Shown here piece after piece: positions 1 to 64,000 of a stretch of DNA of 64,000 nucleotides. Below the pieces are notes generated by a model. That model saw only the letters and a list, made by a program, of their open reading frames with translations. It was not told where the DNA came from and did no database searches. The stretch is from Candidatus Aminicenantes bacterium. Lineage in GTDB: Bacteria > Acidobacteriota > Aminicenantia > Aminicenantales > UBA4085. The stretch spans positions 1-64,000 of the forward strand of contig JAPKZJ010000114.1 of NCBI GenBank assembly GCA_026393855.1, written 5' to 3'. How positions within the stretch are numbered: position 1 is the stretch's first letter; each line of letters begins with the position of its first letter. The position numbers and the translations under genes were made by a program.

Positions 1-648
1 CAGGACGCCGCCGATGACGCCGCCCTCGACACCGCCCTCAACGCCGCCCTCGATTCCGACGTCGGAGATTTGCTCTTCGGCGATCTGATCGGGGATTTCG
101 ACGGGAGCGACCAGCTTGCCGGCCTCGAACGAAGTCTGGGCTTGGACCGGCTTGATCCGCTTGGCCGTCGTGCCGGCGGCCTTCTTGGCCGGCGGCGGGG
201 GCGGCGGAGGCGGGGGCGGCGCGAGGAAGGCGCTGGTGATTTCGATTCGGGGAAGATGGCCGGTCTGGAGCAGGGGAAGCACGATCAGTAAGGCCGCAAT
301 CAGGGCATGTGCCGCCAGCGAGAGCGGGAAAACCACGGCCCGCCTTGCGAGGTCAGGCTCGGGGGTGATAAAGGAATCCCTGAACAAAGAGCGGTTCCCG
401 GCTGCCTCGGGGACGCCATGCCGCCGAATGGATTCGGTGACTCGAGCCGCGAAGCCATCCCAGTAAGCGGGCCCGGGGTCCGGCCCAACCGACGCCTTGG
501 CTGTTTCGTCCAGGCGGAGCAGCCGACTCGCTTCGGCTGCGCAGTCCGGGCAGTTCCGCCGATGGGCTTCCCAGCGGACCATGCGGCGGGGCCGGAGCTC
601 GCCGTCGAGAGCCGCTCCGGCAAGCCCGATGGCTTTTTCGTGTCTCAT
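1..648 (-). CDS. zinc-finger anti-sigma / TonB-like fusion protein (C-terminus beyond window)
   Basis: Not a standard anti-sigma factor: 216 codons run off the window edge. The N-terminus carries a zf-HC2-type finger (H29-x3-C33-x2-C36, with H3 as possible fourth ligand). A single membrane segment follows at about residues 104-130, then ten consecutive prolines, a Lys/Ala-rich linker and a Gly-Gly-Val repeat region (GGVEGGVEGGVIGGV) of the kind common in acidobacterial TonB proteins. The start ATG overlaps the stop of the upstream sigma gene (ATGA), so the two are translationally coupled. The zinc finger should hold the ECF sigma factor in the cytoplasm while the periplasmic part should span to outer-membrane receptors. 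The TonB C-terminal domain itself is outside the window, so the energy-transducer reading is inferred from the linker. Confidence 0.8.
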   Translation of the reverse strand, partial: MRHEKAIGLAGAALDGELRPRRMVRWEAHRRNCPDCAAEASRLLRLDETAKASVGPDPGPAYWDGFAARVTESIRRHGVPEAAGNRSLFRDSFITPEPDLARRAVVFPLSLAAHALIAALLIVLPLLQTGHLPRIEITSAFLAPPPPPPPPPPAKKAAGTTAKRIKPVQAQTSFEAGKLVAPVEIPDQIAEEQISDVGIEGGVEGGVEGGVIGGVL

Positions 649-1208
649 GCCGGCCTCCCGTCGAGAACGTCGGCCAGGGCCGTTTTAAGCCGCCGGCGGG
701 CGCGATTCAAGCGCGACATCACCGTCCCCGGGGCCAGCCTCAGGGAGGTTGCGATGTCGCGGTAGCTCATGCCCTCGGCCACCCGCAGGGTGAACACGAG
801 GCGCTGATCGGCGGGAAGAGCCCGCAAGGCTTCCTGAAAACGGTCCTCGGCCTCACGGCGTTGGAGCTCATCCTGAGGCGGCCTCTCATCGGGGACGGCG
901 TTGTCGCGGTCGCCCAGGGGCTCCTCCCGTCGACGAACTTTGAGATAATTCAGCGTCGCGTTCACCGCGATCTTCCGCAGCCAGGCATAGAAATCCAGGC
1001 CGGCCTTAAAACCGGCTAAGGCCAGGAAGGCCTTGAAAAAGGTTTCCTGGGCCAAGTCGTCGGCCGATTGGTGGGTCCCCGTCATCCGGCGGCAGAGACG
1101 GTAAATGCGGCCCTGAAAGCGCCGGACCAGATCCTCAAAGGCCGACACGTCTCCGGCTTTGGCCCTGTCAATCAAGGCTTGCTCCTCCTGGCGTTCGTCT
1201 GGCCGCAT
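645..1208 (-). CDS. ECF-family RNA polymerase sigma factor
   Basis: 187 residues, normal for a sigma-70 ECF factor. Region 2 (about residues 25-90) contains the RLCRRMTG and DDLAQETFFKAF segments that bind core polymerase and melt the -10; region 4 (about 130-180) contains the helix-turn-helix stretch GMSYRDIATSLRLAPGTVMSRL. The start is the ATG with a GGGAG ribosome site 7 nt upstream. It is co-transcribed and coupled to the zinc-finger/TonB protein, its likely membrane-bound regulator. Its regulon cannot be read here. Confidence 0.93.
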   Translation of the reverse strand: MRPDERQEEQALIDRAKAGDVSAFEDLVRRFQGRIYRLCRRMTGTHQSADDLAQETFFKAFLALAGFKAGLDFYAWLRKIAVNATLNYLKVRRREEPLGDRDNAVPDERPPQDELQRREAEDRFQEALRALPADQRLVFTLRVAEGMSYRDIATSLRLAPGTVMSRLNRARRRLKTALADVLDGRPA

Positions 1209-1258
1209 ATGAGCTCCCGTATCCTATACAACGGAGGGCTGTATTTATTCCCGACCGT

Positions 1259-1264
1259 ATTATA
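1259..1264 (-). promoter_or_regulatory. possible -10 box for the sigma-factor operon
   Basis: A perfect TATAAT on the minus strand about 50 nt upstream of the sigma-factor start. No convincing -35 box lies at 16-18 nt, so an alternative sigma or activator may be needed. Confidence 0.3.
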
Positions 1265-1308
1265 GAACGAACCGAGGCCTCCGGGGAGGCCGGGCCATCG
1301 TCTCTTTT

Positions 1309-1338
1309 TTGCCTGCTTCTTGTTCTATGCTATATAAT
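1309..1338 (+). promoter_or_regulatory. promoter reading into structured repeat copy A
   Basis: TTGCCT (1309-1314), 18-nt spacer, TATAAT (1333-1338). An alternative register TATATA (1331-1336) with an extended TGC is also possible. Transcription would begin inside the first bases of the repeat at 1336-1483 and continue to the acyl-CoA ligase. Confidence 0.6.
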
Positions 1339-1483
1339 AAACCCGCTCGATACCCCGGGCTTTAGCCCGCCCTCATCCGCTTCGCGGCTGAGGGCTGCAA
1401 AGCCCGGGGTATTAGCAGGATTAATACTGAGCGGTGCTTATGACCCCGATTTGAAAATCGGGATCTCAGCGCTGCGAACGTAT
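1336..1483 (+). repeat. structured dispersed repeat, copy A (two hairpins)
   Basis: 148 nt, matching 61825-61974 in the same orientation. It has a left flank AATAAACCCGCTCGA, a hairpin with 13-bp arms (1351-1363 with 1399-1411), a spacer containing TACTGAGCGG, a second hairpin (GCGGTGC...GCGCTGC outside, CCCGATT...AATCGGG inside) and the right flank GCGAACGTAT. The 24-nt core at 1370-1393 is the exact reverse complement of the core in copy B (61858-61881). Outer stem pairs that are G-C in copy B are G-U compatible here. Together with the promoter and this element the stretch 1209-1540 holds no gene. Confidence 0.9.
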
Positions 1484-1540
1484 GAATCACGGCCTCCGGC
1501 TTGCTCGGCCGCCGAGGACAATTTTTTGGGAGTATAGTTC

Positions 1541-3322
1541 ATGGTCGAAACACTCAGCCAGATCGCCCTTCATATCCTGAGCGAATACCCCGCCAAGTCC
1601 GACCTCATGCAGGTCAAGATCGACGGACGCTTCGTCCCAATCTCGACGGAAGAATTCGGCCGGCGCCTGAGACGGATCGCCTTGGGGCTTCGGAGCTTAG
1701 GCTGCGGCCCCGACCGCAAGCTCGTCATCCTCTCCGAGAACCGCCCCGAATGGACGCTCGTCGATTTCGCCAACCTCTGCCTGGGCGGGGTGACCGTGCC
1801 TATCTACCCGACGCTGGTACCGGCTCAGATCCAATACATCATCTCCAACTCCGAAGCTGCGGTCGTCGTCTGCTCCGGGCCCGATCTGAGGCGCAAGTTC
1901 GAGGTCGTCCGGGCCGAGCTCCCCGGGGTCGAGCATGCCGTCACTCTGGAGGCCGAGGCGCCCGAAGGATTTCTGACTCTGGCCGCGGTCATGGAGCGCG
2001 GCGCGCGCCTGGAGGCCGAAGACCCCGGCCTCTTCGAGCGGACGGCCCGCTCGATCAAGCCGGAGGATCTGGCCTCGATCATCTACACCTCCGGCACGAC
2101 CGGCGTGCCGAAAGGGGTGATGCTGACGCATCGCAATTTCGTCAGCAACATCCTGGCCCTGGATTCCCAGCACGACTTCAACCGGAGCGACTCCATCCTC
2201 TCCTTCCTCCCGCTCTCGCACGTCCTGGAGCGGATGTGCACGTTTGCCTTCATCTACAAGGGCGCCTCAATCGGCTACGCGGAGAGCGTTGAGACCGTGG
2301 CCGATAACCTGATCGAGGTCCGGCCGACGATCATGGTCAGCGTGCCCCGGCTGTTTGAAAAGCTTTACGGCAAGGTCATGGACAACGTCCTGGCCGGGTC
2401 GCCGATCAAACGGAAGATCTTCTTTTGGGCCGCCAAAACGGGACGGGATTGGGGCCGCCGGTCGATCGAGCACCAGCCCATCCCGGCCGGCCTGCGGTTC
2501 AAGCGTCGGCTGGCCCACAAGCTGGTCTTTTCGAAAGTCCTGGAAAAGACGGGCGGACGGGTCAAGTTTTTTGTCAGCGGCGGCGCTCCTCTGGCCGGGG
2601 ACATCGGCGAGTTCTTCTTCGGGTTGGGCCTGCCGATCAAGGAGGGCTACGGCCTGACCGAGACCTCGCCGGTCGTGGCCTGCAACACCTTTGAGCATCT
2701 CCGCTTCGGCACCGTCGGGCCCCCGATCCCCGGCGTTTCGGTCCGCATCGCCGCCGATGGCGAGATCCTGGTTCAGGGACCCAACGTCATGCGCGGATAC
2801 TTCAAAATGGAGGCGGAGACCAAGGAAGCCATGGAAGGCGGCTGGTTCCACACCGGCGACATCGGTCACTTCGATGCCGACGGATTCCTGGTCATCACCG
2901 ACCGCAAGAAGGACCTGATCGTCACGGCCGGCGGAAAAAACGTCGCGCCGCAGCCGATCGAGAACCTGCTCAAGCAGAACCCGTATATCGCCACGGCCGT
3001 CGTCGTGGGCGGCAAGCGCAAGTTTATCTCGGCCTTGATCGTGCCCGACAAGGAGAAGATCGAGGCCTATGCCCGTTCAGCCGGCATCCAGGCGCCCGGG
3101 TATACGGCTCTCCTCTCCGATGTCCGCATCAGCCGCTTCCTGCTGGCCGAGATCGACAAGGCCACCCCCAACCTGGCGCCCTATGAGAAGATCAAGAAGA
3201 TTGTTCTGCTCGACCGCGAGTTCGAGATCGAGCGCGAGGAGCTGACCCCGACCCTCAAGGTCAAACGGACCCTGGTCGAGGCCAAATACAAGGACCTGAT
3301 CGACGCCCTCTACAAGGATTGA
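1541..3322 (+). CDS. long-chain fatty acid--CoA ligase (AMP-forming)
   Basis: 593 residues, typical of bacterial FadD/ACSL-like AMP-forming synthetases, which activate a fatty acid with ATP to acyl-AMP and then to acyl-CoA. The AMP-binding loop YTSGTTGVPKG is at about 182, the GYGLTETSPVV motif at about 369, and HTGDIG...DRKKDLI...GGKNVAPQPIE (hinge and C-terminal lid) from about 437. The ATG at 1541 has GGGAG about 8 nt upstream. The mRNA leader carries structured repeat copy A. The following lipoprotein and DUF3014 genes lie within 25 nt of each other and are probably co-transcribed. Confidence 0.93.
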   Translation: MVETLSQIALHILSEYPAKSDLMQVKIDGRFVPISTEEFGRRLRRIALGLRSLGCGPDRKLVILSENRPEWTLVDFANLCLGGVTVPIYPTLVPAQIQYIISNSEAAVVVCSGPDLRRKFEVVRAELPGVEHAVTLEAEAPEGFLTLAAVMERGARLEAEDPGLFERTARSIKPEDLASIIYTSGTTGVPKGVMLTHRNFVSNILALDSQHDFNRSDSILSFLPLSHVLERMCTFAFIYKGASIGYAESVETVADNLIEVRPTIMVSVPRLFEKLYGKVMDNVLAGSPIKRKIFFWAAKTGRDWGRRSIEHQPIPAGLRFKRRLAHKLVFSKVLEKTGGRVKFFVSGGAPLAGDIGEFFFGLGLPIKEGYGLTETSPVVACNTFEHLRFGTVGPPIPGVSVRIAADGEILVQGPNVMRGYFKMEAETKEAMEGGWFHTGDIGHFDADGFLVITDRKKDLIVTAGGKNVAPQPIENLLKQNPYIATAVVVGGKRKFISALIVPDKEKIEAYARSAGIQAPGYTALLSDVRISRFLLAEIDKATPNLAPYEKIKKIVLLDREFEIEREELTPTLKVKRTLVEAKYKDLIDALYKD

Positions 3323-3344
3323 CCGGAGGGCCGGAGGTTTGATC

Positions 3345-4145
3345 ATGAGCACACCCCGCCGCATCCGCCGCACCGCCGTCCTTTTCGCCGTCCTGGCCTG
3401 GGCGGCCACGACCATGGCCTGCCTCATCGTCCTCGACGATCCCAACGCCGGCCCGGATGAGACCCGGCGCGAATTCCACCGTCTGATCCCGTTTTCGCCG
3501 GGAGGCGTCCTAGCCTTGAGGAACCTCGACGGCGACGTCGAGATTCGGGGCTGGGACCGCAACGAGATCGAGATCACGGTTGAATCCGACCAAGCGGGGC
3601 CGGCCCGATTCGGCTGGCCCGTCGCTCGCCGCACGGGACGGCCCCGGTTCGAGGTCGAGGAAGGGGCGGGTCGGTTGGGCGTCCGCACGCGCTGGGAAGG
3701 CGACGACCGGGCGGTTTACCCGGTGCACTATTTTCTCAACGTGCCGCGCTCCCTGGCCTTGGAGGAGGCGGCCACCCAGAAGGGCAACATCCTGATCGCC
3801 GACCTCTACGGCCGGGCCAAGGTCTCGGTCCTGGACGGCGACCTGACGGTCGAGAATTTCTCCGGCGGGCTGGACGCCACGGTTGCGCGCGGCCGGATCC
3901 GGGCTGAGCTTCTGGATCTGCGCCGCGACGACGCCGTCCGGTTGACCGTCCGCACCGGCGACCTGAGCCTGGCGCTCGAACCGACGGTGAGCGCCCGGAT
4001 CGACGCCGAAGCCTGGGGCGGCATCAGCGGGGACTGGGCCTCGCCCGGCGTCGGCCGAAAAGCCGATCTCAAGCTCGGCGGGGGCGAGGCCTCCATCGTC
4101 CTGCGGACGCCGTCCGGCCGGATCGAGCTCCAGAAGATCAAGTGA
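3345..4145 (+). CDS. DUF4097-like cell-envelope lipoprotein
   Basis: 266 residues. The ATG at 3345 is preceded by GGAGG at 7 nt; a TTG two codons upstream is too close to that site. The N-terminal hydrophobic segment ends in TTMAC, an imperfect lipobox. The body has the repeated short beta pattern of the DUF4097 family, including LRNLDGDVEIRGWDRNEIEI and later 'LDGDLTVENFSGGLDA' and 'VRLTVRTGDLSLAL', consistent with a right-handed beta-solenoid. Function of the family is unknown; members are often encoded with envelope-stress regulators. No catalytic residues are apparent. Confidence 0.7.
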   Translation: MSTPRRIRRTAVLFAVLAWAATTMACLIVLDDPNAGPDETRREFHRLIPFSPGGVLALRNLDGDVEIRGWDRNEIEITVESDQAGPARFGWPVARRTGRPRFEVEEGAGRLGVRTRWEGDDRAVYPVHYFLNVPRSLALEEAATQKGNILIADLYGRAKVSVLDGDLTVENFSGGLDATVARGRIRAELLDLRRDDAVRLTVRTGDLSLALEPTVSARIDAEAWGGISGDWASPGVGRKADLKLGGGEASIVLRTPSGRIELQKIK

Positions 4146-4155
4146 GGCCGGAACC

Positions 4156-4971
4156 ATGGAAGAAAGCCATAAGATTGTAAGGACGGCGATCGTCATCCTG
4201 ATCATCCTGATCGCCGCCGCCGGCGTCTACTATCTGTTCCTCGCCGATCGCGGCAAGCCGGCCGATTCCCTCGACAAGCCGGCGGTCGAGGCCGTCCGGC
4301 CCGATGCGGCGGCCGCAGGTGAGCCCGCCGCGGCCGGGGCCGTCACCGCGGCCCTCGACCAAAGCGATGGGCTGCTGCGCGAGCTGGCCGGTGACGTTTC
4401 GACCAACCCCTTCTTCATGCAATGGATCCGCTCCAAGGACCTCATCCGGCGGTTCGTGGCCGCCGTGGATGCGGTGGCCAACGGGCAAACCCCCCGGCCC
4501 CAGGCCGACTTCTTCACTCTTAAGGGCCCCTTCACGACCGTCGCGCGAGGCGGAAAGACATATCTGAACCCGGCCTCGTACGAGCGCTACAACGTCGTGG
4601 CCGATGTCCTGGACTCAGTCAGCGTCGCGGGCAGCGCCAAGCTCTACCGGGATTTCCAAGCCCAGATCCGCCAGGCCTATCGGGACTTGGGCTACCCGCA
4701 GGGTGATTTTCACCGCGTCCTGCTCAAAGCCGTCAACGAGCTGCTCCGTACGCCGGTGGTCGAGGCGCCGATCGAGGTTGTCAAGACGGTCACCGTCTTC
4801 GTCTGCATCGATCCGCGGCTGGAGGGTCTGAGCGCGCCCCAGAAACATCTGCTTCGGATGGGGCCGGAAAACGTTCAGCTCATTCAGGCCAAACTGCGCG
4901 AGCTGGCCCCGGCCCTCGGATTTGCGGAGGCGGAGCTGGCCAAGGCCGTCCGGATCGGGCCCGGCGACTGA
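4156..4971 (+). CDS. DUF3014 domain-containing membrane-anchored protein
   Basis: 271 residues with one N-terminal membrane helix (about 8-30, IVRTAIVILIILIAAAGVYY) followed by a low-complexity Ala/Pro linker and a globular domain from about residue 70. Conserved DUF3014 features are 'LRELAGDVSTNPFFMQWI', 'DLIRRFVAAVDAVANGQ', 'LNPASYERYNVVADVLDS' and 'YPQGDFHRVLLKAVNELL'. The domain probably sits in the periplasm. It starts 10 nt after the preceding stop, so it belongs to the same operon. No biochemical role is known. Confidence 0.8.
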   Translation: MEESHKIVRTAIVILIILIAAAGVYYLFLADRGKPADSLDKPAVEAVRPDAAAAGEPAAAGAVTAALDQSDGLLRELAGDVSTNPFFMQWIRSKDLIRRFVAAVDAVANGQTPRPQADFFTLKGPFTTVARGGKTYLNPASYERYNVVADVLDSVSVAGSAKLYRDFQAQIRQAYRDLGYPQGDFHRVLLKAVNELLRTPVVEAPIEVVKTVTVFVCIDPRLEGLSAPQKHLLRMGPENVQLIQAKLRELAPALGFAEAELAKAVRIGPGD

Positions 4972-4974
4972 GTC

Positions 4975-5946
4975 TCAGTCCGCCTTCCAGCGGAACGGCC
5001 GATCGCGATCGAAATCCGGGATAAGGTGTTCGTCGGGAGCGAAGACTTCAGGCTGAGCAAAGAGGCTTTCGAATCCCAGAGTCTCGGCCCGGGCCAGGAT
5101 CCGGCCATACTCCTCCGATGTCACCCCGCGGCGAAGCTCGGGGGGCGCCTTGTGACAGGGATGATACTGGCTCATCAGGCTGAGGCCGACGGAGGGGGAG
5201 AGGGAGCCGGCGATCCATTCCAGCGCGGCCAGGCTGTCTTCCTCGCATCCGGGCAGGACCAGATGGCGGATGATCATCCCGTGTTGGGCCAGGCCGCCCG
5301 AGTCCAGAACGAGGTCGGGTTGCTGGAGGTACATCTCCTGCAGCGCCGCCGAAGCCCGCTCAAAATAATCCGCCGCGCCCGAATATCGGGCCGCGAGCCG
5401 CGGCGAGACGTATTTTAAGTCGGGCAGGTAGACGTCCACGATTCCGGACAGTCTGGCCACGACCGCTTCCTTTTCATATCCGTTGGAATTCCAAACCAGG
5501 GGCAGGTTCAAGCCGCCGCCCCGGGCCAGGCGCAGGGCCCGCAGGATCGGCAGAATCACATGGCTCGGCGAAACGAGGTTGATGTTGTAAGCCCCGTCCG
5601 CCTGGAGGCGGAGCATCGCCTCGGCCAGATCGGCGTCCGAGACCGGGCGGCCGGCGCGGCTCCAGCTGATCTGGTGGTTTTGGCAGAATAGGCATTTCAG
5701 GTTGCAGCCGGTGAAGAAGAGCGTTCCAGAGCCCCGGCCCGGCGGACCCTCCGGCCCCGAAAGCACGGGCTCCTCGCCGTAATGGAGTAAGGCCTGGGCC
5801 AGCCCGGCTCCGCGGCCGATGCCGCAGACGCCCGCCGCGTCGGCGGCCCGATCCGCCCCGCAGTCGCGGGGGCAGAGATCGCAGGCCGATTCGCGGCCGG
5901 CCAGCGCGTCCAGGGCGCGATCGATGCGGGCGATCAAGGCGTCCAT
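4975..5946 (-). CDS. PflA/PflX-like radical SAM protein
   Basis: 323 residues. The radical-SAM cluster motif CNLKCLFC (CxxxCxxC) follows TLFFTG, and an additional N-terminal cysteine set CDLCPRDCG plus CGIG is present, as in the COG1313 pyruvate-formate-lyase-activating-enzyme-like family. Such proteins use S-adenosylmethionine and a 4Fe-4S cluster to generate a radical, often on a partner glycyl enzyme; no partner is encoded here. Later motifs NINLVSPSHV, WNSNGYEK and YLPDLKY fit the family. It converges on the DUF3014 gene, with 3 nt between the stops. Confidence 0.88.
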   Translation of the reverse strand: MDALIARIDRALDALAGRESACDLCPRDCGADRAADAAGVCGIGRGAGLAQALLHYGEEPVLSGPEGPPGRGSGTLFFTGCNLKCLFCQNHQISWSRAGRPVSDADLAEAMLRLQADGAYNINLVSPSHVILPILRALRLARGGGLNLPLVWNSNGYEKEAVVARLSGIVDVYLPDLKYVSPRLAARYSGAADYFERASAALQEMYLQQPDLVLDSGGLAQHGMIIRHLVLPGCEEDSLAALEWIAGSLSPSVGLSLMSQYHPCHKAPPELRRGVTSEEYGRILARAETLGFESLFAQPEVFAPDEHLIPDFDRDRPFRWKAD

Positions 5947-6001
5947 GCCGCCTATTCTACCAGAACGGGCCCGGTCTTGGGGGGAACCGGCCGGCTGCGG
6001 A

Positions 6002-6031
6002 TTGACAGGGTCGCCGGCCTTGGGGTATAAG
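6002..6031 (+). promoter_or_regulatory. promoter of the DedA gene
   Basis: TTGACA (6002-6007), 18-nt spacer, TATAAG (6026-6031), 27 nt ahead of the DedA start codon. Confidence 0.7.
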
Positions 6032-6058
6032 ACGCCTTCCCCGTTTCAAGGAGACCCC

Positions 6059-6730
6059 ATGGGCTTTCTGTCCGGAATCGTCGATTTTGTCCTCCACCTG
6101 GATACCCATCTTAGCGCGCTCATCGAGCAGGCCGGTTCGTGGACCTACCTCATTCTCTTCGGGGTGATCTTCTGCGAGACGGGGCTTGTGGTGACGCCTT
6201 TCCTGCCGGGGGACTCGCTGATCTTCGCGGCCGGAACGTTCGCCGCCCGGGGGGACTTGAATATTCTGACGCTCTTCGCCCTGCTGGCGGTCGCGGCGAT
6301 CCTTGGGGATACGGTCAACTATTGGATCGGCAAGATCATCGGGCCCAAGGTCTTCCAAAAAGAGAACTCCCGCATCTTCAAGAAGTCCTACCTGGAGCGG
6401 ACTCATAATTTTTATGAAAAATACGGAGCGGAAACGATTATCATTGCCCGCTTCGTCCCGATCGTCCGGACCTTCGCCCCGTTCGTCGCCGGCATCGGCC
6501 GCATGAGCTACGTCCGGTTCTTGAGCTACAATTTGATCGGCGGCCTCGCCTGGGTGGCCTTGTTCACCTTCGGAGGCTATTTCTTCGGCAACATCCCCTT
6601 CGTGAAGAAGAACTTCTCTCTGGTTATTTTCGCCATCATCGTCATTTCGCTTCTGCCCGCGGTTCTGGAGTTCCTGAAGCATCGGAAGTCGGATCGATCC
6701 GGCCGGGACGCGGGGGAGCCGAAGGCTTAA
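6059..6730 (+). CDS. DedA family membrane protein
   Basis: 223 residues; the ATG at 6059 is preceded by AAGGAG. The family signature is clear: 'FGVIFCETGLVVTPFLPGDSL', 'LGDTVNYWIGKIIG', then 'ARFVPIVRTFAPFVAGIGRM' containing the conserved arginines, and a C-terminal pair of helices. DedA/VTT proteins are inner-membrane proteins implicated in recycling undecaprenyl-phosphate or phospholipid carriers (family knowledge); the substrate is not evident. It is monocistronic, converging with surE. Confidence 0.93.
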   Translation: MGFLSGIVDFVLHLDTHLSALIEQAGSWTYLILFGVIFCETGLVVTPFLPGDSLIFAAGTFAARGDLNILTLFALLAVAAILGDTVNYWIGKIIGPKVFQKENSRIFKKSYLERTHNFYEKYGAETIIIARFVPIVRTFAPFVAGIGRMSYVRFLSYNLIGGLAWVALFTFGGYFFGNIPFVKKNFSLVIFAIIVISLLPAVLEFLKHRKSDRSGRDAGEPKA

Positions 6731-6735
6731 GCGGC

Positions 6736-7542
6736 TTACAGCGGCCGGGCCAGGGTCCGGATGCGGCGGCTGCGGCGCGTTTCGTGAGCCGTCACGTCGG
6801 TGTGGATCGGGGTGATCGAGATCCAGCCCGCATCGACGGCTTTGACGTCGGAATCCCGGTCGCCGATATGGCTGGGATGCCCTGTCCCGATCCAATAGTA
6901 GGCGTTGCCGCGGGGATCGCATTTCTCGATGATCTCGGGATCGTAATACTTCCAACCCAGTTTGGTGATCTTGATGCCGCGCACCGGGGGGGCGGGGATG
7001 TTGATGTTCAAGGCAAGGCCCGTCGGCAGGCCGTCGGCCAGAATCCGGCCGGCGATCTCGCGGACGACGGAGGCCGCGAATCCCAGGTGGAATCGGCCGC
7101 GGGCGTCCGGGATCATGGAAACGGCTATGGCCGGAAGGCCGAGGAAGAGGGCCTGAACCGCAGCCGCGACCGTGCCGGAGTAGTGAACGTCCTGCTGGCC
7201 CAAGTTGGGCCCCGGGTTCATCCCCGAGATGAGAAGGTCCGGGCGCCGGGGAAGGATTTTGCGGAGAGCGAAATAAAGGCAGTCGGCGGGAGTCCCGTCG
7301 ACCGACCAGATCGAGGGCGTGTGGCGCTGGAGGCGAAGGGGCTGCCGCAGGGTGACGGCCAGGGAGGCGGCGCTCCGCTCCCGGTCGGGAGCCACGATCA
7401 CGGTGCGCCCCAGGCTCCGCAGGCGCCGATGGAGGATGCGGATCTCTTCGCGGAAGAAACCATCATCGTTGCAGAGCAGGATCAGCGGCCGTCCATCGGC
7501 AGGGAGGGACCGAGGCGCAGGAGGGGGGGGGAGAGGCTTCAT
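6736..7542 (-). CDS. surE: 5'/3'-nucleotidase SurE
   Basis: 268 residues. The metal site of SurE is intact: LCNDDG near the N-terminus (adjacent Asp pair), then 'APDRERSAAS', 'GTPADC', 'SGMNPGPNLGQQDVHYSGTVAAA' and 'LNINIP'. The enzyme removes phosphate from nucleoside monophosphates. The ATG at 7542 is chosen because longer readings enter the tRNA gene; its ribosome site is weak. A 20-codon reading frame ending TGATG at this start (7604-7542) could couple translation but is not strongly supported. The gene lies downstream of tRNA-Pro on the same strand. Confidence 0.9.
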   Translation of the reverse strand: MKPLPPPPAPRSLPADGRPLILLCNDDGFFREEIRILHRRLRSLGRTVIVAPDRERSAASLAVTLRQPLRLQRHTPSIWSVDGTPADCLYFALRKILPRRPDLLISGMNPGPNLGQQDVHYSGTVAAAVQALFLGLPAIAVSMIPDARGRFHLGFAASVVREIAGRILADGLPTGLALNINIPAPPVRGIKITKLGWKYYDPEIIEKCDPRGNAYYWIGTGHPSHIGDRDSDVKAVDAGWISITPIHTDVTAHETRRSRRIRTLARPL

Positions 7543-7656
7543 CAGGACCGGCCGGCTAAGTCGAAAACCTGAGCCTTGAGGTCGGAGGGATCGGGATTTG
7601 TCATGTTCGTCTCGTTTCCCCAGGAATTCGTCAGGGAGAAGCCAACGGAGGAAAGA

Positions 7657-7733
7657 TGGTCGGGACGGGCGGATTCGAACCGCCGACCCCATGCACCCCA
7701 AGCATGTGCGCTACCAGGCTGCGCCACGTCCCG
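7657..7733 (-). tRNA. tRNA-Pro (anticodon GGG)
   Basis: 77 nt including an encoded CCA. Acceptor arm CGGGACG pairs with CGTCCCG, the D arm is GGCGCAGCCTGGTAGCGCA, and the 5-bp anticodon stem CATGC/GCATG closes loop TTGGGGT with GGG at 34-36. The T arm GGCGGTTCGAATCCGCC is canonical. Confidence 0.97.
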
Positions 7734-7830
7734 ACACTAAAAAGTGGTCGGGGCTACGATCGAGGCGATCGATTGTCCCGACACTAAGAGCCCTCGGGGC
7801 TACGGCCGAAGCGACCGATTGTCCCGACCC
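7728..7830. repeat. tandem repeat containing the tRNA-Pro 5' end
   Basis: Units of 47 and 46 nt begin at 7728, 7775 and 7821 (the third is partial). Each starts with GTCCCGAC on the plus strand, i.e. GTCGGGAC on the tRNA strand, and the first start lies in the tRNA acceptor stem. CGGGGCTACG recurs within the first two units. The array lies in the leader between the -10 box and the mature tRNA. Confidence 0.85.
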
Positions 7831-7843
7831 TAAAAGGGACCGC

Positions 7844-7849
7844 ATTATA
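7844..7849 (-). promoter_or_regulatory. -10 box for tRNA-Pro
   Basis: TATAAT on the minus strand, 110 nt upstream of the mature tRNA, in an AT-rich patch (TTTTTGTTATAATG). The -35 region is weak. Transcription would include the tandem-repeat leader. Confidence 0.5.
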
Positions 7850-7870
7850 ACAAAAAGGCAGGACCGACGG

Positions 7871-8236
7871 CTAGGTTTTTTTTGGCCGGCCGGCCAGAGC
7901 GCTGGAGATGTCCTGCAACTCCTCCCGGACGAGGAGGAGGGCTTTGCGCAGGCGGTCGGGATGAACCGGCTCCGCCGATCGCAGCCCCTGCTCTTCTTCG
8001 ATGCGGCGCTTGGCCCCGGCCAGCGTGACGCTCTTGCCGTCCAGAAGCTCCTTGATCCGGATAAGAATTTCGACATCCTTGGCCCGGAAGATCTTCTGGC
8101 CGCCGCCGGTCTGACCGGGCTGGAGAAAAGGGAACTCCTTCTCCCAGGCCTCGATGGTGGAGGCGTCGACCTTGGTCAGGCGGCTGACTTCGTCGAGCCG
8201 GAAAAAAAGCTTGCTGGTCGGTTTAGCCTTGGTCAT
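7871..8236 (-). CDS. MerR-family HTH transcriptional regulator
   Basis: 121 residues. Residues about 10-75 form a MerR winged helix: 'FFRLDEVSRLTKVDASTIEAWEKEF' with 'FRAKDVEILIRIKELLDGK'. A Glu/Arg-rich helix follows in place of a ligand-binding domain. Such short MerR-like proteins are commonly found near ihfA and tRNA-Pro in other bacteria, and the tRNA-Pro follows here, 137 nt downstream. Targets are unknown. Confidence 0.85.
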   Translation of the reverse strand: MTKAKPTSKLFFRLDEVSRLTKVDASTIEAWEKEFPFLQPGQTGGGQKIFRAKDVEILIRIKELLDGKSVTLAGAKRRIEEEQGLRSAEPVHPDRLRKALLLVREELQDISSALAGRPKKT

Positions 8237-8306
8237 GGCGGATTCCGGGGCGAGCGCCCCTTAAAATCGTCCTCACCTTAGCACGACCGGGAGCGGGCCG
8301 TCAATA

Positions 8307-8315
8307 TGATATAAT
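8307..8315 (+). promoter_or_regulatory. extended -10 promoter adjacent to the rarA start
   Basis: TGATATAAT, an extended -10 (TGn plus TATAAT at 8310-8315). Only 8 nt separate it from the rarA ATG, so the transcript should start at or next to the start codon. No ribosome site lies between. Confidence 0.6.
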
Positions 8316-8323
8316 CCGGCCCG

Positions 8324-9628
8324 ATGAGCCGAAGCGAGAGCCATGTTCCGCTGGCCGAACGGATGCGGCCGAGCGGATTCGAGCGCCTTCGCGGCCAGGA
8401 CCACCTCCTGGGCAAGGGCAAGATCCTGACCCAGCTCATCGAGTCCGGGCGGCTCGTTTCGTTGATTTTCTGGGGCCCTCCCGGCTCGGGCAAGACCACC
8501 CTGGCCATGATGCTGGCCCGCCATTTCGACCTGCCCTATTCCTTCTTCAGCGCCGTCCTATCCGGCATCAAGGAGGTCAAGGAGGTCATGGCCCGGGCCG
8601 AAAGCCATCGCCGGCTTTACGGCCAGCCGATGATCATCTTCATCGACGAGATCCACCGCTTCAACAAGGCTCAGCAGGGCGCGTTTCTGCCCTATGTCGA
8701 AAGGGGCGACATCATCCTGTTCGGATCGACGACGGAGAATCCCTCGTTCGAGGTCATCGCTCCGCTTCTCTCCCGGACCAAAGTCCTCCTGCTCAACGCC
8801 CTTTCGCCGGAGGCTCTCTCGCTCATTCTGGACGATGCCCTGGCGGACGAGGTCCACGGCTTGGGGCGGTTGGGGCGCGGGCTGGACGAAACGGCTCGGG
8901 CGATTCTGATCGAGCAATCGAACGGCGATGCCCGACGGGCCCTCAACAGCCTCGAGCTGGCGGCCTCGCTGGCCGCGGGGCCGATCATCGGCCTGGAGGA
9001 CGTCCGCGAAGCCCTGCAGAAAAGGACCTTGCTCTACGATAAGACGGGGGAGGAGCATTACAATCTTATCTCCGCGCTGCATAAGAGCCTGCGCAACAGC
9101 GACGTCCAGGCCGCCCTCTATTGGCTGGCCCGGATGCTGGCCGGCGGCGAGGACCCGCTCTACATCGCCCGCCGGCTGGTCCGGTTCGCTTCCGAGGACG
9201 TGGGCTTAGCCGACCCGCAGGCCCTGGCCGTGACCCTGCATGCCAAGGAAGCCTATGACTTTCTGGGCACTCCGGAGGGGGAGCTGGCCTTGGCCGAAGC
9301 GGTCGTTTATCTGGGAACGGCCCCCAAAAGCAACCGGGTCTATACGGCTCTGACCGCCGTCCGGAAGGATATCGAGGAGCATCCGCATGAGCCCGTGCCC
9401 TTGTCGATCCGGAACCCGGTGACGGGCTTGATGAAGGAAATCGGCTATGGCCAGGATTATCGCTATGCCCACGACGAGGCCTTGGGCACAACCGATATGG
9501 AGACCATGCCCGAGCGGCTTCGCGAGACGGCGTTCTATGAGCCGGGCGGAATGGGCTTCGAAAAAGACGTCCGCAAGCGGATGGAATGGTGGCGGGAGGC
9601 CAAGGAGCGGATCAAGCGGGGCGGCTGA
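8324..9628 (+). CDS. rarA: replication-associated recombination protein A (AAA+ ATPase)
   Basis: 434 residues, the usual length. Walker A is GPPGSGKTT at about residue 50 and Walker B FIDEIHRFNK at about 105; the 'GSTTENPSF' sensor segment and the C-terminal 'HKSLRNSDVQAALYWLARML' tetramerisation region are both present. RarA/MgsA acts at stalled replication forks with SSB. There is no Shine-Dalgarno sequence and the start lies 8 nt after a -10 box. The neighbouring MerR-like gene is divergent. Confidence 0.95.
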   Translation: MSRSESHVPLAERMRPSGFERLRGQDHLLGKGKILTQLIESGRLVSLIFWGPPGSGKTTLAMMLARHFDLPYSFFSAVLSGIKEVKEVMARAESHRRLYGQPMIIFIDEIHRFNKAQQGAFLPYVERGDIILFGSTTENPSFEVIAPLLSRTKVLLLNALSPEALSLILDDALADEVHGLGRLGRGLDETARAILIEQSNGDARRALNSLELAASLAAGPIIGLEDVREALQKRTLLYDKTGEEHYNLISALHKSLRNSDVQAALYWLARMLAGGEDPLYIARRLVRFASEDVGLADPQALAVTLHAKEAYDFLGTPEGELALAEAVVYLGTAPKSNRVYTALTAVRKDIEEHPHEPVPLSIRNPVTGLMKEIGYGQDYRYAHDEALGTTDMETMPERLRETAFYEPGGMGFEKDVRKRMEWWREAKERIKRGG

Positions 9629-9685
9629 TCAGCTCCCTTCGCGGGCTCCTCTGATCGAAAGTCGGGGGACCCGCTCCGGGGACAG

Positions 9686-9707
9686 AAGCTTCGAATGACT
9701 AAGCTTC
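9686..9707. terminator. possible weak terminator hairpin between convergent genes
   Basis: GAAGCTT (9686-9692) pairs perfectly with AAGCTTC (9701-9707) around a 9-nt loop, in the space after rarA and overlapping the stop of the small minus-strand gene. It lacks a clean T tract, so termination is uncertain. Confidence 0.3.
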
Positions 9708-9876
9708 AGTCCTCCTCTTTATCTTTCATCAGGTAGTACATCTCCCAGCTCAGATCGGTAGCCAGGCAATCCAGGCAGGAGCTCGGGGTCGTGGCCAGCT
9801 CGCCCAGGGCCAGCTTCTCTTTAATCATGGCTTTGACCTTTTTCTTGATCTTGTAGAGCAGAATATAGTTGACCAT
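9706..9876 (-). CDS. small CxxC protein of unknown function
   Basis: 56 residues. The N-terminal half is strongly basic and helical (YKIKKKVKAMIKEKL); then SSCLDC gives a single CxxC pair, and the C-terminus is acidic (MKDKEED). An AGGA site precedes the ATG at a short distance and an extended -10 (TGTTAGAAT) lies upstream. The codon pattern looks coding and the frame is bounded by regulatory signals, but I recognise no family. One CxxC could bind metal as a dimer or act in thiol exchange. Confidence 0.6.
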   Translation of the reverse strand: MVNYILLYKIKKKVKAMIKEKLALGELATTPSSCLDCLATDLSWEMYYLMKDKEED

Positions 9877-9909
9877 TGTTTTCCTATCGAAATGATCGAT
9901 TGAGCCGAG

Positions 9910-9918
9910 ATTCTAACA
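9910..9918 (-). promoter_or_regulatory. extended -10 of the small CxxC protein
   Basis: TGTTAGAAT on the minus strand, 33 nt upstream of the start codon; no obvious -35. Confidence 0.45.
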
Positions 9919-9977
9919 CGGAGCGGCCGGCCGAGTAAAGGACCGGGCCGGGCCCGTTTGAGCCCCCGCGCCGGCCG

Positions 9978-9986
9978 TGCTAAGAT
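9978..9986 (+). promoter_or_regulatory. extended -10 adjacent to a start codon
   Basis: TGCTAAGAT, with the -10 hexamer at 9981-9986 and the ATG exactly 8 nt later at 9995, the same geometry as at rarA. Implies a leaderless transcript for the small secreted protein and the HD-domain gene behind it. Confidence 0.45.
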
Positions 9987-9994
9987 GATTTCCC

Positions 9995-10207
9995 ATGCCG
10001 AAACGACCCGCGCTTGCAGCCGCCGCGCTTCTTCTGGCGGCGGGATTCGCCGCCCGCCTCGTCGTCCGCGCCCAGCCGATCGTCACCGCCGCCGGACTGT
10101 GGATTCCGGTTTATGACCAGGAGAGAGACCGGAGCACCATTTTTATTCTAAAAGTCGCGGGAGGCTCGGCCCCCGTCTCAACCCGATCTGGAGGAAAACA
10201 GCAATGA
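9995..10207 (+). CDS. small putative secreted protein
   Basis: 70 residues. A positive N-terminus (MPKR) followed by an Ala/Leu-rich segment to about residue 25 looks like a signal peptide. The remainder (IVTAAGLWIPVYDQERDRS...) has no recognised domain. Its stop overlaps the next start (ATGA), and its last codons contain the GGAGG ribosome site of that gene. It may therefore be a real small exported protein or a coupling leader; the C-terminal residues look non-constrained. Confidence 0.4.
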   Translation: MPKRPALAAAALLLAAGFAARLVVRAQPIVTAAGLWIPVYDQERDRSTIFILKVAGGSAPVSTRSGGKQQ

Positions 10208-10749
10208 CCCGACAAGACGCCCTGGAGCTGCTCAAGACCCATCTCAAGAACAAGAACCTCATCAAGCACTGTCTGGCCGTCGAGGCCTGCATGAACGCGC
10301 TGGCCGTCCGGCTCGGCCACGATCCGGCGCCGTGGGGATTGGCCGGCCTCATCCACGATCTCGACTATGAGCTGACCGAGAAGAGCCCTGAGCTTCACAC
10401 GGTCGAAACGGTCAAGATTCTGGAGGGCCTGGGCTTCGACCCGGCCGTCGTCCATGCCGTCCGGGCCCACGCCGGCAAGGCGCCGTGCGAGAACCCCATG
10501 GACTGGTCGATCTTCGCCGTCGATCCCCTGACCGGCCTCATCATCGCCGCCGCCCTGATGCATCCGGAGCGGAAGCTGGCCGCAATCGATCTGGAATTCG
10601 TCAAGCGGCGCTTCAAGGAGAAGAGCTTCGCCAAGGGCGCCCGCCGCGAAGAGATCGAAGAATGCCGCCACCTCGGCCTCGACCTGAACGAATTCATCAG
10701 TATCGCCCTCGGAGCGATGCAGGGGATCGCGGCCGACCTTGGGCTTTGA
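10204..10749 (+). CDS. HD-domain (HDIG-type) hydrolase
   Basis: 181 residues. Metal-binding HD motifs are visible: 'NLIKHCLAVEACM' (first His), 'GLAGLIHDLDYE' (HD pair) and 'VHAVRAHAG' (distal His). Family members are metal-dependent phosphohydrolases acting on nucleotides or related substrates; the substrate here is not evident. The start has GGAGG at about 8 nt and overlaps the preceding small gene by 4 nt. Confidence 0.87.
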   Translation: MTRQDALELLKTHLKNKNLIKHCLAVEACMNALAVRLGHDPAPWGLAGLIHDLDYELTEKSPELHTVETVKILEGLGFDPAVVHAVRAHAGKAPCENPMDWSIFAVDPLTGLIIAAALMHPERKLAAIDLEFVKRRFKEKSFAKGARREEIEECRHLGLDLNEFISIALGAMQGIAADLGL

Positions 10750-10831
10750 CCCGACGCGGCGATTCGAATCGGATGGGGGAGAGGCCCGAACCGGCTTCGG
10801 CCGATCCGAGCCTCCCGATGCGTCGTCGTAA

Positions 10832-12772
10832 TCAGAAAGCTCTCATCTTAACGCCGAATTCGATGAACCGTCCCCGCCACGGGAAGATCGGCTCGACATA
10901 GAAGTAGTCGTTGAGCAGGTTGGTCGCCTTGACGAAAAGCTGAATCATCTTCCAATCGTAGGCCAAGACGGCGTCCAAATTGAAATAAGAGGGGATATCG
11001 AGGACTTTAGCGGCCTTTGAATCCCACCAGGACGATTGCGATCCAAACATGCCATAGACGCTGAGCCGGAAGCCGACCAGAGGCCGGACCGTCAGGTCGA
11101 AGTTCAGGCTGTGCGGCGAAAGCGCATCCAATGGCCGGTCGTCGACGTCGTTGCGATGATCGAGGTTGGTGTAGTTGAGGGTCGCGTCCAGGGGGCCGAT
11201 CGATTTCTGCAATTGGATTTCGGCGCCCGTGATGTGGGCCTTCCCGACGTTCATGTAGCGGCGGGTTCCGTCGGGGAGGGTATAGGTGTCGATCATGTTC
11301 TTGAATCGGTAAGTGAAGAGAGAGGCCGAGATGAAGACGCCCTTGGTCCAGACGGCTCCCAGCTCGGCATTGGTCCCGGTCTCGCCAAGCAGGTCGGGGT
11401 TGCCGCTCGAGGCCGAATAAAGAGCCCGCATGTTAGGCATGCGCGACTTCATCGAGGCCGAGACATGCAGGTCCAGCGCTTCGTTCGGGCTGAACTTCAG
11501 GCCCAGCATCGGGTTGAGCCGCGAAGTCGCGTCGCCGACGAACTTGTCGATAACGTCCAGGCTGACTCCGCCGACGAGCCGCCATTGGCCGGTTAGCCTG
11601 AGCTCGTCCTCCAGGGCCGCCGAGAATGTCCCTTGGTTGTATTCGACGAAGGGCAGGTTTATATCGTCCTGGGTGCGGGCGATATCCTTTTGGAAGTTCA
11701 AGCTGGCCTTCAGGCGGTTCTTAGCGGTCAAGCCGAAATCGGCCAGGGCGAAGGCTCCGTAAACCGAATTATCGAAGGTGCTTTCGAACTGCCGCATGGA
11801 GAAGGCCTTGTCCTTGTACTGGTCCAGCGTGTTCTGGTAGTTCACGGCGAAGGCCCGGAAGCGCAGCGTCGAGTCGCCCCCCAGGGAGGTGAAGCCGCCG
11901 GCGTTCAAGCCATAGCGGTCCCAGTTCTTGAACCGCCAATAACGGGCCGACTGGACGCCGAGCGCGGCCGGCATGCCGTAATCGGACGTGTAAACGTTGC
12001 CGTTGATCATGAGCTCGGTGGTGTCGGAGGGGGCGTAAAACAGCTTGGCGTTCAGGTTGAAGCGCTGATAGCTCGTATTGGCGTAGGTTACGTCCTCGCC
12101 TGTCGCGGCATCGGGGTAGGCGTAGCCATGCGAGCCTTGGTAGCCGAGGTTGCCGGCGAGCGAGAACTTGCCCAGCCGGAAGCCGCCGTCAAGGCCGCCG
12201 GACCGGGTCCGGTCGGCGCCGAATCCCGCGTTGAGGGTCAGGTACGGATCGCTCCCGGGCCGGCGGGTAATGACGTTGACGATGCCGCCCAGGGTGTTGG
12301 GGCCGTAGAGCACCGAGGAAGGACCTTTCGTGATCTGCAGAGTGTCGATGCCGGCGGCGGCCACGGTCTTGAGATCGAACGAGCCGTAGTAGGGCTCGTA
12401 GCTCGGGACTCCGTCGATGAGCAGGACGATGCGGCGCGAGTCCATGCCCCTCAGCTTGAGGGTGAACTCGCTCTTGTTGCCGACCGTGACATAGACGCCG
12501 GGTGCGTAGCGGATGGCTTCGGCCAGGTCGAGCGGCCGGTTTTGTTCGAGCTTGGTGAAATCGATCCGGGTCACGGTAGAGACCGGCTGGTCGCGGGGCA
12601 TCTGGCCGATGACCTGGATCTCTTCGGTGATCCGGACGGGCTTCTCGGCCTCCTTGGCCTTTTCGGTCTGTTGGGCGAGGGCGGGAAGGCCCGCGGCGAG
12701 GACGAAAGCGAGGCCGAGCACGGCCGCGATCGTCCGGATGGGGGAACGGAACGGAGACAGAGAGTGGATCAT
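10832..12772 (-). CDS. TonB-dependent outer-membrane receptor
   Basis: 646 residues with a signal peptide ending near LPALAQQ. The plug domain (about 45-165) has 'RITEEIQVIGQ' as a candidate TonB box and 'LRGMDSRRIVLLIDGVPSYEPYYGS', 'ITKGPSSVLYGPNTLGGIVNVITRRP'. The barrel follows and ends in aromatic Phe (GVKMRAF), as expected for BAM-assembled proteins. It resembles BtuB/CirA-type receptors and lacks an N-terminal carboxypeptidase-like extension. The ligand is unknown. AAGGAGG lies ahead of the ATG. A palindrome overlaps its promoter. Confidence 0.92.
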   Translation of the reverse strand: MIHSLSPFRSPIRTIAAVLGLAFVLAAGLPALAQQTEKAKEAEKPVRITEEIQVIGQMPRDQPVSTVTRIDFTKLEQNRPLDLAEAIRYAPGVYVTVGNKSEFTLKLRGMDSRRIVLLIDGVPSYEPYYGSFDLKTVAAAGIDTLQITKGPSSVLYGPNTLGGIVNVITRRPGSDPYLTLNAGFGADRTRSGGLDGGFRLGKFSLAGNLGYQGSHGYAYPDAATGEDVTYANTSYQRFNLNAKLFYAPSDTTELMINGNVYTSDYGMPAALGVQSARYWRFKNWDRYGLNAGGFTSLGGDSTLRFRAFAVNYQNTLDQYKDKAFSMRQFESTFDNSVYGAFALADFGLTAKNRLKASLNFQKDIARTQDDINLPFVEYNQGTFSAALEDELRLTGQWRLVGGVSLDVIDKFVGDATSRLNPMLGLKFSPNEALDLHVSASMKSRMPNMRALYSASSGNPDLLGETGTNAELGAVWTKGVFISASLFTYRFKNMIDTYTLPDGTRRYMNVGKAHITGAEIQLQKSIGPLDATLNYTNLDHRNDVDDRPLDALSPHSLNFDLTVRPLVGFRLSVYGMFGSQSSWWDSKAAKVLDIPSYFNLDAVLAYDWKMIQLFVKATNLLNDYFYVEPIFPWRGRFIEFGVKMRAF

Positions 12773-12860
12773 CGATCCTCCTTTTCAAAGATGGAAGGCA
12801 AGGCCGTTTCCCGCCTCACCCATTGGCCGGAGGGCATGGCCGGCGAAGGGCCGACTTTAG

Positions 12861-12896
12861 CCGCTCCGGCTCGGAGCGGTCCGGTAATCTACCAGA
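12861..12896 (-). promoter_or_regulatory. paired inverted repeats at the TonB-receptor promoter
   Basis: One perfect 8-bp repeat (12861-12868 with 12872-12879, 3-nt loop) lies just downstream of the -10. A second 7-bp imperfect repeat centred on the -10 reads TCTGGTAGATTACCGGA on the minus strand. The second overlaps the promoter as an operator would; the first would be a hairpin at the extreme 5' end of the mRNA. Confidence 0.45.
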
Positions 12897-12915
12897 TCGC
12901 TTCCCGCTTTGTAAA
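12886..12915 (-). promoter_or_regulatory. promoter of the TonB-dependent receptor
   Basis: TTTACA (minus strand, 12915-12910), 18-nt spacer, TAGATT (12891-12886) with an extended TGG immediately upstream. The leader is about 105 nt. Confidence 0.6.
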
Positions 12916-12999
12916 GAGGGGGAGTTCGTCCTTGCCGCGCAGGGCGGGATTGCGCCGGGTCGGCGCCTATGATAATTATGAAGTCCGAGGGCACCCGAA

Positions 13000-13629
13000 A
13001 TGATCATCAAGAACTCAAAATCGTGGCTCTGGGCGTTGGCCCTGGGCTCAGCCTGGGGACTTCTCGAAATCGTCGGCGGCCAGACCCTTTCCAAGCTCGA
13101 GATTCCCTACAGCTCGGCCTGGCTGACGGCCGGGGCTTTCTTCTTGCTCGGCTTTTTAAAGGGGACGGCCCCCGTTTTCGGCACGGCCTCCGCGGCCGGC
13201 CTCATGGCGGCCCTTTTCAAGCTGGTCAACGCGCCTCCGTTCTACTGCCATCTCCTGGCTATCGTCTGCGTCGGCGTGCTCTTCGATGCCGCGGCCTGGA
13301 TCCTTCTCCGGACAGGCCGACCGGCCCGGGCCTGGCGAGGCGCCCTGGTCGGCATCCTGGCCTCCTATGGCGGACATGCCGCCTTCGCCATCCTCATCAC
13401 TTATGCTTTCCGCTATGAGTTCTGGGTCGCGGAAGGCTTGCCCCGCGTTCTTCGATATGTTTTTATCAACGGCAGCCTGGGAGCGGGACTCTCGGCCCTC
13501 CTCGTCCCCGCGGCCTTGGCTCTGGCCGGCCGGGCCGAGAAATCGGGCTTCTCGAAAAACGCCTGGTCGACGGCCGGGGCGCTGGCCCTGCTAGCCGCGG
13601 CTTGGATTGTCGGGCGCTTGGCGGCCTAA
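13000..13629 (+). CDS. multi-pass membrane protein, unknown function
   Basis: 209 residues and about six hydrophobic segments, e.g. 'WLWALALGSAWGLLEIVGG', 'AWLTAGAFFLLGFLKG', 'LLAIVCVGVLFDAAAWILL' and a C-terminal 'GALALLAAAWIVGRL'. The size and helix count resemble substrate-binding S-components of ECF-type vitamin transporters, but I cannot see a family signature. GAGGG precedes the ATG by about 9 nt. It is 33 nt upstream of the ThiF-like gene and divergent from the TonB receptor, so a nutrient or cofactor role is plausible. Confidence 0.75.
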   Translation: MIIKNSKSWLWALALGSAWGLLEIVGGQTLSKLEIPYSSAWLTAGAFFLLGFLKGTAPVFGTASAAGLMAALFKLVNAPPFYCHLLAIVCVGVLFDAAAWILLRTGRPARAWRGALVGILASYGGHAAFAILITYAFRYEFWVAEGLPRVLRYVFINGSLGAGLSALLVPAALALAGRAEKSGFSKNAWSTAGALALLAAAWIVGRLAA

Positions 13630-13662
13630 GGGGTCATCGGACATCGCGCGGAGAGCAACTCC

Positions 13663-14307
13663 ATGTCCGACCTTAAAAAGAGCTTCTTTCTTAAAAGAGA
13701 CCTGGATGTGTTGGCCGCGCTCGACCGGTCGGTCGTCGGCATTGCCGGCGCCGGGGGGCTCGGCTCCAACGCCGCCGCCGCGCTGGCCAGGGCGGGGGTG
13801 GGTCGGCTGATCATCGCGGACTTCGACGTCCTCGAGGCCTCCGACCTCAACCGCCAATATTATTTCGTCGACCAGATCGGACGGCCTAAGGTTGAGGCCT
13901 TGGCCGAGAATCTGCGGCGCATGAACCCGTATTCGAAATACGATATCCGGGTTGTCCGGGTCGACCCGGCCAATGTAGCCTCGCTGTTCGGCGAAGCCGA
14001 CCTCTTGATCGAAGCCTTCGACGCGGCCGACCAGAAGCAGATGCTGGTCGAGACCTGGCTGCGGCTATTCCCGGAGCGTCCGATCATCGTCGGGTCGGGT
14101 CTGGCCGGCTTCGGCGACAACAACGCCTTGCGCCAGCGCGAACTGGGGCGCCTTTACATCATCGGGGACGAGAGCAGCGAATGCGACGCCTGCTCGGCGC
14201 CGATGGCTCCGCGCGTCGCCGCGGTCGCGGCCATGCAGGCCAATCTGGCAGTCGAGATTCTGGCCCGGGAGAAAGGGCTTCAAGGAGAACCCGCATGTTC
14301 AAAGTGA
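13663..14307 (+). CDS. ThiF/MoeB-family sulfur-carrier adenylyltransferase
   Basis: 214 residues, the short ThiF type. [19 protein letters not shown] is the nucleotide-binding loop; '[16 protein letters not shown]' holds the ATP/Mg residues and the catalytic Asp pocket; 'CDAC' gives one Cys pair where larger MoeB/E1-like proteins have two. These enzymes adenylate the C-terminal Gly-Gly of ThiS/MoaD proteins before sulfur transfer. A ThiS/MoaD-like protein ending in GG is encoded 1.9 kb away with the AOR, a likely partner, though thiamine synthesis is an alternative. It overlaps ppnP by 13 nt. Confidence 0.87.
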
Positions 14308-14576
14308 ACGAATATTTCGACGGCCGGGTCAAGTCGATCGCCTTCCAGGCGGCCGACGGGCCCGCTACCATCGGGGTTATGGCCGCGGGCGAATACGAGT
14401 TCGGGACTTCCTCCAAGGAGATCATGACCGTCATCAGCGGCGCGCTGACGGTCCGACTGCCGGGTCAACCGCAATGGCGGGAATACGGGCCGGGACAAAG
14501 CTTTGAAGTCGAATCGAACCGAAAATTCCAGCTTAAAGTCGCGGCCGACGCGGCTTATCTTTGCCTCTATCGTTAG
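14295..14576 (+). CDS. ppnP: pyrimidine/purine nucleoside phosphorylase (DUF1255)
   Basis: 93 residues, the full length of this small cupin family. Conserved signatures are '[18 protein letters not shown]', '[12 protein letters not shown]', '[15 protein letters not shown]' and 'AAYLCLY'. PpnP splits several ribonucleosides with phosphate to base and ribose 1-phosphate. The start at 14295 has AAGGAG and lies inside the end of the ThiF-like gene, so translation is coupled. The metabolic link to sulfur-carrier activation is not obvious. Confidence 0.9.
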
Positions 14577-14591
14577 GCCTGTCTTCCGGCT

Positions 14592-16184
14592 TCAGCGGGG
14601 CCCGATCGAGGCCTGCGTCCATTCGCCGTCGATCGCCCGCCACATCCGCCCGGTCGGGTTCGGATCGCGGAGATCGAGGGGCAGGCGGTGGGGCCGGACA
14701 TTGTCATAGGCCCTCAGGGCGGCAAAGCGGGTCATGGCCGCCGGGAGGCCGACCGCGGTGAAGCCGGGGTGGCCAGAGGCGGGGAAGGGCCCGCCGTGGA
14801 CCATAGAGGCGACGACCGCCAGCCCCGTCGGCATTTTATCGTTGAGGAGCCGGCCCGTTCTCCCGGCCAGAAGAGGCGCGATCCTCTCGTAGAGAGGCTC
14901 GTCGTCCGAACCGCGGCCCGAGTATATGGAGGCGGCCAGAGTCCCTTCGATGGCCCGGGCCGTTTCGACGAGTTCGGCTTCCGCCGCGGCGACGACGAGA
15001 ATCGTCGCCGCGCCGAAAGCCTCGCTTTGGAAATCCGCGGGGCGGCGGAGAAAATCCCGGGCCGAAATCCGAAGCAGCGAGCTCTCGTACCGAAAGCCCG
15101 GGGGCGGGAGGGCCCGCCCTCCGGCCAGGAGCTCGGCGCCGGCCGCGATCATCCGCTCGACCGATCCGCGCAGCGCATCCAGGACGCCCGGACCGAGCAG
15201 ATACCCGGCCGGAGCGCCTCGGAAGGCCGCTGCGGCGGCGGCGACAAAGCGATCGCCGGCCCCTCCGGCGATGAAAGCGGCCAGGCCCGGCTTGGTGCAG
15301 AACTGACCGGCGCCCAAACTGCAGGAAGCGAAGAGAGCATCCCCCAACTCCCCGGCCCGTTCTTCCAAGGCGGCCGGAAGCAGGAAGACGGGGTTGATCC
15401 CGGACATTTCCAAGTAGATCGGCCGGCCGCCCGCCTCCGCAGCGGTTTTCAGGCGAAGCCCGGCCGAACGGCCGCCCGTGAATGCCGTGGCTCCGAGGCG
15501 CGGATCGGCGACCAGGCGAAGGCCGTCTTCGGGTCGGATATGGTAAATCATCTGAAAGACCGCGTCCGGCAAGCCGGCCTCTTGGAGGGCGGCCGAGACG
15601 ACTTCGGCCAGGAGCCGGGTCGTTTCCGGATGCCCGGGATGGGCTTTGGCCAGGACGGGGTTTCCGGCCGCCAGAGCGGCCGCGAAATCGCCGCCCGAGG
15701 CGGCATTGAAGGCAAACGGGAAATTATTCGGTCCCAATACGGCGACAGGGCCGCCCAGCGGTTCGAGCCGGGAACGGATATTGAGCTTGGTGTCGATTGT
15801 TGCCCGCCGCCACGAGCCGTCGCGGGCCGCCGCGGCCGCCTGATGTAACTGGCCGACGGTCCGGGGCAGCTCCGAGGCCCGCAGGCGCGGCTCGGCCGGC
15901 AGGGCGGTCTCCTCGGCGGCGGTCTTAATCAGATCGTCGGCTCGATCGAGTAGACGGCGGGCCGCCCGATCGAGCCCTGAAGCGATCGCCTCGTCCGGCA
16001 GCTCGGATAGATGAGCGGCGGCTTGGGATCCGGCTTCGAGCGCTTCCTCGATGTCCTCCCAGGAGGAAACCGGGAAAAGGGGCGGCAGTTGACGGCCTGT
16101 TTTGGGGTCGAGGGCTTGAAACGGATCCCCGGACGCGCGGGCGGGACGCCAGCGGCCGGCGATAAGGACCGGGCGCTCGCTCAT
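14592..16184 (-). CDS. NAD(P)-dependent aldehyde dehydrogenase (2-oxoglutarate-semialdehyde type)
   Basis: 530 residues. It belongs to the longer, divergent ALDH branch that includes 2,5-dioxovalerate dehydrogenase. 'GPNNFPFAFNAASGGDFAAALAAGNPVLAKAHP' forms the cofactor pocket; 'FTGGRSAG' and 'LEMSGINPVF' surround the catalytic Glu; the nucleophile is the Cys of GAGQFCTKPGL. It oxidises an aldehyde to its acid. Its ATG overlaps the stop of the ThiS-like gene (ATGA), so it is the third gene of the AOR operon. Both enzymes interconvert aldehydes and acids with different electron carriers. Confidence 0.9.
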   Translation of the reverse strand: MSERPVLIAGRWRPARASGDPFQALDPKTGRQLPPLFPVSSWEDIEEALEAGSQAAAHLSELPDEAIASGLDRAARRLLDRADDLIKTAAEETALPAEPRLRASELPRTVGQLHQAAAAARDGSWRRATIDTKLNIRSRLEPLGGPVAVLGPNNFPFAFNAASGGDFAAALAAGNPVLAKAHPGHPETTRLLAEVVSAALQEAGLPDAVFQMIYHIRPEDGLRLVADPRLGATAFTGGRSAGLRLKTAAEAGGRPIYLEMSGINPVFLLPAALEERAGELGDALFASCSLGAGQFCTKPGLAAFIAGGAGDRFVAAAAAAFRGAPAGYLLGPGVLDALRGSVERMIAAGAELLAGGRALPPPGFRYESSLLRISARDFLRRPADFQSEAFGAATILVVAAAEAELVETARAIEGTLAASIYSGRGSDDEPLYERIAPLLAGRTGRLLNDKMPTGLAVVASMVHGGPFPASGHPGFTAVGLPAAMTRFAALRAYDNVRPHRLPLDLRDPNPTGRMWRAIDGEWTQASIGPR

Positions 16185-16408
16185 CCGCCGGAGTAAATGG
16201 GGGAGACGGCGACCTTGTCTCCCTCAGCCAGGCGGGCGTCGGGAGCGACGGCTGCGCCGTTTCTAGTCATGATCCGGGAGCGTTCTTTGGGAATTCCCAG
16301 TAAGGAAGCCAGCTCGTCAGCCGTCATTCCGGCGGGAACGTCCATCTGCTTCTCGCTGAACCCGACCGTATAGATCAGAGGGCCGATGATCTTGACCAGA
16401 ATATTCAT
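16181..16408 (-). CDS. ThiS/MoaD-family sulfur carrier
   Basis: 75 residues from the ATG at 16408 (a GTG four codons upstream is possible). The beta-grasp pattern is complete: 'MNILVKIIGPLIY', 'VPAGMTADELASLLGI', 'IMTRNG', 'LAEGDKVAVSPIYSGG'. The C-terminal Gly-Gly is what ThiF/MoeB enzymes adenylate and convert to thiocarboxylate. It is encoded between AOR and ALDH. In several archaea and bacteria MoaD-like genes accompany AOR genes, consistent with making the pterin dithiolene. Confidence 0.92.
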   Translation of the reverse strand: MNILVKIIGPLIYTVGFSEKQMDVPAGMTADELASLLGIPKERSRIMTRNGAAVAPDARLAEGDKVAVSPIYSGG

Positions 16409-16423
16409 ACCACGGCCCACGGA

Positions 16424-18262
16424 TCAGGTCAGCGCGGCGAACTTCTCGGCCGCCGCCGCTTCTTCGGCCAACCCCAACGAGAGTAGAGTGGCCTTGGTCG
16501 GGATGCCTCGCCGGTCGTAACCGCGCTGGTCATAATAATGCTGAAGCATCCCGTCGTACTTGTCCATTTCCAGAACCTTCCCGGTGATGGGGCCTTCGGT
16601 GTCGGCGTTCGTGGGATCAAACCAAATCGCCGGGGGATAATCCCCGCGCCGGTCGGCGTCGGGGAACTGGCGCAGGTAATGGAGCTTGATCATGGCATAA
16701 ATGCGGTCGGCGACGCGCCACATATCGTCAAGGCCCCAGTTCAAGCCGGTCACGGTGTTGAAGTACTTGGGATAGTTCTCGAGCGGCCAGCCGTTTTCGA
16801 TCCAGGGGAAGCGGCAAGCCACAATGAACTCGAACAGGCCGCCTCGGATGCGCTGCAGCTCGATGACCTTGGCGGCCTTTTCGGGGCCGTAGGACTCGCG
16901 GGTCGAATGCTTGATCTCGAAGGTGATGATCCAGGCCTCGCGGTGATGGGCCCCGATCGGGGCGACGCCGAAGGACAAGGCTTGGCCGGGGATGAACTTG
17001 CAGTTGTAGGCGGCGACCTCAAGGCCTTTGACCTGCATGGCATAGGCTTCGGAGCCGTGACCGAAAGCCCGGGCCATGCGCAGCGATCCGTCGGCCAGAA
17101 GGTTGCCGATCGGGCCTTCCCGGCGGGCGGCCAGCCCCAGGAGCTCCTTGGCTCGCTTGGCGTCGCCGAACCGGAAATCGCCGCTCGCGGCGCCGTGGTC
17201 GATGGCGTCGGCGTAAAAGCTCAAGGTGCAGCCGGCCGACATGGTGTCTAGTCCGTAGTCATCGCAGAGATAGTTGAGCGCGCCGACCTGGGGCAGATCG
17301 AAGATCTCCAGGTTGGGGCCGAGAAGAGCGACGTTCTCGTAGTCCAGCTCCGACTCCCGGCCCTCGTCGTCGTGGATGGTGATGCCGCAGCGCATCGTGC
17401 AAGTCGGGCATCCGTAAGTGGCCACCCGAGCGTTGTTGCAGCGCTCACCGTCTACTTTCCAGGCGTCGGGATGATGGGTCTTGCGGAAGTTGCGGACGGG
17501 CAGCCCGGCCACTTCGTTGCAGAACGGCAGGACCCCGGTCGTACTCTGGATCGACCAGCCGGATTGCTTGTCGATCTGGCCGACTTTGCGAAGATCGCCC
17601 GAGCCCAGGATCTTCATGGCCTCCGGGTCGGCCTGAGGGATCGGTTTCGTCCCTTTGACCACGACGGCCTTGAGCCGCTTGGACCCCATCACCGCGCCGA
17701 TTCCGGGGCGCCCGCCGGCCCGGCCTTCCAGGCTGCGGACGACGGCGTAGCGGGCCATGGACTCGCCGCCTTGGCCGATATTGAGAACGCCGACGCCCTT
17801 GCCGTATTTGGCGTAAATCCAGTCGTTGCAGGCGTAGGTGCCCTGTCCCCAGACTTCGTCGGCGGGCAGGAATTCGACTTTGTCGTCCTCGATCGAGAGC
17901 AGGGTTGGCCGCTCCGCCCGGCCCTCGACGATCAAGGCGTCGTAGCCGGCCTTGCGAAGCTGCTCGGCGACCCGGGTTCCGAGGTTGCCGTCGCCGTAAA
18001 ACCCGGTCAGGGGAGAGATGGCGGCCACTACAGCCTTGCCGGTATTCGGGGAGGGGATGCCGGAGATCGGTCCCAGGGCGACCACGAACTTGTTCTCAGG
18101 GCCGAGGGGATCGATTCCGGGCTTGACCTCATCGTAAAGGATCTTGACGGCGAAGCCGCGCCCGCCGACCCACTTGTGGGCGAATTCTTCCGTGAAGGAT
18201 TCCTTTTGCCAAGTTTTGGCCGTCAAGTCGACGCGTAGAAAATACCCGGTCCAACCGTGCAT
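16424..18262 (-). CDS. aldehyde:ferredoxin oxidoreductase (tungsten-type)
   Basis: 612 residues, full length. The N-terminal domain has 'GGRGFAVKILYDEV' and 'GPISGIPSPNTGK' (bispterin-binding). The 4Fe-4S ligands CPTCTMRC (CxxCxxxC) are at about 284-292, followed by 'ELDYENVALLGPN' and a fourth Cys in 'GLDTMSAGC'. AOR family enzymes oxidise aldehydes, or reduce acids, with ferredoxin at a tungsten or molybdenum bispterin centre and are oxygen-sensitive. Start has GGAGG; a TTGACT-N17-TATCCA promoter lies upstream. Followed by a sulfur-carrier gene and an ALDH. Confidence 0.95.
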   Translation of the reverse strand: MHGWTGYFLRVDLTAKTWQKESFTEEFAHKWVGGRGFAVKILYDEVKPGIDPLGPENKFVVALGPISGIPSPNTGKAVVAAISPLTGFYGDGNLGTRVAEQLRKAGYDALIVEGRAERPTLLSIEDDKVEFLPADEVWGQGTYACNDWIYAKYGKGVGVLNIGQGGESMARYAVVRSLEGRAGGRPGIGAVMGSKRLKAVVVKGTKPIPQADPEAMKILGSGDLRKVGQIDKQSGWSIQSTTGVLPFCNEVAGLPVRNFRKTHHPDAWKVDGERCNNARVATYGCPTCTMRCGITIHDDEGRESELDYENVALLGPNLEIFDLPQVGALNYLCDDYGLDTMSAGCTLSFYADAIDHGAASGDFRFGDAKRAKELLGLAARREGPIGNLLADGSLRMARAFGHGSEAYAMQVKGLEVAAYNCKFIPGQALSFGVAPIGAHHREAWIITFEIKHSTRESYGPEKAAKVIELQRIRGGLFEFIVACRFPWIENGWPLENYPKYFNTVTGLNWGLDDMWRVADRIYAMIKLHYLRQFPDADRRGDYPPAIWFDPTNADTEGPITGKVLEMDKYDGMLQHYYDQRGYDRRGIPTKATLLSLGLAEEAAAAEKFAALT

Positions 18263-18311
18263 GGAATCCTCCAGAGCAAGGCCTTTAATGAATGATGAAC
18301 TCGAGGCCTAT

Positions 18312-18340
18312 TGGATACCATTCGCCTTCGCATTAGTCAA
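18312..18340 (-). promoter_or_regulatory. promoter of the AOR operon
   Basis: TTGACT (18340-18335), 17-nt spacer, TATCCA (18317-18312) on the minus strand. The leader contains AATGAATGATGAA-type near-repeats that might be an operator. Confidence 0.5.
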
Positions 18341-18376
18341 GACGGAGGGCCTCTTAGACCGGCCAAGTCCGCCCCG

Positions 18377-18404
18377 TTGACAGGCCTTTCGCATCTGTTA
18401 GAAT
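18377..18404 (+). promoter_or_regulatory. promoter of the first APC permease
   Basis: TTGACA (18377-18382), 16-nt spacer ending in an extended TGT, TAGAAT (18399-18404). The leader of about 80 nt is too short for the c-di-AMP (ydaO) riboswitch found before some potassium transporters. Confidence 0.65.
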
Positions 18405-18491
18405 AGCCGCGCTCATGCTCTTCTCTGCGGCCTCGATCCGACTCGCCGATTCGAACCCCGCCTTCCGTCCGATCTGGAGGGGGCGCAGGCC

Positions 18492-20456
18492 ATGACCGAA
18501 GAGAGCGGCTTCAAATCCCGTTTCCGAAACACCGTATTCGGACGTCCCCGGAACATCAAGGACCCGACCCTCTTCCATAAGCTCGCCCTTATCCCCCTAT
18601 TGGCCTGGATCGGGCTGGGGGCGGACGGCCTGTCCTCCTCCTCCTACGGTCCCGAGGAGGCGTTCAAGACGCTCGGGTCCCATACCTACCTGGCCCTCTT
18701 CCTGGCCCTGGCCACGGCGTTCACCGTCCTGATTATATCCCGGGCTTACACAAGGATCATCGAGTACTTCCCCCACGGCGGCGGCGGGTACATCGTCGCT
18801 ACCCATACCTTGGGCGAGAAGGCCGGCGTCATCTCCGGCTCGGCCCTTCTGGTCGATTATATGCTGACGATCACGGTCTCCATCGTCTCCTGCGGCGACG
18901 CCATCTTCAGCTTTTTTCCGGCCTCCTGGCATTCGGCCAAGATCCCCTTCGACATCGCCGCCATCATCCTCCTCGTCGTGCTCAACCTGCGGGGTGTCAA
19001 GGAATCCGTCCAGTTCCTGGCTCCCATTTTCGCCGTCTTCGTCCTGACCCACCTTTTTCTCATCCTCTACGGCATCTTCAGCCATGTCCCGCAGATCGGA
19101 GCCGTCACGGCCAAGATCAGCGGCGACTTCCGCGGCGGCTTGACCACCCTCGGGGCGGGCGGGATGCTTCTCCTCTTTCTTAAAGCGTTTTCGATGGGTG
19201 GCGGAACCTACACCGGAATCGAGGCCGTTTCCAACGGCCTTCAGATCCTGCGCGAGCCGCGGGCCGAGACGGGTAAAAAAACGATGGTCTATATGGCCGT
19301 CTCGCTGGCCTTCACCGCGGGAGGCATTCTGATCTGTTATCTCCTGATCGGCGTCCGGCCGACGGCCGGCCGCACCCTCAATGCCGTCTTGGCCGGCCAA
19401 GTCTTCGGCGGCTGGTCGTTCGGTCCGGCCCTAGCGGTGGTGACCATTTTCACGGAGGGGGCGCTCCTGTTGGTCGCGGCCCAAACCGGGTTCGTTGACG
19501 GCCCGCGGGTCATGGCCAACATGGCGGTCGACTACTGGTTCCCGCACCGCTTCGCCTCGCTCTCCGACCGCTTTTCGATCCAGAACGGCGTCCTGCTGAT
19601 GGGCGGGGCGGCCATCGTCCTGCTCCTCTATTCCAAGGGCAACATCACGACCCTGGTCGTGATGTATTCGATCAACGTCTTCCTGACCTTCTCGCTCAGC
19701 CAATTGGGCATGTCGCGATTCTTCATCCGGAATCGGAAGACCGATCCCAAGTGGAGAAAGAACCTGCCCATCCATCTGATCGGCCTCGTCGTCTGCGTCA
19801 CCATCCTGGTGGTGACGTCGATTGAGAAGTTCGCCCTGGGCGGCTGGTTGACGTTCGTCCTCACCTCAATCGTTGTAGCCCTCTGCCTGGCGACCAAGCG
19901 GCACTACAACAAGGTCCGGGGCGGGGTTCGCGAGCTGGATGAGCTGCTGGCCATCCCGGCCGATTCGCGGCCCAACCACGAGCCGATCGATCCCCACAAG
20001 ATGACCGCGATCCAGCTTGTCAACGGCTACAACGGGTTCGGCGTTCATACTTTTCTGACCATCATCCGCAGCTTCCCCGGACTCTATAAGAGCTTTTTCT
20101 TCGTCTCGGTGGCCGAAATCGACGTCGGCTCCTTCAAGGGCTCGGATGCCGTAGCCTGTCTGGAAGGATCCGCCTGCGATGCCTTACGCCAATACGTGGA
20201 CTTGGCTCGGAGACTGGGCTTCCCCGCCGATTCACGCTACGACCTGGGGACGGACATCGTCGAGACGGCCAGCCGGCTGGTAGAAAACGTCGTCAAGGAA
20301 TACCCCAAATCGACCGTCTTCGCAGGCCAATCGGTCTTCCGCCAATCGGGAATCATTCATCGGCTCCTGCATAACGAAACGGCCTTTGCCATCCAACAGG
20401 AGCTCCGCTGGAAGGGCATCACCACCGTCATCCTGCCTATCCGGATCAACATCTAA
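18492..20456 (+). CDS. APC-superfamily permease, KimA/KUP-like (paralogue 1)
   Basis: 654 residues: about twelve membrane segments up to about residue 470, then a soluble C-terminal domain of about 170 residues. The N-terminal helix begins 'GLGADGLSSSSYGPEEAFKTLG', similar in placement to the first helix of KimA-type potassium importers; 'GGGGYIVATHTLGEKAG' and 'AFSMGGGTYTGIEAVSNGL' follow. Substrate could be potassium or an amino acid; the sequence alone does not decide. The ATG has GGAGGGGG upstream. Its tandem neighbour is a close paralogue. Confidence 0.88.
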   Translation: MTEESGFKSRFRNTVFGRPRNIKDPTLFHKLALIPLLAWIGLGADGLSSSSYGPEEAFKTLGSHTYLALFLALATAFTVLIISRAYTRIIEYFPHGGGGYIVATHTLGEKAGVISGSALLVDYMLTITVSIVSCGDAIFSFFPASWHSAKIPFDIAAIILLVVLNLRGVKESVQFLAPIFAVFVLTHLFLILYGIFSHVPQIGAVTAKISGDFRGGLTTLGAGGMLLLFLKAFSMGGGTYTGIEAVSNGLQILREPRAETGKKTMVYMAVSLAFTAGGILICYLLIGVRPTAGRTLNAVLAGQVFGGWSFGPALAVVTIFTEGALLLVAAQTGFVDGPRVMANMAVDYWFPHRFASLSDRFSIQNGVLLMGGAAIVLLLYSKGNITTLVVMYSINVFLTFSLSQLGMSRFFIRNRKTDPKWRKNLPIHLIGLVVCVTILVVTSIEKFALGGWLTFVLTSIVVALCLATKRHYNKVRGGVRELDELLAIPADSRPNHEPIDPHKMTAIQLVNGYNGFGVHTFLTIIRSFPGLYKSFFFVSVAEIDVGSFKGSDAVACLEGSACDALRQYVDLARRLGFPADSRYDLGTDIVETASRLVENVVKEYPKSTVFAGQSVFRQSGIIHRLLHNETAFAIQQELRWKGITTVILPIRINI

Positions 20457-20485
20457 AAAAAGACCCCATCGGCGCTTCCACGGTC

Positions 20486-20514
20486 TTGACTCGGAGCTCG
20501 AGGGGGGCCATAAT
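20486..20514 (+). promoter_or_regulatory. separate promoter of the second APC permease
   Basis: TTGACT (20486-20491), 17-nt spacer, CATAAT (20509-20514), between the two permease genes. The second copy can therefore be expressed independently. Confidence 0.6.
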
Positions 20515-20615
20515 GGCGCGGATATTCAGGTTCGCTATTGTCTTTTCCCCCCCCGCCAATGCTCGACGGGCCGCAATCCGGAAGAGCCCGCGGAAAGGGG
20601 AAAGGAGACGGAGTC

Positions 20616-22583
20616 ATGAACGACGATGCATCGTTGAAGGACAAGATCAAGCATACCTTGATCGGCAAGCCGAGGAGCATCAAGGACCCCACTCTTTTCC
20701 ACAAGCTGGCCCTGATTCCCCTCCTGGCCTGGATCGGGCTTGGCGCGGACGGGCTGTCGTCCGCCTCCTATGGCCCTGAAGAAGCCTTCCGGACGCTCGG
20801 CTCCCACACCTATCTAGCCGTCTTCCTGGCCTTGGCTACGGCTTTCACCGTGTTCGTGATCTCCTATGCCTATAGCCGGATCATCGAGTATTTCCCCTCC
20901 GGCGGCGGGGGCTACATCGTCGCGACTCACACCCTGGGCGAGAAAGCGGGTGTTGTCTCCGGGGCCGCCCTGCTCGTCGACTACATGCTGACGATCACTG
21001 TTTCGATCGTCTCCTGCGGCGACGCCATGTTCAGCTTCTTCCCTGCCGGATGGCGGCCGTACAAGCTCGAGTTCGAGCTTATCGCCATCCTTTTTCTTGT
21101 CATCCTCAACCTGCGCGGAATTCGCGAGTCCGTCACCTTCCTGGCCCCCATCTTCATGATTTTCGTCCTGACCCATCTGCTTATGATCGGCTACGGCGTT
21201 CTCTCCCATATCGGCCAGATCGGCCCCGTCACACACCAGATCCGATCGGACTTCCGAACGGGACTCCTGACACTTGGCGGCGGAGGAATGTTCTTCTTGT
21301 TCTTGCGAGCTTTCTCGATGGGAGGCGGCACGTTCACCGGGATCGAAGCCGTCTCGAACGGACTCCAGATCCTGCGCGAACCCCGGGTCCAAACGGGCAA
21401 GAAGACGATGATCTACATGGCGGCGTCGCTGGCCTTCACGGCCGGCGGCATCCTGCTCTGCTATCTGCTCCTAAAGGTCGTGCCGATGCCCGGCCAGACG
21501 CTCAACGCCGTCCTGGCCGGCAAGGTCTTCGGGGCCTGGTCGTTCGGAGGCATCCTGGCCGTCATCACCATCTTCTCGGAGGGCGCCCTCCTGCTCGTTG
21601 CCGCTCAGACCGGATTCGTCGACGGCCCCCGGGTCATGGCCAACATGGCCGCGGACTACTGGTTCCCGCACCGCTTCGCATCGCTCTCCGACCGCTTCAC
21701 CATCCAGAACGGCGTCCTGCTCATGGGCGGCGCGGCGGCGCTTCTGCTTGTGTATTCCAAGGGCAAGATCTCGACCCTGGTGGTCATGTATTCCATCAAC
21801 GTCTTCCTGACGTTTACCCTCTCGGAAACGGGCATGTCGCGGTTCTTTATCAAGAATCGCAAGATCGAGCACCATTGGAAAAAGCACCTGCCCGTCCATT
21901 TGACCGGGTTGACCGTCTGCCTGACCGTTCTCGTCATCACGACGATCGAAAAATTCGCCCTGGGCGGCTGGCTGACCCTGTTCATCACCTCGCTCGTCAT
22001 CGGTCTCTGCTACCTGACCAAAGCCCACTACAATAAGGTCCGCGGCGGCGTCCGCGAGATGGACGATTTGCTGACCGCCATCCCGACCCGGGGCCCGGTC
22101 AACACCTCGGCCCCGGATCCCGCCGCCAAGACCGCCATCCAGCTGGTCAACGGCTACAACGGCTTCGGCATCCACACCTTCCTGTCCATCAACCGGGAGT
22201 TCGCCGGGCTCTATCGCAATTTCATCTTCGTCTCGGTTGGCGAGGTCGATATCAGCTCATTCAAGGGCGCCGACGCGGTCTCCTGCCTGGAGGGATCCAC
22301 CTGCGAAGCCCTGGCCAAGTACGTGGACTTGGCGCGGCGGATGGGCTTTGCGGCCGATTCCAAGGTCGAGCTGGGGACGGACATCGTCCAGACCGCCAGC
22401 CGGCTGGTCGAGTCCGTGGTCAAGCAGTATCCCAAGTCGACCGTGTTCGCAGGCCAATCGGTCTTCCGCCAGTCCGGCATCATCCACCGTCTCCTCCACA
22501 ACGAGACGGCCTTCGCCATCCAGCAGGAGCTTCGCTGGCGGGGCATCACCACGGTCATCCTGCCCATCCGGATCAACATCTAG
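20616..22583 (+). CDS. APC-superfamily permease, KimA/KUP-like (paralogue 2)
   Basis: 655 residues. The ATG at 20616 (MNDDASLKD) is chosen for its AAAGGAG; an in-frame ATG 26 codons upstream lacks one. It matches the upstream permease through nearly its full length, including the first-helix signature, the 'MSRFFI' loop, the soluble domain 'TAIQLVNGYNGFG' and an almost identical C-terminus ending 'TTVILPIRINI'. Differences concentrate in the cytoplasmic N-terminus and inter-helix loops. A recent tandem duplication with separate promoters is the simplest reading. Substrate unresolved as for its partner. Confidence 0.88.
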   Translation: MNDDASLKDKIKHTLIGKPRSIKDPTLFHKLALIPLLAWIGLGADGLSSASYGPEEAFRTLGSHTYLAVFLALATAFTVFVISYAYSRIIEYFPSGGGGYIVATHTLGEKAGVVSGAALLVDYMLTITVSIVSCGDAMFSFFPAGWRPYKLEFELIAILFLVILNLRGIRESVTFLAPIFMIFVLTHLLMIGYGVLSHIGQIGPVTHQIRSDFRTGLLTLGGGGMFFLFLRAFSMGGGTFTGIEAVSNGLQILREPRVQTGKKTMIYMAASLAFTAGGILLCYLLLKVVPMPGQTLNAVLAGKVFGAWSFGGILAVITIFSEGALLLVAAQTGFVDGPRVMANMAADYWFPHRFASLSDRFTIQNGVLLMGGAAALLLVYSKGKISTLVVMYSINVFLTFTLSETGMSRFFIKNRKIEHHWKKHLPVHLTGLTVCLTVLVITTIEKFALGGWLTLFITSLVIGLCYLTKAHYNKVRGGVREMDDLLTAIPTRGPVNTSAPDPAAKTAIQLVNGYNGFGIHTFLSINREFAGLYRNFIFVSVGEVDISSFKGADAVSCLEGSTCEALAKYVDLARRMGFAADSKVELGTDIVQTASRLVESVVKQYPKSTVFAGQSVFRQSGIIHRLLHNETAFAIQQELRWRGITTVILPIRINI

Positions 22584-22611
22584 GGGAGGCGCATCCCGCC
22601 GCCACTATTCG

Positions 22612-22640
22612 TTGACTTGGCTAAGCTCTTCCGTTATAAC
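22612..22640 (+). promoter_or_regulatory. promoter of the deoxynucleoside-kinase-like gene
   Basis: TTGACT (22612-22617), 17-nt spacer, TATAAC (22635-22640), 26 nt before the start codon. Confidence 0.65.
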
Positions 22641-22666
22641 GGAATGGACAAGAGATCATAGCCATC

Positions 22667-23338
22667 ATGTGGGAAATGCCGGAGATCGGGTTCAAGCACA
22701 TCGCCTTCGAGGGCGTCTTCCGCTCCGGCAAAACCCGTCTCGCGAATATCCTCGGCCAGCGGCTGGAGGCCAAGATCGTGGCCGACAAGGCCGAAAATCC
22801 CTATCTCAAGGACTTCTACGACGAGAAGGACGGGGCCGCGTTCCTGTCCCAGCTCGTCTTCCTGGTGACGCGCTATCACCAGCAGGCGGGCCTTCTGCAA
22901 AGGGACTTATTCGAGGACCGGATCGTCTGCGATTACATCTTCGAGAAGGACAAGATCTTCGCTTACCAGACGCTGTCGGACGACGAGCTTCTGGTCTATG
23001 AAAAAATCTACGGCGTCCTGGCCGAACGGGTTCCCAAGCCGGACCTGGTCGTCTATCTTCAGATCTCGATCCCGACGCTTCTCCGCCGGATCGCCCGCGA
23101 GGGGACGCCCCTGGAGAAGAACATCAGTGAGAAATTCCTGGAGGACCTGGTCGAAGCCTTCGATTTCTTCTTCTTCAACTACCAGGCCACCCCGCTGCTC
23201 GTCGTCAAGTCGGATGAGCTCGACCTGGCCTCGGAGAGCGATCTGCGGGACATCATCGACCAGATCGCCCAGATGAAGCGGACGCCGCTGTTCTATGTGC
23301 CGCAGAGTTTCGCGGCCAAAGACCTTAAGAAGCGCTGA
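22667..23338 (+). CDS. deoxynucleoside kinase-like P-loop protein
   Basis: 223 residues. The P-loop is EGVFRSGKTRLA near residue 15; 'FEDRIVCDYIFEKDKIFA' corresponds to the DRS region of dNK/dGK enzymes; 'PDLVVYLQISIPTLLRRI' is the strand before the lid, and the lid carries 'RIAREGTPLEKNI'. These enzymes phosphorylate deoxynucleosides from ATP. The Ser of DRS is replaced (DRI), so substrate or even activity may differ. The start codon has only a weak ribosome site; an alternative ATG is three codons in. Confidence 0.82.
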   Translation: MWEMPEIGFKHIAFEGVFRSGKTRLANILGQRLEAKIVADKAENPYLKDFYDEKDGAAFLSQLVFLVTRYHQQAGLLQRDLFEDRIVCDYIFEKDKIFAYQTLSDDELLVYEKIYGVLAERVPKPDLVVYLQISIPTLLRRIAREGTPLEKNISEKFLEDLVEAFDFFFFNYQATPLLVVKSDELDLASESDLRDIIDQIAQMKRTPLFYVPQSFAAKDLKKR

Positions 23339-23365
23339 TCGGTCCGCTCGCCGAGGGCCATCGGA

Positions 23366-24598
23366 TCAAATCGTTGAAATAACCGACCGCAGCCGGGCTT
23401 CGTCCTCGAGAAACGCCTTGAGCTCGGCCATGAAGCGGGCCGCCTCCGCCCCGTCGGTGACCCGGTGATCGAACGACAGGCAGAGGGGGAGCGTCGCGAC
23501 GACTTCGGGCCGACCATTCCGGGCCCGAACCCTGTCGCCGAGGCGCATCGTGGCCAGGATGGCCGTCTCCGGGTAATTGATGATCGGGGTGGCCGCCTCG
23601 CCGCCCAAGACGCCGACATTCGTGATCGAGAACGAGCCGCCCTTGAGGTCGGCCAGGTCGAGGGAGCGGGCCCGAGCGGCCGCCGCCAGCCGGGCGATCT
23701 CGGCCGCGATCTCCAGGACGGGCTTTTGATCGGCGAACTTGACGACGGGCACGACGAGGCCGTCGGGGACGTCGACGGCGATCCCGATGTTGTAGTATTT
23801 CTTGAGGACGATCTCCTCCTCCGCATCGTCCATCCAGGCATTGAGCGTCGGGTGGAGGGCCAGAGCCGCGACGACGGCCTTGACGATAAGGGGCAGATAG
23901 GTCAGCTTGACGCCCCGGGCTTCGGCCTCGGGACGAAGGGACTCCCGCAACCGGATCAAGACGGTCGCGTCGGCTTCGTCGATATGGGTGACGTGGGCCG
24001 CGGTGGACACGGATTGGGCCATGCGCCGGGCGGTGGCTCGGCGGATGCCGCGCAGCGGGATCCGCTCGAGCTCGCCGAAGAAGTCAAATTTGGTTTTGAT
24101 TTTTATGGCCGGGCGGGGCGCGGCTGCGACGGCCGCGGCTGCGGCCGCTCGGACATCATCTTCGCTCGTCCTGCCTTGGGGGCCGGTCGGCCGGATGGCG
24201 GCCAGATCCAGACCCAGGTCGCGGGCCAGCTTCCGGACCAGGGGAGTGGCCAGAATTTCGCCGGCCGGCAGCGGAGCGGAGGCAGGGGCCGCGGGCGCGC
24301 GGGAAGCGGCCGGGGCGGTCGAAGCGCTCGGCGGAAGCGACGGCTCCGGCACGGGTTCGCCGGGCGCTCCGATGGTGACAAGAGGAGCGCCGACTTTGAT
24401 CAAGGCCTTCTCCCCGGCGTGGATCTTGAGAACCGTGCCGGCGAAGGGCGATGGCATTTCCACGACGGCCTTGTCCGTCTCGATCTCCGCCAACGGCTGA
24501 TCGATCCGGATCGTGTCGCCCTCGGCGACCAGCCAGCGGACAACCTCTCCTTCGCTGATGCCTTCGCCGACATCCGGAAAGCGGAAAGTTTGAGCCAT
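23366..24598 (-). CDS. 2-oxoacid dehydrogenase E2 (dihydrolipoamide acyltransferase)
   Basis: 410 residues with three domains in order. The lipoyl domain (about 1-80) has the lipoylated Lys in IETDKAVVEMPSP; an Ala/Pro linker leads to the peripheral subunit-binding domain (about 117-155, 'ATPLVRKLARDLGLDL'); the catalytic domain (about 180-410) ends with LSFDHRVTDGAEAARF, the DHRxxDG active-site motif. It moves acyl groups from E1 to CoA. It is the last gene of E1alpha-E1beta-E2; no E3 is in the window. Confidence 0.95.
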   Translation of the reverse strand: MAQTFRFPDVGEGISEGEVVRWLVAEGDTIRIDQPLAEIETDKAVVEMPSPFAGTVLKIHAGEKALIKVGAPLVTIGAPGEPVPEPSLPPSASTAPAASRAPAAPASAPLPAGEILATPLVRKLARDLGLDLAAIRPTGPQGRTSEDDVRAAAAAAVAAAPRPAIKIKTKFDFFGELERIPLRGIRRATARRMAQSVSTAAHVTHIDEADATVLIRLRESLRPEAEARGVKLTYLPLIVKAVVAALALHPTLNAWMDDAEEEIVLKKYYNIGIAVDVPDGLVVPVVKFADQKPVLEIAAEIARLAAAARARSLDLADLKGGSFSITNVGVLGGEAATPIINYPETAILATMRLGDRVRARNGRPEVVATLPLCLSFDHRVTDGAEAARFMAELKAFLEDEARLRSVISTI

Positions 24599-24600
24599 GT

Positions 24601-25575
24601 TTAGAACTCCATCAGCCGCGTGATTCCGGCCCCGATCCGGCCGGCGTCGACGTAATAGGCGGCTTCGGACTTGGCCAGCGGCACGGTGATGTCGGGGGCG
24701 GTAACGCGCAGCACGGGCGCCTTGAGATGAAGCAGGGCGCTCTCCGCCAGCAGAGCCGCGATTTCCGCGCCCGCGCCGAAGGCCCGCGGGGCCTCATGCA
24801 CGATCAGGGCTCGACCGGTCTTGCGGACGGACGCGAGGACCGCCTCCTCATCCATCGGGCTGAGGGTGCGAAGGTCGATGACCTCCGCCGAGTGGCCGGC
24901 CGCGGCGGCTTCTTCGGCGGCTTGCAGCGAGATCGGGATCATGGCTCCCCAAGCCAGAATGGTCAAGTCGGCGCCGGGCCGGACGATCCGAGCCCGCCGT
25001 AGGGGAATCTCATACGCTGCCTCGGGGACTTCCTCCTTGCCGGCGCGATAGAGCCGGGTCGGTTCGAGGAAGAGAACCGGGTCTTCGGACCGGATCGAGG
25101 CTAGCAAAAGGCCCTTGGCTTCAACGGGCGAAGACGGGACGACGACGGTCAGGCCCGGGATCTGGCAAAAGAGGGCTTCGGTGCTTTCGGAATGGTGCTC
25201 CAGGGCGCCGACGCCGGCGCCGTAAGGTGTCCGGATGACGATCGGCGCGCCGAAGCGCCCCCGGGTCCGGTTGCGAAGGCGGGCGGCATGCGACACGATC
25301 TGGTTGAAAGCCGGGTAGATGAATCCCAGGAACTGGATCTCGGCCACGGGCTTGAGGCCCAGGGCGGCCATGCCGATGGCCGCGCCGACGAGGCCGGATT
25401 CGGCCAGCGGCGTATCCATGACGCGATCGGTTCCAAATCGCTCCGACAGGCCTTCCGTGGCCCGGAAGACTCCGCCGTCCGGCCCGATGTCCTCGCCCAG
25501 AAGGACGACCCGCTCGTCGGCGGCCAGGGCTTGGGCCAAGGCCTGATTGATCGCCTGGACCATGTTCAGATTCAT
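24601..25575 (-). CDS. 2-oxoacid dehydrogenase E1 component, beta subunit
   Basis: 324 residues from the ATG at 25575, which overlaps the E1alpha stop (ATGA). Family motifs: 'LLGEDIGPDGGVFRATEGL', 'DTPLAESGLVGAAIGMA', 'FLGFIYPAFNQIVSHAARL', 'PYGAGVGALEHHSES' and 'SPVEAKGLLLASIRSEDPV'. It forms the alpha2beta2 thiamine-diphosphate E1 that decarboxylates a 2-oxoacid. Sequence features do not separate pyruvate from branched-chain substrates. Confidence 0.94.
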   Translation of the reverse strand: MNLNMVQAINQALAQALAADERVVLLGEDIGPDGGVFRATEGLSERFGTDRVMDTPLAESGLVGAAIGMAALGLKPVAEIQFLGFIYPAFNQIVSHAARLRNRTRGRFGAPIVIRTPYGAGVGALEHHSESTEALFCQIPGLTVVVPSSPVEAKGLLLASIRSEDPVLFLEPTRLYRAGKEEVPEAAYEIPLRRARIVRPGADLTILAWGAMIPISLQAAEEAAAAGHSAEVIDLRTLSPMDEEAVLASVRKTGRALIVHEAPRAFGAGAEIAALLAESALLHLKAPVLRVTAPDITVPLAKSEAAYYVDAGRIGAGITRLMEF

Positions 25576-26654
25576 CGGGCGCCGCCAAGCTGCATTTTTC
25601 GTTCGGCTAGTTGTGCCGCCAGCCGGGCGGGTATCTCCTTGTAGGTGAAAACGAAGAGGTCCTCGAGCGAAGCGGGCGGCGTTTTTTCGGCCTCCGCTAC
25701 CGCCGCTTCGATCCGCGCCCCCGTCTCGGCTCCCAAACGGCCCTCGAAATCCTGGTCCCAATACCCTTGGGCCGCGAGGTAGGCGCGGAAGCGGGCCAGC
25801 GGGTCGCGTCGCTCCCAGGTCTCGACTTCTTCCCGGGACCGATAGCGCGAAGCGTCGTCGGAAGTGGTGTGATGGCTCATCCGGTAAGTGAAGGCCTCGA
25901 TCAGGGTCGGCCCGCCGCCGGATCGGGCCCGATCGAGTGCCTCCCGGACGGCGGCGATCATGGCCAGCACGTCGTTGCCGTCCACGGCCAGGCCGGGAAA
26001 GCCGTAAGCGGCCGCCTTCTGGGCGATCGAGGCCGACGCCGTCTGGCGGCTGATCGGGGTCGAGATCGCCCATTGGTTGTTATAGCAGACGAAGACGACC
26101 GGGGCCCGATGAACGCCGGCGAAGTTAAGGCCTTCGTGAAAGTCGCCTTCCGAGGTGGCGCCGTCGCCGAAGGTCGTTAGAACCGCCAAGGGTTTGCCGA
26201 GATGCTTCGCGGCCAGCGCGGCTCCGACGGCTTGCGGAATCTGCGAAGCCACGGGGATGGCGAAGGGGAAGAGGTTGAGGCCGTCCGGGGTTCGGAATCC
26301 GGCCTCGTTGCCCATCCAATAGTGGTAATAGGTCGCCAGCGGATAGCCGACCGTGAGGTAGAGGCCCATATCCCGAAAATAGGGGAAGGCCCAGTCTTCG
26401 GCCCGCAGTCCAAAGGCGCTCCCGACCTGGCAGGCTTCGTGGCCGAGGCTGGAAGCGAACGTGCCCAGCCGCCCCTGCCGCTGCAGGAGCAGCGCTTTCC
26501 GGTCGGCTTCGCGCGTCAGAATCATGAGGGCGAGGACCCGCCTCAGATCGTCCGGCGTCAGAGCCGGCAGAAGATCCGGCCGCAGGACTCGACCGTCCGG
26601 GTCCAGGATGCCCACCCGTTCGCCCCTGGCGGCATCGAATGCGTCAGTCAGCAT
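25572..26654 (-). CDS. 2-oxoacid dehydrogenase E1 component, alpha subunit
   Basis: 360 residues. The thiamine-diphosphate motif is GDGATSEGDFHEGLNFAG followed by 'CYNNQWAIS'. The phosphorylation-loop-like stretch 'RMSHHTTSDDASRYR' resembles branched-chain oxoacid dehydrogenases and Bacillus-type pyruvate dehydrogenase. It begins only 4 nt after the glutaredoxin-like gene, tying the complex to the thiol-redox genes upstream. Confidence 0.94.
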   Translation of the reverse strand: MLTDAFDAARGERVGILDPDGRVLRPDLLPALTPDDLRRVLALMILTREADRKALLLQRQGRLGTFASSLGHEACQVGSAFGLRAEDWAFPYFRDMGLYLTVGYPLATYYHYWMGNEAGFRTPDGLNLFPFAIPVASQIPQAVGAALAAKHLGKPLAVLTTFGDGATSEGDFHEGLNFAGVHRAPVVFVCYNNQWAISTPISRQTASASIAQKAAAYGFPGLAVDGNDVLAMIAAVREALDRARSGGGPTLIEAFTYRMSHHTTSDDASRYRSREEVETWERRDPLARFRAYLAAQGYWDQDFEGRLGAETGARIEAAVAEAEKTPPASLEDLFVFTYKEIPARLAAQLAERKMQLGGAR

Positions 26655-26658
26655 GGTT

Positions 26659-26937
26659 TCAGCGGGCGGCCCAGGCCTTGAGGGTGTCGTAAGGGACTTC
26701 GCCGCACAAGGCGTCCTCGGTTTCGGTGTTGACGAAGGCCGGCACCCGGAGCTGGCCGCCGCATTTGGGAGCCAGGATCGCCTTGAACGAACGCATCCGA
26801 TCGGCGTTGGCCTCGTCGTGCCAGACTTCCTGCTTGTCGATCGTGACGCCTATATCGGCCATGAGACGGTCGACGATGGGCATCATGGTCCGGCAGTGTG
26901 GGCATTCGCGGCCGTGGAACATGATCAGCTTGGACAT
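26659..26937 (-). CDS. glutaredoxin/thioredoxin-fold protein
   Basis: 92 residues. 'MFHGRECPHCRTMMPIVDRLM' supplies a CPHC active site of glutaredoxin type, and 'LRVPAFVNTETEDALCGEV' contains the cis-Pro region. Two further Cys residues (PKCGG and LCGE) are unusual. It lies between the rubredoxin/FTR fusion (3 nt upstream) and E1alpha (4 nt downstream), so it is a candidate acceptor of electrons from the FTR domain. Confidence 0.87.
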   Translation of the reverse strand: MSKLIMFHGRECPHCRTMMPIVDRLMADIGVTIDKQEVWHDEANADRMRSFKAILAPKCGGQLRVPAFVNTETEDALCGEVPYDTLKAWAAR

Positions 26938-26940
26938 GGG

Positions 26941-27399
26941 TCACCTCTTTTTAAAGAGTCCGCACCAGCATTCGCCGGCATCGATCCCGCGGTAGGTCTC
27001 GTGGGCGGTGAAGAAGCAGGGGCAGACGAGCTTGAGATCTTCCTGGAATTCCTTGGTCCGCAGGCGGCAGGGGCAGTATTTAAGGCCGTGATTGGCGGCA
27101 TTGCCGAACAGGCCCTCGAGCAGGAGATCCACCCGGGCCCGGTCGCGATTGACCTCGAACTCCTGGCCTGCGGCGAAGGCCTCGATCGACCGCCGGAACT
27201 CCTCAGGGGAGAACTCGCCCGCGTCCGAGGGCCCGACCGAGGCCTGGCCTTCGCCGGGGCCCCAGCCCTGAACGGCCCGGGCTTCGCGGGCCGAGACGCG
27301 GACGAAGGGCCTGGCCACTCCGCAGGTGGGACAAACGCCCGGCGGCTTGACGCCGTAGTGGATGTCGTTGCAAACAAAGCAGCGCCAGAAGGACTTCAA
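26941..27399 (-). CDS. rubredoxin-like / ferredoxin-thioredoxin reductase beta fusion
   Basis: 152 residues with two parts. The N-terminus (about 1-35) has 'WRCFVCNDIHYGVKPPGVCPTCG', a rubredoxin-type iron knot (CxxC...CxxC). From about 70 on, CPCR, then CPCF, then CWCG reproduces the cysteine spacing of the catalytic subunit of ferredoxin-thioredoxin reductase (CPC-CPC-CHC). The last motif has Trp where plant-type enzymes have the functional His. It would pass single electrons to a disulfide through a 4Fe-4S cluster. The neighbouring CPHC protein is the obvious target. Confidence 0.88.
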   Translation of the reverse strand: MKSFWRCFVCNDIHYGVKPPGVCPTCGVARPFVRVSAREARAVQGWGPGEGQASVGPSDAGEFSPEEFRRSIEAFAAGQEFEVNRDRARVDLLLEGLFGNAANHGLKYCPCRLRTKEFQEDLKLVCPCFFTAHETYRGIDAGECWCGLFKKR

Positions 27400-27409
27400 G
27401 GGACCCTCC

Positions 27410-28585
27410 TTAAAACAGTCGATCGATGTTGAATCCGATGCGGAAGTCGCCGTCGCGGAGCCGCAAATCGCCTCCCGGCAGGCGCTGGGCGGAGGCGATG
27501 CCGGCCGCGTTCAGGGCGAAGAACTGGAAGACGTGGCCGCCGATCTTCTTCTCGATCCCCACAGCCCAGCCGTCGGCCGCATCGGCGTAGCCGGACAGAA
27601 CGGGGGTCCATTCGCCGAAGAGGGAGAGATCGCCGGCGATCCGCCAACGGCCGCCCAGGCCGAGGGCGAGAGTGCCGCGGCGCAAGCCGGTGGTCAAATC
27701 GGTGTTGCCCGCATAAGAAGGGACGACTAGTAGGGACAAGCGGCCGTTCAGCGCGCGCGAGAAGGACACGGAGGCCAGCCAGCGGATGTTGTCGCCGGCC
27801 AGCAGGCTGCGCCCAGGAGTCTTTTGCGTCAGCAGCGAGACGCCGCCGCGCAGGACCAGGCCGAAGGGCGCTCCGGCGGCCTGATCGAGGGCCCGGTAGG
27901 CCAGTCCGGTCTCGACTTCGCGGAGCAGATTGGATCGGCCCAGGGTCAGGGTCCAGCGATCGGTCAGGCCGTAGCCGACCCCGAGCATGATCGAAGCCGG
28001 CCCATCCAGGCCGAGAAAGCTCCCCTCGCTTCCGGTCAAGCTGTTCATGAAGCGGTGCGCGATCCGGAACAGGAACCGGCCCCGCTCGAGGGTCTCGGCG
28101 GTCGGCAGCCCGGCCAGGCTCAAGCCCCAGAAAGCCGGTCGCTCAAGGTTTTTTTTTTGCCCGGCCGCGGCGGCGGCGGGGACGGTTTTAGACTTCAAGG
28201 AGCCGAGCCAGTCGGCGATGGTTTTGATATCGGGCTCGGCCAGCGGTTCCCGGCCGAGCGGCATGCGCTTGCCTTCGATCCCGGCCGATCCCTTGATTTT
28301 CATCAGCCAATAGCTTTTTTCGGGCGAGGCGGGATCGATGATCTTGTACTCGGGGTTGGATTGGCTGGGGCGGTCGAAAGCCGGTAAGGCGGCCTCGGAC
28401 GGCTCCAGGCTCATTCCCGCCGCCGGGTACCGCCCCGTGTGGCAGCCCGCGGCCAAACAATGACCCTTGACGATTCTCTCGACGGAGGCCGGGAAAAAGG
28501 CCGTTTGGGCTAGGGCCAAACCGACCCCGAAAGCCAGCCCGACGGCCGCCGCCGCCAGCCGATGGGTTAAGTGGGTCCGCATCAT
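27410..28585 (-). CDS. cytochrome c-like domain fused to DUF5777 beta-barrel
   Basis: 391 residues. After a signal peptide (ending near ALAQTAFF) comes a short cytochrome-like domain with CLAAGCHTG, a CxxxxCH heme motif, and 'GKRMPLGREPLAEPDIKTIADWLGSL', where the Met could be the sixth ligand. From about residue 150 the sequence is a DUF5777-type barrel: 'RFLFRIAHRFMNS', 'GLDGPASIMLGVGYGLTDRWTLTLGRSNL', ending IGFNIDRLF. An outer-membrane barrel with a periplasmic heme domain is inferred. It is first in the operon that continues into FTR, glutaredoxin-like and E1-E2. Confidence 0.82.
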   Translation of the reverse strand: MMRTHLTHRLAAAAVGLAFGVGLALAQTAFFPASVERIVKGHCLAAGCHTGRYPAAGMSLEPSEAALPAFDRPSQSNPEYKIIDPASPEKSYWLMKIKGSAGIEGKRMPLGREPLAEPDIKTIADWLGSLKSKTVPAAAAAGQKKNLERPAFWGLSLAGLPTAETLERGRFLFRIAHRFMNSLTGSEGSFLGLDGPASIMLGVGYGLTDRWTLTLGRSNLLREVETGLAYRALDQAAGAPFGLVLRGGVSLLTQKTPGRSLLAGDNIRWLASVSFSRALNGRLSLLVVPSYAGNTDLTTGLRRGTLALGLGGRWRIAGDLSLFGEWTPVLSGYADAADGWAVGIEKKIGGHVFQFFALNAAGIASAQRLPGGDLRLRDGDFRIGFNIDRLF

Positions 28586-28646
28586 GATCCTCTTCCGCCG
28601 CGGATCCTGGAAGGCTCCCCGTCCAAAAGGCCCGCAGCCGCCGCCT

Positions 28647-28671
28647 AAAACCGATTAATTCGATCGGTTTT
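28647..28671 (-). promoter_or_regulatory. 9-bp inverted repeat at the transcription start (operator or terminator)
   Basis: AAAACCGAT (28647-28655) and ATCGGTTTT (28663-28671) are perfect complements around a 7-nt centre. It lies where transcription from the 28677-28705 promoter would start, as a repressor operator would. Flanking A and T runs also make it a possible bidirectional terminator after the membrane cytochrome gene. Confidence 0.55.
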
Positions 28672-28676
28672 TATTT

Positions 28677-28705
28677 AGAATAGGCCGCCCGGCCTCGAAT
28701 GTCAA
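28677..28705 (-). promoter_or_regulatory. promoter of the cytochrome-barrel / FTR / 2-oxoacid dehydrogenase operon
   Basis: TTGACA (28705-28700), 17-nt spacer, TATTCT (28682-28677) on the minus strand. Confidence 0.65.
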
Positions 28706-28710
28706 TCCCT

Positions 28711-29415
28711 TCAGAGGCGGCGAAGATAAGCGACGAGCGCGGCCGTCTCGGCCTCGCGAAGCGCCGCGAAGGGGGGCATGGACCGGAAAGGCTTCCGCAG
28801 CTGCAGCCGGACGTTTTCCTCGGTGGCCGGCCTGCCGCTGACGGGCAGCGTCGCGCTGCGAAAAAGACCGGCCAGCGCGGGTCCGCCGCGCGTGCCGGCG
28901 CCGTCGGACCCATGGCAGCCCGCGCACAGTCCGGAGAAAATCTCGCGGCCCGTTTCGGCCGGGCCGACGGCGGGAATCGACGGCGATCCCTCCCGGCGGC
29001 CTCCGGCCCGCGATCCGCCGAGGACCTCGAAGCCTAGGGACGCGAGGACGACCACAAAAGCCGTCCCGGCGATAAAAAGGCCGAGCGGGGGAGCCCAGCG
29101 CAGCATCGGACGGAAGATCTTAACGATGCCGATCTTGGCCAGGACAAGAGCGCCGAGGACCAGGGCCAGATGCCAATGCAGGACGGCCCGCAGGGGGAGG
29201 GCGTCTCCGGCCCGCGAGAGGAGCATGGCGCCCAGGAGGGTGTTCAGAAAGAGGCAGGCGGCGAACGTCCGTCCGGCCCAGGCGTGGATGCGGCGCAGCA
29301 GGACGGGATTCTTGGCCGGGATCGGCCGGCCGGTGAGCAGGAGCATGGATCCGGCGGCCACGGCGCCGGCCAGGATGAGGATTGAGGCGAAAACGATCTT
29401 GAGGATGGGGATCAC
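28711..29415 (-). CDS. membrane protein with C-terminal cytochrome c domain
   Basis: 234 residues. The first ~135 residues hold four hydrophobic helices, with His residues in 'RRIHAWAGRTF' and 'AVLHWHLALVLG' that could bind heme b. The C-terminal domain (about 155-234) is a class I cytochrome c: LCAGCHGSDGAGT for heme attachment and 'FRSMPPFAALREAETAALVAYLRRL' with the ligand Met. Cytochrome c would face the periplasm and pass electrons from the membrane. It follows guaB by 21 nt. Confidence 0.82.
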   Translation of the reverse strand: MIPILKIVFASILILAGAVAAGSMLLLTGRPIPAKNPVLLRRIHAWAGRTFAACLFLNTLLGAMLLSRAGDALPLRAVLHWHLALVLGALVLAKIGIVKIFRPMLRWAPPLGLFIAGTAFVVVLASLGFEVLGGSRAGGRREGSPSIPAVGPAETGREIFSGLCAGCHGSDGAGTRGGPALAGLFRSATLPVSGRPATEENVRLQLRKPFRSMPPFAALREAETAALVAYLRRL

Positions 29416-29436
29416 GGCTTGCTCCGGGTGCCGGCC

Positions 29437-30903
29437 CTATTCCAATCGATAGTTCGGCGCTTCCTTGGTGATCGTCACGTCGTGGACGTGGCTTTCCTTG
29501 AGTCCGGCGGCGGAGATCTTGATGAACCTGGCTTTTTCGCGCATCTCCTCGATCGTCCGGCAGCCGGCGTAGCCCATGCCGGAGCGGAGTCCTCCAACGA
29601 CCATGTGCAGGATCGAAGCGACGGGGCCCTTGGTCGGAACCATGCCCTCGATGCCTTCCGGGACGAGCTTGGTCTCGGGAGCCGCGGCATCCCGGAAATA
29701 CCGGTCGAGGCTCTTGCCTTCGCGCATGACTTCGAGCGAGCCCATGCCGCGGTAGATCTTATAGGAGCGTCCCTGGTACATGACGGCCTCGCCGGGCGCC
29801 TCGTCGGTGCCGGCCAGCATGTTGCCGAGCATGACCGAGCTGGCTCCGGCGGCGATGGCCTTGGCCACGTCGCCGGAAGACTTGACGCCGCCGTCGGCGA
29901 TGATCGGGATGTCCTTCTCCCGGGCCGCCCGGGCGACGTCGGCGATGGCTGTGATCTGCGGCACGCCGCAGCCGCTGACCACACGGGTGGTGCAGATCGA
30001 GCCGGGGCCGACGCCCACCTTGACCGCGTCGACACCCCGGTCGATGAGATCGCGGGCGGCTTCGGCGGTGCCGATGTTGCCGGCGATGAGCTCCTGTTCG
30101 GGAAATTCGGCCCGCAGCCGCTCGACCATTTTCAGAACCCGCTCCTGATGGCCGTGAGCGGTGTCCACGATGATGACGTCGACTTTGGCGGCGACCAGAG
30201 CCCGGGCTCGGTCCAGGGCGTCTTCGCCCGTGCCGATCGCGGCTCCCACCCGGAGCCGGCCCAAGGCGTCTTTGGCCGAGTTGGGGTACTGGATGCGCTT
30301 GAGGATGTCCTTGTAGGTGATCATCCCCTTGAGCCGGCGGCCCTCGTCTATAACCAAAATCTTCTCGATCTTGTGCTTGTGGAAGAGGACTTCGGCCTCG
30401 GCGAGCGAGGTGCCGACCGGGACCGTGACCAGCTCCCGGGTCATGACCTGGGCGATGGGCATGTTCCAGCGGGTCTCGAAGCGGATATCCCGGTTGGTCA
30501 GGATGCCGACCAGAGTGTTGGCCCCGTCTGTGATCGGGAGGCCGGAGATGCGGTACTTCTGCATCACGTCCCGGGCGGCGCCGATGAGGTCGGTCGGCCG
30601 CATGCTGATCGGGTCGTGGATCATCCCGCTCTCGTGCCGCTTGACCTTGTCGACCTCGTCGGCCTGGGCCTCGACGGTCATGTTGCGGTGGACGATGCCG
30701 AGGCCGCCGTTCTGGGCCATGGCGATGGCCATGGCCGACTTGGTCACAGTGTCCATGGCCGCGCTGACGATGGGCGCCCGCAGCTCGATGCGGCGGCTGA
30801 GACGGCTGGCGACGTCGGTCTCGGCCGGCACGACGGAGGAGGCGGCAGGGAGGATGAGGACGTCGTCGAAGGTCAGGCCTTCCTTGATCGGGTGCTCCAG
30901 CAT
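29437..30903 (-). CDS. guaB: IMP dehydrogenase
   Basis: 488 residues from the ATG at 30903 with AAGGAGG upstream. Catalytic loop [18 protein letters not shown] holds the nucleophilic Cys; '[11 protein letters not shown]' and '[19 protein letters not shown]' follow, then the Arg-Tyr flap '[10 protein letters not shown]'. Two CBS domains are inserted near residues 95-210. It oxidises IMP to XMP with NAD, the committed step to GMP. It is 34 nt downstream of secA. Confidence 0.97.
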
Positions 30904-30937
30904 GTCGCCTCCTTCCGCGGGCTCTCGGGCCCGGCGG

Positions 30938-33574
<2,637 letters not shown>

Positions 33575-33580
33575 TGATTA

Positions 33581-33610
33581 CTTATACCGGATTGGCCCCG
33601 AAGTTGTCAA
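33581..33610 (-). promoter_or_regulatory. promoter of secA, abutting the start codon
   Basis: TTGACA (33610-33605), 18-nt spacer, TATAAG (33586-33581) on the minus strand, with 6 nt to the secA ATG. Confidence 0.7.
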
Positions 33611-33641
33611 TTTCGGCCGGAACCGCCGCCCCAAATAATCG

Positions 33642-33670
33642 TTGCGCCCGGCCTCGGCTTTGTGTTATCT
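33642..33670 (+). promoter_or_regulatory. promoter of metK-ahcY
   Basis: TTGCGC (33642-33647), 17-nt spacer, TTATCT (33665-33670). The leader is about 40 nt, too short for a SAM riboswitch. Confidence 0.5.
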
Positions 33671-33714
33671 TGTCCGTCACTTTAAATTTTCGACTCCACG
33701 CAGGAGGGATTCAC

Positions 33715-36175
<2,461 letters not shown>

Positions 36176-36184
36176 TCGGCGCGC

Positions 36185-36967
36185 CTAGCGGTTCTCGATT
36201 CGCTTGAGCGTCTCGTCGACCCTTTTTTTAAGCTCCGCATCTCCCGCCTGGGCCGGCGTCCGCTCACGCAGGCGGCGCTGGATCGAGGTCAACATCGACC
36301 GGGCCCGGGCAAAATCCTCTTTTTTGGTGTAGACGATGGCCAGGTTGAATTCGACGTTGAGCTCGCCCGGGACGAGCTTCATGGCGGCCTCATAGCTGGC
36401 GGTCGCCTCATCCAGGCGGTTGAGAGATTCCAGGATCAGGCCCTGAAGGTTGAACGCCAGGAGGGACTTGGCGTTCTTGCGCAGCGACTTGGCCGCGTAT
36501 TCCAGAGCCGCCTCGGGGTTGTTCCGTTGAAACTCGATCTTGGCCAGGTTGAAGCTGGCGTTGTAGTTTTCGTCCAGAGCGAAGGCCTTGCGGTATTCCG
36601 CCTCGGCCTTCTCGATCTGGCCGCTTTCCTGCAGGGCCGTGGCCAGGTTGTTGTGCCCGTCCGAAAAGTCGGGGGCGATCGCGACGCACTTTTCCAAGGC
36701 CGCGACGGCAGCCGGCAGATTGCCTTTGATCATGTGGGCCAAGCCCAGGAGATTGAGCGACTGGTAGTGCCGGGGGGCGAGGACCAGGGCCTGATTGAGG
36801 TAGGGGAAGGCGTAGTCGGTCAGGCCCGCGTTCATGCAGACCACGGCTTTCTCGTATTGGTATTGGGGGTCCTTCTCCCGCTGAGCCGTCAGGGACCTTT
36901 GGGATTGAGCGCAGGCGGCCAAGAGGGCGGCCATCAGGAAGATCAGGACGGCGGATTTCGATTTCAT
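36185..36967 (-). CDS. TPR-repeat lipoprotein (PilF/PilW-like)
   Basis: 260 residues. The ATG at 36967 has GAGG upstream; another ATG four codons earlier lacks one. The signal peptide ends in LLAAC, a good lipobox. About six TPR units fill residues 35-240 (e.g. 'GHNNLATALQESGQIEKAEAEYRKAFALDENY'-type pairs). PilF-like lipoproteins help pilin secretin assembly in the outer membrane, but no pilus genes are nearby, so the role is open. It is last in the asnS-to-gpsA gene run and may also have its own TACAAT box. Confidence 0.85.
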   Translation of the reverse strand: MKSKSAVLIFLMAALLAACAQSQRSLTAQREKDPQYQYEKAVVCMNAGLTDYAFPYLNQALVLAPRHYQSLNLLGLAHMIKGNLPAAVAALEKCVAIAPDFSDGHNNLATALQESGQIEKAEAEYRKAFALDENYNASFNLAKIEFQRNNPEAALEYAAKSLRKNAKSLLAFNLQGLILESLNRLDEATASYEAAMKLVPGELNVEFNLAIVYTKKEDFARARSMLTSIQRRLRERTPAQAGDAELKKRVDETLKRIENR

Positions 36968-37025
36968 CGGAGACCTCATGTTCTTATTGTAGCCCGGAGG
37001 ACGGGGCGGTTCAATCGGGTGGGAC

Positions 37026-38018
37026 TCATTCGTCCTTGAGCCCGCGCGACATCAGATCGCCGAGGGCCCGGCGGGGATCCTTGCGCCGGACTAAGATCGC
37101 ATAGACCTGCTCGGTGATCGGCATCTCGATGCCTTCGCGCCGGGCCAAATGGTAAGCCGAGACGGTGGTCGGAATGCCCTCGGCTACCATGCGCATGTCG
37201 GCCACGATTTCGGCCAGCCGGCGGCCCGCCCCGAGCTCCAGCCCGACTCGCCGGTTGCGGCTGAGATGGCCGGTGCAGGTCAGGACCAGGTCTCCCATGC
37301 CGGCCAGGCCGGCGAAGGTTTTGCGCTGAGCCCCCATGTGCAAGCCCAGTCGGCCGATCTCGGCCAGTCCCCGCGTCACAAGCGAAGCCCGCGAATTGTG
37401 GCCGAAGCGCAGGGCGTCGGAGATGCCGGCTGCGATGGCGATGACGTTCTTCAGAGCGCCGGCCAGCTCCACCCCCACGACGTCCCGCGTTGTGTAGACC
37501 CTCAGGCTCAGGCTGGACAGAAGGCCCTGCAGGCGGTGGGCCAGATCGGATTCGTCGGAGGCTAAAACCAACGCGGTCGGGTGGCCCTCGGCCACCTCCT
37601 TGGAGAAGCTGGGGCCGGAGAGGACGGCCAGCGGGCGTTCTGTTGGCCCGAAGCAATCGGCCATGACTTCGGTCATCCGCTTGAGCGTCGACTTTTCGAT
37701 CCCCTTGGTCAGGCTGATCAGGGCTTGGCCGGGCTGCAGCCGGCCGGCCAGATGGCCGAAGACGCGGCGGCAGAACTGGGAGGGGACGGCGATGAAGACG
37801 TATTCCGCTCCGGCCAGGGCTTCCTCATAGTCGTCGTGAAAAGTGACGTCGGCCGGAAACCTGTAGCCGGGGAGAAAGACGGAATTCTCGCGATCGCGCC
37901 GAGCGGCCAGGAAGATATCCGGCTCGCGAATCCAGAGCCGGGTCGGATACCCGAGGCGGCCGAGATAGAGGGCGAAAGCGGAACCCCAGCTGCCGCCGCC
38001 GATGACGCAGGCTTTCAT
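37026..38018 (-). CDS. gpsA: glycerol-3-phosphate dehydrogenase (NAD(P)+)
   Basis: 330 residues. 'VIGGGSWGSAFALYLGRLG' is the dinucleotide-binding loop; 'SLTKGIE', 'SGPSFSKEVAEGHPTAL' and the catalytic 'GALKNVIAIAAGISDALRFGHNSRASLVTRGL' are all intact. It makes sn-glycerol 3-phosphate for phospholipids. It overlaps plsY by 4 nt; the two supply the first acylation step. Confidence 0.96.
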   Translation of the reverse strand: MKACVIGGGSWGSAFALYLGRLGYPTRLWIREPDIFLAARRDRENSVFLPGYRFPADVTFHDDYEEALAGAEYVFIAVPSQFCRRVFGHLAGRLQPGQALISLTKGIEKSTLKRMTEVMADCFGPTERPLAVLSGPSFSKEVAEGHPTALVLASDESDLAHRLQGLLSSLSLRVYTTRDVVGVELAGALKNVIAIAAGISDALRFGHNSRASLVTRGLAEIGRLGLHMGAQRKTFAGLAGMGDLVLTCTGHLSRNRRVGLELGAGRRLAEIVADMRMVAEGIPTTVSAYHLARREGIEMPITEQVYAILVRRKDPRRALGDLMSRGLKDE

Positions 38019-38629
38019 CGAATGGTCCTTCCCTGGGCGCCGAGCTTCAACTCCCGCCCCGCCAGCAGGCGGCGGATGTTCGCGGCGTGACGGACGAGAA
38101 TAATGAGCACGATCGGGACGCTCCAGGCCGCGACGGACGGCGCGACGCCGGAGAGGAGGGCGAATCCCGGAAAGGCGGCCGCAGCCAGGATGGAGCCCAG
38201 GGAAACATAGTGGGTGGCGGCGACGACGGCGGCGAAGAGAGCCAGGCTGGCCGCCGCAGGCAAGGGCGCCAGAGCGGCCATGGCCCCCGCGGCCGTAGCG
38301 ACGCCTTTACCGCCCCGGAAGCCGATATAAACGGGGTAGCAATGGCCCAGCACGGCCAGGGAGGCGGCTTGGGCGGAGAAGGCCGGATCGCGGAAGAGCT
38401 GGAGCGCCACATAAGCGGGGATAGCCCCCTTCACGAGATCGATGACGGCCACCGGCAGCGCCGCCCGCCAGCCGCCGACGCGAAGCACATTGGTGGCTCC
38501 CGTGGCGCCGCTTCCCAGCGATCGGATGTCGCGCCGGGTGCGGGATCGGATCAGGAGATAGCCCGTGGGGAAAGCCCCCAGCAGGTAGGAAGCGGCGGCG
38601 AAGCCCAGACGGGCAGCCGCGGGAGTCAT
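38015..38629 (-). CDS. plsY: acyl-phosphate:glycerol-3-phosphate acyltransferase
   Basis: 204 residues, membrane protein. Signatures 'LGSGATGATNVLRVGG' and 'GFRGGKGVATAAGAMAAL' are the PlsY active-site loops, and 'IDLVKGAIPAY' lies between. It acylates the sn-1 position of glycerol 3-phosphate using acyl-phosphate. Start and stop overlap with thpR and gpsA respectively, giving tight co-translation. Confidence 0.96.
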   Translation of the reverse strand: MTPAAARLGFAAASYLLGAFPTGYLLIRSRTRRDIRSLGSGATGATNVLRVGGWRAALPVAVIDLVKGAIPAYVALQLFRDPAFSAQAASLAVLGHCYPVYIGFRGGKGVATAAGAMAALAPLPAAASLALFAAVVAATHYVSLGSILAAAAFPGFALLSGVAPSVAAWSVPIVLIILVRHAANIRRLLAGRELKLGAQGRTIR

Positions 38630-39186
38630 GGCAGAGGGTACTCCGCGAGGATGCCGTAGCTTGCTCCGGCCGGCTGGAGGCGGCTCTCGAACAGAGTGAC
38701 TTGGCCGGCCGTCATCTGGCCGAAAGTGGAGTACTTGTGGCGCTCGAGCTCGTCCAGGACGTCGTGCAGGCGAAGAGCCGTCCGGACCCGGCCCAGGGTC
38801 AGATGGGGATGGAAGGGATGGCTTTCAGGGATGAAGCCGTGCTTGGCCATCTCGAAGTCGATCTCGCGATGCAGGTTCATCAGGGTCGGCTGTTCGAAGA
38901 CGCCGGCCCAGAGGACGCGGATGAACTTGGAGTTCGGAGGGAAATACCCAGTCCCCTTGAGCACGAGCGGGAACGACTTCTGGGAGCTGACGACTCCGGC
39001 GAGGCTCTCCTTCACCGCGGCCAGCTTGGCCTCGGGGATCTCGCCCAGGAATTTGAGGGTCAGGTGGAGGCCGTCCGGGCCGGACCAGCTGACGTCCTTC
39101 TCGTTGATCTTCTTAAGGCGTTTGATGAACTCGGCCAAGTTCGCCTTCAGGTCCGGCTCGAGGTCGATGGCGATGAACGTGCGCAT
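38626..39186 (-). CDS. thpR: RNA 2',3'-cyclic phosphodiesterase
   Basis: 186 residues. The two HxTx motifs of the 2H phosphoesterase fold are HLTLKFLGE and HPHLTLGR, at the usual spacing. N-terminal 'MRTFIAIDLE' is the family start. ThpR opens 2',3'-cyclic phosphates on RNA and has weak ligase activity in vitro. It lies between cinA (12 nt upstream) and plsY. Confidence 0.94.
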   Translation of the reverse strand: MRTFIAIDLEPDLKANLAEFIKRLKKINEKDVSWSGPDGLHLTLKFLGEIPEAKLAAVKESLAGVVSSQKSFPLVLKGTGYFPPNSKFIRVLWAGVFEQPTLMNLHREIDFEMAKHGFIPESHPFHPHLTLGRVRTALRLHDVLDELERHKYSTFGQMTAGQVTLFESRLQPAGASYGILAEYPLP

Positions 39187-39198
39187 GGCGCGACTCCT

Positions 39199-40440
39199 TC
39201 AAGCGATTCCCGCGAGCCGCCGCCGCAGACGGTCGAGCGCTCTCTGACTGGCTTGGAACTTGACCGCCTCGCGGCGGCCCGGAAAGACATGCCGCTCCAC
39301 CGCAACGCCGTCCGGGCCGGCCAGGGCGATGTAGACAAGCCCGACGGGCTTGTCCGGCGAGCCTCCTCCGGGTCCGGCGATGCCGGTCAACGCCAAGCCC
39401 CAATCGGCCTCCATTCGGCTCCGGGCGCCGGAGGCCATGGCTAGGGCCACAGCGGGGCTGACCGCGCCCTCGGCGGCGATCAACGCGGGCTCGACGCCGA
39501 GGTCGCGGGCTTTGGCGGCGTTGCCGTAGGCGACAAACCCGCCCAGGAAGACCCGCGAGCTGCCGGGCACGTTGGTCAAGCGGTGGGCGACAAGCCCGCC
39601 GGTGCACGATTCGGCCGTGGCGAGGGTCGCACCCGCGTCGGCGAGAAGTCCGACGACGACCGCTTCCAGATCGGCGCCTTCGCCGCCGTAGATGAAGGTC
39701 CCAAGCCGATCCCGGAGCGCCGCGGCCAGGGCTTCGGCCAAGGCTGCCGCCTGCTCAGCGCTTTCGGGCGATACGGCCGTGATGTGCAGGTCGACCCGTC
39801 CGGGGGAGGCCAGAACCGTCAGCCTCCGGCGTTCGTCCGCCGGGTAAAGATCCGCGATTCGGGCTTCGAGATCGGATTCGCCGAGTCCGGTCGTCCGGAT
39901 CATGAGTCGCGAAGCATGCTGGAAGCTCCGGGCCTTGAGGCGGGGCCAGACCCCGCTTTCGAAGACGCCGTTCAGCTCGTGGGGCGGTCCCGGCAGCAGC
40001 GCCAGGATCTTTCCGTCCGCCTCGATCCATTGCCCGGGCGCAGTCCCGTTGGCGTTCGGCAGGACTTCGGCGCCTTCGACGATCCAGGCTTGGCGGAGGT
40101 TGGGCTCGGACATCGGACGGCCGAGCTTCTGGAAGCGCGCCTCGATCCCGGCTGCCAGATCCGACCGGAAGACCAGCCTGCGCCCAAGGGCCGCCGCCGC
40201 GGATTCCCGAGTCCGATCATCTCCGGTCGGGCCCAGTCCGCCGCCGACCAGAACGAGGTCGGCGAAGGCCAACGCCTGCCGCAGGCTAACCTCCAAGTCC
40301 GGACCCTGATCGCCCACGATCGTTCGCCGGGCCACCGACAATCCCAGATCGCTCAACCGCTCGGTCAGATAAAGCGAGTTCGTGTCCGCGAACCGGGTCG
40401 ACAGCAGCTCCGAACCGACGGCGACAATTTCAATGTTCAT
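39199..40440 (-). CDS. cinA: CinA: MoCF-like plus nicotinamide-nucleotide amidase domains
   Basis: 413 residues from the ATG at 40440 (MNIEIVAVGSELL), overlapping pgpA by 4 nt. The N-terminal half is the molybdopterin-binding-like domain with 'GGGLGPTGDDRTRESAAAALGR'. The C-terminal ~160 residues carry the PncC amidase signature 'ATAESCTGGLVAHRLTNVPGSSRVFLGGFVAYGNAAK' and 'GIAGPGGGSPDKPVGLVYIAL'. It deamidates NMN for NAD recycling. The order pgpA-cinA is widely conserved. Confidence 0.95.
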   Translation of the reverse strand: MNIEIVAVGSELLSTRFADTNSLYLTERLSDLGLSVARRTIVGDQGPDLEVSLRQALAFADLVLVGGGLGPTGDDRTRESAAAALGRRLVFRSDLAAGIEARFQKLGRPMSEPNLRQAWIVEGAEVLPNANGTAPGQWIEADGKILALLPGPPHELNGVFESGVWPRLKARSFQHASRLMIRTTGLGESDLEARIADLYPADERRRLTVLASPGRVDLHITAVSPESAEQAAALAEALAAALRDRLGTFIYGGEGADLEAVVVGLLADAGATLATAESCTGGLVAHRLTNVPGSSRVFLGGFVAYGNAAKARDLGVEPALIAAEGAVSPAVALAMASGARSRMEADWGLALTGIAGPGGGSPDKPVGLVYIALAGPDGVAVERHVFPGRREAVKFQASQRALDRLRRRLAGIA

Positions 40441-40889
40441 AGCGCCAGCAGGAGAAGACGGAGGATGGCCAGCGAGGCCAGGCCGGCCGCGACATCGTCG
40501 GCCATGATGCCCCAGCCGCCGGGCAGCGCTTCGAGGCGCCGGATACCGAAAGGCTTGAGGATGTCGAAGCCCCGGAAAAGGAGGAAGCCGACGAGAAGGG
40601 GAAGCCAGCCCGGAGGGGCGGCGAAGAGCGCCAGCCACTGTCCGACGACTTCGTCGATCACGATCAGGCGAGGGTCCTTGAGCCCGAGCGATCGGGCCGT
40701 CGATCCCGCTGCGGCGATACCGAGAAAGAACACGGCGGCGATGACGGCTCCCCGAAGCGGGTCGCTGAGCCGAGCCAATAAAAGGGCATGGATCAGAACC
40801 GCGATCAAGCTGGCGAAAGTGCCCGGGGCGAACGGAAAGAGGCCCGCGCCCAGACAAGTGGAAAAGACTTTGCTGACTCTCATTTCCAA
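40437..40889 (-). CDS. pgpA: phosphatidylglycerophosphatase A
   Basis: 150 residues, four hydrophobic segments. PgpA signatures: 'FSTCLGAGLFPFAPGTFASL', 'LIVIDEVVGQWLALF' (Asp/Glu pair), 'FLLFRGFDILKPFGIRRLEALPGGWGIMADDVAAG'. It removes phosphate from PGP to make phosphatidylglycerol. It joins gpsA and plsY in the same gene run. Confidence 0.95.
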   Translation of the reverse strand: MEMRVSKVFSTCLGAGLFPFAPGTFASLIAVLIHALLLARLSDPLRGAVIAAVFFLGIAAAGSTARSLGLKDPRLIVIDEVVGQWLALFAAPPGWLPLLVGFLLFRGFDILKPFGIRRLEALPGGWGIMADDVAAGLASLAILRLLLLAL

Positions 40890-40925
40890 GCTTCGATCTG
40901 GAGGCCGCGGTGATCGGCCCCGTAT

Positions 40926-42263
40926 TCAGCGGGCGGGCCCTTGGGGGGCTATCCGGCCGTGCAAATCATACACGTCCGCGTGGGTGATTTCAACCGCGGC
41001 GATGGGGTTCGCGGCTTCTGTCCAATCCGCGGGCCGCTCGACGAGGACGACTCCGTCCACTTCGGGCGCCTGGCTCCGCGTCCGGCCGACGAGGAGACGC
41101 CCGCTCTTTTCCCAGGGGCCTTCGATCAGGACCTCCTCGGTCCGGCCGACGGATCGGGCCAGAAGGCGGGCGGAGATTTCCGCCTGGATTTCGAGGATCC
41201 GATCGCGGCGTCTCTCTTTGACCACCTGGGGCACCGGATCGCCCCAATCGAAAGCCGGAGTGCCTTTTTCGCGCGAATAGGTGAACACCCCCAGATGATC
41301 GAAGGCGGCTTCGCGGACGAAGGCCTGGAGCCGCTCGAACTCCCGCCGCCCCTCGCCGGGAAACCCAACGATGACCGAGGTCCGGACGGCGGCTCCGGGC
41401 AGGCGGGTCCGGATCCTGTCCAGGAGGCGGAGGGCCCGGGCCGCAGCAAAGGTCCGCCGCATCCGTTTGACCACCGCCGGGTCGGCATGTTGAAAGGGGA
41501 TATCGAGGTAACGACAGACCTTGGGGTGGGACATCGCTTCGAGCAGGGCGTCGCTGGTCTCCTCGGGATACCCGTATAGGAACCGGATCCGGGCCAGGCC
41601 CTCGACGCGGGCCAGCCCGCCGAGAAGGCCGGCCAGCCCTTCGGCCCGGCCCCGGTCTCGGCCGAAGTAGGTGGTGTCCTGCGAGATCAGAACGATTTCG
41701 CGCATGCCGCGGTCGGCCAAATCCGCGGCTTCGCGCAGGATCGACACGGCCGGCCTCGAGCGGTAGGGCCCTTTGATGGCGGGAATGGCGCAGAACGCGC
41801 ACTCATGGGAACACCCCTCGGAGACCTTGAGGTAAGCCCAGCCCCGGGGCGTCGAGAGGACGCGCGGCGAATCGTGCCCGTAGAGAAAGGTGCGTTCACC
41901 GGGCCGGAAGCTCTCGCCGCGGACGACGGCGACGATCTTGTCGAAGTCGCGGACCCCGATCCAGGCGTCCACTTCCGGATAGCGACCGCGCAAGGCCGGA
42001 CCCGATCTCTCCGCATAACAACCGGTCACGATGACCCGGCCGCCTCGCCGACGCTTCCGCTCCACGGCCTCGCCGATGGCGCCGTCGGCCTCGTCCCGGG
42101 AGGGGCCGATAAAACCGCAGGTGTTGAGGATGACCACGTCGGCCAGGTCGGGATCGGAGACAAAGCGATAACCGGCCCGATCGAGGAAGCCCAGCATGAC
42201 TTCGCTGTCGACGAGGTTCTTGGCGCAGCCGAAAGTGATCAAGGCGACCGCGGGGCTCTTCAT
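40926..42263 (-). CDS. rimO: ribosomal protein S12 methylthiotransferase
   Basis: 445 residues from the ATG at 42263. N-terminal domain 'LITFGCAKNLVDSEVMLG' and 'NTCGFI' provide auxiliary-cluster Cys residues; the radical-SAM motif is SHECAFCAIPAIKGPYRSR with CxxxCxxC just before; a TRAM domain ends the protein. RimO adds a methylthio group to an Asp of ribosomal protein S12. RimO rather than MiaB is supported by the GCAKNxVDSE start. Confidence 0.94.
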   Translation of the reverse strand: MKSPAVALITFGCAKNLVDSEVMLGFLDRAGYRFVSDPDLADVVILNTCGFIGPSRDEADGAIGEAVERKRRRGGRVIVTGCYAERSGPALRGRYPEVDAWIGVRDFDKIVAVVRGESFRPGERTFLYGHDSPRVLSTPRGWAYLKVSEGCSHECAFCAIPAIKGPYRSRPAVSILREAADLADRGMREIVLISQDTTYFGRDRGRAEGLAGLLGGLARVEGLARIRFLYGYPEETSDALLEAMSHPKVCRYLDIPFQHADPAVVKRMRRTFAAARALRLLDRIRTRLPGAAVRTSVIVGFPGEGRREFERLQAFVREAAFDHLGVFTYSREKGTPAFDWGDPVPQVVKERRRDRILEIQAEISARLLARSVGRTEEVLIEGPWEKSGRLLVGRTRSQAPEVDGVVLVERPADWTEAANPIAAVEITHADVYDLHGRIAPQGPAR

Positions 42264-42285
42264 GGCCGTCGTCCGATCTCTCCGT

Positions 42286-43578
42286 TCAGGGATAGATCCG
42301 ATAGAGGAGCCTCGGAAAGGGGATTGTCTCGCGGATATGCTTGATGCCGCACATCCAGGACACCATCCGCTCCACACCCATGCCGAAGCCGGCGTGGGGG
42401 CAGGATCCGTACTTCCGCAGGTCGATGTACCATTGATAGGCTTCGCGCGGCAGGTCGTGTTCGCGGATTCTCTGCTCCAGGAGCTCGGGATCGTGGATGC
42501 GCTGGCCGCCGCCGATGATCTCGCCGTAGCCCTCGGGGGCCATGAAGTCGACCCCCAGGGCCAAGTCCGGCCGGGCCGCGTCAGGCTGCATGTAGAACGC
42601 CTTGATGGCGGCCGGGAAGTGAGTGATCAGGACGGGGTTGGCCGAGAGGCCGGAAAGAATCGTCTCCTCGGGAGCGCCGAAATCATCGCCGTACGCCATC
42701 GCCGAGCCCTTCTCCTGGAGCCGGGGCAGGATGTCGTCGTAAGTAAAGCGGGGGAAGGGACCGGCCACGGCCTCGAGCGGCTTGGGATTCCGCTCGAGCG
42801 TCTCCAGCTCGGCCCGGCGGCGGGTGAGGACCCGGTCGATGATGAACAGGATCAAGTCCGTGCCCAAGCCGATGGTGTCTTCCAGGTCGGCGAAAGCGAC
42901 TTCGGGCTCGACCATCCAGAACTCGATCAGGTGGCGGCGGGTTTTGGATTTTTCGGCCCGGAAGGCGGGGCCGAAGCAATAAACCTTGCCGAAGGCGGCC
43001 GCCGTGGCCTCGTTGTAGAGCTGGCCGCTCTGGCTGAGATAGGCGGCCTGGTCGAAATATTTCGTTTCGAAGAGGGTCGTCGTCCCCTCGCAAGCGCTGG
43101 GCGTCAGGATGGGCGTGTCCATCAGCCGGAAGCCCCGATCGTCAAAGAAGTTGCGAATGGCCTTGACGACCTCGGCCCGGACCTGCAAAACGGCGTGCTG
43201 CTTGCTCGACCGCAGCCACAGGTGGCGATGCTCCATCAGGAACGGGGTGGAGTGCTCCTTGGGCGTGATCGGATAGTCTTTGGCGATCTGGACGATCTCG
43301 ATCTCGGACAGGCTCAGCTCGTGCCCGCCGGGCGCCCGCTTGTCTTCCCGAACGCGGCCCCGGACGATGAGCGAAGACTCTTGGGTCAGCGAGTCGAACT
43401 GGGCGAAAAGCGGATTCGTCTCATCCTTGCTGAAGGCGGTGGCCTGGATGATCCCGGTCCCGTCCCGGACTAGGATGAAGCGGACCTTGCCCATGGAGGT
43501 CTTGTTGTAGACCCAGCCGCGGATCTCGACGTCCTGGTCCTTGTAAGCGGCGATATCCTCGACATAGACCCATTTCAT
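42286..43578 (-). CDS. asnS: asparagine--tRNA ligase
   Basis: 430 residues. The OB-fold anticodon domain (about 1-100) begins 'VEIRGWVYNKTSMGKVRFILVRDGTG'; class II motif 2 is 'FRAEKSKTRRHLIEFWMVEPE' and motif 3 'GFGMGVERMVSWMCGIKHIRETIPFPR'. The shape fits AsnRS rather than AspRS. AAGGA precedes the ATG; promoter at 43608-43637. It heads the run asnS-rimO-pgpA-cinA-thpR-plsY-gpsA. Confidence 0.95.
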   Translation of the reverse strand: MKWVYVEDIAAYKDQDVEIRGWVYNKTSMGKVRFILVRDGTGIIQATAFSKDETNPLFAQFDSLTQESSLIVRGRVREDKRAPGGHELSLSEIEIVQIAKDYPITPKEHSTPFLMEHRHLWLRSSKQHAVLQVRAEVVKAIRNFFDDRGFRLMDTPILTPSACEGTTTLFETKYFDQAAYLSQSGQLYNEATAAAFGKVYCFGPAFRAEKSKTRRHLIEFWMVEPEVAFADLEDTIGLGTDLILFIIDRVLTRRRAELETLERNPKPLEAVAGPFPRFTYDDILPRLQEKGSAMAYGDDFGAPEETILSGLSANPVLITHFPAAIKAFYMQPDAARPDLALGVDFMAPEGYGEIIGGGQRIHDPELLEQRIREHDLPREAYQWYIDLRKYGSCPHAGFGMGVERMVSWMCGIKHIRETIPFPRLLYRIYP

Positions 43579-43607
43579 GGCACTAATCCTTGGGAGAAAG
43601 TCAGTCC

Positions 43608-43637
43608 ATTATAGGCAATCCCGGACCCGGAAAGCAA
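43608..43637 (-). promoter_or_regulatory. promoter of the asnS operon
   Basis: TTGCTT (43637-43632), 18-nt spacer, TATAAT (43613-43608) on the minus strand, 29 nt before the asnS start. Confidence 0.65.
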
Positions 43638-43711
43638 TAAACCCGGCGGCGCCGTGCGGCGGCGCAAGGGGACGGTTTGACGGCCGGGCCGAGTTGGATT
43701 AACGTGAGCCC

Positions 43712-44263
43712 ATGGCCGAACCCAAGCCGTTCCTTCCGGTTAAACCGGTGTGCGGGATCATCGCGGCCTCCGACGAGGCGTTCCGCGAGGCGGAAGCCGG
43801 CTTGGAAGGCCTTTTGGGCCTAGTCCAGGCCCGCAGCCCGCGCTTCGCGTTCTCCTTGACGGATTACTATGTCGCGGAGATGGGGCCCGGACTGAAGCGG
43901 GGGTTCTTAAGCTTCGCCGGGCTCATCGAGCCCCAGCGCCTGGCCGGACTCAAGCTGGCCACCAACGCGCTGGAGGGCGAGATTCGGCGGCGCTTCGCTT
44001 CGGGCCTTCGCCCCGTCAACCTCGACCCGGGATATCTGACCAAGGCTGCCTTGATCATGGCCACGGCCAAGGATTTTTCGCACCGGGTTCCCTTGGCCGA
44101 CGGCATCTACGCCCACCTTGAATTCCTGTTCGCTCGGAACGGCGGCATCCGGTGCCTGGATTGGACCTACCCCGACTTCCTGCAGACCGGCTATAAGGCT
44201 TTCTTCCTGGAAGTGAGGCGGCGCTATCTCGAGGAACTCAGGAAGACCCCGGGCGCGGTTTAA
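43712..44263 (+). CDS. DUF4416 family protein
   Basis: 183 residues. Family features: 'PVKPVCGIIAASDEAFREAE', 'SLTDYYVAEMGPGLKRGFLSFAGLI', 'KLATNALEG', 'RPVNLDPGYLTKAALIMATAKDFSHRVPLADGIYAHLEF' and 'TYPDFLQTGYKAFFLEVRRRYLEELR'. The family has no known function but is common in anaerobic and thermophilic bacteria. The leader is short and no ribosome site is evident. Confidence 0.87.
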   Translation: MAEPKPFLPVKPVCGIIAASDEAFREAEAGLEGLLGLVQARSPRFAFSLTDYYVAEMGPGLKRGFLSFAGLIEPQRLAGLKLATNALEGEIRRRFASGLRPVNLDPGYLTKAALIMATAKDFSHRVPLADGIYAHLEFLFARNGGIRCLDWTYPDFLQTGYKAFFLEVRRRYLEELRKTPGAV

Positions 44264-44270
44264 GAGATTT

Positions 44271-45158
44271 TCAAGCGGGGCGAAGGCGCTCAGCCAGGCG
44301 GCGGATCGTCTCCGGGGCCGTGCCGCAGCAACCGCCCAGATACGCGACGCCCTCGGCGGCAACCGCAGCCATGTCCGCCGCGAACTCGTCCGCGGTCTGG
44401 GCGTAGCGCAGGCCGCCGTCGCCCTCGATCTCGGGCCGGCCCGCGTTCGGCTGGATGACGAGCGGCCGGGCCGTCTCCGCGCGCAGTTCCCGGGCCAAGC
44501 CGATCATGTCGGCCGAGGTCAGGGTGCAGTTGGCGCCGATCGCCGCCGCGCCGTTTTTCTCGAGCTCCACCGCAGCCGCGTCCAGCCGATCGCCCATCAT
44601 AGTGAAGTAGCCGCGCCGGGTTTTATTGTAGGTCAGGGTGACGAAGACCGGGACCCCGAGGACGGCGCTTCGGGCTCCGCGCAGGGCGGCCAACGCCTCC
44701 CGCAAGTCGAACATCGTTTCGACGATCAGGAAGTCGACGCCGCCTTCGGCCAAGGCCAAGGCTTGTTCGGCGTATCCGGCTTCAAATTCCCGATCGGTAT
44801 ACTCGCCTTGCGGCTTGAGCAGCCGGCCGGTCGGGCCCAGGCTGCCGGCGACGAAGCGGCCCGGGGGGCGGACCGAAACCGCATTCCGGGCCGCTTGGCG
44901 GTTCAGCTCCACGGCCCGATCCCGCAGCCCATAAGCTTCGAGCTTGAGCGGGTGGCCGCCGAAGGAATTGGTCGAGACGGCGTCCGATCCGGCTGCGAAA
45001 TAATCGGCATGGACGCCGGCGACCGCGTCGGGTCGCTCGACGTTCCAGATCTCGGGGCAGAGGCCCAGAGGGATGCCCCGCTTCATCAACTCGGTACCCA
45101 GGCCTCCGTCGAGGAGGACGGTTCTCGTTGCGGCCAGCTCAAGAATGGGTACGGTCAT
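44271..45158 (-). CDS. homocysteine S-methyltransferase family protein
   Basis: 295 residues. 'VLLDGGLGTELMKRGIPLG' begins the barrel; zinc ligands are GANCT and the GGCCGT pair near the C-terminus, as in BHMT and the N-terminal module of MetH. It transfers a methyl group to homocysteine. It has no fused cobalamin domain, so the methyl donor may be S-methylmethionine, betaine or a separate corrinoid protein. It complements metK and ahcY elsewhere in the window. Confidence 0.9.
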   Translation of the reverse strand: MTVPILELAATRTVLLDGGLGTELMKRGIPLGLCPEIWNVERPDAVAGVHADYFAAGSDAVSTNSFGGHPLKLEAYGLRDRAVELNRQAARNAVSVRPPGRFVAGSLGPTGRLLKPQGEYTDREFEAGYAEQALALAEGGVDFLIVETMFDLREALAALRGARSAVLGVPVFVTLTYNKTRRGYFTMMGDRLDAAAVELEKNGAAAIGANCTLTSADMIGLARELRAETARPLVIQPNAGRPEIEGDGGLRYAQTADEFAADMAAVAAEGVAYLGGCCGTAPETIRRLAERLRPA

Positions 45159-45193
45159 GGCGGTTATTCCTCGAGCGCTTTGGGATCCGGGAT

Positions 45194-45222
45194 ATTATCG
45201 GGCCGGGCCGCAAAAAAAACAA
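45194..45222 (-). promoter_or_regulatory. promoter of the homocysteine methyltransferase
   Basis: TTGTTT (45222-45217), 17-nt spacer, GATAAT (45199-45194). It overlaps a T8 run following the cysteine desulfurase stop, so termination of that gene may coincide. Confidence 0.5.
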
Positions 45223-45244
45223 GACCGCGGAGGCGAGGCGGCGA

Positions 45245-46402
45245 TCAAATCTCGTCCGGGTCCCAAGCCGAGATCCGGCGCAGCTTATCGATCATGCCGG
45301 GGATCACGTCCAGGGCCGTGTCGACATCCGCGTCGGTGTTGAAACGGCCTAGGGACATTCGGATGGTCGAACGGGCGAACTCGGGCCGCAGGCCGATGGC
45401 CTTGAGAACGTGGGAGACTTCCTCGGAATCCTCGCTGCAGGCCGACCCGGTCGAGATATAGATGCCTTTGGTGGCCAGCCCCAGCAGAATCGCCTCCGCC
45501 TCCAGGCCCAGGACGGAGTAGCTGAGGGTAGTCGGCACCCGGTTTTCGGGGTGGCCGTTGCTATGGAGCTTCGGGACGCGGGCTTCCAGCCCGGCCCGGA
45601 GGCGTATGGCCAGAGCCGTCAGCCGGGGCTTATCAGCGCGCATCCGCTCGGGCAGGATCCGGGCCGCTTCGCCGAAGCCGACGATGCCGATGGTGTTCTC
45701 GGTCCCGGCTCGCAGGCCCCGCTCCTGGTGGCCGCCGTGGACGAACGGAGCCAAAGGAGTGCCCTTGCGGACATAGAGGGCGCCGACCCCCTTGGGGCCG
45801 TAGATCTTGTGGCCGGATACGGTTAGGAGATCGATACCCAGGGCGTTCACGTCGACGTCGATCTTGCCGTAAGACTGGACGGCGTCGGTGTGCATCAGGG
45901 CGCCTTTTTCATGGGCGATCTCGGCGATCAGCGCGATCGGCTGGATCGTCCCGATCTCGTTGTTGGCGTGCATCACGGAGACGAGAGCGGTTTGCGGCGT
46001 CACGGCGTCGCGAAGCGCCCCGAGGTCGATCGAGCCGAGAGAATCGACCGGGACGTAAGTTACGCGAACGCCCTTGCGCTCGCAGTAGGCAGCCGTTTCC
46101 TGGATGCCCGGGTGTTCGATGGTCGAGAGGACGATTTCGCGCCGGTCGGGACAAGCGTCCAGGACGCCCAGGAGGGCCTGATTGTCCGACTCTGTCCCGG
46201 AACCCGTAAAATAGATGTCGCCCTTGGCCGCACCGAGGGATCGGGCCACATGGTCGCGCGCTTCATTGAGGATTTCTTTGCCCTGGCGGCCGATGGGGTA
46301 TAGCGAGGATGGGTTGCCGAACTGATCCCGCATGAAAGCCGTCATCTTGTCGATGACGGCCGGATCCAGGGGCGTCGTGGCGTTGTTGTCGAAGTAAACC
46401 AT
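45245..46402 (-). CDS. cysteine desulfurase (NifS/IscS family)
   Basis: 385 residues. 'VYFDNNATTPLDPAV' start, 'HANNEIGTIQPI', the PLP lysine in SGHKIYGPKG, and the active Cys in STGSACSEDSEEVSHVL, a group I pattern with a flexible loop. It supplies persulfide sulfur for Fe-S clusters and possibly for sulfur carriers such as the ThiS/MoaD-like protein. No scaffold gene is adjacent. Transcribed from an extended -10 promoter. Confidence 0.95.
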   Translation of the reverse strand: MVYFDNNATTPLDPAVIDKMTAFMRDQFGNPSSLYPIGRQGKEILNEARDHVARSLGAAKGDIYFTGSGTESDNQALLGVLDACPDRREIVLSTIEHPGIQETAAYCERKGVRVTYVPVDSLGSIDLGALRDAVTPQTALVSVMHANNEIGTIQPIALIAEIAHEKGALMHTDAVQSYGKIDVDVNALGIDLLTVSGHKIYGPKGVGALYVRKGTPLAPFVHGGHQERGLRAGTENTIGIVGFGEAARILPERMRADKPRLTALAIRLRAGLEARVPKLHSNGHPENRVPTTLSYSVLGLEAEAILLGLATKGIYISTGSACSEDSEEVSHVLKAIGLRPEFARSTIRMSLGRFNTDADVDTALDVIPGMIDKLRRISAWDPDEI

Positions 46403-46438
46403 CTCGATCTCGCTTTCGCGGCTTAGGGCCGAGCTTCT

Positions 46439-46447
46439 ATTCTAGCA
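46439..46447 (-). promoter_or_regulatory. extended -10 of the cysteine desulfurase
   Basis: TGCTAGAAT on the minus strand, 36 nt before the start codon; -35 weak. Confidence 0.5.
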
Positions 46448-46503
46448 GAAACGGACGAAAAAATACTATTCCGATAAGAAAGTATGTTCCAGGCCCGATA
46501 GGG

Positions 46504-46550
46504 AAAAGCGCGGCGGGAGGGCGGGCGAAACGCCCGTTCCCCCGCCGCGC
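46504..46550 (-). terminator. intrinsic terminator of the serA operon
   Basis: Perfect 10-bp outer stem (46508-46517 with 46541-46550), 6-bp inner stem (46522-46527 with 46531-46536) with an AAA-type loop, followed on the minus strand by TTTT. It lies 18 nt beyond the serA stop. Confidence 0.8.
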
Positions 46551-46568
46551 GGGGGAGAAGCCGGCGGG

Positions 46569-47468
46569 TCAGGCCAGCTTGTCTTTGAGGATGCGGACGA
46601 CTTCCAGCCCGGCTCTCTTCTGGCCTTCCTCGGCCTGGGAGGCGATGTGCGGGGCGGCGATGACGTTGGGATGATCAACGAGCGTCCAGTCCTCGGGCGG
46701 CTCCTTGGCGTAGACGTCTAAAGCGGCGGCCCGAACCTTGCCCGCGTTGAGGGCGGCCAGAAGGGCGATCTCGTCGACAACCCCGCCGCGGGCGGCGTTG
46801 ATCAGGATGACGCCGTCCTTCATGCGCCCAAACTCGGCCGGGCCGAGCAGGGCGCCGGGGGTCTTGGGGACGTGCAGGGTGATGATGTCGGCTTGGGCCA
46901 AAAGATCGTCCAGGGCGACCTGCTTGACGGTTAGGGCGGTTTTGATCGGGACGACGTCATAAGCTACGACGCTCATGCCGAAGGCCAAAGCCCGCTCGGC
47001 CACGGCCAGCCCGATGCGGCCGGCCCCAACGAGGCCCAGGGTCTTGCCGAAGAGTTCCGTGCCGTGCAGCACCTTCTTTTCCCACTTGTGCTGCTTCATC
47101 GTCAGATTGGCCCGGCCCGTTTGGCGGACCGCCGCCAGCATCAAACCGAAGGTGTACTCCGCCACCGTGATCGTGGTGGCGGAGGGCGTGTTGGCCACGG
47201 CCACGCCTTTGGCCTTGGCGGCCACGGCGTCGACGTTGTCCAGGCCGATGCCGGCCCGGACGACGATCTCGAGGCCCGCGGAGGCGTCGATCACGGGCTT
47301 GGTGATCTTGGTGGCGCTGCGGACGACCACGGCGTTGAAGCCGGGGACGATCCGGACCAGACCGGCCTCATCCAGTCCGGTCTTGACGGTGACCTCGAAG
47401 CCGGGCACGCCTTTCAGAAGCTCCACGGCCTCCTTGTCCAGCGAATCGGCGATCAGGATCTTTTTCAT
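46569..47468 (-). CDS. serA: D-3-phosphoglycerate dehydrogenase-like protein
   Basis: 299 residues, a short form without ACT or ASB regulatory domains. 'RAGIGLDNVDAVAAKAKGVAV' and the nucleotide loop 'GLVGAGRIGLAVAERALAFGM' are typical; catalytic Arg, Glu and His lie in 'INAARGGVVDE' and 'APHIASQAEEG'. Overlap with the upstream aminotransferase (ATGA) suggests serine synthesis, though a general 2-hydroxyacid role cannot be excluded. Lack of the ACT domain implies no classical serine feedback. Confidence 0.87.
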   Translation of the reverse strand: MKKILIADSLDKEAVELLKGVPGFEVTVKTGLDEAGLVRIVPGFNAVVVRSATKITKPVIDASAGLEIVVRAGIGLDNVDAVAAKAKGVAVANTPSATTITVAEYTFGLMLAAVRQTGRANLTMKQHKWEKKVLHGTELFGKTLGLVGAGRIGLAVAERALAFGMSVVAYDVVPIKTALTVKQVALDDLLAQADIITLHVPKTPGALLGPAEFGRMKDGVILINAARGGVVDEIALLAALNAGKVRAAALDVYAKEPPEDWTLVDHPNVIAAPHIASQAEEGQKRAGLEVVRILKDKLA

Positions 47469-48610
47469 GCCCAGTTCTCCCGCAGGATCGGTTCGGCCGC
47501 TTTGATCGCGGCTCCCGTCTCGAAGGCGTAGCCCAGGTCGGCCAGGGTCATTTCCAGGGCGGTCAGGGCGGTGATGATGTCGAACCCGCCCATGTAGCCG
47601 AGGTGGGCGATCCGGAAGAACTTGCCCTTCATCGGATCCTGGGCCCCGGCGATGTAGGCCATGTACTTGTTCTGCATCGTCTTGACGATCTTGCCGCCCT
47701 CGAGGCCGGCCGGGGTTTTGACCGCGGTCAGGATGTTGCCGGGCTTCTCGGAGAGCAGCTCCAGGCCGAGGGCTTTGATGCCGGCCCGGGTGGCGTCGCC
47801 CAGGATGCGGTGGTGAGCGAAGAGCATCTCCAGCCCCATCCCGGCGATGATGTCGAGGGCCTTCTTTTGCTGGATGACCAGCGACACGGCCGGCGTCCAG
47901 GGCGTCGTCTTGTCGGCCAGGTTCTTCTTGGCTTTCTTGGCGTCAAAATAGAAGCGGGGGCACTTGGCCGATTCGACCATCTTCCAGGCTTTGGGACCGA
48001 AGGCGATATAGGCCAGGCCGGGCGGGATCATAAACGACTTCTGGCAGCCCGAGACCATGAGGTCGACTTTCCATTCATCCATCGGGCAGGGGGTCGCGCC
48101 GGTGCCCGAAATGCCGTCGACGATCAGGACGGCGTCGGTCTTGGCGACGACCTCGCCGAAGCCCTGGACGTCGAAGATGGCGCCGGTCGAGGTCTCCGAG
48201 AGCTGGCAGAGGACGGCTTTGCAGTCGGGCAGGGCCTTCAGCTCGGCCTCCAGCTTCTCTTTGGGGTAGTCCTTGCCCCACTCGACCACGATCTCCTTGT
48301 AGGCGATGCCGTAGGCCTTGCAGATGCTGCCCCAGCGCTCGCCGAACTTGCCGGCGTTGATGGTCAGGACCTTGTCGCCGGGCGACAGGGTGTTGACGAC
48401 GGCGGCTTCCATCGCCCCGGTGCCCGAGGATGTCAGGATGAAGACATCCTCCTTGGTCCCAAAGACCATCTTGAGCATCTCCGTCGCCTCCATGAAGATC
48501 TTGGAGAACTCGGGTGTCCGATGGTGGATGATCGGCTCGGCCGCCGCGGCCAGGACGGACTCCGGCACCGGTGTCGGGCCGGGGGACAACAGGTAATACT
48601 TTTTGATCAT
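47465..48610 (-). CDS. class V aminotransferase (serine-pyruvate/alanine-glyoxylate type)
   Basis: 381 residues from the ATG at 48610, with AAGGAGG upstream. 'YYLLSPGPTPVPESVL', 'TSSGTGAMEAAVVNTL', 'VDGISGTG' and the PLP lysine in 'SGCQKSFMIPPGL' are visible. Such enzymes, paired with SerA, can replace SerC in some bacteria; glyoxylate transamination is the alternative. The leader carries a mutually exclusive hairpin pair and a strong promoter with palindrome. Confidence 0.9.
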   Translation of the reverse strand: MIKKYYLLSPGPTPVPESVLAAAAEPIIHHRTPEFSKIFMEATEMLKMVFGTKEDVFILTSSGTGAMEAAVVNTLSPGDKVLTINAGKFGERWGSICKAYGIAYKEIVVEWGKDYPKEKLEAELKALPDCKAVLCQLSETSTGAIFDVQGFGEVVAKTDAVLIVDGISGTGATPCPMDEWKVDLMVSGCQKSFMIPPGLAYIAFGPKAWKMVESAKCPRFYFDAKKAKKNLADKTTPWTPAVSLVIQQKKALDIIAGMGLEMLFAHHRILGDATRAGIKALGLELLSEKPGNILTAVKTPAGLEGGKIVKTMQNKYMAYIAGAQDPMKGKFFRIAHLGYMGGFDIITALTALEMTLADLGYAFETGAAIKAAEPILRENWA

Positions 48611-48635
48611 GAGGCCTCCTTGGATGAATGGCCGG

Positions 48636-48665
48636 CCCGCTTTTGACAAAAGCGTCTTTTGCGGG
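48636..48665 (-). repeat. alternative-hairpin leader of the aminotransferase operon
   Basis: Outer CCCGC/GCGGG arms (48636-48640, 48661-48665) enclose two competing stems on the minus strand: AAAAG-acg-CTTTT and CGCTTTT-gtc-AAAAGCG share the same CTTTT. Only one can form at a time. Confidence 0.5.
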
Positions 48666-48690
48666 CGGTTGTATGTGACATTTGATATTT

Positions 48691-48720
48691 AATATAGGTC
48701 AATAAAAAGACGTTTGTCAA
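48691..48720 (-). promoter_or_regulatory. promoter of the aminotransferase-serA operon
   Basis: TTGACA (48720-48715), 18-nt spacer, TATATT (48696-48691). An AT-rich palindrome (ATATTTAATAT, flanked by TGAC and GTCA) overlaps the -10. The -35 overlaps the stop codon of the M20 gene. Confidence 0.7.
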
Positions 48721-49853
48721 TCTCCGGCCCGGGCCAGGATCTCGGTCAGCAGGGCCGCCCGCTCCAGCAGAGAGGACAGGAGGCAGTGCTCATCGGCGGC
48801 GTGGATGCCGTCGCCGTCCGGCCCCAACCCGTCCAGGACGGCGGCGCCGGTCCCGGCCGCGATGGATCCGTCCGAGCCGCCGCCGGCCCGACCGGCGGCC
48901 AGGGTCAGCCCGAGCCCGGCCGCCGCTTCGCGGGCCTTGGCTAGGAGCCTATCGGAGGCCGCGGTCCGTTCGAGAGGCGGCGTTGCGCCGGCGATCGTAG
49001 CCCGGGTCTTAGCGCCGCGGACGACCGGGCTTAGGGTTCTTGCGGCCGCCAGGATCTTCTGCTTTTGGGCCGTCGTCCAGAAGCGGAAATCAAGCTCGGC
49101 CCAAGCCGCCTCCGCGACCACATTGGCCTTTTCGCCGCCGCCGATCCGCCCGACGTTGAGGCTGACGTCCTTGCTCCGCAATGCGGCCAGCTTGCGGATT
49201 TGGCCGATCAGCTCCTCGACGGCGCTGACTCCTTTTTCGGGCTGACCGGCGTGGGCCGCCCGTCCGGACGACTCCAGGCGCACGACCAGGCGGCCCTTAC
49301 GCTGGATCTTGAGCCCGCCGCCCGGCAGGGCGGGTTCCAGGCACAGCACGGCCGAGGCCCGCCGGGCTTCGGCCCGGATCAGATCGTCCGCCTCGGGACA
49401 GCTTTCTTCCTCGGACGAATTGAGGAATAAGGCGATCCTCTTTCCGGGCTTGCGGTTGAGGTCGCTCAGGGCCCGCAGGGCGGCGTAAGCCATGACGACG
49501 CCGGCCTTCATATCCAGGACTCCCGGCCCATAGATCTTGTCGCCCTGGATGTAGAACGGCATCTGGACCAACCGTCCGACCGGCCAAACCGTGTCGATAT
49601 GGGTCAGGATAAGGATTCGATCGTCCCCGCCGGCCCCGGCGCGAGGCGGCCATTCGATCAAATGAAAGTCGCCGACCGACGCCTGCGGCAGGCGGGTGAT
49701 CTTGGCGCCCAGCGACCGGAATCGGGCGACGGCTTGGGCCGAACACGCGTCGACCGCCTTTTTGTCCGAGGTCGGCGATTCGAGCTTGACCAGCTCCTTC
49801 AGCAAACCGATGAGCTCGCCCTGGCGGGACTTGAAATACAGTCGGAAATCCAT
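48717..49853 (-). CDS. M20-family metallopeptidase (carboxypeptidase G2/ArgE-like)
   Basis: 378 residues from the ATG at 49853 with AAGGAGG. Zinc ligands: 'ILTHIDTVWP' (HxD), 'GPGVLDMKAG' (bridging Asp), 'NSSEEESCPEA' (catalytic Glu pair), 'CLEPAL' and a late His in 'GIHAADEHCL'. A dimerisation domain is inserted near 190-290. The family removes C-terminal or acyl amino acids; the substrate is not defined. Confidence 0.9.
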   Translation of the reverse strand: MDFRLYFKSRQGELIGLLKELVKLESPTSDKKAVDACSAQAVARFRSLGAKITRLPQASVGDFHLIEWPPRAGAGGDDRILILTHIDTVWPVGRLVQMPFYIQGDKIYGPGVLDMKAGVVMAYAALRALSDLNRKPGKRIALFLNSSEEESCPEADDLIRAEARRASAVLCLEPALPGGGLKIQRKGRLVVRLESSGRAAHAGQPEKGVSAVEELIGQIRKLAALRSKDVSLNVGRIGGGEKANVVAEAAWAELDFRFWTTAQKQKILAAARTLSPVVRGAKTRATIAGATPPLERTAASDRLLAKAREAAAGLGLTLAAGRAGGGSDGSIAAGTGAAVLDGLGPDGDGIHAADEHCLLSSLLERAALLTEILARAGD

Positions 49854-50035
49854 GCCGCCTCCTTTTCCCCGGCTCAATCTAACACAACCCGGCGCGCCCG
49901 GGAAGCGGCCGGCGATAAAGTCTTGATCGCGACGCCCGACGCTTCTTGGATGAAGAGCGCCCCGTCGGCGGGGCCGGAAAAAAACCGGCCTCGCGGTCAA
50001 GGTGTTCGGCATCCCCGGGGCAACGCGATTCCGGA

Positions 50036-50064
50036 TTTACTTTTTCCGTCGTTTCTCTTACATT
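50036..50064 (+). promoter_or_regulatory. promoter of the GH63-like glycosidase
   Basis: TTTACT (50036-50041), 17-nt spacer, TACATT (50059-50064), only 11 nt ahead of the start codon, giving a leader of about 5 nt. Confidence 0.6.
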
Positions 50065-50075
50065 AACAACAGATC

Positions 50076-52472
50076 ATGCGCCCTCAACGCCGTTCGCCGG
50101 TCCGCCTGGGAAGGGGAGCCATCGTCCTTTTCCTGGCGCTCCTTCTGCGGGCCCAGGTTTATTACCCTTGGAAGGACGTCCAGATCGGCGGCTTGGAAGG
50201 CCAGGGCTGGTGCGGCCTGACCCTCATCCCGACCAAGGACGCCGGCTTCGGCTTTCGGTTCAAGATCGAGAAGGACGGAGCCTTGATCGACGGGGACAAT
50301 CTTTTTTATATGGTTTCCGAAGTCGGGCCCAAGGCGCCCGATGGAGTTTACGCCCGGGTCCGGTTCGATCTCAGCCTGCCCGTCCTGCCGGCCGACAGCC
50401 GCAAGGACACGCCGATCCTGATCAAGCCTTCGCCGCCCAAGGAAACCCTGACCCTGGAATGGTCCCGCCAGGATGAAGACACCGTCATCGGCCGGCTGAC
50501 GGCGCCGGCCGGCTTGCGCGTCCATCTTCTGACTTATTTCCCCTGGGACTTCAAGGGGGTCTTTCGCACCCTGGCCGACGGTTTGATCCAGGGCGACGCC
50601 CGGGCGGCCAAGCCGGCCCGCTTTCTGCTTTGGACCGACCGCCCCGGAGAGCCGGGCAAGACCGCCGAAGGCGAAGAGGCCGAGCAGGTCTTCCCGACGG
50701 ACCGGGAGCGAGTCCTGCGGTTCGCGGCAGGTGTGGGCGAAGACCTCGAGTCCATCCGGACGCGGCTGGAGCGGTTCCGCCGCCGCAAGACGATCGACGG
50801 CTTGTTGGAGGAGGAGGAGGCCCGTTACGCCAAAAAAAGGGTCCTGATCAAGGGCGATCTCTTTGCCGGCGCGCCCGAGTCCATCACCAACAACCTGTAT
50901 TGGATGGTCCTCTACCAGCCCGGAGCCCATCGTCTTTATACGCCGGCCGGCCGCCGCTGGATTTTCCCGCGGCCCGACGGCGGCCCCGATCATTGGACGA
51001 TCTTCGCCTGGGACTCCTTCTTCAACGCCCTCGAGCTGGCCGTCGAAAGCCCTAAGCTGGCCGTGGACGCGATCCGGGCCGTGCTGGAGACCCAGTACCC
51101 CAACGGCAACATCCCCAACTGGAGGGGCCGTTTCGGCGGCACCCCCGACCGCTCCGAGCCCCCGGTCGGCGCCTATTGCACGCTGAAGCTGTTCCAGCGT
51201 TTGGGAGACATGGATCTACTAAAAACGGCCTATCCTGTCCTGCGCCGCTGGCACGCCTTCTGGAAGGCGCGCCGGCCGAACGGGCAGCCGCGCCGGGACG
51301 GCAACGGCGACGGACTCCTCGAATGGGGCTCGGATTCCGGACTCCTGGCCGATAAGTCCCAGGTTCCGCCTTGGGAGCAAGGCGCTTCGGGCGAACAGCG
51401 GGCCAAGTGGGAATCCGGTCAGGACGACCTGCCCAACTGGGACGACGTCCCCTTCGATGCCGAGGCCGGCACGCTGACGATGAACTGCCTCGACCTCAAT
51501 TGCCTTTACGCTCTGGACGCGTCCTGTCTGGCCCAGATGGCGGCGATCCTGGGCCGCCGCGACGAGAGCGACGCGTACCAAGCCGAGTACGAGAAGATCC
51601 GCGAGCTCATCAACGACCAGCTCTGGAACCCGCGCGAGAACTTCTACTTCGACCGCCATTGGGACGGCCGGTTCTCGACCCGCAAGGCGGCCTCGAACTT
51701 CTACCCCTTGCTGGCCCGCATCCCGGACGAGCGGCGGGCCCGGTTGATGCTGCGCCGGCTGCTCAATCCCAAGGAGTTCTGGGGCGACTATGTCCTGCCC
51801 TCGATCTCCCGCGACGACCCGGCGTTCAAGGACCAGCAGTACTGGCGGGGATCGATCTGGCCGCCCACGAACTACCTCGTTTACCAAGGACTCAAGGCTT
51901 ACGGCTTCGACATCGAAGGCTCCGAGTTCGCGGCCCGAAGCGCCGGCCTGTTCCTGCGAACCTGGCGCAACTTCCAGCTTTGCCCGGAGAACTTCGACGC
52001 CCGAACGGGCGAAGCGGCCGGCCAGCGATACCAGAGCTGGGGACCTCTGTTCGCCCTGATGGCCTTGGAAGAATATCTGGACTTCACGCCTTGGGAGGGC
52101 TTCCGCTTCGGTTTGCTCAAGCCCGAGAGCAAGGGAACTCTATCGCACCTCGCGGTGCAGGGCCGGTCCTACGACGTCGAAGTGGGCCCCAAGCGGATCC
52201 GTCTGCTCGAGGACGACCGGGAGATCTTCGCCGCGGACGGCGGGGCGGTCGTCCGTCACTTCCTCTACTCGGAGAACGAAGTTTCTTTCGAGATCGCGAG
52301 CCTGCGCCCGCGCGAAGTCTTGATCCGATTCCTGCGCGAGGGCAAGTACCAATTGCTCGTGGACAACGCCCCGCGCGAGGTGTTCCGGGGCGATTCGTTC
52401 CGGATCGACGTGCCGGCCGGAACCCACTCCATCCTGTTCCAGCTCCTGGAAGGTCTGGACAACCCACTGTAA
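50076..52472 (+). CDS. GH63/mannosylglycerate-hydrolase-like glycoside hydrolase
   Basis: 798 residues with a hydrophobic N-terminus (about 14-26) that may be a signal peptide or anchor. A beta-rich N-terminal domain precedes an (alpha/alpha)6 catalytic barrel from about 290: 'FAWDSFFNALELAVESPKLAV', 'PNGNIPNWRGRFGGTPDRSEPP', 'RDGNGDGLLEWGSDSG', 'YWRGSIWPPTNYLVYQGL'. This matches the MGH1-like/GH63 clan of glucosidases and mannosylglycerate hydrolases. The exact sugar is unknown. There is no Shine-Dalgarno site. Confidence 0.85.
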   Translation: MRPQRRSPVRLGRGAIVLFLALLLRAQVYYPWKDVQIGGLEGQGWCGLTLIPTKDAGFGFRFKIEKDGALIDGDNLFYMVSEVGPKAPDGVYARVRFDLSLPVLPADSRKDTPILIKPSPPKETLTLEWSRQDEDTVIGRLTAPAGLRVHLLTYFPWDFKGVFRTLADGLIQGDARAAKPARFLLWTDRPGEPGKTAEGEEAEQVFPTDRERVLRFAAGVGEDLESIRTRLERFRRRKTIDGLLEEEEARYAKKRVLIKGDLFAGAPESITNNLYWMVLYQPGAHRLYTPAGRRWIFPRPDGGPDHWTIFAWDSFFNALELAVESPKLAVDAIRAVLETQYPNGNIPNWRGRFGGTPDRSEPPVGAYCTLKLFQRLGDMDLLKTAYPVLRRWHAFWKARRPNGQPRRDGNGDGLLEWGSDSGLLADKSQVPPWEQGASGEQRAKWESGQDDLPNWDDVPFDAEAGTLTMNCLDLNCLYALDASCLAQMAAILGRRDESDAYQAEYEKIRELINDQLWNPRENFYFDRHWDGRFSTRKAASNFYPLLARIPDERRARLMLRRLLNPKEFWGDYVLPSISRDDPAFKDQQYWRGSIWPPTNYLVYQGLKAYGFDIEGSEFAARSAGLFLRTWRNFQLCPENFDARTGEAAGQRYQSWGPLFALMALEEYLDFTPWEGFRFGLLKPESKGTLSHLAVQGRSYDVEVGPKRIRLLEDDREIFAADGGAVVRHFLYSENEVSFEIASLRPREVLIRFLREGKYQLLVDNAPREVFRGDSFRIDVPAGTHSILFQLLEGLDNPL

Positions 52473-52562
52473 CCTTTTACCGCGCCCGAGCGTATTACAA
52501 GGGAACCCGGCCGCGGCGCGAGGGGATTTTTATGCTTCCCGGCCGGAATTAAGGAGCGGATC

Positions 52563-53864
52563 ATGATGGACCGGAACGGAATGATGCGAGCGGCGCTCGG
52601 CCTGCTGGCGTTGTCGGCGGCCGCCGTCGCCTTCGGCCAAACGCCCGGACAGGCCGACCTAGAAGCCCTCAAGAAGACCGCACCGAAGGTCTATCTCGAT
52701 TGCGGCGAATGCGACATCGAGTACATCAAGACCGAGGTGACGTTCGTCAACTATGTCCGGGACCGCAAAGAAGCCCAAGTCCATATCCTGATCACCACCC
52801 AGGCGACGGGCAGCGGCGGCCGGGAGTATATGCTCAACTTCCTCGGCCAGAACGAATTCAAAGGCCTGGACGATACAGTCCAATATTTTTCGAACAGTAC
52901 GGATACGGACGACGAAGTCCGGCACGGGCTGGTCAAAGCCCTCAAGATCGGGCTGGCCGGCTACGCCGCCCGCACCCCGATCGCCTCCCGCCTGACTGTC
53001 CAGTACACGGCTCCGCCCCGAACCGGCCCCATCGTCGACCGCTGGAACAGCTGGGTCTTCAGCCTTAACTCGTCCGGCTATTTCAACGGCGAAAAATCGC
53101 ATACCCAGAACAGCTGGGGCGCGAACGCCTCGGCCAACCGGATCACCGCTGGGAGCAAGCTGCGGCTAGGCTGGTCGGCCGATTTCCACGGCGACCGGTT
53201 CGAGTACGAAGGCGAGACGATCAAGAGCCACCAGGAGAGCTACGAGTTCAACGGCCTTTACGTGACGGCTTTGGGCGACCACTGGTCGGCCGGCCTGGCC
53301 CTGGACGTGGAGTCCTCCACCTACGACAACAACCGGCTGAGCGTCGCGCCCGCCCCGGCCATCGAGTTCAACGTCTTCCCCTACGCCGAGTCGTCCCGCC
53401 ATCAGCTTCGCTTCCTGTATAAGATCGGGTTCGAGTCCGTCCGCTACCGCGAGGAGACGATCTATTTCAAGACCCGGGACAGCCTGTTCAAGCACAGCCT
53501 TTCGGCGACGCTGGAAATGAAGGAGAAGTGGGGCTCGATCTCCACGGTGCTGTCCGGCTCCCAATATTTCAACGACCTGACGAAATACCAGGTCAACATC
53601 TTCGGCAGCGTCAACTTGAACTTGCTCAAGGGCCTCAGCCTGTACGTGGCGGGCGGAGGCGGGCGGATCCACGACCAGCTCGGTCTGATCAAGGGCGAGG
53701 CCAGTCTGGACGAGGTGCTGCTGCAGCGCCGCCAGCTCGAGACCGGCTACAACTACTTCGTCATGGGCGGGCTGAGCTTCACCTTCGGCTCGATCTATAC
53801 CAACGTCGTCAATCCGCGGTTCGGCAACCAGGGCAGCGGCGGCGTCCATATCGTGATGAATTGA
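52563..53864 (+). CDS. outer-membrane beta-barrel protein, unknown function (paralogue 1)
   Basis: 433 residues with a signal peptide (cut near AFGQTPG). A periplasmic-looking N-terminal domain (about 35-165) contains VYLDCGECDIEYI and 'FVNYVRDRKEAQVHILIT'; from about 170 the sequence alternates polar and hydrophobic residues with many aromatics, as in a barrel, ending 'FTFGSIYTNVVNPRFG'. It is paired with the next gene, whose barrel motifs match it: NGEKS, LGDHWSAG, VFPYAES, LLQR-QL-TGY. I recognise no named family. AAGGAG precedes the ATG. Confidence 0.8.
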   Translation: MMDRNGMMRAALGLLALSAAAVAFGQTPGQADLEALKKTAPKVYLDCGECDIEYIKTEVTFVNYVRDRKEAQVHILITTQATGSGGREYMLNFLGQNEFKGLDDTVQYFSNSTDTDDEVRHGLVKALKIGLAGYAARTPIASRLTVQYTAPPRTGPIVDRWNSWVFSLNSSGYFNGEKSHTQNSWGANASANRITAGSKLRLGWSADFHGDRFEYEGETIKSHQESYEFNGLYVTALGDHWSAGLALDVESSTYDNNRLSVAPAPAIEFNVFPYAESSRHQLRFLYKIGFESVRYREETIYFKTRDSLFKHSLSATLEMKEKWGSISTVLSGSQYFNDLTKYQVNIFGSVNLNLLKGLSLYVAGGGGRIHDQLGLIKGEASLDEVLLQRRQLETGYNYFVMGGLSFTFGSIYTNVVNPRFGNQGSGGVHIVMN

Positions 53865-53875
53865 GGAGCTCGGCC

Positions 53876-55150
53876 ATGATACGATCACAACAATCCCGAT
53901 TCGCCGCCGCCGGCCTTCTCTTGTTCCTGCTCCTCGCCGCCGGCGCCTTGGCCCAAGTCACGGACAAGCCTCCCGCCAACGCCGCCGACAACCTGCCCCG
54001 GGTCTGGCTGGAAGGGCCCGGCCTGTCCGGAGAAGCCCTGCAGGCGGATATCGCTTTCGTCCGCTTCGTCACGGACCGGGCCCAAGCCCAGGTCATCGTC
54101 ACGGTCGAGCCGACACGCGTCCTGTTCGCCGGGCGGGGGGAGTATGAAAAGACGCGGGCCGAGTATCCGCTGGGTCCCGAGCCGAACGAGCCCCCGGACC
54201 GGTTCCGCACCCGGCTCGTCCAGACGCTTCGCCTGGGGCTGCTTCGCTACGCCTCGAAATCGCCGGCCGCCGGCCTGCTCAGCGTCAGCCTGCTCGACGC
54301 CGTCAAGCCCACCTCGGTCGTCGACCCCTGGAATTTCTGGGTCTTCAGCGTCTCCGGCAACACCTTCGTCAACGGCGAGAAATCCTACGCCATGAGCAAC
54401 TTGTTCGGCAGCTTCTCGGCCAACCGGGTGACGCCCGATTGGAAGCTCCGGATGTCCGCCGGACTGTCCTTGTCGCGCAACCGATACACCCTCGAAGACT
54501 ACGACTACACCAGCGATTCGCACAGCACCAGCTTCAGCGGCCTGGCCGTCAAGAGCCTGGGCGACCATTGGTCCGCCGGCGTCATTCTGGAGTTCCAGCG
54601 CAGCACGTATGCCAACACCCGCTGGGGCGTCAACCCCCGGCCGGCGATCGAATACGACGTCTTCCCCTATGCCGAATCGACCAAGCGCCAGTTCCGCTTC
54701 CTATACACGATCGGCCCCACGTTCATCCGCTACGACGAGCCGACGATCTACGACAAGACCCGCGAATCGCTGCTGGGCCAGTCGCTGACGGCGGCCCTCG
54801 AGTTCAAACAGCCGTGGGGCGCTCTCAGCGCCGATCTGACCGGCTCCCACTATTTCCACGACCTCAGCAAATACCGGGTCGAGCTGAGCGCCGAAGTCTC
54901 GATCCGGCTGTTCAAGGGCTTCAACGTCAACTTCGAAGGCAGCGGCTCGCGCGTCCACGATCAGCTCAACCTGGCCAAGGGCGGGGCGACGCTGGAGGAA
55001 GTCCTGCTGCAAAGAAAACAGCTCGCCACCGGCTACAGCTACAGCTTTCAGGCCGGGTTCAGCTACAGCTTCGGCTCGATCTTCAGCAACATCATCAACC
55101 CGCGGTTCGGCTCGGGCAACGGCGGGTTCAGCATGAACATCAGCATGTAG
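53876..55150 (+). CDS. outer-membrane beta-barrel protein, unknown function (paralogue 2)
   Basis: 424 residues with a signal peptide ending near ALAQVTD. It is clearly homologous to the preceding protein over its length: 'WNFWVFSVSGNTFVNGEKS', 'SLGDHWSAGVILEFQRSTY', 'YDVFPYAESTKRQFRFLYTIG', 'EVLLQRKQLATGYSYS'. The CxxC pair of paralogue 1 is absent here (EGPGLSGEALQ in that position). Gene order, 11-nt spacing and GAGGAG site suggest co-expression; the two may form one complex or be successive specificities. Confidence 0.8.
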   Translation: MIRSQQSRFAAAGLLLFLLLAAGALAQVTDKPPANAADNLPRVWLEGPGLSGEALQADIAFVRFVTDRAQAQVIVTVEPTRVLFAGRGEYEKTRAEYPLGPEPNEPPDRFRTRLVQTLRLGLLRYASKSPAAGLLSVSLLDAVKPTSVVDPWNFWVFSVSGNTFVNGEKSYAMSNLFGSFSANRVTPDWKLRMSAGLSLSRNRYTLEDYDYTSDSHSTSFSGLAVKSLGDHWSAGVILEFQRSTYANTRWGVNPRPAIEYDVFPYAESTKRQFRFLYTIGPTFIRYDEPTIYDKTRESLLGQSLTAALEFKQPWGALSADLTGSHYFHDLSKYRVELSAEVSIRLFKGFNVNFEGSGSRVHDQLNLAKGGATLEEVLLQRKQLATGYSYSFQAGFSYSFGSIFSNIINPRFGSGNGGFSMNISM

Positions 55151-55277
55151 CCCGGCTCCGGGCGCGGCGGAGGGCGACGTGGATCGGCGCCGCGTCCAGC
55201 TCCTGGGTCAGGACCCGGTTGACCCGCTCATAGGTGGGGGGCACTTCGGCGAATATCGCGCGTAATCCTTGGGCCAT
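55140..55277 (-). pseudogene. UbiE/MenG-like N-terminal fragment
   Basis: 45 codons with AAGGA before the ATG and a TATAAT upstream. The first 28 residues (IFAEVPPTYERVNRVLTQELD) resemble the start of demethylmenaquinone methyltransferases (IF..ip..Yd.lN.vlt..ld), but the expected WRR and SAM-binding motifs do not follow in any frame. The tail overlaps the barrel gene on the other strand. A truncated remnant is likely; a real short protein is possible. Confidence 0.45.
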
Positions 55278-55283
55278 CGGTCC

Positions 55284-55312
55284 TTGTCCGTTCTCCCGAG
55301 AAGGGATATTAT
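55284..55312 (+). promoter_or_regulatory. promoter of the asparaginase gene
   Basis: TTGTCC (55284-55289), 17-nt spacer containing the dyad TTCTC/GAGAA, TATTAT (55307-55312). Confidence 0.55.
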
Positions 55313-55313
55313 A
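55308..55313 (-). promoter_or_regulatory. -10 box ahead of the UbiE-like fragment
   Basis: TATAAT on the minus strand, overlapping the opposing -10 so that the two promoters are mutually exclusive. A transcript start would lie about 20 nt before the fragment's ATG. Confidence 0.45.
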
Positions 55314-55360
55314 CAAAACCCGGGAGAAAATCCCGATGCCGCGATGAAGAGGAGAGACCC

Positions 55361-56413
55361 ATGAGCCATTCGACCAGCCGCCGTGATTTCCTCAAGTCGG
55401 GCGCCGTGCTGGGTGCGGCCGCCTTGGCCGCAACCTCGCCCCTGCGGGCTGCTCCGCCGCAGGCGGCCGCCAAGCCGGGACTCCGGGCCGTGGCTTCTGG
55501 AAACGGCATCCGGGCCACCGAGAAGGCGATGGAGCTTCTCCGCTCCGGCGCCGACCCGGTGGACGCCGTCATCGCCGGCGTCAACATCGTCGAGGATGAT
55601 CCCAACGACATGTCCGTCGGCTACGGGGGTCTGCCCAACGAAGAAGGGGAGGTCGAGCTGGACGCCTCGGTCATGCACGGCCCGACCCACGCCAGCGGCG
55701 CGGTGGCCGCCATCAAGAACATCAAAAATCCTTCCAAGGTCGCCAAGCTGGTCATGGAACGGACCAACCACTGCCTGATCGTCGGCGAAGGGGCTTTGAA
55801 GTTCGCCCTGGCCTACGGCTTCCAGAAGGAAAACCTCCTGACGGAGAAGGCCCGCGAAGCCTGGCTGCGCTGGAAGGAGAGCCTGTCCGACAAGGACGCC
55901 TGGTACCCGCCGGCCAAGAACCTGCCCGCCGATCTGCAGGCCGTGCTGATGACCTACGGCACCATCAACTGCTTGGCTCTCGACGGCAAGGGCGATCTGG
56001 GCGGCGTGACGACGACGAGCGGACTGTCCTGGAAGCGGCCGGGGCGGGTGGGGGATTCGCCCATCATCGGAGCCGGCCTTTACATCGACAACACCATCGG
56101 CGGGGCCGGGTCGACCGGCTTCGGCGAGGTCAACATCCTGAACCTGAGCAGCTTCCAGATCGTCCAATTCATGGGCCAGGGGATGTCGCCGGAGCAGGCC
56201 TGTCTCAAGCAGCTGGAGCGGGTGGCCGACAAGGCCCGCCTGCATCCGCGCCTGCACGGCAGCGACGGCCGGCCCAACTTCGGCATGAGCTACTACGCCC
56301 TCAACAAGAAGGGGGAGTTCGGCGCCGCGATGATGACCGGCCCGGCCAAGTTCGCCGTCCACGACGGGACGACCAACGCCATGCGGGACGCGGCCTACCT
56401 GTTCAAGGCCTGA
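55361..56413 (+). CDS. Tat-exported N4-(beta-N-acetylglucosaminyl)-L-asparaginase / isoaspartyl peptidase family
   Basis: 350 residues. The twin-arginine signal SRRDFLKSG opens the protein. The Ntn-hydrolase nucleophile is the Thr of YGTINCLALDGKGDLGG, expected to be exposed by self-cleavage; 'VGDSPIIGAGLYIDN' and 'GSTGFGEV' line the pocket. 'NEEGEVELDASVMHG' and 'VMERTNHCLIVGEGA' are family motifs. It would cleave glycosylasparagine or isoaspartyl bonds in the periplasm. RBS GAGGAG. Confidence 0.9.
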   Translation: MSHSTSRRDFLKSGAVLGAAALAATSPLRAAPPQAAAKPGLRAVASGNGIRATEKAMELLRSGADPVDAVIAGVNIVEDDPNDMSVGYGGLPNEEGEVELDASVMHGPTHASGAVAAIKNIKNPSKVAKLVMERTNHCLIVGEGALKFALAYGFQKENLLTEKAREAWLRWKESLSDKDAWYPPAKNLPADLQAVLMTYGTINCLALDGKGDLGGVTTTSGLSWKRPGRVGDSPIIGAGLYIDNTIGGAGSTGFGEVNILNLSSFQIVQFMGQGMSPEQACLKQLERVADKARLHPRLHGSDGRPNFGMSYYALNKKGEFGAAMMTGPAKFAVHDGTTNAMRDAAYLFKA

Positions 56414-57092
56414 TCTCGCCGTCACGGCCGGATCCGTCCCGCTCCAGGACAAGAGCCGAAAAACCGCGAGCGGCAAGCGCGGCGGCGATACGGTCGGCCT
56501 CGTTGCGCCCGGAACCGGGGATGCGGACCCTGTAATAGACGCCACCGTCCGCGGGTGTGCGCATTACGCGGAGGCTTGGATAGTCGCTTTTCAGCTGCGC
56601 GGCCAGCGCTTGGGCGTTGGCCTCAACCGTGAAGGCGCCGGCCTGGACGTAGTAATGCGGCGCGGAGCCGGCGGGGGGGGCCTCCAAGATTTCCAACCGG
56701 ACCCGGACCGTGCCGGGCCCGACCATGTCCAGGCCTCGGGCCGCGGCCAGGGACAGATCGATGATCCGATCGTCCACGAACGGACCGCGGTCGTTGATCC
56801 GGACGCGAACCTGCCGGCCGTTCTCGAGGTTGGTGACGAGAACCTTGGTGTTGAACGGCAGCGTGCGATGAGCCGCCGTCATCTCGTTCATGTCGTAGAC
56901 CTCGCGGTTGGAGGTTGCCCGGCCCTGAAAGCCCGGCCCGTACCAGGACGCGATCCCCGTTTCAAGCGCGCTTCGGGCGACGGGACCGGAAGCAGGCGAG
57001 GGGAGCCTGGTGCAGAAAGTCAGCCCTAGGAGCGAGGCCATAAGAAGCGGCCCCAGGCCCGACGGGCGGACGTGCCGACGGCTGGTCTTCAT
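56403..57092 (-). CDS. RlpA-like protein with SPOR domain
   Basis: 229 residues from the ATG at 57092; longer starts have weaker signals. The double-psi barrel is complete: GIASWYGPGFQGRATSNREVYDMNEMTAAHRTLPF begins it (contains the conserved Tyr and His) and 'RVRINDRGPFVDDRIIDLSLAAARGL' ends it. A SPOR domain follows (about 160-225). RlpA proteins cleave or bind denuded glycan at septa. The N-terminal hydrophobic stretch ending LTFC may be a lipobox. Its end overlaps the asparaginase gene by 11 nt. Confidence 0.87.
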   Translation of the reverse strand: MKTSRRHVRPSGLGPLLMASLLGLTFCTRLPSPASGPVARSALETGIASWYGPGFQGRATSNREVYDMNEMTAAHRTLPFNTKVLVTNLENGRQVRVRINDRGPFVDDRIIDLSLAAARGLDMVGPGTVRVRLEILEAPPAGSAPHYYVQAGAFTVEANAQALAAQLKSDYPSLRVMRTPADGGVYYRVRIPGSGRNEADRIAAALAARGFSALVLERDGSGRDGEIRP

Positions 57093-57196
57093 GACGAACC
57101 TAGCATGCCAGGGAAGGCGCGGATCGGCCATCACCGAACAGGGTGAATCCGGCGTTGATATTCCCGTGGCGCAGGGTCACCCCTAGCGGTGAGGAG

Positions 57197-57216
57197 CGGC
57201 GCCTCCGTTGGCGCCG
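57197..57216. repeat. intergenic 7-bp hairpin
   Basis: CGGCGCC (57197-57203) and GGCGCCG (57210-57216) around a 6-nt loop, upstream of the VanZ gene. No T tract follows. The rest of the 57093-57271 gap shows nothing else clear. Confidence 0.35.
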
Positions 57217-57258
57217 TCGAAGCTCCGGCCCGTCCTTGGGGGTCTCTCGCGGATGAGG

Positions 57259-57264
57259 TAGAAT
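57259..57264 (+). promoter_or_regulatory. -10 box adjacent to the VanZ start codon
   Basis: TAGAAT with 7 nt to the ATG at 57272; no ribosome site in between. -35 weak. Confidence 0.45.
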
Positions 57265-57271
57265 ATCGAGC

Positions 57272-57676
57272 ATGGTCAAGATCGGGGATCAAGCGCGGCG
57301 TTGGCTGGCTTTCGCGCCGGCCGTCCTTTATTATGCCGGGATCTTCTGGCTGTCCTCGAGAAGTCATCCGCCGTCCCTGCCTTCGTTTCCGCTGGCCGAC
57401 AAGGTCGCGCACGTCTTTCTCTATACCGGCTTCGGGGCCGGGCTCCGTTTCGCCTGCGGCCGGTTCCTCCGGGAAAGGCCAGGGGCCGTTTTCGGAGCGG
57501 CTTTCGCCCTCGGCCTGCTGGGCGGCATCCTCGACGAGATCCACCAGGCTTTCGTGCCCCTGCGGGATTCCAACGTCTGGGACGCCGCCGCCGACGCCCT
57601 GGGCGTCTTGGCCGGCATCGTCATCTTCGCCTGGATTGCCGTCCGATGGAGGGCTTCTTCTCGAGCCCGGGATTGA
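57272..57676 (+). CDS. VanZ-family membrane protein
   Basis: 134 residues, four hydrophobic segments. 'YYAGIFWLSSRSHPP', 'ADKVAHVFLYTGFGAGLRF', 'GLLGGILDEIHQAFVPLRDSNVWDAAADALGVLAG' are characteristic. VanZ proteins give low-level teicoplanin resistance in enterococci, but most relatives have no known role. It is apparently leaderless. It precedes the cytochrome operon, which has its own promoter. Confidence 0.9.
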   Translation: MVKIGDQARRWLAFAPAVLYYAGIFWLSSRSHPPSLPSFPLADKVAHVFLYTGFGAGLRFACGRFLRERPGAVFGAAFALGLLGGILDEIHQAFVPLRDSNVWDAAADALGVLAGIVIFAWIAVRWRASSRARD

Positions 57677-57688
57677 CGGCCGGGCGTC

Positions 57689-57717
57689 TTGACTCCGGCC
57701 GCCTCTTTTCCTATTAT
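57689..57717 (+). promoter_or_regulatory. promoter of the multiheme cytochrome-porin operon
   Basis: TTGACT (57689-57694), 17-nt spacer, TATTAT (57712-57717), 13 nt before the ATG of the decaheme gene. AGGA lies ahead of the ATG. Confidence 0.75.
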
Positions 57718-57730
57718 ACCTATAGGAAAT

Positions 57731-58696
57731 ATGATTCGAGAAGCCGAACACCCGAATGCCTTAAAGTTTCTGCCGGCGGCCGCCCTGGCCTTGGCGCTCG
57801 CGGCCGCGCCGGCCTGCGGGCTCCTGAACAATCCAACCCGGGCCGGACAGGGCGGCGACGCCTCGACGAAGCTCGTCCACGGCTTAAACTTGGGCGGCCA
57901 GGCCCACGCCGACGGGCTCTGCCGGCCGCTGGAAAACTGCACGGCCTGCCATGGCGCCGATTTGAAAGGCGGGACGAGCGGACAGCCTTCCTGTTTTTCG
58001 TGCCATGCCGACCTTTGGATTCGGCCCAACTGCGGGCAGGGAACGACTTCCCATACCGTCTCTCTCAAAGGCATCATGCATAAACCGGAGTATTGCCAGC
58101 CGCTGGCGAACTGCACGGCCTGCCATGGCGCCGACCTGCGGGGAGGCCCGGGCGGGATTCCCGGCTGCACCGCTTGCCATGGGGCCCTTTGGACCGCCCC
58201 GAACTGCGGCCAAACCGCCCATACCGTAAACCTGGGCGGGAAGATGCACGCGCTGAACTATTGCAACCCGGAGGCCAACTGCACGGGGTGCCACGGCGCC
58301 GGCTTGCAGGGCGGGCCGAACGGCGCCCCATCTTGCACGTCGTGCCACGGGACGAAATGGACCAACCCGGATTGCGGCAAGAATACCCACACCGTCAACC
58401 TGGGCGGAGTTTTTCACGCCTCCGAATACTGCCGGCCTTATCAGAACTGCGTCTCGTGCCACGGGACGGATCTGCGCGGCGGCGCGAATGGGGCCGCCTC
58501 CTGCTTGAAGTGCCACGATCAGAAAAAATGGATGAACTGCGGCACGACCCAGCACACCGACAGCCAGGAAGGCGTCAAGCACGCCCGAAACAAAAAGAAC
58601 GCCCCCACCGACTGCACGCCCTGCCACGGCTCCGACTTGCGGGGCGGGCCGAACGGGGAGCCATCCTGTTACAAGTGTCACGGCAAGGCATGGTGA
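57731..58696 (+). CDS. decaheme c-type cytochrome built of five diheme modules (lipoprotein)
   Basis: 321 residues. Ten CxxCH heme sites are at C70, C88, C128, C146, C184, C202, C240, C258, C295 and C313, in five modules of about 56 residues. A module reads H-T-V-x-L-x-G-x-x-H, YC-x-P, N-C-T-x-CHG-x-D-L-x-GG, S-C-x-x-CHG, xx-NCG. Two His per module could be distal ligands, and the extra Cys pair (YCxP and NCG) is repeated in modules 1-4 and may form disulfides. N-terminal segment ends APAC, a plausible lipobox, so the protein should be on the outer membrane. First gene of the porin-cytochrome operon. Confidence 0.9.
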   Translation: MIREAEHPNALKFLPAAALALALAAAPACGLLNNPTRAGQGGDASTKLVHGLNLGGQAHADGLCRPLENCTACHGADLKGGTSGQPSCFSCHADLWIRPNCGQGTTSHTVSLKGIMHKPEYCQPLANCTACHGADLRGGPGGIPGCTACHGALWTAPNCGQTAHTVNLGGKMHALNYCNPEANCTGCHGAGLQGGPNGAPSCTSCHGTKWTNPDCGKNTHTVNLGGVFHASEYCRPYQNCVSCHGTDLRGGANGAASCLKCHDQKKWMNCGTTQHTDSQEGVKHARNKKNAPTDCTPCHGSDLRGGPNGEPSCYKCHGKAW

Positions 58697-58703
58697 GCCG
58701 GCT

Positions 58704-59675
58704 ATGCGAAAAGAATCGATTCTATCTCTGAAATCCCTGGCCGCCGGACTGGGCCTCGGCGCCTGCGCCCTGGTTCTCATTTGGACTTTTTCGGCCTGCC
58801 GCGCGACTTTGCCCACGGGTGGACCGCAAACCATTCCCGTGCCGGCGGCCAAGCCCGTCTCGGACGAGGTCAAGGCCCATGCCGATACGGGATTCCCGCT
58901 GGAAGGGCGGCACGCCGAGCTCGAGTGCGACGCCTGCCACGGCGGCAAACAGGGGCCCAAGCCGGACTGCAAGACCTGCCATACCCCGCCTCACGAGCCC
59001 GGCCTGAAGAAGACGTGCGTGACCTGCCACACCCCCGGGCATCCTTTCGCCGAGGTCAAGTTCAAGCATCCGGCCAAGGGACTGTTCACGACCCACCAGG
59101 GTGTGGCCTGCCTGGCCTGCCATCCCGGCCGAAAATTCCTGTCCGCCAATCGGGCCTGCGCTTCCTGTCACACCGATTTCCACAAAGGGGCTCAAAACCG
59201 GGACTGTTCGGTCTGCCACCGCGGCGGCGATTGGACCAACATCCGATTCAACCACAGCGGCACGGGCTTGCCCTTGATGGGCGCCCACAAGGCCCTGGAG
59301 TGCGGCGACTGCCATCGCGACATGCAAACCTTCCGGATCACGCCCCGGCCCTCGTCCTGCGCCGTCTGCCATGACGCCGCCTACCGGAGCTCGCCGTTTC
59401 CCCATGCCGCCTACGGCGCCGGCCGGGACTGCCAGGAGTGCCATCTGCAGGACACCTGGAGCTACGCCCACAGCCCCTTCTGGTTCAACATCCAGACCGG
59501 CTCGATGGCCGGGCTCGACTGCGCCTCCTGCCACAAGACGCCCGGCAGCTACCGCGAGTATTCCTGCCACGACTGCCATAAGGGCCACACCGGCGATCGC
59601 AACGGCCGCTGCCTGGATTGCCATCCCGGCGGTTTCCCGAACGGCGCGCAGATTTCCGGGCGGAGGCCGTCGTGA
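58704..59675 (+). CDS. dodecaheme c-type cytochrome
   Basis: 323 residues with twelve CxxCH motifs (CDACH, CKTCH, CVTCH, CLACH, CASCH, CSVCH, CGDCH, CAVCH, CQECH, CASCH, CHDCH, CLDCH). Many additional His residues (e.g. HPFAEVKFKHP, DFHKGAQ, RFNHSG, FPHAAYG) can be distal ligands, as in cytochrome c3/c7-type wires. The N-terminus has a hydrophobic segment ending FSAC, a weak lipobox, so anchoring in a membrane is likely. It starts 7 nt after the decaheme stop. Confidence 0.9.
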   Translation: MRKESILSLKSLAAGLGLGACALVLIWTFSACRATLPTGGPQTIPVPAAKPVSDEVKAHADTGFPLEGRHAELECDACHGGKQGPKPDCKTCHTPPHEPGLKKTCVTCHTPGHPFAEVKFKHPAKGLFTTHQGVACLACHPGRKFLSANRACASCHTDFHKGAQNRDCSVCHRGGDWTNIRFNHSGTGLPLMGAHKALECGDCHRDMQTFRITPRPSSCAVCHDAAYRSSPFPHAAYGAGRDCQECHLQDTWSYAHSPFWFNIQTGSMAGLDCASCHKTPGSYREYSCHDCHKGHTGDRNGRCLDCHPGGFPNGAQISGRRPS

Positions 59676-60970
59676 AGAGCTCCCTGGCCGCGTGGATCCT
59701 AGGGGCCGCCTTGGCCCTGGCCCCGCGGCCCGGATCCGGCCAGACCGCTCCCGTGCCCGCACCCGCGCCCGCTTCCGAGCCGGCCGTCCGGCTGAAGGGC
59801 GTTCTCTCGCTGCGCTACGCCTATTCCGGATCGTCCGCGGCGTCGACGATCGGCAATTCGCTGCGCCTGACCGGTGCCTTCCGGTTGACCGCCTTGGGCG
59901 ATAAGATCAGCCTCCGCTATCGGAGCCATCACTGGATCAACTTCCAGCACACGCCCAACTCGGTGCTCGAAAGCCCGTACGAGAACCGGCACATCCTGCA
60001 GACCGTCGCCCTGGATACCGACGGGCTTATCGCACCCGGCGTCAAGACGACCCTGGGCCGATTCTTCCCCGATTTCGACTACGCCAGCATCCCGGTGATG
60101 GACGGCGGATCGGCCGGATGGGAAGGGGGCGGGTTCTCGGTCCGGGCCGCGGCCGGCCGGATGTTCGATATCTGGACCGGGAAGGAAAGCGGCTCGGATC
60201 TGTTCACGGCCGCCCAGATCAAGGTCAAGAAGCCCGGATTCAGCGCCAGCCTGGGCTGGAACGCGGGCCGTTTCCTGGGCCTCCTGCAGAAGGAGATTCC
60301 GGCCGGCGTGAGTGTCTCCCTGAACCAGACCGTTTGGCTAGAGGCCTATGGCAGCTACGACCTCGAGCGCAGCGATGTCGCCCGGGCCGGCTTCAGCGCC
60401 TCCTGGCACGGCGACTCGACCACGTTCTCCGTCCTGGCCTCGATCTGGCGGAATCCGTTCGACCAGCTCTATATCCTCGACCGGACGCGCGCCTCCGCCT
60501 CCTGGGGCTTGTTCGACGCGGCGACTCCGGCTCTCTACCGCGACTTGCGAGTGACGGGCGGCTGGAGCGGCGCCGGCTGGGGCCTGCGCGGTTCGCTGGG
60601 AGCCATGTCGGGCGTCCGGTCGGGTTGGCTGGGCAGCGCTTCGATCACGACACCGCCCGTCCTCGGCATCCGGCTGACGGCCGGCGGACAGGCCATGCGC
60701 ACGGACATGATCGAATTCTACTCCTTGGATATCGGCACGGAAGGCCAATGGGCCGGCCTGGATCTCCGCCTCCAGACCCAGACTCGGTACTATCAATGGC
60801 GTCCCCGGGCCTCCGGATTCCACAACCTCGATAATTATACGGAGCTGTCCGCCGAGTATCCCCTCAACCGGCACGTCTTCGCCGGTCTCGCGGGCGGCGG
60901 CTATTTCCGGCAGCTGGGCAACGAGCCGTTCAAGCCCCAAGCCGAATTCAGGATGATCATCCGGCTGTAA
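59672..60970 (+). CDS. outer-membrane porin of a porin-cytochrome complex
   Basis: 432 residues from the GTG at 59672 (GGAGG upstream), overlapping the dodecaheme stop by 4 nt. After a signal peptide (to about SGQTAP) the sequence is a barrel of alternating strands: 'VRLKGVLSLRYAYSG', 'DKISLRYRSHHWINF', 'VKTTLGRFFPDFDYASI' and a C-terminal 'FKPQAEFRMIIRL'. No heme motif. Size is close to the OmbB-type porins that sheathe cytochromes in Geobacter, shorter than MtrB. Position and coupling imply it houses one of the cytochromes. Confidence 0.82.
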   Translation: MKSSLAAWILGAALALAPRPGSGQTAPVPAPAPASEPAVRLKGVLSLRYAYSGSSAASTIGNSLRLTGAFRLTALGDKISLRYRSHHWINFQHTPNSVLESPYENRHILQTVALDTDGLIAPGVKTTLGRFFPDFDYASIPVMDGGSAGWEGGGFSVRAAAGRMFDIWTGKESGSDLFTAAQIKVKKPGFSASLGWNAGRFLGLLQKEIPAGVSVSLNQTVWLEAYGSYDLERSDVARAGFSASWHGDSTTFSVLASIWRNPFDQLYILDRTRASASWGLFDAATPALYRDLRVTGGWSGAGWGLRGSLGAMSGVRSGWLGSASITTPPVLGIRLTAGGQAMRTDMIEFYSLDIGTEGQWAGLDLRLQTQTRYYQWRPRASGFHNLDNYTELSAEYPLNRHVFAGLAGGGYFRQLGNEPFKPQAEFRMIIRL

Positions 60971-60976
60971 AGCGGA

Positions 60977-61747
60977 TCAGCGGAAGGCGTTGCGGTCGCA
61001 ATCCCCATCCTCGCAGCCGCAGAGTCGGGTCAGCCGGCGCTTCAGATAAAGAAAGGCCTTCTGCGGGTCCGAGAACATCTTGAACAGCCCGACATCCTCC
61101 GGAGCGATCGTCCCGGCCTTGATCAGGGCTTTGAAATCGATCACTTTGCGCCAGTAGTCCTCTCCATAGAGCACCACGACGACCTCCCGGCGGTCGATCT
61201 TGCCCGTCTGGATGAGGGTCATCGTTTCGAAGAACTCGTCCAGCGTGCCGTAGCCGCCGGGGAAGGCGATGACGGCCTTGGCCTGGGAGATGAGAAAGAA
61301 CTTCCGCATGAAAAAATAGTGGAAGGCGAACGACAGCTCGGGAGAGATATACGGATTCGGAGCCTGCTCCTGCGGCAGAGCGATGTTCATGCCGATGGTC
61401 TTCCCGCCCGCCCGGGCCGCGCCGCGATTGGCGGCTTCCATGATGCCGGGGCCGGCTCCGGTGCAGATGACGAAGTTCTTGCCCTTGGGGCGAAGCGGAA
61501 TGGCCCAGCGGGCCATGCGGAAAGCCAGCTCCTCCGCCTCCCAGTAGTAGCGGTGCAGGCGAGACCGCTTGTCCTCCGGATCGATCCGGGCCGAGCCGAG
61601 GAAGAGCACCGTGGTGTTGACCTTCAACCGGTCGAGCCGGGACTTGGGTTCGATGTATTCGCTTAAAATGCGCAGAGTCCGGGCCTCCGGCGAATTGAGA
61701 AATTCGGCGTTCTCATAGGCCTTCAGCCCGATGGGATGGGAATTCAT
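60977..61747 (-). CDS. LOG-family protein
   Basis: 256 residues from the ATG at 61747, with GAGGTGG upstream. 'FLGSARI', 'VICTGAGPGIMEAANRGAARAGGKTIGMNI' and the motif PGGYGTLDEFFE match the lysine-decarboxylase-like/LOG superfamily. LOG enzymes hydrolyse AMP-type nucleotides to ribose 5-phosphate and base. The C-terminus has an unusual Cys cluster (CGCEDGDC), a possible metal site, not typical of the family. Confidence 0.9.
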   Translation of the reverse strand: MNSHPIGLKAYENAEFLNSPEARTLRILSEYIEPKSRLDRLKVNTTVLFLGSARIDPEDKRSRLHRYYWEAEELAFRMARWAIPLRPKGKNFVICTGAGPGIMEAANRGAARAGGKTIGMNIALPQEQAPNPYISPELSFAFHYFFMRKFFLISQAKAVIAFPGGYGTLDEFFETMTLIQTGKIDRREVVVVLYGEDYWRKVIDFKALIKAGTIAPEDVGLFKMFSDPQKAFLYLKRRLTRLCGCEDGDCDRNAFR

Positions 61748-61768
61748 GTCCACCTCGCGTTCGCCTGC

Positions 61769-61797
61769 ATCATAGTCGAAAGCCATTTTGACATCAA
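61769..61797 (-). promoter_or_regulatory. promoter of the LOG-family gene
   Basis: TTGATG (61797-61792), 17-nt spacer, TATGAT (61774-61769), 21 nt ahead of the start. It overlaps the divergent promoter at 61788-61816. Confidence 0.6.
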
Positions 61798-61816
61798 TCG
61801 GACGCTGTGGTATTTA
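61788..61816 (+). promoter_or_regulatory. promoter reading into structured repeat copy B and purO
   Basis: TTGACA (61788-61793), 17-nt spacer, TATTTA (61811-61816), ending 8 nt before the repeat at 61825. Confidence 0.65.
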
Positions 61817-61824
61817 ATAGCCCG

Positions 61825-61974
61825 AATAAACCCGCTCGATACCCCGGGCTTTGCAATCCTCAGCCGCGAAGCGGATGAGGGCAGGCGCAAGCCCGGGGTA
61901 TGGATAGGGTTCATACTGAGCGGCGCTAATAACCCCGATTTTATAGAAATCGGGGTTTGGCGCCGCGAACGTAT
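61825..61974 (+). repeat. structured dispersed repeat, copy B (two hairpins)
   Basis: 150 nt, same order and strand as 1336-1483. First hairpin arms are 61840-61852 and 61889-61900; the 24-nt core 61858-61881 is inverted exactly relative to copy A. The second hairpin has an uninterrupted outer stem GCGGCGC/GCGCCGC and inner stem ACCCCGATTT/AAATCGGGGT. It ends GCGAACGTAT, 16 nt before the purO start codon, and occupies essentially the whole leader. Confidence 0.9.
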
Positions 61975-61990
61975 CGAACAAGGAGCCGAA

Positions 61991-62719
61991 ATGAACGGGC
62001 CTTGGGAATCCCTGACGCGCATGGTCTATCCCGGCCGCCTCCTGATCATCGGGGGCGATGCCTCGGGCGAGCACCATGTCGTCCTCTATGCCATTACCGG
62101 CCGATCGCCGGCCAGCCAGGCCCGCATGCTCGTGCTGGAGGGCAACGCCGTCTGGACCAAGCCGACCGATCCGGAGATCCTGAAGAAGGGCAACCCGGAG
62201 CTTCTGGTCTACCCGGCCGTCATCTTCGGCCGGGGCATCGCGGCCAGCAACGGGCGGCAGACCGTCGACATCGACACGGACGCCTCCGTAAGCGCCGTGG
62301 CCGCTCTGGACGCCGGGCTCGCCCCCTGGTCATTTGAGCCCGACGCCCCCATCTATACGCCCCGCATCTCCGGCTGCGTCCTGTCTTCGGGTCGGTCCGC
62401 CTTGAGCCTCATCAAAAGGGGCTCGGATGGTCATCCGGTGCGGGCTTTTTACGACCTGGCCGACCGGCCCGGCTGCGGCGCCATGCTGGCGACATATGCC
62501 GGCGAGAACAAGGAGCCCCTGGCCGCCTTTGCCGGCGAGCCGGTCGAGATCGTCCTCGAAAGCACCACCCCCGAGGAGACCGCCGAAGCCGCCTATGCCG
62601 CGCTGCGCCCATCCGGACGGATCGAGGATTTCCGCGTCGCCCTGGTCTGCGTCTTCGCCCGTCGCGACGCCCTCGAGGAGCGCCGTTTGGCCGTCATCAA
62701 CCGCCACGAAAGGACCTGA
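61991..62719 (+). CDS. purO: IMP cyclohydrolase, PurO type
   Basis: 242 residues, AAGGAG ahead of the ATG. Motifs 'YPGRLLIIGGDASGEHHVVLYAITGRSPASQAR', 'NPELLVYPAV', 'VSNG'-like 'AASNGRQTVDI', and 'YTPRISGCVL' match the PurO fold, which cyclises FAICAR to IMP. PurO is typical of archaea; in bacteria this reaction is normally done by the N-terminal half of PurH. It is followed immediately by a stand-alone AICAR transformylase, consistent with a split PurH. Confidence 0.87.
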   Translation: MNGPWESLTRMVYPGRLLIIGGDASGEHHVVLYAITGRSPASQARMLVLEGNAVWTKPTDPEILKKGNPELLVYPAVIFGRGIAASNGRQTVDIDTDASVSAVAALDAGLAPWSFEPDAPIYTPRISGCVLSSGRSALSLIKRGSDGHPVRAFYDLADRPGCGAMLATYAGENKEPLAAFAGEPVEIVLESTTPEETAEAAYAALRPSGRIEDFRVALVCVFARRDALEERRLAVINRHERT

Positions 62720-62720
62720 T

Positions 62721-63806
62721 ATGAGCCACCCGACGAACGACAAGGCGGCCCGCAAACAGTATTTCACCAAAGTCCAGGAGGATTTCCCCGAGATCCTCTG
62801 CTTCGGCGAGCTGAGCTTCCTCAAACGCCTGTCCATGCGCTATGGCGAGAACCCCGGCTACCCGGCGGCCTTCTACATCGAGGAGAAGGCCTCCGGCCCC
62901 AACATGGCCACTATGACCGTGCTGCAGGAGGGCTCCAAGGGGCTGGGGTATATCAACGTCGGCGACATGGACTTGGGACAGCGCCTGGCCGCCAAGCTGA
63001 CCTCGATCCATCCGGACCGGAAGATCGCCGTCCTGGTCAAGCACGAAATGCCCAGCGGGGTGGCCTTGGCCGACGCGCCGGTCGAAGCCTTCGAGAAGGC
63101 CTGGGGGACCGATCCGCTTTCGAACTTCGGATCCGTCGACGTCTTCAATTTCGAGGTGGACGAGCCCCTGGCTCGTCTGCTCGTCGAAAGCCCCCGCAAC
63201 ATCGAGGTCGTCTACGCTCCAAGCTTCGCCCCGGCGGCGCTGGAGATCCTGGCCATGCGCAAGCCGCTTCGCGTCGTTCGTATGGGCGCCCCGCTCAGCG
63301 AGCCGGCCGCGGACAACGGCCTGGAGTTCAAGCGGGTCGCGGGCGGGCTTCTCATCCAACAGCGCTTCGATTCCCGCATCGTCTCGGCCGATTCGGTCGA
63401 CGTCGTTTCCCGCCGCGCGCCGACGGCCGCGGAGGTCCAGGCGGCGATTCTGGCCTGGAACGTAGCTGCATTCACCAGGTCCAACGCCATCGTTCTGGCG
63501 ACGGTGGACAGGATCCACGGCATCGGATCGGGTCAACGAAGCCGGATCGACGCGGCCGAGGACGCCATCCGGCTGTCCCGGCGCGGCTATGGCCCGTCGG
63601 GATGCGTCCTGGCCTCCGATGCTTTCATGCCGTTCCCGGACGTCGTGGAGCTGGCCGGACGGAGCGGCATCACCGCCCTCATCTACCCGCTGGGATCGGT
63701 CAAGGATCAGGACGTCATCGACACGGCCGACGAGCTGGGTCTGGCCATGATCGTGACGCGCAAACCGGGGGAAACGGACTGCGAGCGTTGCTTCCTGCAT
63801 CGTTGA
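62721..63806 (+). CDS. AICAR transformylase (stand-alone, PurH C-terminal domain)
   Basis: 361 residues from the ATG at 62721 with AAAGGA. The family motif region begins 'LSMRYGENPGYPAAFYI' and includes 'LVKHEMPSGVALADAPVEAFEKAWGTDPLSNFGSVDVFN', 'AAILAWNVAAFTRSNAIVLA' and 'SGQRSRIDAAEDAI' (Lys-His and Asn-Gly catalytic segments, with some changes). It transfers a formyl group to AICAR. No IMP cyclohydrolase half is fused; PurO next door supplies it. A single nucleotide separates the two genes. Confidence 0.92.
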   Translation: MSHPTNDKAARKQYFTKVQEDFPEILCFGELSFLKRLSMRYGENPGYPAAFYIEEKASGPNMATMTVLQEGSKGLGYINVGDMDLGQRLAAKLTSIHPDRKIAVLVKHEMPSGVALADAPVEAFEKAWGTDPLSNFGSVDVFNFEVDEPLARLLVESPRNIEVVYAPSFAPAALEILAMRKPLRVVRMGAPLSEPAADNGLEFKRVAGGLLIQQRFDSRIVSADSVDVVSRRAPTAAEVQAAILAWNVAAFTRSNAIVLATVDRIHGIGSGQRSRIDAAEDAIRLSRRGYGPSGCVLASDAFMPFPDVVELAGRSGITALIYPLGSVKDQDVIDTADELGLAMIVTRKPGETDCERCFLHR

Positions 63807-64000
63807 TCCGGATCTCGCGGGCAGCGGCGGCTATCCTACCGGCCGGCCTGGCCGCCGCGCTGTCGGCCTTTTCGCCCCAGAGCCCCCTCCCCGTCGAAGC
63901 CTACGCCCCCGCCGCGGAATCGATCCGGGCCGAAGGGCTCAAATCCGAAGGCGCCATCGCCATCCTATCCCGTCTTCTGGCCCGGGCGCCGCACCGTCTC
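63803..64000 (+). CDS. secreted peptidase, probable M28 family (C-terminus beyond window)
   Basis: 66 codons run off the edge. A TTG start at 63803 overlaps the previous stop; no better start was seen. An Ala/Leu-rich signal peptide (about 1-24) precedes 'AAESIRAEGLKSEGAIAILSRLLARAPHRL', reminiscent of the opening of M28 aminopeptidases in this group of bacteria. The metal ligands lie beyond the window, so the family call is tentative. Confidence 0.55.
   Translation, partial: MIRISRAAAAILPAGLAAALSAFSPQSPLPVEAYAPAAESIRAEGLKSEGAIAILSRLLARAPHRL

Follow-up and report, generated by a model that had tools for sequence, protein, structure and literature searches.

At the left ends of IS200/IS605 transposons, according to a published rule, the guide is a tetranucleotide that precedes the hairpin foot on its 5′ side (PMC6006769). 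TTGAT is the target of ISDra2 (PMC2806898), preferences at the +1 position after the target have been reported for IS608 and ISDra2, and IS608 has been retargeted by engineering (PMC5934647). REP/RAYT elements of class 3, with a CnGA 5′ foot, occur in Acidobacteria (PMC6006769). In addition, inversion of hairpin loops by template switching has been documented in rRNA genes (PMC8794818), and template switches at quasipalindromes have been documented in E. coli (PMC7202029). Here, we describe a dispersed element, P, that is best read from its sequence as a non-autonomous, single-stranded element of the IS200/IS605 type (PATE/REP-like) and whose insertion sites, like those of IS200/IS605 transposons, appear to be chosen through base pairing. 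Two copies lie in the window, by which we mean the whole 64,000-nt stretch of Candidatus Aminicenantes DNA that was analyzed, with the following features:

1337–1481, minus strand: copy 1 of element P, in the A form with a forward insert and with ~40 homologues; boundary carried over from copy 2, whose empty site is known, and from the end of flank conservation.
1350–1412, no strand assigned: hairpin 1 of copy 1, the minus-strand right end, with arms ATACCCCGGGCT/AGCCCGGGGTAT; from fold and sequence.
1362–1400, plus strand: 39-nt insert X in hairpin 1 of copy 1, forward (A); score 31 forward, 8.5 reverse.
1429–1475, no strand assigned: hairpin 2 of copy 1, the minus-strand left end; from fold, kept in all copies.
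1465–1467, minus strand: proposed guide triplet of copy 1, CTC on top and GAG on the minus strand; from covariation across 95 copies.
1482–1486, minus strand: target pentanucleotide TTCAT of copy 1, genomic flank; from flank comparison across copies and the empty site.
61826–61972, minus strand: copy 2 of element P, in the B form with a reversed insert; from the empty site in the sister genome G002.
61839–61901, no strand assigned: hairpin 1 of copy 2; from fold.
61851–61889, minus strand: 39-nt insert X in hairpin 1 of copy 2, reversed (B); score 27 reverse, 5.5 forward.
61957–61959, minus strand: proposed guide triplet of copy 2, TTG on top and CAA on the minus strand, matching target TCG in two of three positions; from covariation across copies.
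61973–61977, minus strand: target pentanucleotide TCGAT of copy 2, whose ATCG is present in the G002 empty site; from the empty site.

Read on the minus strand, copy 1 directly follows its target, with TTCAT at 1486–1482 and the element running from 1481 down to 1337. The first-pass annotation had reported that the core of hairpin 1 is exactly inverted between two otherwise co-linear copies and that neither copy adjoins a transposase, and both observations held at the coordinates it gave. Positions 1370–1393 (CCCTCATCCGCTTCGCGGCTGAGG) are the exact reverse complement of 61858–61881, the longest exact match being 25 nt, and outside the inverted core the repeats are co-linear. With copy 2 inverted, hairpin 1 as a whole was identical in 58 of 65 aligned columns, compared to 52 of 66 without inversion. 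The core is near-palindromic, with only 5 of its 23 positions reporting orientation, but the asymmetric bases flanking it and the other copies remove this doubt. Both window copies folded with z-scores of about −9 to −11 relative to shuffled sequences, on either strand. Genes for an ECF sigma factor and an AMP-binding enzyme neighbor copy 1, genes for a lysine-decarboxylase-like and an IMP-cyclohydrolase-like protein neighbor copy 2, and no transposase or recombinase was found among these neighbors. Each copy sits upstream of both its neighboring genes, which are transcribed divergently (window 1209–1540 and 61787–61990).

The window's genome (G000, a 3.68-Mb draft in 144 contigs) contains ~40 copies of P, 36 of them with both hairpin-2 anchors; by the same both-anchor measure, the sister species G002, of the same genus, has 38 copies, and the genome G001 has none. 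Genomes of a second genus of the family carry ~10 copies each, and an exact-pattern scan also found P in Aminicenantes, Acidobacteriota, and several deltaproteobacterial/Thermodesulfobacteriota MAGs. The copies are gene-less, intergenic, and chromosomal, measure ~110–180 bp, and hold two different hairpins in fixed order. An Rfam search at E up to 1 returned only chance miRNA models and no family for P. Some copies lack all of hairpin 1 or retain its left arm only, as a 94-bp form (L035 and L042 in G000; L071, L075, L076, L079, and L080 in G002), and the 94-bp form has apparently been amplified in G002. A distinct subfamily in G002, with left end TTAACCCGTTAGACTCC (L050, L062, L065, L066, L068, L070, L072), has mostly TTCAT targets matched by the guide TTC. 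In a Thermodesulfobacteriota MAG (L176, ~3460), another small palindrome (CCCTTCAACTTCGTTCAGGACAGG) occupies the tip of hairpin 1.

Hairpin 1 occurs without an insert (S form, CCCCGGGCTGAAGCCCGGGG), with the 39-nt insert X after GGGCT (A form), with the A insert plus 31 nt, 70 nt in all (C form), or with the A and C inserts reversed (B and D forms, respectively). We scored each interior against the insert in both orientations. Against itself, the forward 39-nt insert scores 39, compared to 6 when its reverse complement is used; for the 70-nt insert, the corresponding values are 70 and 2, and every inverted copy scored 27–64 in reverse and 2–7 forward. Among the insert-bearing copies in G000, seven were forward (A: L001, L002, L003; C: L005, L006, L019, L033), eight were reversed (B: L004, L007, L010, L013; D: L008, L009, L017, L031), and one was one-sidedly palindromic (the hybrid L029), with L019 classed by eye, without an orientation score, and the divergent L038, which has palindromized arms, standing outside the count. 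The interior of hairpin 1 is truly reversed in about half of the insert-bearing copies in this genome. The first-pass annotation had described a dispersed two-hairpin element with flip and flop interiors, and had allowed that the other copies might all share one orientation or that there might be only two; the genome-wide search and orientation tally that it suggested instead bore out the description, with many copies, two insert sizes, and both orientations.

In G002, ten copies bear an insert, and all are forward or one-sidedly palindromic; none is fully reversed, despite the same arms. Comparing copy flanks between G000 and G002 revealed no shared insertion and hence no orthologous copy for comparison of flips. 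The left arm has given way to the right arm's reverse complement in L029, L052, L061, L063, and L202, the last a copy of a different family, Q, and S-form tips carry TGAA or TTCA. The innermost tip is GGGCTGAAGCC in six of the eight reversed copies, whereas simple inversion of the whole A or C interior predicts GGGCTTCAGCC; L001 and L007 compare as expected for a full flip, tip included. Q is a second dispersed multi-hairpin family (L112, L114–L116, and L182–L209, in G010 and G011), often compound, that has CCCCGGGC arms and insert X in common with P and is otherwise unrelated. X was always the same way round in the ~30 Q copies read.

One insertion is visible at base level. At the site of copy 2, the flanks in G002 (contig C136) join with a 6-nt gap, compared to 153 nt in the window; G002 reads AATAGCCCGAATCGTCGCAGGAGCC, and the window reads AATAGCCCGA, the element (ATAAACCC...GAACGT), and ATCGAACAAGGAGCC. 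The empty site has CCCGA followed by ATCG, with a two-base AT microhomology that makes the cut ambiguous by 2 nt. Thus, ATCG is genomic and predates the insertion, the target was not duplicated, and, because ATCG pre-existed, the element follows TCGAT on the minus strand. G001 has no element at either window location. The right flank of copy L010, TCAGCGG, is genomic in G002 as well, and G001 has TCA there; for L002, the right-hand orthologue was not found, and hence this locus gave no second complete empty site.

Across copies, the flank is mostly TTGAT, TTCAT, or TCGAT, the target is followed by T in 75 of 89 copies and then by a random base, and flank conservation reaches +3 on the right and breaks off at −3 on the left. 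This T agrees with the +1 base preferences published for IS608 and ISDra2. Hairpin 2 carries, at its inner-stem foot, a triplet that varies with the target. Guide and target matched at all 3 nt in 46 of 95 copies (shuffle mean 24.9, maximum 37 in 10,000) and at 217 of 285 positions (shuffle mean 178.3, maximum 196), and the two inner guide positions agreed in 60 of 64 classifiable copies; after correction for relatedness, ~4 independent guide changes are left, too few for significance. In both window copies, the match extends to only two of three positions (in copy 1, to target TTC; its proposed guide, read on the minus strand, immediately precedes the inner hairpin foot on the 5′ side). The position of the guide at hairpin 2 fits the published IS200/IS605 rule. 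At the right end, we found no convincing or covarying guide candidate, and a terminal ATAAACCC/GGGTTAAT pairing was seen by eye.

None of the three Y1 genes in G000 is flanked by P, and BLAST of P and Q against these three loci gave nothing convincing. Of the three Y1 genes in G002, two lie within ~200 bp of a P copy (L238, L247), which suggests a REPtron-like partnership, but no more. These two loci are syntenic with Y1 loci of G000, and P is nearby in G002 only.

We favor, with moderate confidence, the reading that P is an IS200/IS605-type (PATE/REP-like) element with guided insertion, that its interior was inverted by template switching, and that the flips spread by transposition. The copy number, both orientations of the insert, one empty site at base level, and the matching of guide to target are seen in the sequences; the single-stranded route, the transposase, and the strand switch are inferred. 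We infer that P would move as single-stranded DNA by means of a putative Y1 (HUH) transposase acting in trans, with hairpin 2 as the left end and hairpin 1 as the right end on the minus strand. A guide of 3–4 nt at the foot of hairpin 2 would pair with a target TTGA, TTCA, or TCGA, followed by T, and P would insert 3′ of the target without duplicating it. At its tip, hairpin 1 holds X, a quasi-palindromic insert of 39 or 70 nt that on this reading has been repeatedly inverted, one-sidedly palindromized, or lost. Inversion would most likely arise during replication of the single-stranded hairpin, by a template switch between the palindromic arms, and flipped forms would then be multiplied by transposition; S forms would result from repeated loss of the insert through slippage between direct AAGCCCG repeats. 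Strand switching is favored because inversions of several sizes, one-sided palindromization, and loop losses occur together and because loop inversion has precedent in the literature; its expected products are inversions of different lengths, one-sided palindromization, TGAA/TTCA tip changes, and losses that run precisely from one short direct repeat to the next. Against the favored reading stand the unturned tip of six of the eight reversed copies, the lack of full flips in G002, the weak backbone tree, the lack of a transposase tied to P and of a convincing guide at the right end, the few independent guide changes, and the two-of-three guide matches in the window.

A serious rival, possible but considerably less probable in our judgment, is that the insert is copied between the tips of P hairpins by gene conversion or ectopic strand switching and enters in either orientation via the palindromic arms (mirror insertion). 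On a tree built from P backbones without the insert, which has weak support (stars on 3 of 41 branches), insert state changes between S and insert-bearing forms 15 times, compared to a shuffle mean of 15.6, and is thus scattered like shuffled labels, as import would have it; L048, with the insert, and L059, empty, even have identical backbones. The unturned tip of most reversed copies is expected if a reversed X entered the other side of an intact tip, although a second small flip fits as well. Import also gains from G010/G011, of another genus, in which the same X sits between similar arms in the unrelated family Q. However, insert-bearing and empty copies are intermixed on the tree in G002 too, yet none is reversed there, slippage between the AAGCCCG repeats gives S forms without import, and a search for free-standing X in G000 found only P copies and their remnants. 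Orientation changes at least five times among insert-bearing copies on the backbone tree, and a single clade of reversed copies was rejected (AU p = 0.031), whereas B alone or D alone as a clade was not (p = 0.295 and 0.287, respectively). More than one inversion event is likely on this sequence evidence, but a single inversion followed by exchange between copies could mimic several. We give in-place strand switching the edge over import because it also explains the palindromized arms and the losses.

The first-pass annotation had likened the inversion to viral terminal flip/flop made by hairpin-primed copying. That flip and flop are a by-product of the transposition cycle, through copying primed by hairpin ends as in viral terminal hairpins, would suit the near balance of the two forms in G000, but we consider it unlikely: hairpin 1 is subterminal and internal to a precisely inserted chromosomal element, and no full flip was seen among the ten transposed, insert-bearing G002 copies or the ~30 Q copies, all of one orientation. 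With P best read as an IS200/IS605-type element, a flip of the viral terminal kind is not supported. In the broad sense of strand-switch copying, by contrast, the annotation's proposal comes near our favored mechanism. Very unlikely is that P represents a structured RNA or a terminator dispersed in some other way, with the pairing as an RNA pseudoknot; its folds are strong, but it has no Rfam family, and the bases that pair on the 3′ side belong to genomic DNA that was there before the insertion. We give still less credence to a site-specific invertase acting on the arms, the annotation's other suggestion, which would account for an inverted segment between palindromic arms but not for rearrangements of several sizes, including one-sided palindromization, and no recombinase adjoins either window copy. 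Assembly error, conceivable in a draft of 144 contigs, is extremely improbable in view of eight reversed loci with unrelated flanks and two insert sizes.

The flip is genuine and recurs, a structural oddity carried by a variant of a familiar type of mobile element. Its tens of copies offer a natural series for counting inversion, palindromization, and loss of hairpin interiors, with inserts far longer than in published loop inversions, and P presents apparent natural retargeting, within one genome, of a guide-directed single-strand element, achieved so far by engineering IS608 (PMC5934647). We tentatively raise the possibility that the palindromic arms form an orientation-blind cassette slot in which quasi-palindromic modules are gained, lost, flipped, and exchanged between P and Q, such that the tips of single-stranded elements would be swappable parts and guide changes would retarget the element to TTGAT, TTCAT, or TCGAT.

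Like ISDra2, other IS200/IS605 elements, and PATEs, P has subterminal imperfect hairpins at both ends, as judged by folding. It shares with ISDra2 insertion 3′ of a TTGAT-type target without duplication, as seen in one base-level empty site of the TCGAT class with 2-nt ambiguity, and with IS200/IS605 a guide complementary to the target at the foot of the left-end hairpin. Unlike IS200/IS605 elements and PATEs, P is gene-less, is only ~110–180 bp long, and has no transposase tied to it; also unlike IS200/IS605, it has several target/guide classes in one family, its guide lies inside an outer stem, and a right-end guide was not recognized. P resembles REP/RAYT systems in its intergenic location, tens of copies, and hairpins, possibly in the P copies beside Y1 genes (two of three in G002, none of three in G000), and class 3 in particular in the CTGA at the 5′ foot of hairpin 2, where the GT[AG]G guide of the REP/RAYT hairpin foot is absent, but it differs in having two different hairpins in fixed order and target-guide variation. 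As in parvoviral terminal hairpins, a hairpin interior occurs in two orientations; unlike them, P is an internal chromosomal element without viral genes or terminal resolution and is not at the end of a linear replicon. Finally, as in the loop inversions of rRNA genes (PMC8794818), the loop of P would have flipped where it stands, held by its paired arms, and the stem would have been corrected, but those loops are mostly 4 and up to 7–8 nt, whereas the inverted interiors of P measure ~39 and 70 nt and have been multiplied by a mobile element.

Follow-up and report, generated by a model that had tools for sequence, protein, structure and literature searches.

The analysis of a 64,000-nucleotide stretch of DNA from Candidatus Aminicenantes bacterium (the window) revealed a three-gene cassette arranged like an outer-membrane electron conduit. 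Its first product, a decaheme cytochrome, is for this reason read as a surface wire, probably lipid-anchored on the outer face of the outer membrane. The cassette lies on the forward strand and runs from the decaheme lipoprotein-like cytochrome (321 amino acids; 57731..58693, stop codon to 58696) through a 12-heme c7/c3-type cytochrome (323 amino acids in four triheme units; 58704..59672) to a putative outer-membrane beta-barrel of 433 amino acids (59669..60967). The 12-heme gene begins seven bases past the decaheme stop codon, and the barrel gene overlaps the end of the 12-heme gene, with a GTG start assumed for the barrel and a longer version from a TTG at 59618 being possible. The cassette genes are close or overlapping in two species, the one in the window and a congener (G001).

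The decaheme protein contains ten CxxCH motifs with a spacing of 18-40-18-38-18-38-18-37-18, which bears out the first-pass annotation of this DNA, where five modules with two CxxCH sites 18 residues apart had been described. The gene is longer than had been annotated, as coding begins at 57731, about 190 bases upstream of the start given. Module 1 (58 amino acids) spans 57872..58045, module 2 (56) 58046..58213, module 3 (56) 58214..58381 and module 4 (55) 58382..58546, all on the forward strand and all carrying a pair of additional cysteines. Module 5 (49 amino acids; 58547..58693, forward strand) lacks this pair, as do the single-module relatives, and only four residues follow the final CxxCH, both as annotated at first pass. 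The repeat exceeds what chance would give, because the protein has 67 self-identities at a lag of 56 residues against a maximum of 46 among 2000 shuffles in which all CxxCH residues were fixed in place. Nevertheless, the term "identical" units was too strong, as the modules share 41-62% of their residues in pairwise comparisons. The protein matches Pfam Cytochrome_C7 with 27.2 bits (cut-off 24.8).

The mature part of the decaheme protein has exactly ten histidines outside the CxxCH motifs (50/59, 108/117, 164/173, 220/229 and 275/284), two per module and 9 residues apart in all five, in agreement with the two candidate distal ligands proposed earlier for each module. Ten proximal histidines are thus balanced by ten distal ones. 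With two histidines of its own at a fixed spacing, each module is on paper a self-contained bis-His diheme unit, and by sequence no partner molecule is needed for bis-His ligation of the ten hemes. The same H-x8-H pattern is found in 12 of the 12 modules compared (five from the window, four from the congener's protein and three from single-module proteins). The second distal histidine lies 11 residues ahead of the first CxxCH in 11 of them and 9 residues ahead in the congener's last module, and the CxxCH pair is 18 residues apart in ten modules and 17 apart in two. In the congener, three surplus histidines in the mature part make the balance inexact.

The cysteines of the decaheme protein outside the heme motifs are residue 29 and the pairs 64/101, 122/159, 178/215 and 234/270, with modules 1-4 holding a pair apiece, as had been noted. 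Across the 12 modules, which are kin and hence not 12 independent cases, both extra cysteines occur in seven, neither in five and a single one in none. The modules devoid of them are the two C-terminal modules of the window and congener proteins and the three single-module proteins. This both-or-none pattern fits one disulfide within each module, which is favoured over a link between modules because the latter would leave unpaired cysteines at the ends. The disulfide lock considered at first pass is therefore in line with the cysteine pattern in 12/12 modules, the bond itself being a prediction.

Cys29 stands at the lipobox position behind a hydrophobic leader. Lipoboxes were read by eye, and that of the decaheme protein (APAC) is degenerate. 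A cysteine follows a hydrophobic leader in five of the five members of the diheme-module family, with VLSC in the congener and AVSC, IVSC and AVGC in the single-module proteins. It is on account of these relatives that the decaheme protein is read as a lipoprotein and that a lipid anchor on it appears likely. In one of the single-module proteins (G275, L041 6648-7277), the lone diheme module ends a long Pro/Ala-rich stretch behind the lipobox, i.e., it is tethered.

The first-pass annotation had also raised the stacking of units into filaments. Head-to-tail polymerisation of the decaheme protein into an extracellular cytochrome filament would accord with its repeat architecture and high heme density, and OmcZ filaments form without shared ligands according to the available part of PMC9473688. 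OmcS, OmcE and OmcZ are heme chains for long-range transfer too, but they are polymers of a fixed subunit, and in OmcS and OmcE, as the accessible text of two reports has it, heme is ligated by a histidine of the next subunit (PMC9473688, PMC12954529). Such a shared histidine is not required here, given ten predicted distal ligands for ten hemes within the chain; neither chain end is short of a ligand, unlike OmcS and OmcE. Furthermore, a lipid anchor is likely and none of the PDB nanowires was matched by sequence. Searched by sequence with the decaheme protein and with the module, 12-heme and barrel profiles, the PDB yielded short CxxCHG matches or nothing. The in-chain ligands, the lipobox-like cysteine and the operon with a putative barrel make a single-chain wire on a conduit a better fit than a polymer, so that filament stacking is not supported and is the most improbable of the readings weighed.

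The 12-heme cytochrome, with its 12 CxxCH motifs and a Pfam Cytochrome_C7 match of 61.3 bits, is the multiheme c-type element of the proposed conduit, where its place would be periplasmic; it reaches the NCBIfam family TIGR04257 (nanowire_3heme) at the cut-off, with 40 bits. The barrel protein of the window contains 15 alternating hydrophobic segments, against a maximum of nine among 200 shuffles. This segment count is crude, as the congener's barrel has ten (equalled in two of 200 shuffles) and a presumed soluble control has nine. The barrel protein has no Pfam or NCBIfam family (Pfam at E up to 1), nor was it matched at that threshold by the MtrB/PioB-type barrel, which we take to be the Pfam family relevant to MtrCAB. 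AlphaFold models from two-row alignments reached a mean pLDDT of 33 for the decaheme protein and 31 for the barrel, the latter mostly beta at low confidence; neither was taken for fold searches or distances.

In Pfam and NCBIfam, the two cytochromes match heme families only. Together with the lack of any family for the barrel, this speaks against another kind of redox system, for instance an oxyanion reductase in which the repeat would merely be a scaffold. Such a system is suggested by extI, a Geobacter conduit gene that influences selenite and tellurite reduction in the available passages of PMC6148476, yet it is considered highly unlikely here.

In the preferred reading as a surface wire, the 12-heme cytochrome would carry electrons from the periplasm into the beta-barrel, and the decaheme lipoprotein would pick them up outside and relay them along its ten hemes to an external acceptor, which may be a mineral, humic matter or a partner cell. 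Each module of 49-58 residues would hold two hemes through a pair of distal histidines belonging to it and, except for the last, have a Cys-pair clamp. The repeat, the balance of ligands, the cysteine pattern, the cassette, its retained synteny and the variable module number are evident from the sequences; we infer the membrane side, the nature of the barrel, the stacking of the hemes, the direction of flow and the substrate. A candidate quinol-side partner is encoded elsewhere in the same genome (contig C44; L072 3355-5502): a protein of 716 residues and 18 hemes with a NapC/NirT N-terminus, directly following ResB and CcsA-type maturation genes, which could supply electrons from the quinone pool.

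Geobacter conduits combine a multiheme periplasmic cytochrome, an outer-membrane beta protein and a redox lipoprotein, as outlined in the available part of PMC6148476. OmbB-OmaB-OmcB and ExtABCD are there three-element clusters like the present cassette, and ExtA is likewise dodecaheme. The likeness is by description only, and the lipoprotein here differs in being a pure diheme repeat of variable copy number. Porin-cytochrome complexes have also been reported from further groups, among them an acidobacterium, in the excerpt of PMC7399161.

Another related system is PCC3 of the Gallionellaceae, a porin complex in which the presumed extracellular cytochrome has 10-35 hemes and a long, largely linear shape in models, next to a periplasmic partner with 21, 24 or 27 hemes (PMC10734462, in part). 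It includes an inner-membrane protein, whereas the cassette here has none; the excerpted text describes no diheme module or Cys pair, and the comparison again is one of descriptions. GSU1996, GSU0592 and GSU2210, termed "nanowires of hemes", carry many hemes on one chain, as does the decaheme protein; GSU1996 consists of a triheme domain repeated four times, with its hemes 3-5 angstrom apart edge to edge (excerpts of PMC10138318). Those proteins are periplasmic and built from triheme c7 domains, in each of which one heme is His-Met ligated, while the decaheme protein has diheme modules predicted to be all His-His. It is the 12-heme partner, with TIGR04257 at the cut-off, and not the decaheme protein, that resembles the GSU1996-type family. 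As far as these two sources go, a presumed extracellular conduit subunit that varies in heme number (PCC3) and a single-chain repeat wire (GSU1996) are already known. Among the best-ranked, mostly open-access literature, judged by titles and openings of abstracts, a repeated diheme module of this kind is undescribed.

In the congener G001 (76% complete), the cassette recurs at the same place with its gene order unchanged: an octaheme protein with four modules, a 12-heme protein with 12 CxxCH motifs (62% identical) and a barrel (59% identical). No cassette protein was found in another congener, G002 (95% complete). Of 142 class genomes, two encode the multi-module protein and the same two the full-length barrel; full-length matches to the 12-heme profile are found in these two as well, with partial matches in 18 further genomes. 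Within this set, the full-length forms of the three cassette proteins only co-occur.

Single-module diheme lipoproteins are encoded in two genomes of the same order (G434 and G427) and in one of another family of the phylum (G275), all belonging to genera other than that of the window. The diheme module is accordingly known in one, four and five copies per protein, i.e., 2, 8 and 10 hemes, and the comparison of homologues called for at first pass yields heme counts that are modular rather than fixed. In the octaheme protein, the nearest counterpart of module 4 of the decaheme protein is module 3 (71%), and that of module 5 is module 4 (60%). Owing to this likeness, the change in module copy number between the congeners was probably internal to the protein. 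The module tree has long branches and no starred branch, with weak support for pairing the first modules of the two proteins with each other and likewise the last ones. Assembly collapse behind the difference is unlikely, the longest exact within-gene repeats being 26 and 11 bases.

A search of the phylum with the module profile matched 33 of 396 genomes (E 1e-4), and outside the genus only G275 gave a strong full-module match (E 9.6e-16). Of the 27 weaker loci, a set that excludes the window's own genome, G275 and G006, nine were inspected; these were other multiheme types, except for one without a multiheme frame. The scan of the named genome collection gave a single match (L005), which by inspection is another multiheme type, and plasmids gave no module match. 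In G006 (C27:52658-52750, in L042), a decayed diheme module is situated away from the cassette locus, with its first CxxCH gone and a stop behind the second.

Within the family, the order asparaginase, a presumably RlpA-like gene, VanZ-like gene, cassette and a gene that we take to be LOG-like is largely retained. The VanZ-like gene on the left (57272..57673, forward strand; Pfam VanZ) is a flank kept in relatives, and the right flank, assumed to be LOG-like (60980..61786, reverse strand), is convergent with the barrel gene and present in 12 of the 12 family genomes. The cassette itself is missing from ten of the 12. In G005, however, 29 barrel-end-like codons lie between the VanZ-like and LOG-like genes (L080 1421-1498), scoring 104 against 37 for the best of 200 shuffles, and G009 has a weaker barrel remnant (L081 2261-2326; 61 against 37). 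A stretch of G006 (L082, just upstream of 1504) is identical to that of G009 in 130 of 146 alignment columns, its own protein score being at background (24). No barrel remnants were detected at the locus in G002, G003, G004, G007, G008, G010 and G011 (scores 20-32); in G009 and G011 the sequence covered ended some 300 bases past the LOG-like gene. Because related genera keep remnants at this syntenic position, the cassette probably predates the split of these genera and was lost more than once. Recent horizontal gain is rejected by the same remnants.

The 12-heme partner belongs to a wider set, its profile matching 20 of the 142 class genomes (E 1e-9). The 14 complete frames outside the congeners have 9 (one frame), 12 (four), 15 (three), 21 (one) or 24 (five) CxxCH motifs, all multiples of three, and the intervals between motifs recur in a pattern of roughly 16-25-32 residues; this count leaves out frames truncated at contig ends (G443, G469, G470 and two of G475). 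These ladder proteins are encoded, among other loci, at L100 3661-5637, L102 3129-5003, L111 1529-3424, L099 4220-5446 and L040 7047-7862. The longest type (G434) consists of eight copies of a triheme unit of about 73 residues, and copy number varies even within one genus (15 hemes in G472, 24 in G473 and G474).

Five operons with these distant 12-heme relatives were read, and none has a diheme lipoprotein. In four of them (G016, G399, G434 and G184) a hexaheme protein, with just five CxxCH motifs in the frame of G434, is followed by a barrel-like protein (about 433-452 residues) and the ladder protein; in the fifth (G449), a gap of matching size lies between the hexaheme and ladder genes. A conduit thus does not always need the diheme lipoprotein, and two kinds of repeat-built cytochrome serve putative conduits in the class. 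The same operons, in which 12-heme relatives from other families stand beside barrel-like and hexaheme proteins with no surface lipoprotein, lend some weight to placing the decaheme lipoprotein on the periplasmic face of the outer membrane, where it would be a capacitor or shuttle feeding the 12-heme/barrel conduit. GSU1996 and similar single-chain repeat cytochromes of Geobacter are also periplasmic in the excerpted account (PMC10138318). However, the cassette already has the 12-heme protein for that side, and in Geobacter conduits the periplasmic cytochrome is matched by one that is a lipoprotein (PMC6148476, available part), so that the periplasmic placement is regarded as unlikely.

For the surface wire, self-ligating, clamped modules would mean that modules can be gained or dropped without breaking heme ligation, and the modular number series is suggestive of a biological wire that lengthens or shortens in this way. 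It is tentatively proposed, at somewhat less than even confidence, that a one-module lipoprotein was multiplied to four or five disulfide-clamped modules on a conduit, with copy number setting the electron reach and the partner cytochrome within this class being tuned likewise, by three-heme steps from 9 to 24. Relatives with 2, 8 and 10 hemes from one diheme module, and with 9-24 hemes from a triheme module, form a natural length series in which the effect of wire length on electron transfer can be tested with natural rather than designed variants. With the same series, whether disulfides stiffen heme wires becomes testable.

Finally, two adjacent secreted proteins elsewhere in the window (52563-53861 and 53867-55147) look like paralogues by eye, and neither has a Pfam match. 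A 23-heme protein with initial spacings as in the hexaheme protein is encoded in G473, G474 and G478 (L109 579-2450, L110 2671-4704 and L114 1809-3662), and in L109 and L114 its gene lies directly ahead of the ladder gene's region.

What the first reader, a model, noticed from the sequence alone, without database searches (positions are those of the whole stretch)
61825..61974. Structured repeat occupies the 5' leaders of two unrelated operons behind promoters
Copy A lies between a TTGCCT-N18-TATAAT promoter and the acyl-CoA ligase; copy B lies between TTGACA-N17-TATTTA and purO. Both would be transcribed from their first bases. The outer stem of the second hairpin is GCGGCGC/GCGCCGC in B and GCGGTGC/GCGCTGC in A, where the changes keep pairing through G-U. 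This suggests an RNA structure under selection: a cis-regulatory leader or a small RNA carried as a mobile cassette.
Basis: partly seen in the sequence, partly recalled or inferred. Interest (0 to 1): 0.75.

Follow-up and report, generated by a model that had tools for sequence, protein, structure and literature searches.

The report
Hairpin mobile element with target guide
The repeat is not a regulatory RNA leader but a tiny mobile DNA element, present in dozens of copies and shared between bacterial phyla, whose hairpin seems to carry a few letters that base-pair with, and so choose, the site where each copy inserts.

Summary
The repeat and its hairpins are real. The leader reading fails. 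The own genome holds about 40 copies. Near start codons they lie sense and antisense about equally: 20 vs 18 here, 10 vs 12 in a sister species. Neither window copy exists at the orthologous place in two same-genus genomes, although promoter B is conserved in both and the -10 box of A in one. It is a mobile insertion of about 71-178 bases, patchy in Aminicenantes and, one mismatch away in 114 bases, in deltaproteobacterial bins.

Its anatomy resembles a non-autonomous IS200/IS605 element: a hairpin near each end, no inverted repeats, no copy-matched target duplication. Read on the bottom strand it sits just 3' of a TTSAT-like site that pre-existed in the best-aligned empty sites. Three bases at the foot of hairpin 2 covary with the flanking target: TTG with CAA, TTC with GAA, TCG with CGA (49:0 against 1:17, p = 5e-15). 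A second contact through the linker is suggested.

No transposase could be assigned; one element-rich genome has no detectable Y1 gene. I found no report of this family in the papers searched, which exclude most subscription journals.

The parts
61825..61974 (+). Copy B of the element (forward orientation; inferred net insert 61826-61972)
   Evidence: absent from orthologous loci in G001 and G002
1336..1483 (+). Copy A of the element (inferred net insert about 1337-1481)
   Evidence: absent in G001 and G002
61829..61911 (+). Hairpin 1 of copy B (lower stem AACCC/GGGTT, upper stem ATACCCCGGGC/GCCCGGGGTAT, with a nested palindrome in the loop); right-end hairpin if the bottom strand is the active one
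61912..61919 (+). Linker CATACTGA; ATAC pairs with the 3'-terminal GTAT (ACCC with GGGT in other subfamilies); proposed second contact to the target
   Evidence: helix 3: two pairs changed on both sides in 9 of 36 copies
61920..61966 (+). Hairpin 2 of copy B (lower stem GCGGCGC/GCGCCGC, upper stem ACCCCGATTT/AAATCGGGGT); left-end hairpin on the bottom strand
61957..61959 (+). Proposed guide TTG in the 3' internal loop (bottom-strand CAA at the 5' foot of the upper hairpin)
   Evidence: guide/target covariation
61973..61977 (+). Target pentanucleotide ATCGA flanking copy B (bottom strand TCGAT); ATCG present at the empty site of G002
1465..1467 (+). Proposed guide CTC in the loop of copy A (predicts a target beginning GAG)
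1482..1486 (+). Target ATGAA flanking copy A; ATGA present at the empty site of G002
61788..61816 (+). Host promoter-like site TTGACA-N17-TATTTA of the purO operon, conserved at the empty sites of G001 and G002
1309..1338 (+). Host promoter-like site TTGCCT-N18-TATAAT of the acyl-CoA ligase; TGCTATATAAT conserved at the empty site of G002

Best explanation
The repeat is a non-autonomous, single-strand-type mobile DNA element, a MITE that works like IS200/IS605 elements. On the bottom strand it reads: target TT(C/G)AT, cut, ACGTTCG, hairpin 2 with guide CAA (or GAA, CGA) at the 5' foot of its upper stem, linker, hairpin 1, TT(T/G)AT end, cut. A transposase supplied in trans is inferred to excise it as a circle from single-stranded DNA and insert it 3' of a site whose TTS part pairs with the guide and whose last two bases match the linker. 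No target base is duplicated. Shown: mobility (unoccupied orthologous sites), covarying structure, guide/target covariation, pre-existing target bases at the best-aligned empty sites. Inferred: the strand, the single-stranded intermediate, the enzyme class and the linker's role. Copies A and B landed just downstream of host promoters; any effect on those genes is secondary.
For: About 40 copies in the own genome. The DNA and covariance surveys of 119 relatives plus the own genome each ring in about ten genomes; sister G001 has none, but is only 76% complete. G018 has 81 matches, G022 39, G016 34. Deltaproteobacterial bins have up to 26, the closest one mismatch in 114 bases from an Aminicenantes copy (L078, L097). 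For 15 own-genome loci whose flanks were located in G001 or G002 (several by one flank only), no element was found in the sister stretch. With the model 'left flank + A | AT + right flank', the G002 site reads A|ATCG for copy B, A|ATGA for A, A|ATC for C37, and ATG for C26:17024. Guide/target: fourth loop base G with target C 49, with G 0; C with C 1, with G 17; Fisher p 5e-15; also significant within G000, G002 and other genomes separately. Over three positions 185 of 243 matches against 151 on permutation, none of 20000 as high. TTCGA loops give CGA in 3 of 3. The 5' end is constant while the 3' flank varies by copy, so this is not an ordinary target duplication. Helix 3: linker ATAC/GTAT in one subfamily, ACCC/GGGT in another. 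IS608 precedent: target kept in the left flank and recognised by a guide 5' of the hairpin; changing the guide retargets (PMC5934647; PMC8266576).
Against: No transposase is linked. Y1 genes occur in 93 of 119 relatives whether or not they carry elements, and G022 (96% complete, 39 matches) has none detected. In G018 the guide CTTA sits beside CAA in 13 of 15 copies, where its third base predicts TAA, and the permutation test there is not significant. Many G022 and G016 copies lack the loop and still sit beside CAA-like sites. Sister genomes are only about 70-85% identical, so empty-site junctions can be off by a few bases, and some loci (C35, C92, C90) show no clear AT in the sister. The guide rule was found by inspecting the same copies it was tested on, apart from part of the other-genome set.
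Confidence: 0.68

Rival explanations
1. A cis-regulatory leader or small RNA carried upstream of operons, acting as RNA.
For: Both window copies lie between promoter-like sites and genes; strong folding and covariation.
Against: Equal sense and antisense placement, absence from orthologous leaders, no G.U excess on the sense strand, no Rfam match at gathering score.
Confidence: 0.05
2. The mobile element is mobilised by host RAYT (TnpA-REP) proteins, as a REP-like sequence of new architecture.
For: Y1 genes of RAYT length are present in G000 and G002. In G002 an element lies just upstream of two of three of them. Guide-like cleavage-site selection is known for one REP system (PMC8266576).
Against: None of the three Y1 loci of G000 has an element, nor did the motif scan show one at the others checked; G022 has no Y1 gene detected; the consensus lacks a GTAG or CGTC tag. 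The two G002 cases may be chance insertions.
Confidence: 0.25
3. The three flanking bases belong to the element, and the covariation with the loop is ordinary base pairing inside the folded element.
For: Subfamilies have fixed first bases (C or G), and the flank is most conserved in the deltaproteobacterial copies.
Against: The bases vary from copy to copy with no matching change at the 5' end, and the best-aligned sister sites already carry AT plus the same next base.
Confidence: 0.15
4. A conventional DDE-transposase MITE with short target duplications (for example ATCAA).
For: Deltaproteobacterial copies begin ATCAACCC and are followed by ATCAA.
Against: In G000 and G018 the two ends do not match copy by copy (ATAAA with ATCAA, ATGAA or ATCGA; GTCAA with GTGAA or GTTAA); no terminal inverted repeats were seen by eye.
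Confidence: 0.06

Closest known systems
IS200/IS605 family ends (IS608, ISDra2) and their non-autonomous derivatives
   Same: Subterminal hairpins, no inverted repeats, insertion 3' of a short target kept in the flank, guide at the 5' foot of the left hairpin pairing with the target; the inferred target TTSAT resembles the TTGAT of ISDra2 given in PMC5934647.
   Different: No tnpA or tnpB; short form about 110 nt in all; the guide lies in an internal loop between two stems; the linker appears to contribute; several natural guide/target pairs within one family; cognate enzyme unknown.
REP/BIME sequences and REPINs mobilised by RAYT (TnpA-REP)
   Same: Short, mostly intergenic, palindromic, many copies, possible guide role of a hairpin-foot motif.
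   Different: No GTAG or CGTC tag, two unlike hairpins in fixed order instead of inverted REP pairs, present in a genome without any detected Y1 gene.
PATEs (palindrome-associated elements of haloarchaea and others)
   Same: From general knowledge: non-autonomous palindromic elements related to IS605 ends.
   Different: Not compared by sequence here; different hosts.

Membership tests
IS200/IS605-type non-autonomous element | Hairpin near each end under structural constraint | tested here: met
IS200/IS605-type non-autonomous element | Insertion next to a specific short target that is kept and not duplicated | tested here: met
   clearest empty sites A, B, C37, C26:17024; other loci ambiguous
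IS200/IS605-type non-autonomous element | Guide at the hairpin foot complementary to the target | tested here: met
   for the GTAT-type subfamilies; not for G018 or for the loop-less G022/G016 variants
IS200/IS605-type non-autonomous element | Cognate Y1 (HUH) transposase in the genome | tested here: inconclusive
   Y1 genes in most relatives, none in element-rich G022
IS200/IS605-type non-autonomous element | Single-stranded circular intermediate, lagging-strand bias | not testable with these tools
   needs experiments and complete replicons
REP sequences of RAYT systems | GTAG or CGTC tag at the palindrome foot | tested here: not met
   consensus against the definition in PMC3733652
REP sequences of RAYT systems | REPs flanking the RAYT gene | tested here: inconclusive
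   2 of 3 in G002, 0 of 3 in G000
Cis-regulatory RNA leader | Consistent sense orientation upstream of genes and conservation at orthologous loci | tested here: not met
Known Rfam RNA | Match at gathering score | tested here: not met
   one search finds only a Moco riboswitch and a tRNA in the window

The most novel reading that the evidence does not exclude
A cross-phylum family of about 110-nt elements whose target is read by two separate contacts, an internal loop and the linker between hairpins, with several natural guide/target pairs, mobilised by an enzyme other than the known Y1 transposases.
Probability: 0.2. Interest if true: 0.8.

Novelty: new variant of a known kind. Interest (0 to 1): 0.6.

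Why it matters
Retargeting of IS608 by changing its guide was shown in the laboratory. Here the same logic seems to have run in nature: subfamilies with different guide letters sit beside correspondingly different targets, readable across many independent insertions. If right, it gives a sequence-only test of guide/target recognition, a very small DNA element that carries its own target choice, and a marker of DNA exchange between uncultured Aminicenantes and deltaproteobacteria. The missing enzyme is a concrete open question.

Tried and rejected
Leader or riboswitch reading (orientation, empty sites, Rfam). Conventional target duplication (ends do not match copy by copy). Autonomous version or element ends around Y1 genes: nothing beyond the two upstream copies in G002. 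One exact pattern in viral contigs: no match; plasmid and phage collections: no match. Solo half-copies C113 and C70:41350 looked decayed, with no transposase nearby. One paper search was malformed. An attempt to read the active strand from G.T against A.C mismatches gave no asymmetry.

Full report
Observation. A covariance model built from 25 copies finds about 40 in the own genome and, with stricter filters and E <= 1e-5, matches in ten genomes when the own genome and 119 relatives are searched. Copies come as forms of about 71, 110, 147 and 178 nt, because hairpin 1 carries nested palindromes in its loop; the core is inverted in A relative to B. On 36 diverse copies the structure pairs in 95.8% of cells, with changes on both sides in 16 of 29 pairs; that alignment was fitted to the model, but slid controls fall to 22-50%.

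Not a leader. Flanking genes were called with my own ORF scorer. In the own genome 20 copies lie sense and 18 antisense within 200 nt of a start codon; in G002 10 and 12. The orthologous loci of A and B in G001 and G002 lack the element. For B the promoter-like site is conserved in both sisters, for A the extended -10 region in one. The element therefore inserted into existing leaders.

Mobile, and spread between phyla. Fifteen own-genome loci located in the sister genomes showed no element (covariance search of the sister stretches without a match), though several were matched on one flank only or had poorly aligned junctions. Copies occur in bins labelled Aminicenantes, Acidobacteriota, Syntrophaceae, Thermodesulfobacteriota, Deltaproteobacteria and Planctomycetes, with up to 26 in one deltaproteobacterial genome. 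One deltaproteobacterial and one Aminicenantes copy differ at 1 of 114 positions. These are metagenome bins, so misbinning of single contigs is possible; the repeated copies and AT-rich flanks argue against it as a general explanation.

Target. Flank logos show almost no signal on the left and about three informative bases on the right. With ancestors modelled as left flank + A | AT + right flank, G002 reads A|ATCG at B, A|ATGA at A, A|ATC at C37 and ATG at C26:17024; at C35, C92 and C90 the junction is unclear or lacks AT. The 5' end is constant within a subfamily while the 3' flank varies, so the pair is not a target duplication. Read on the bottom strand this is insertion 3' of TTSAT, the polarity described for IS608 (PMC5934647).

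Guide. Loop bases between the two stems of hairpin 2 covary with the flank: TTTG with CAA, TTTC with GAA, TTCG(A) with CGA. For copies with G or C at the fourth loop base and C or G as first target base the table is 49:0 and 1:17, p 5e-15, and the association holds within G000, G002 and the rest separately; at the second position p is 0.0035. Because each copy is a separate insertion into host DNA, shared ancestry of copies does not by itself produce this, unless the flank is part of the element; the empty sites argue that it is not. Exceptions are G018 (CTTA beside CAA) and the loop-less variants of G022 and G016.

Second contact. Linker ATAC pairs with terminal GTAT in most copies, ACCC with GGGT in G018-type copies, with the target changing from ATCAA to GTCAA. 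This is one subfamily-level contrast and therefore suggestive only.

Enzyme. Y1 genes are common with and without elements. Two of three in G002 have an element upstream, none in G000. G022 has 39 matches and no detected Y1 gene. The enzyme is unknown.

Known work. The paper searches found guide-based target choice in IS608 and in one REP system, but nothing on this family. The library excludes preprints and most subscription papers.

Noticed in passing
1362-1392 and 61851-61885 (window); L307, L310, L312: Hairpin 1 carries nested palindromic inserts in its loop, in both orientations among copies; deltaproteobacterial copies L307, L310 and L312 carry a different REP-like palindrome inside hairpin 2, so elements appear to nest inside each other.
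   Followed up: partly
G000 C92:18639, C71:80983, C90:73848, C135:5177; C35 and C94: Several insertions fall exactly at stop codons: the target side supplies part of a TGA, and the AATAA end supplies a TAA to the upstream gene.
   Followed up: partly
L159 (2133-2245) and L160 (1770-1918): In sister genome G002 an element lies directly upstream of two of three RAYT-like genes, in opposite relative orientations.
   Followed up: partly
12764-12888 (-): Molybdenum/tungsten cofactor riboswitch match (63 bits) at the start of a 646-aa ORF on the minus strand; a tRNA lies at 7660-7733 (-).
   Followed up: no
57920-58656: Five repeats spaced about 168 nt whose coding frame appears to carry CxxCH motifs, suggesting a multi-haem cytochrome-like gene.
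   Followed up: no
5' loop TTCG and 3' CGAA of the element: The two ends of the element can pair with each other (TTCGAC/GTCGAA in deltaproteobacterial copies) in the predicted DNA fold; nearly invariant, so covariation cannot test it.
   Followed up: no
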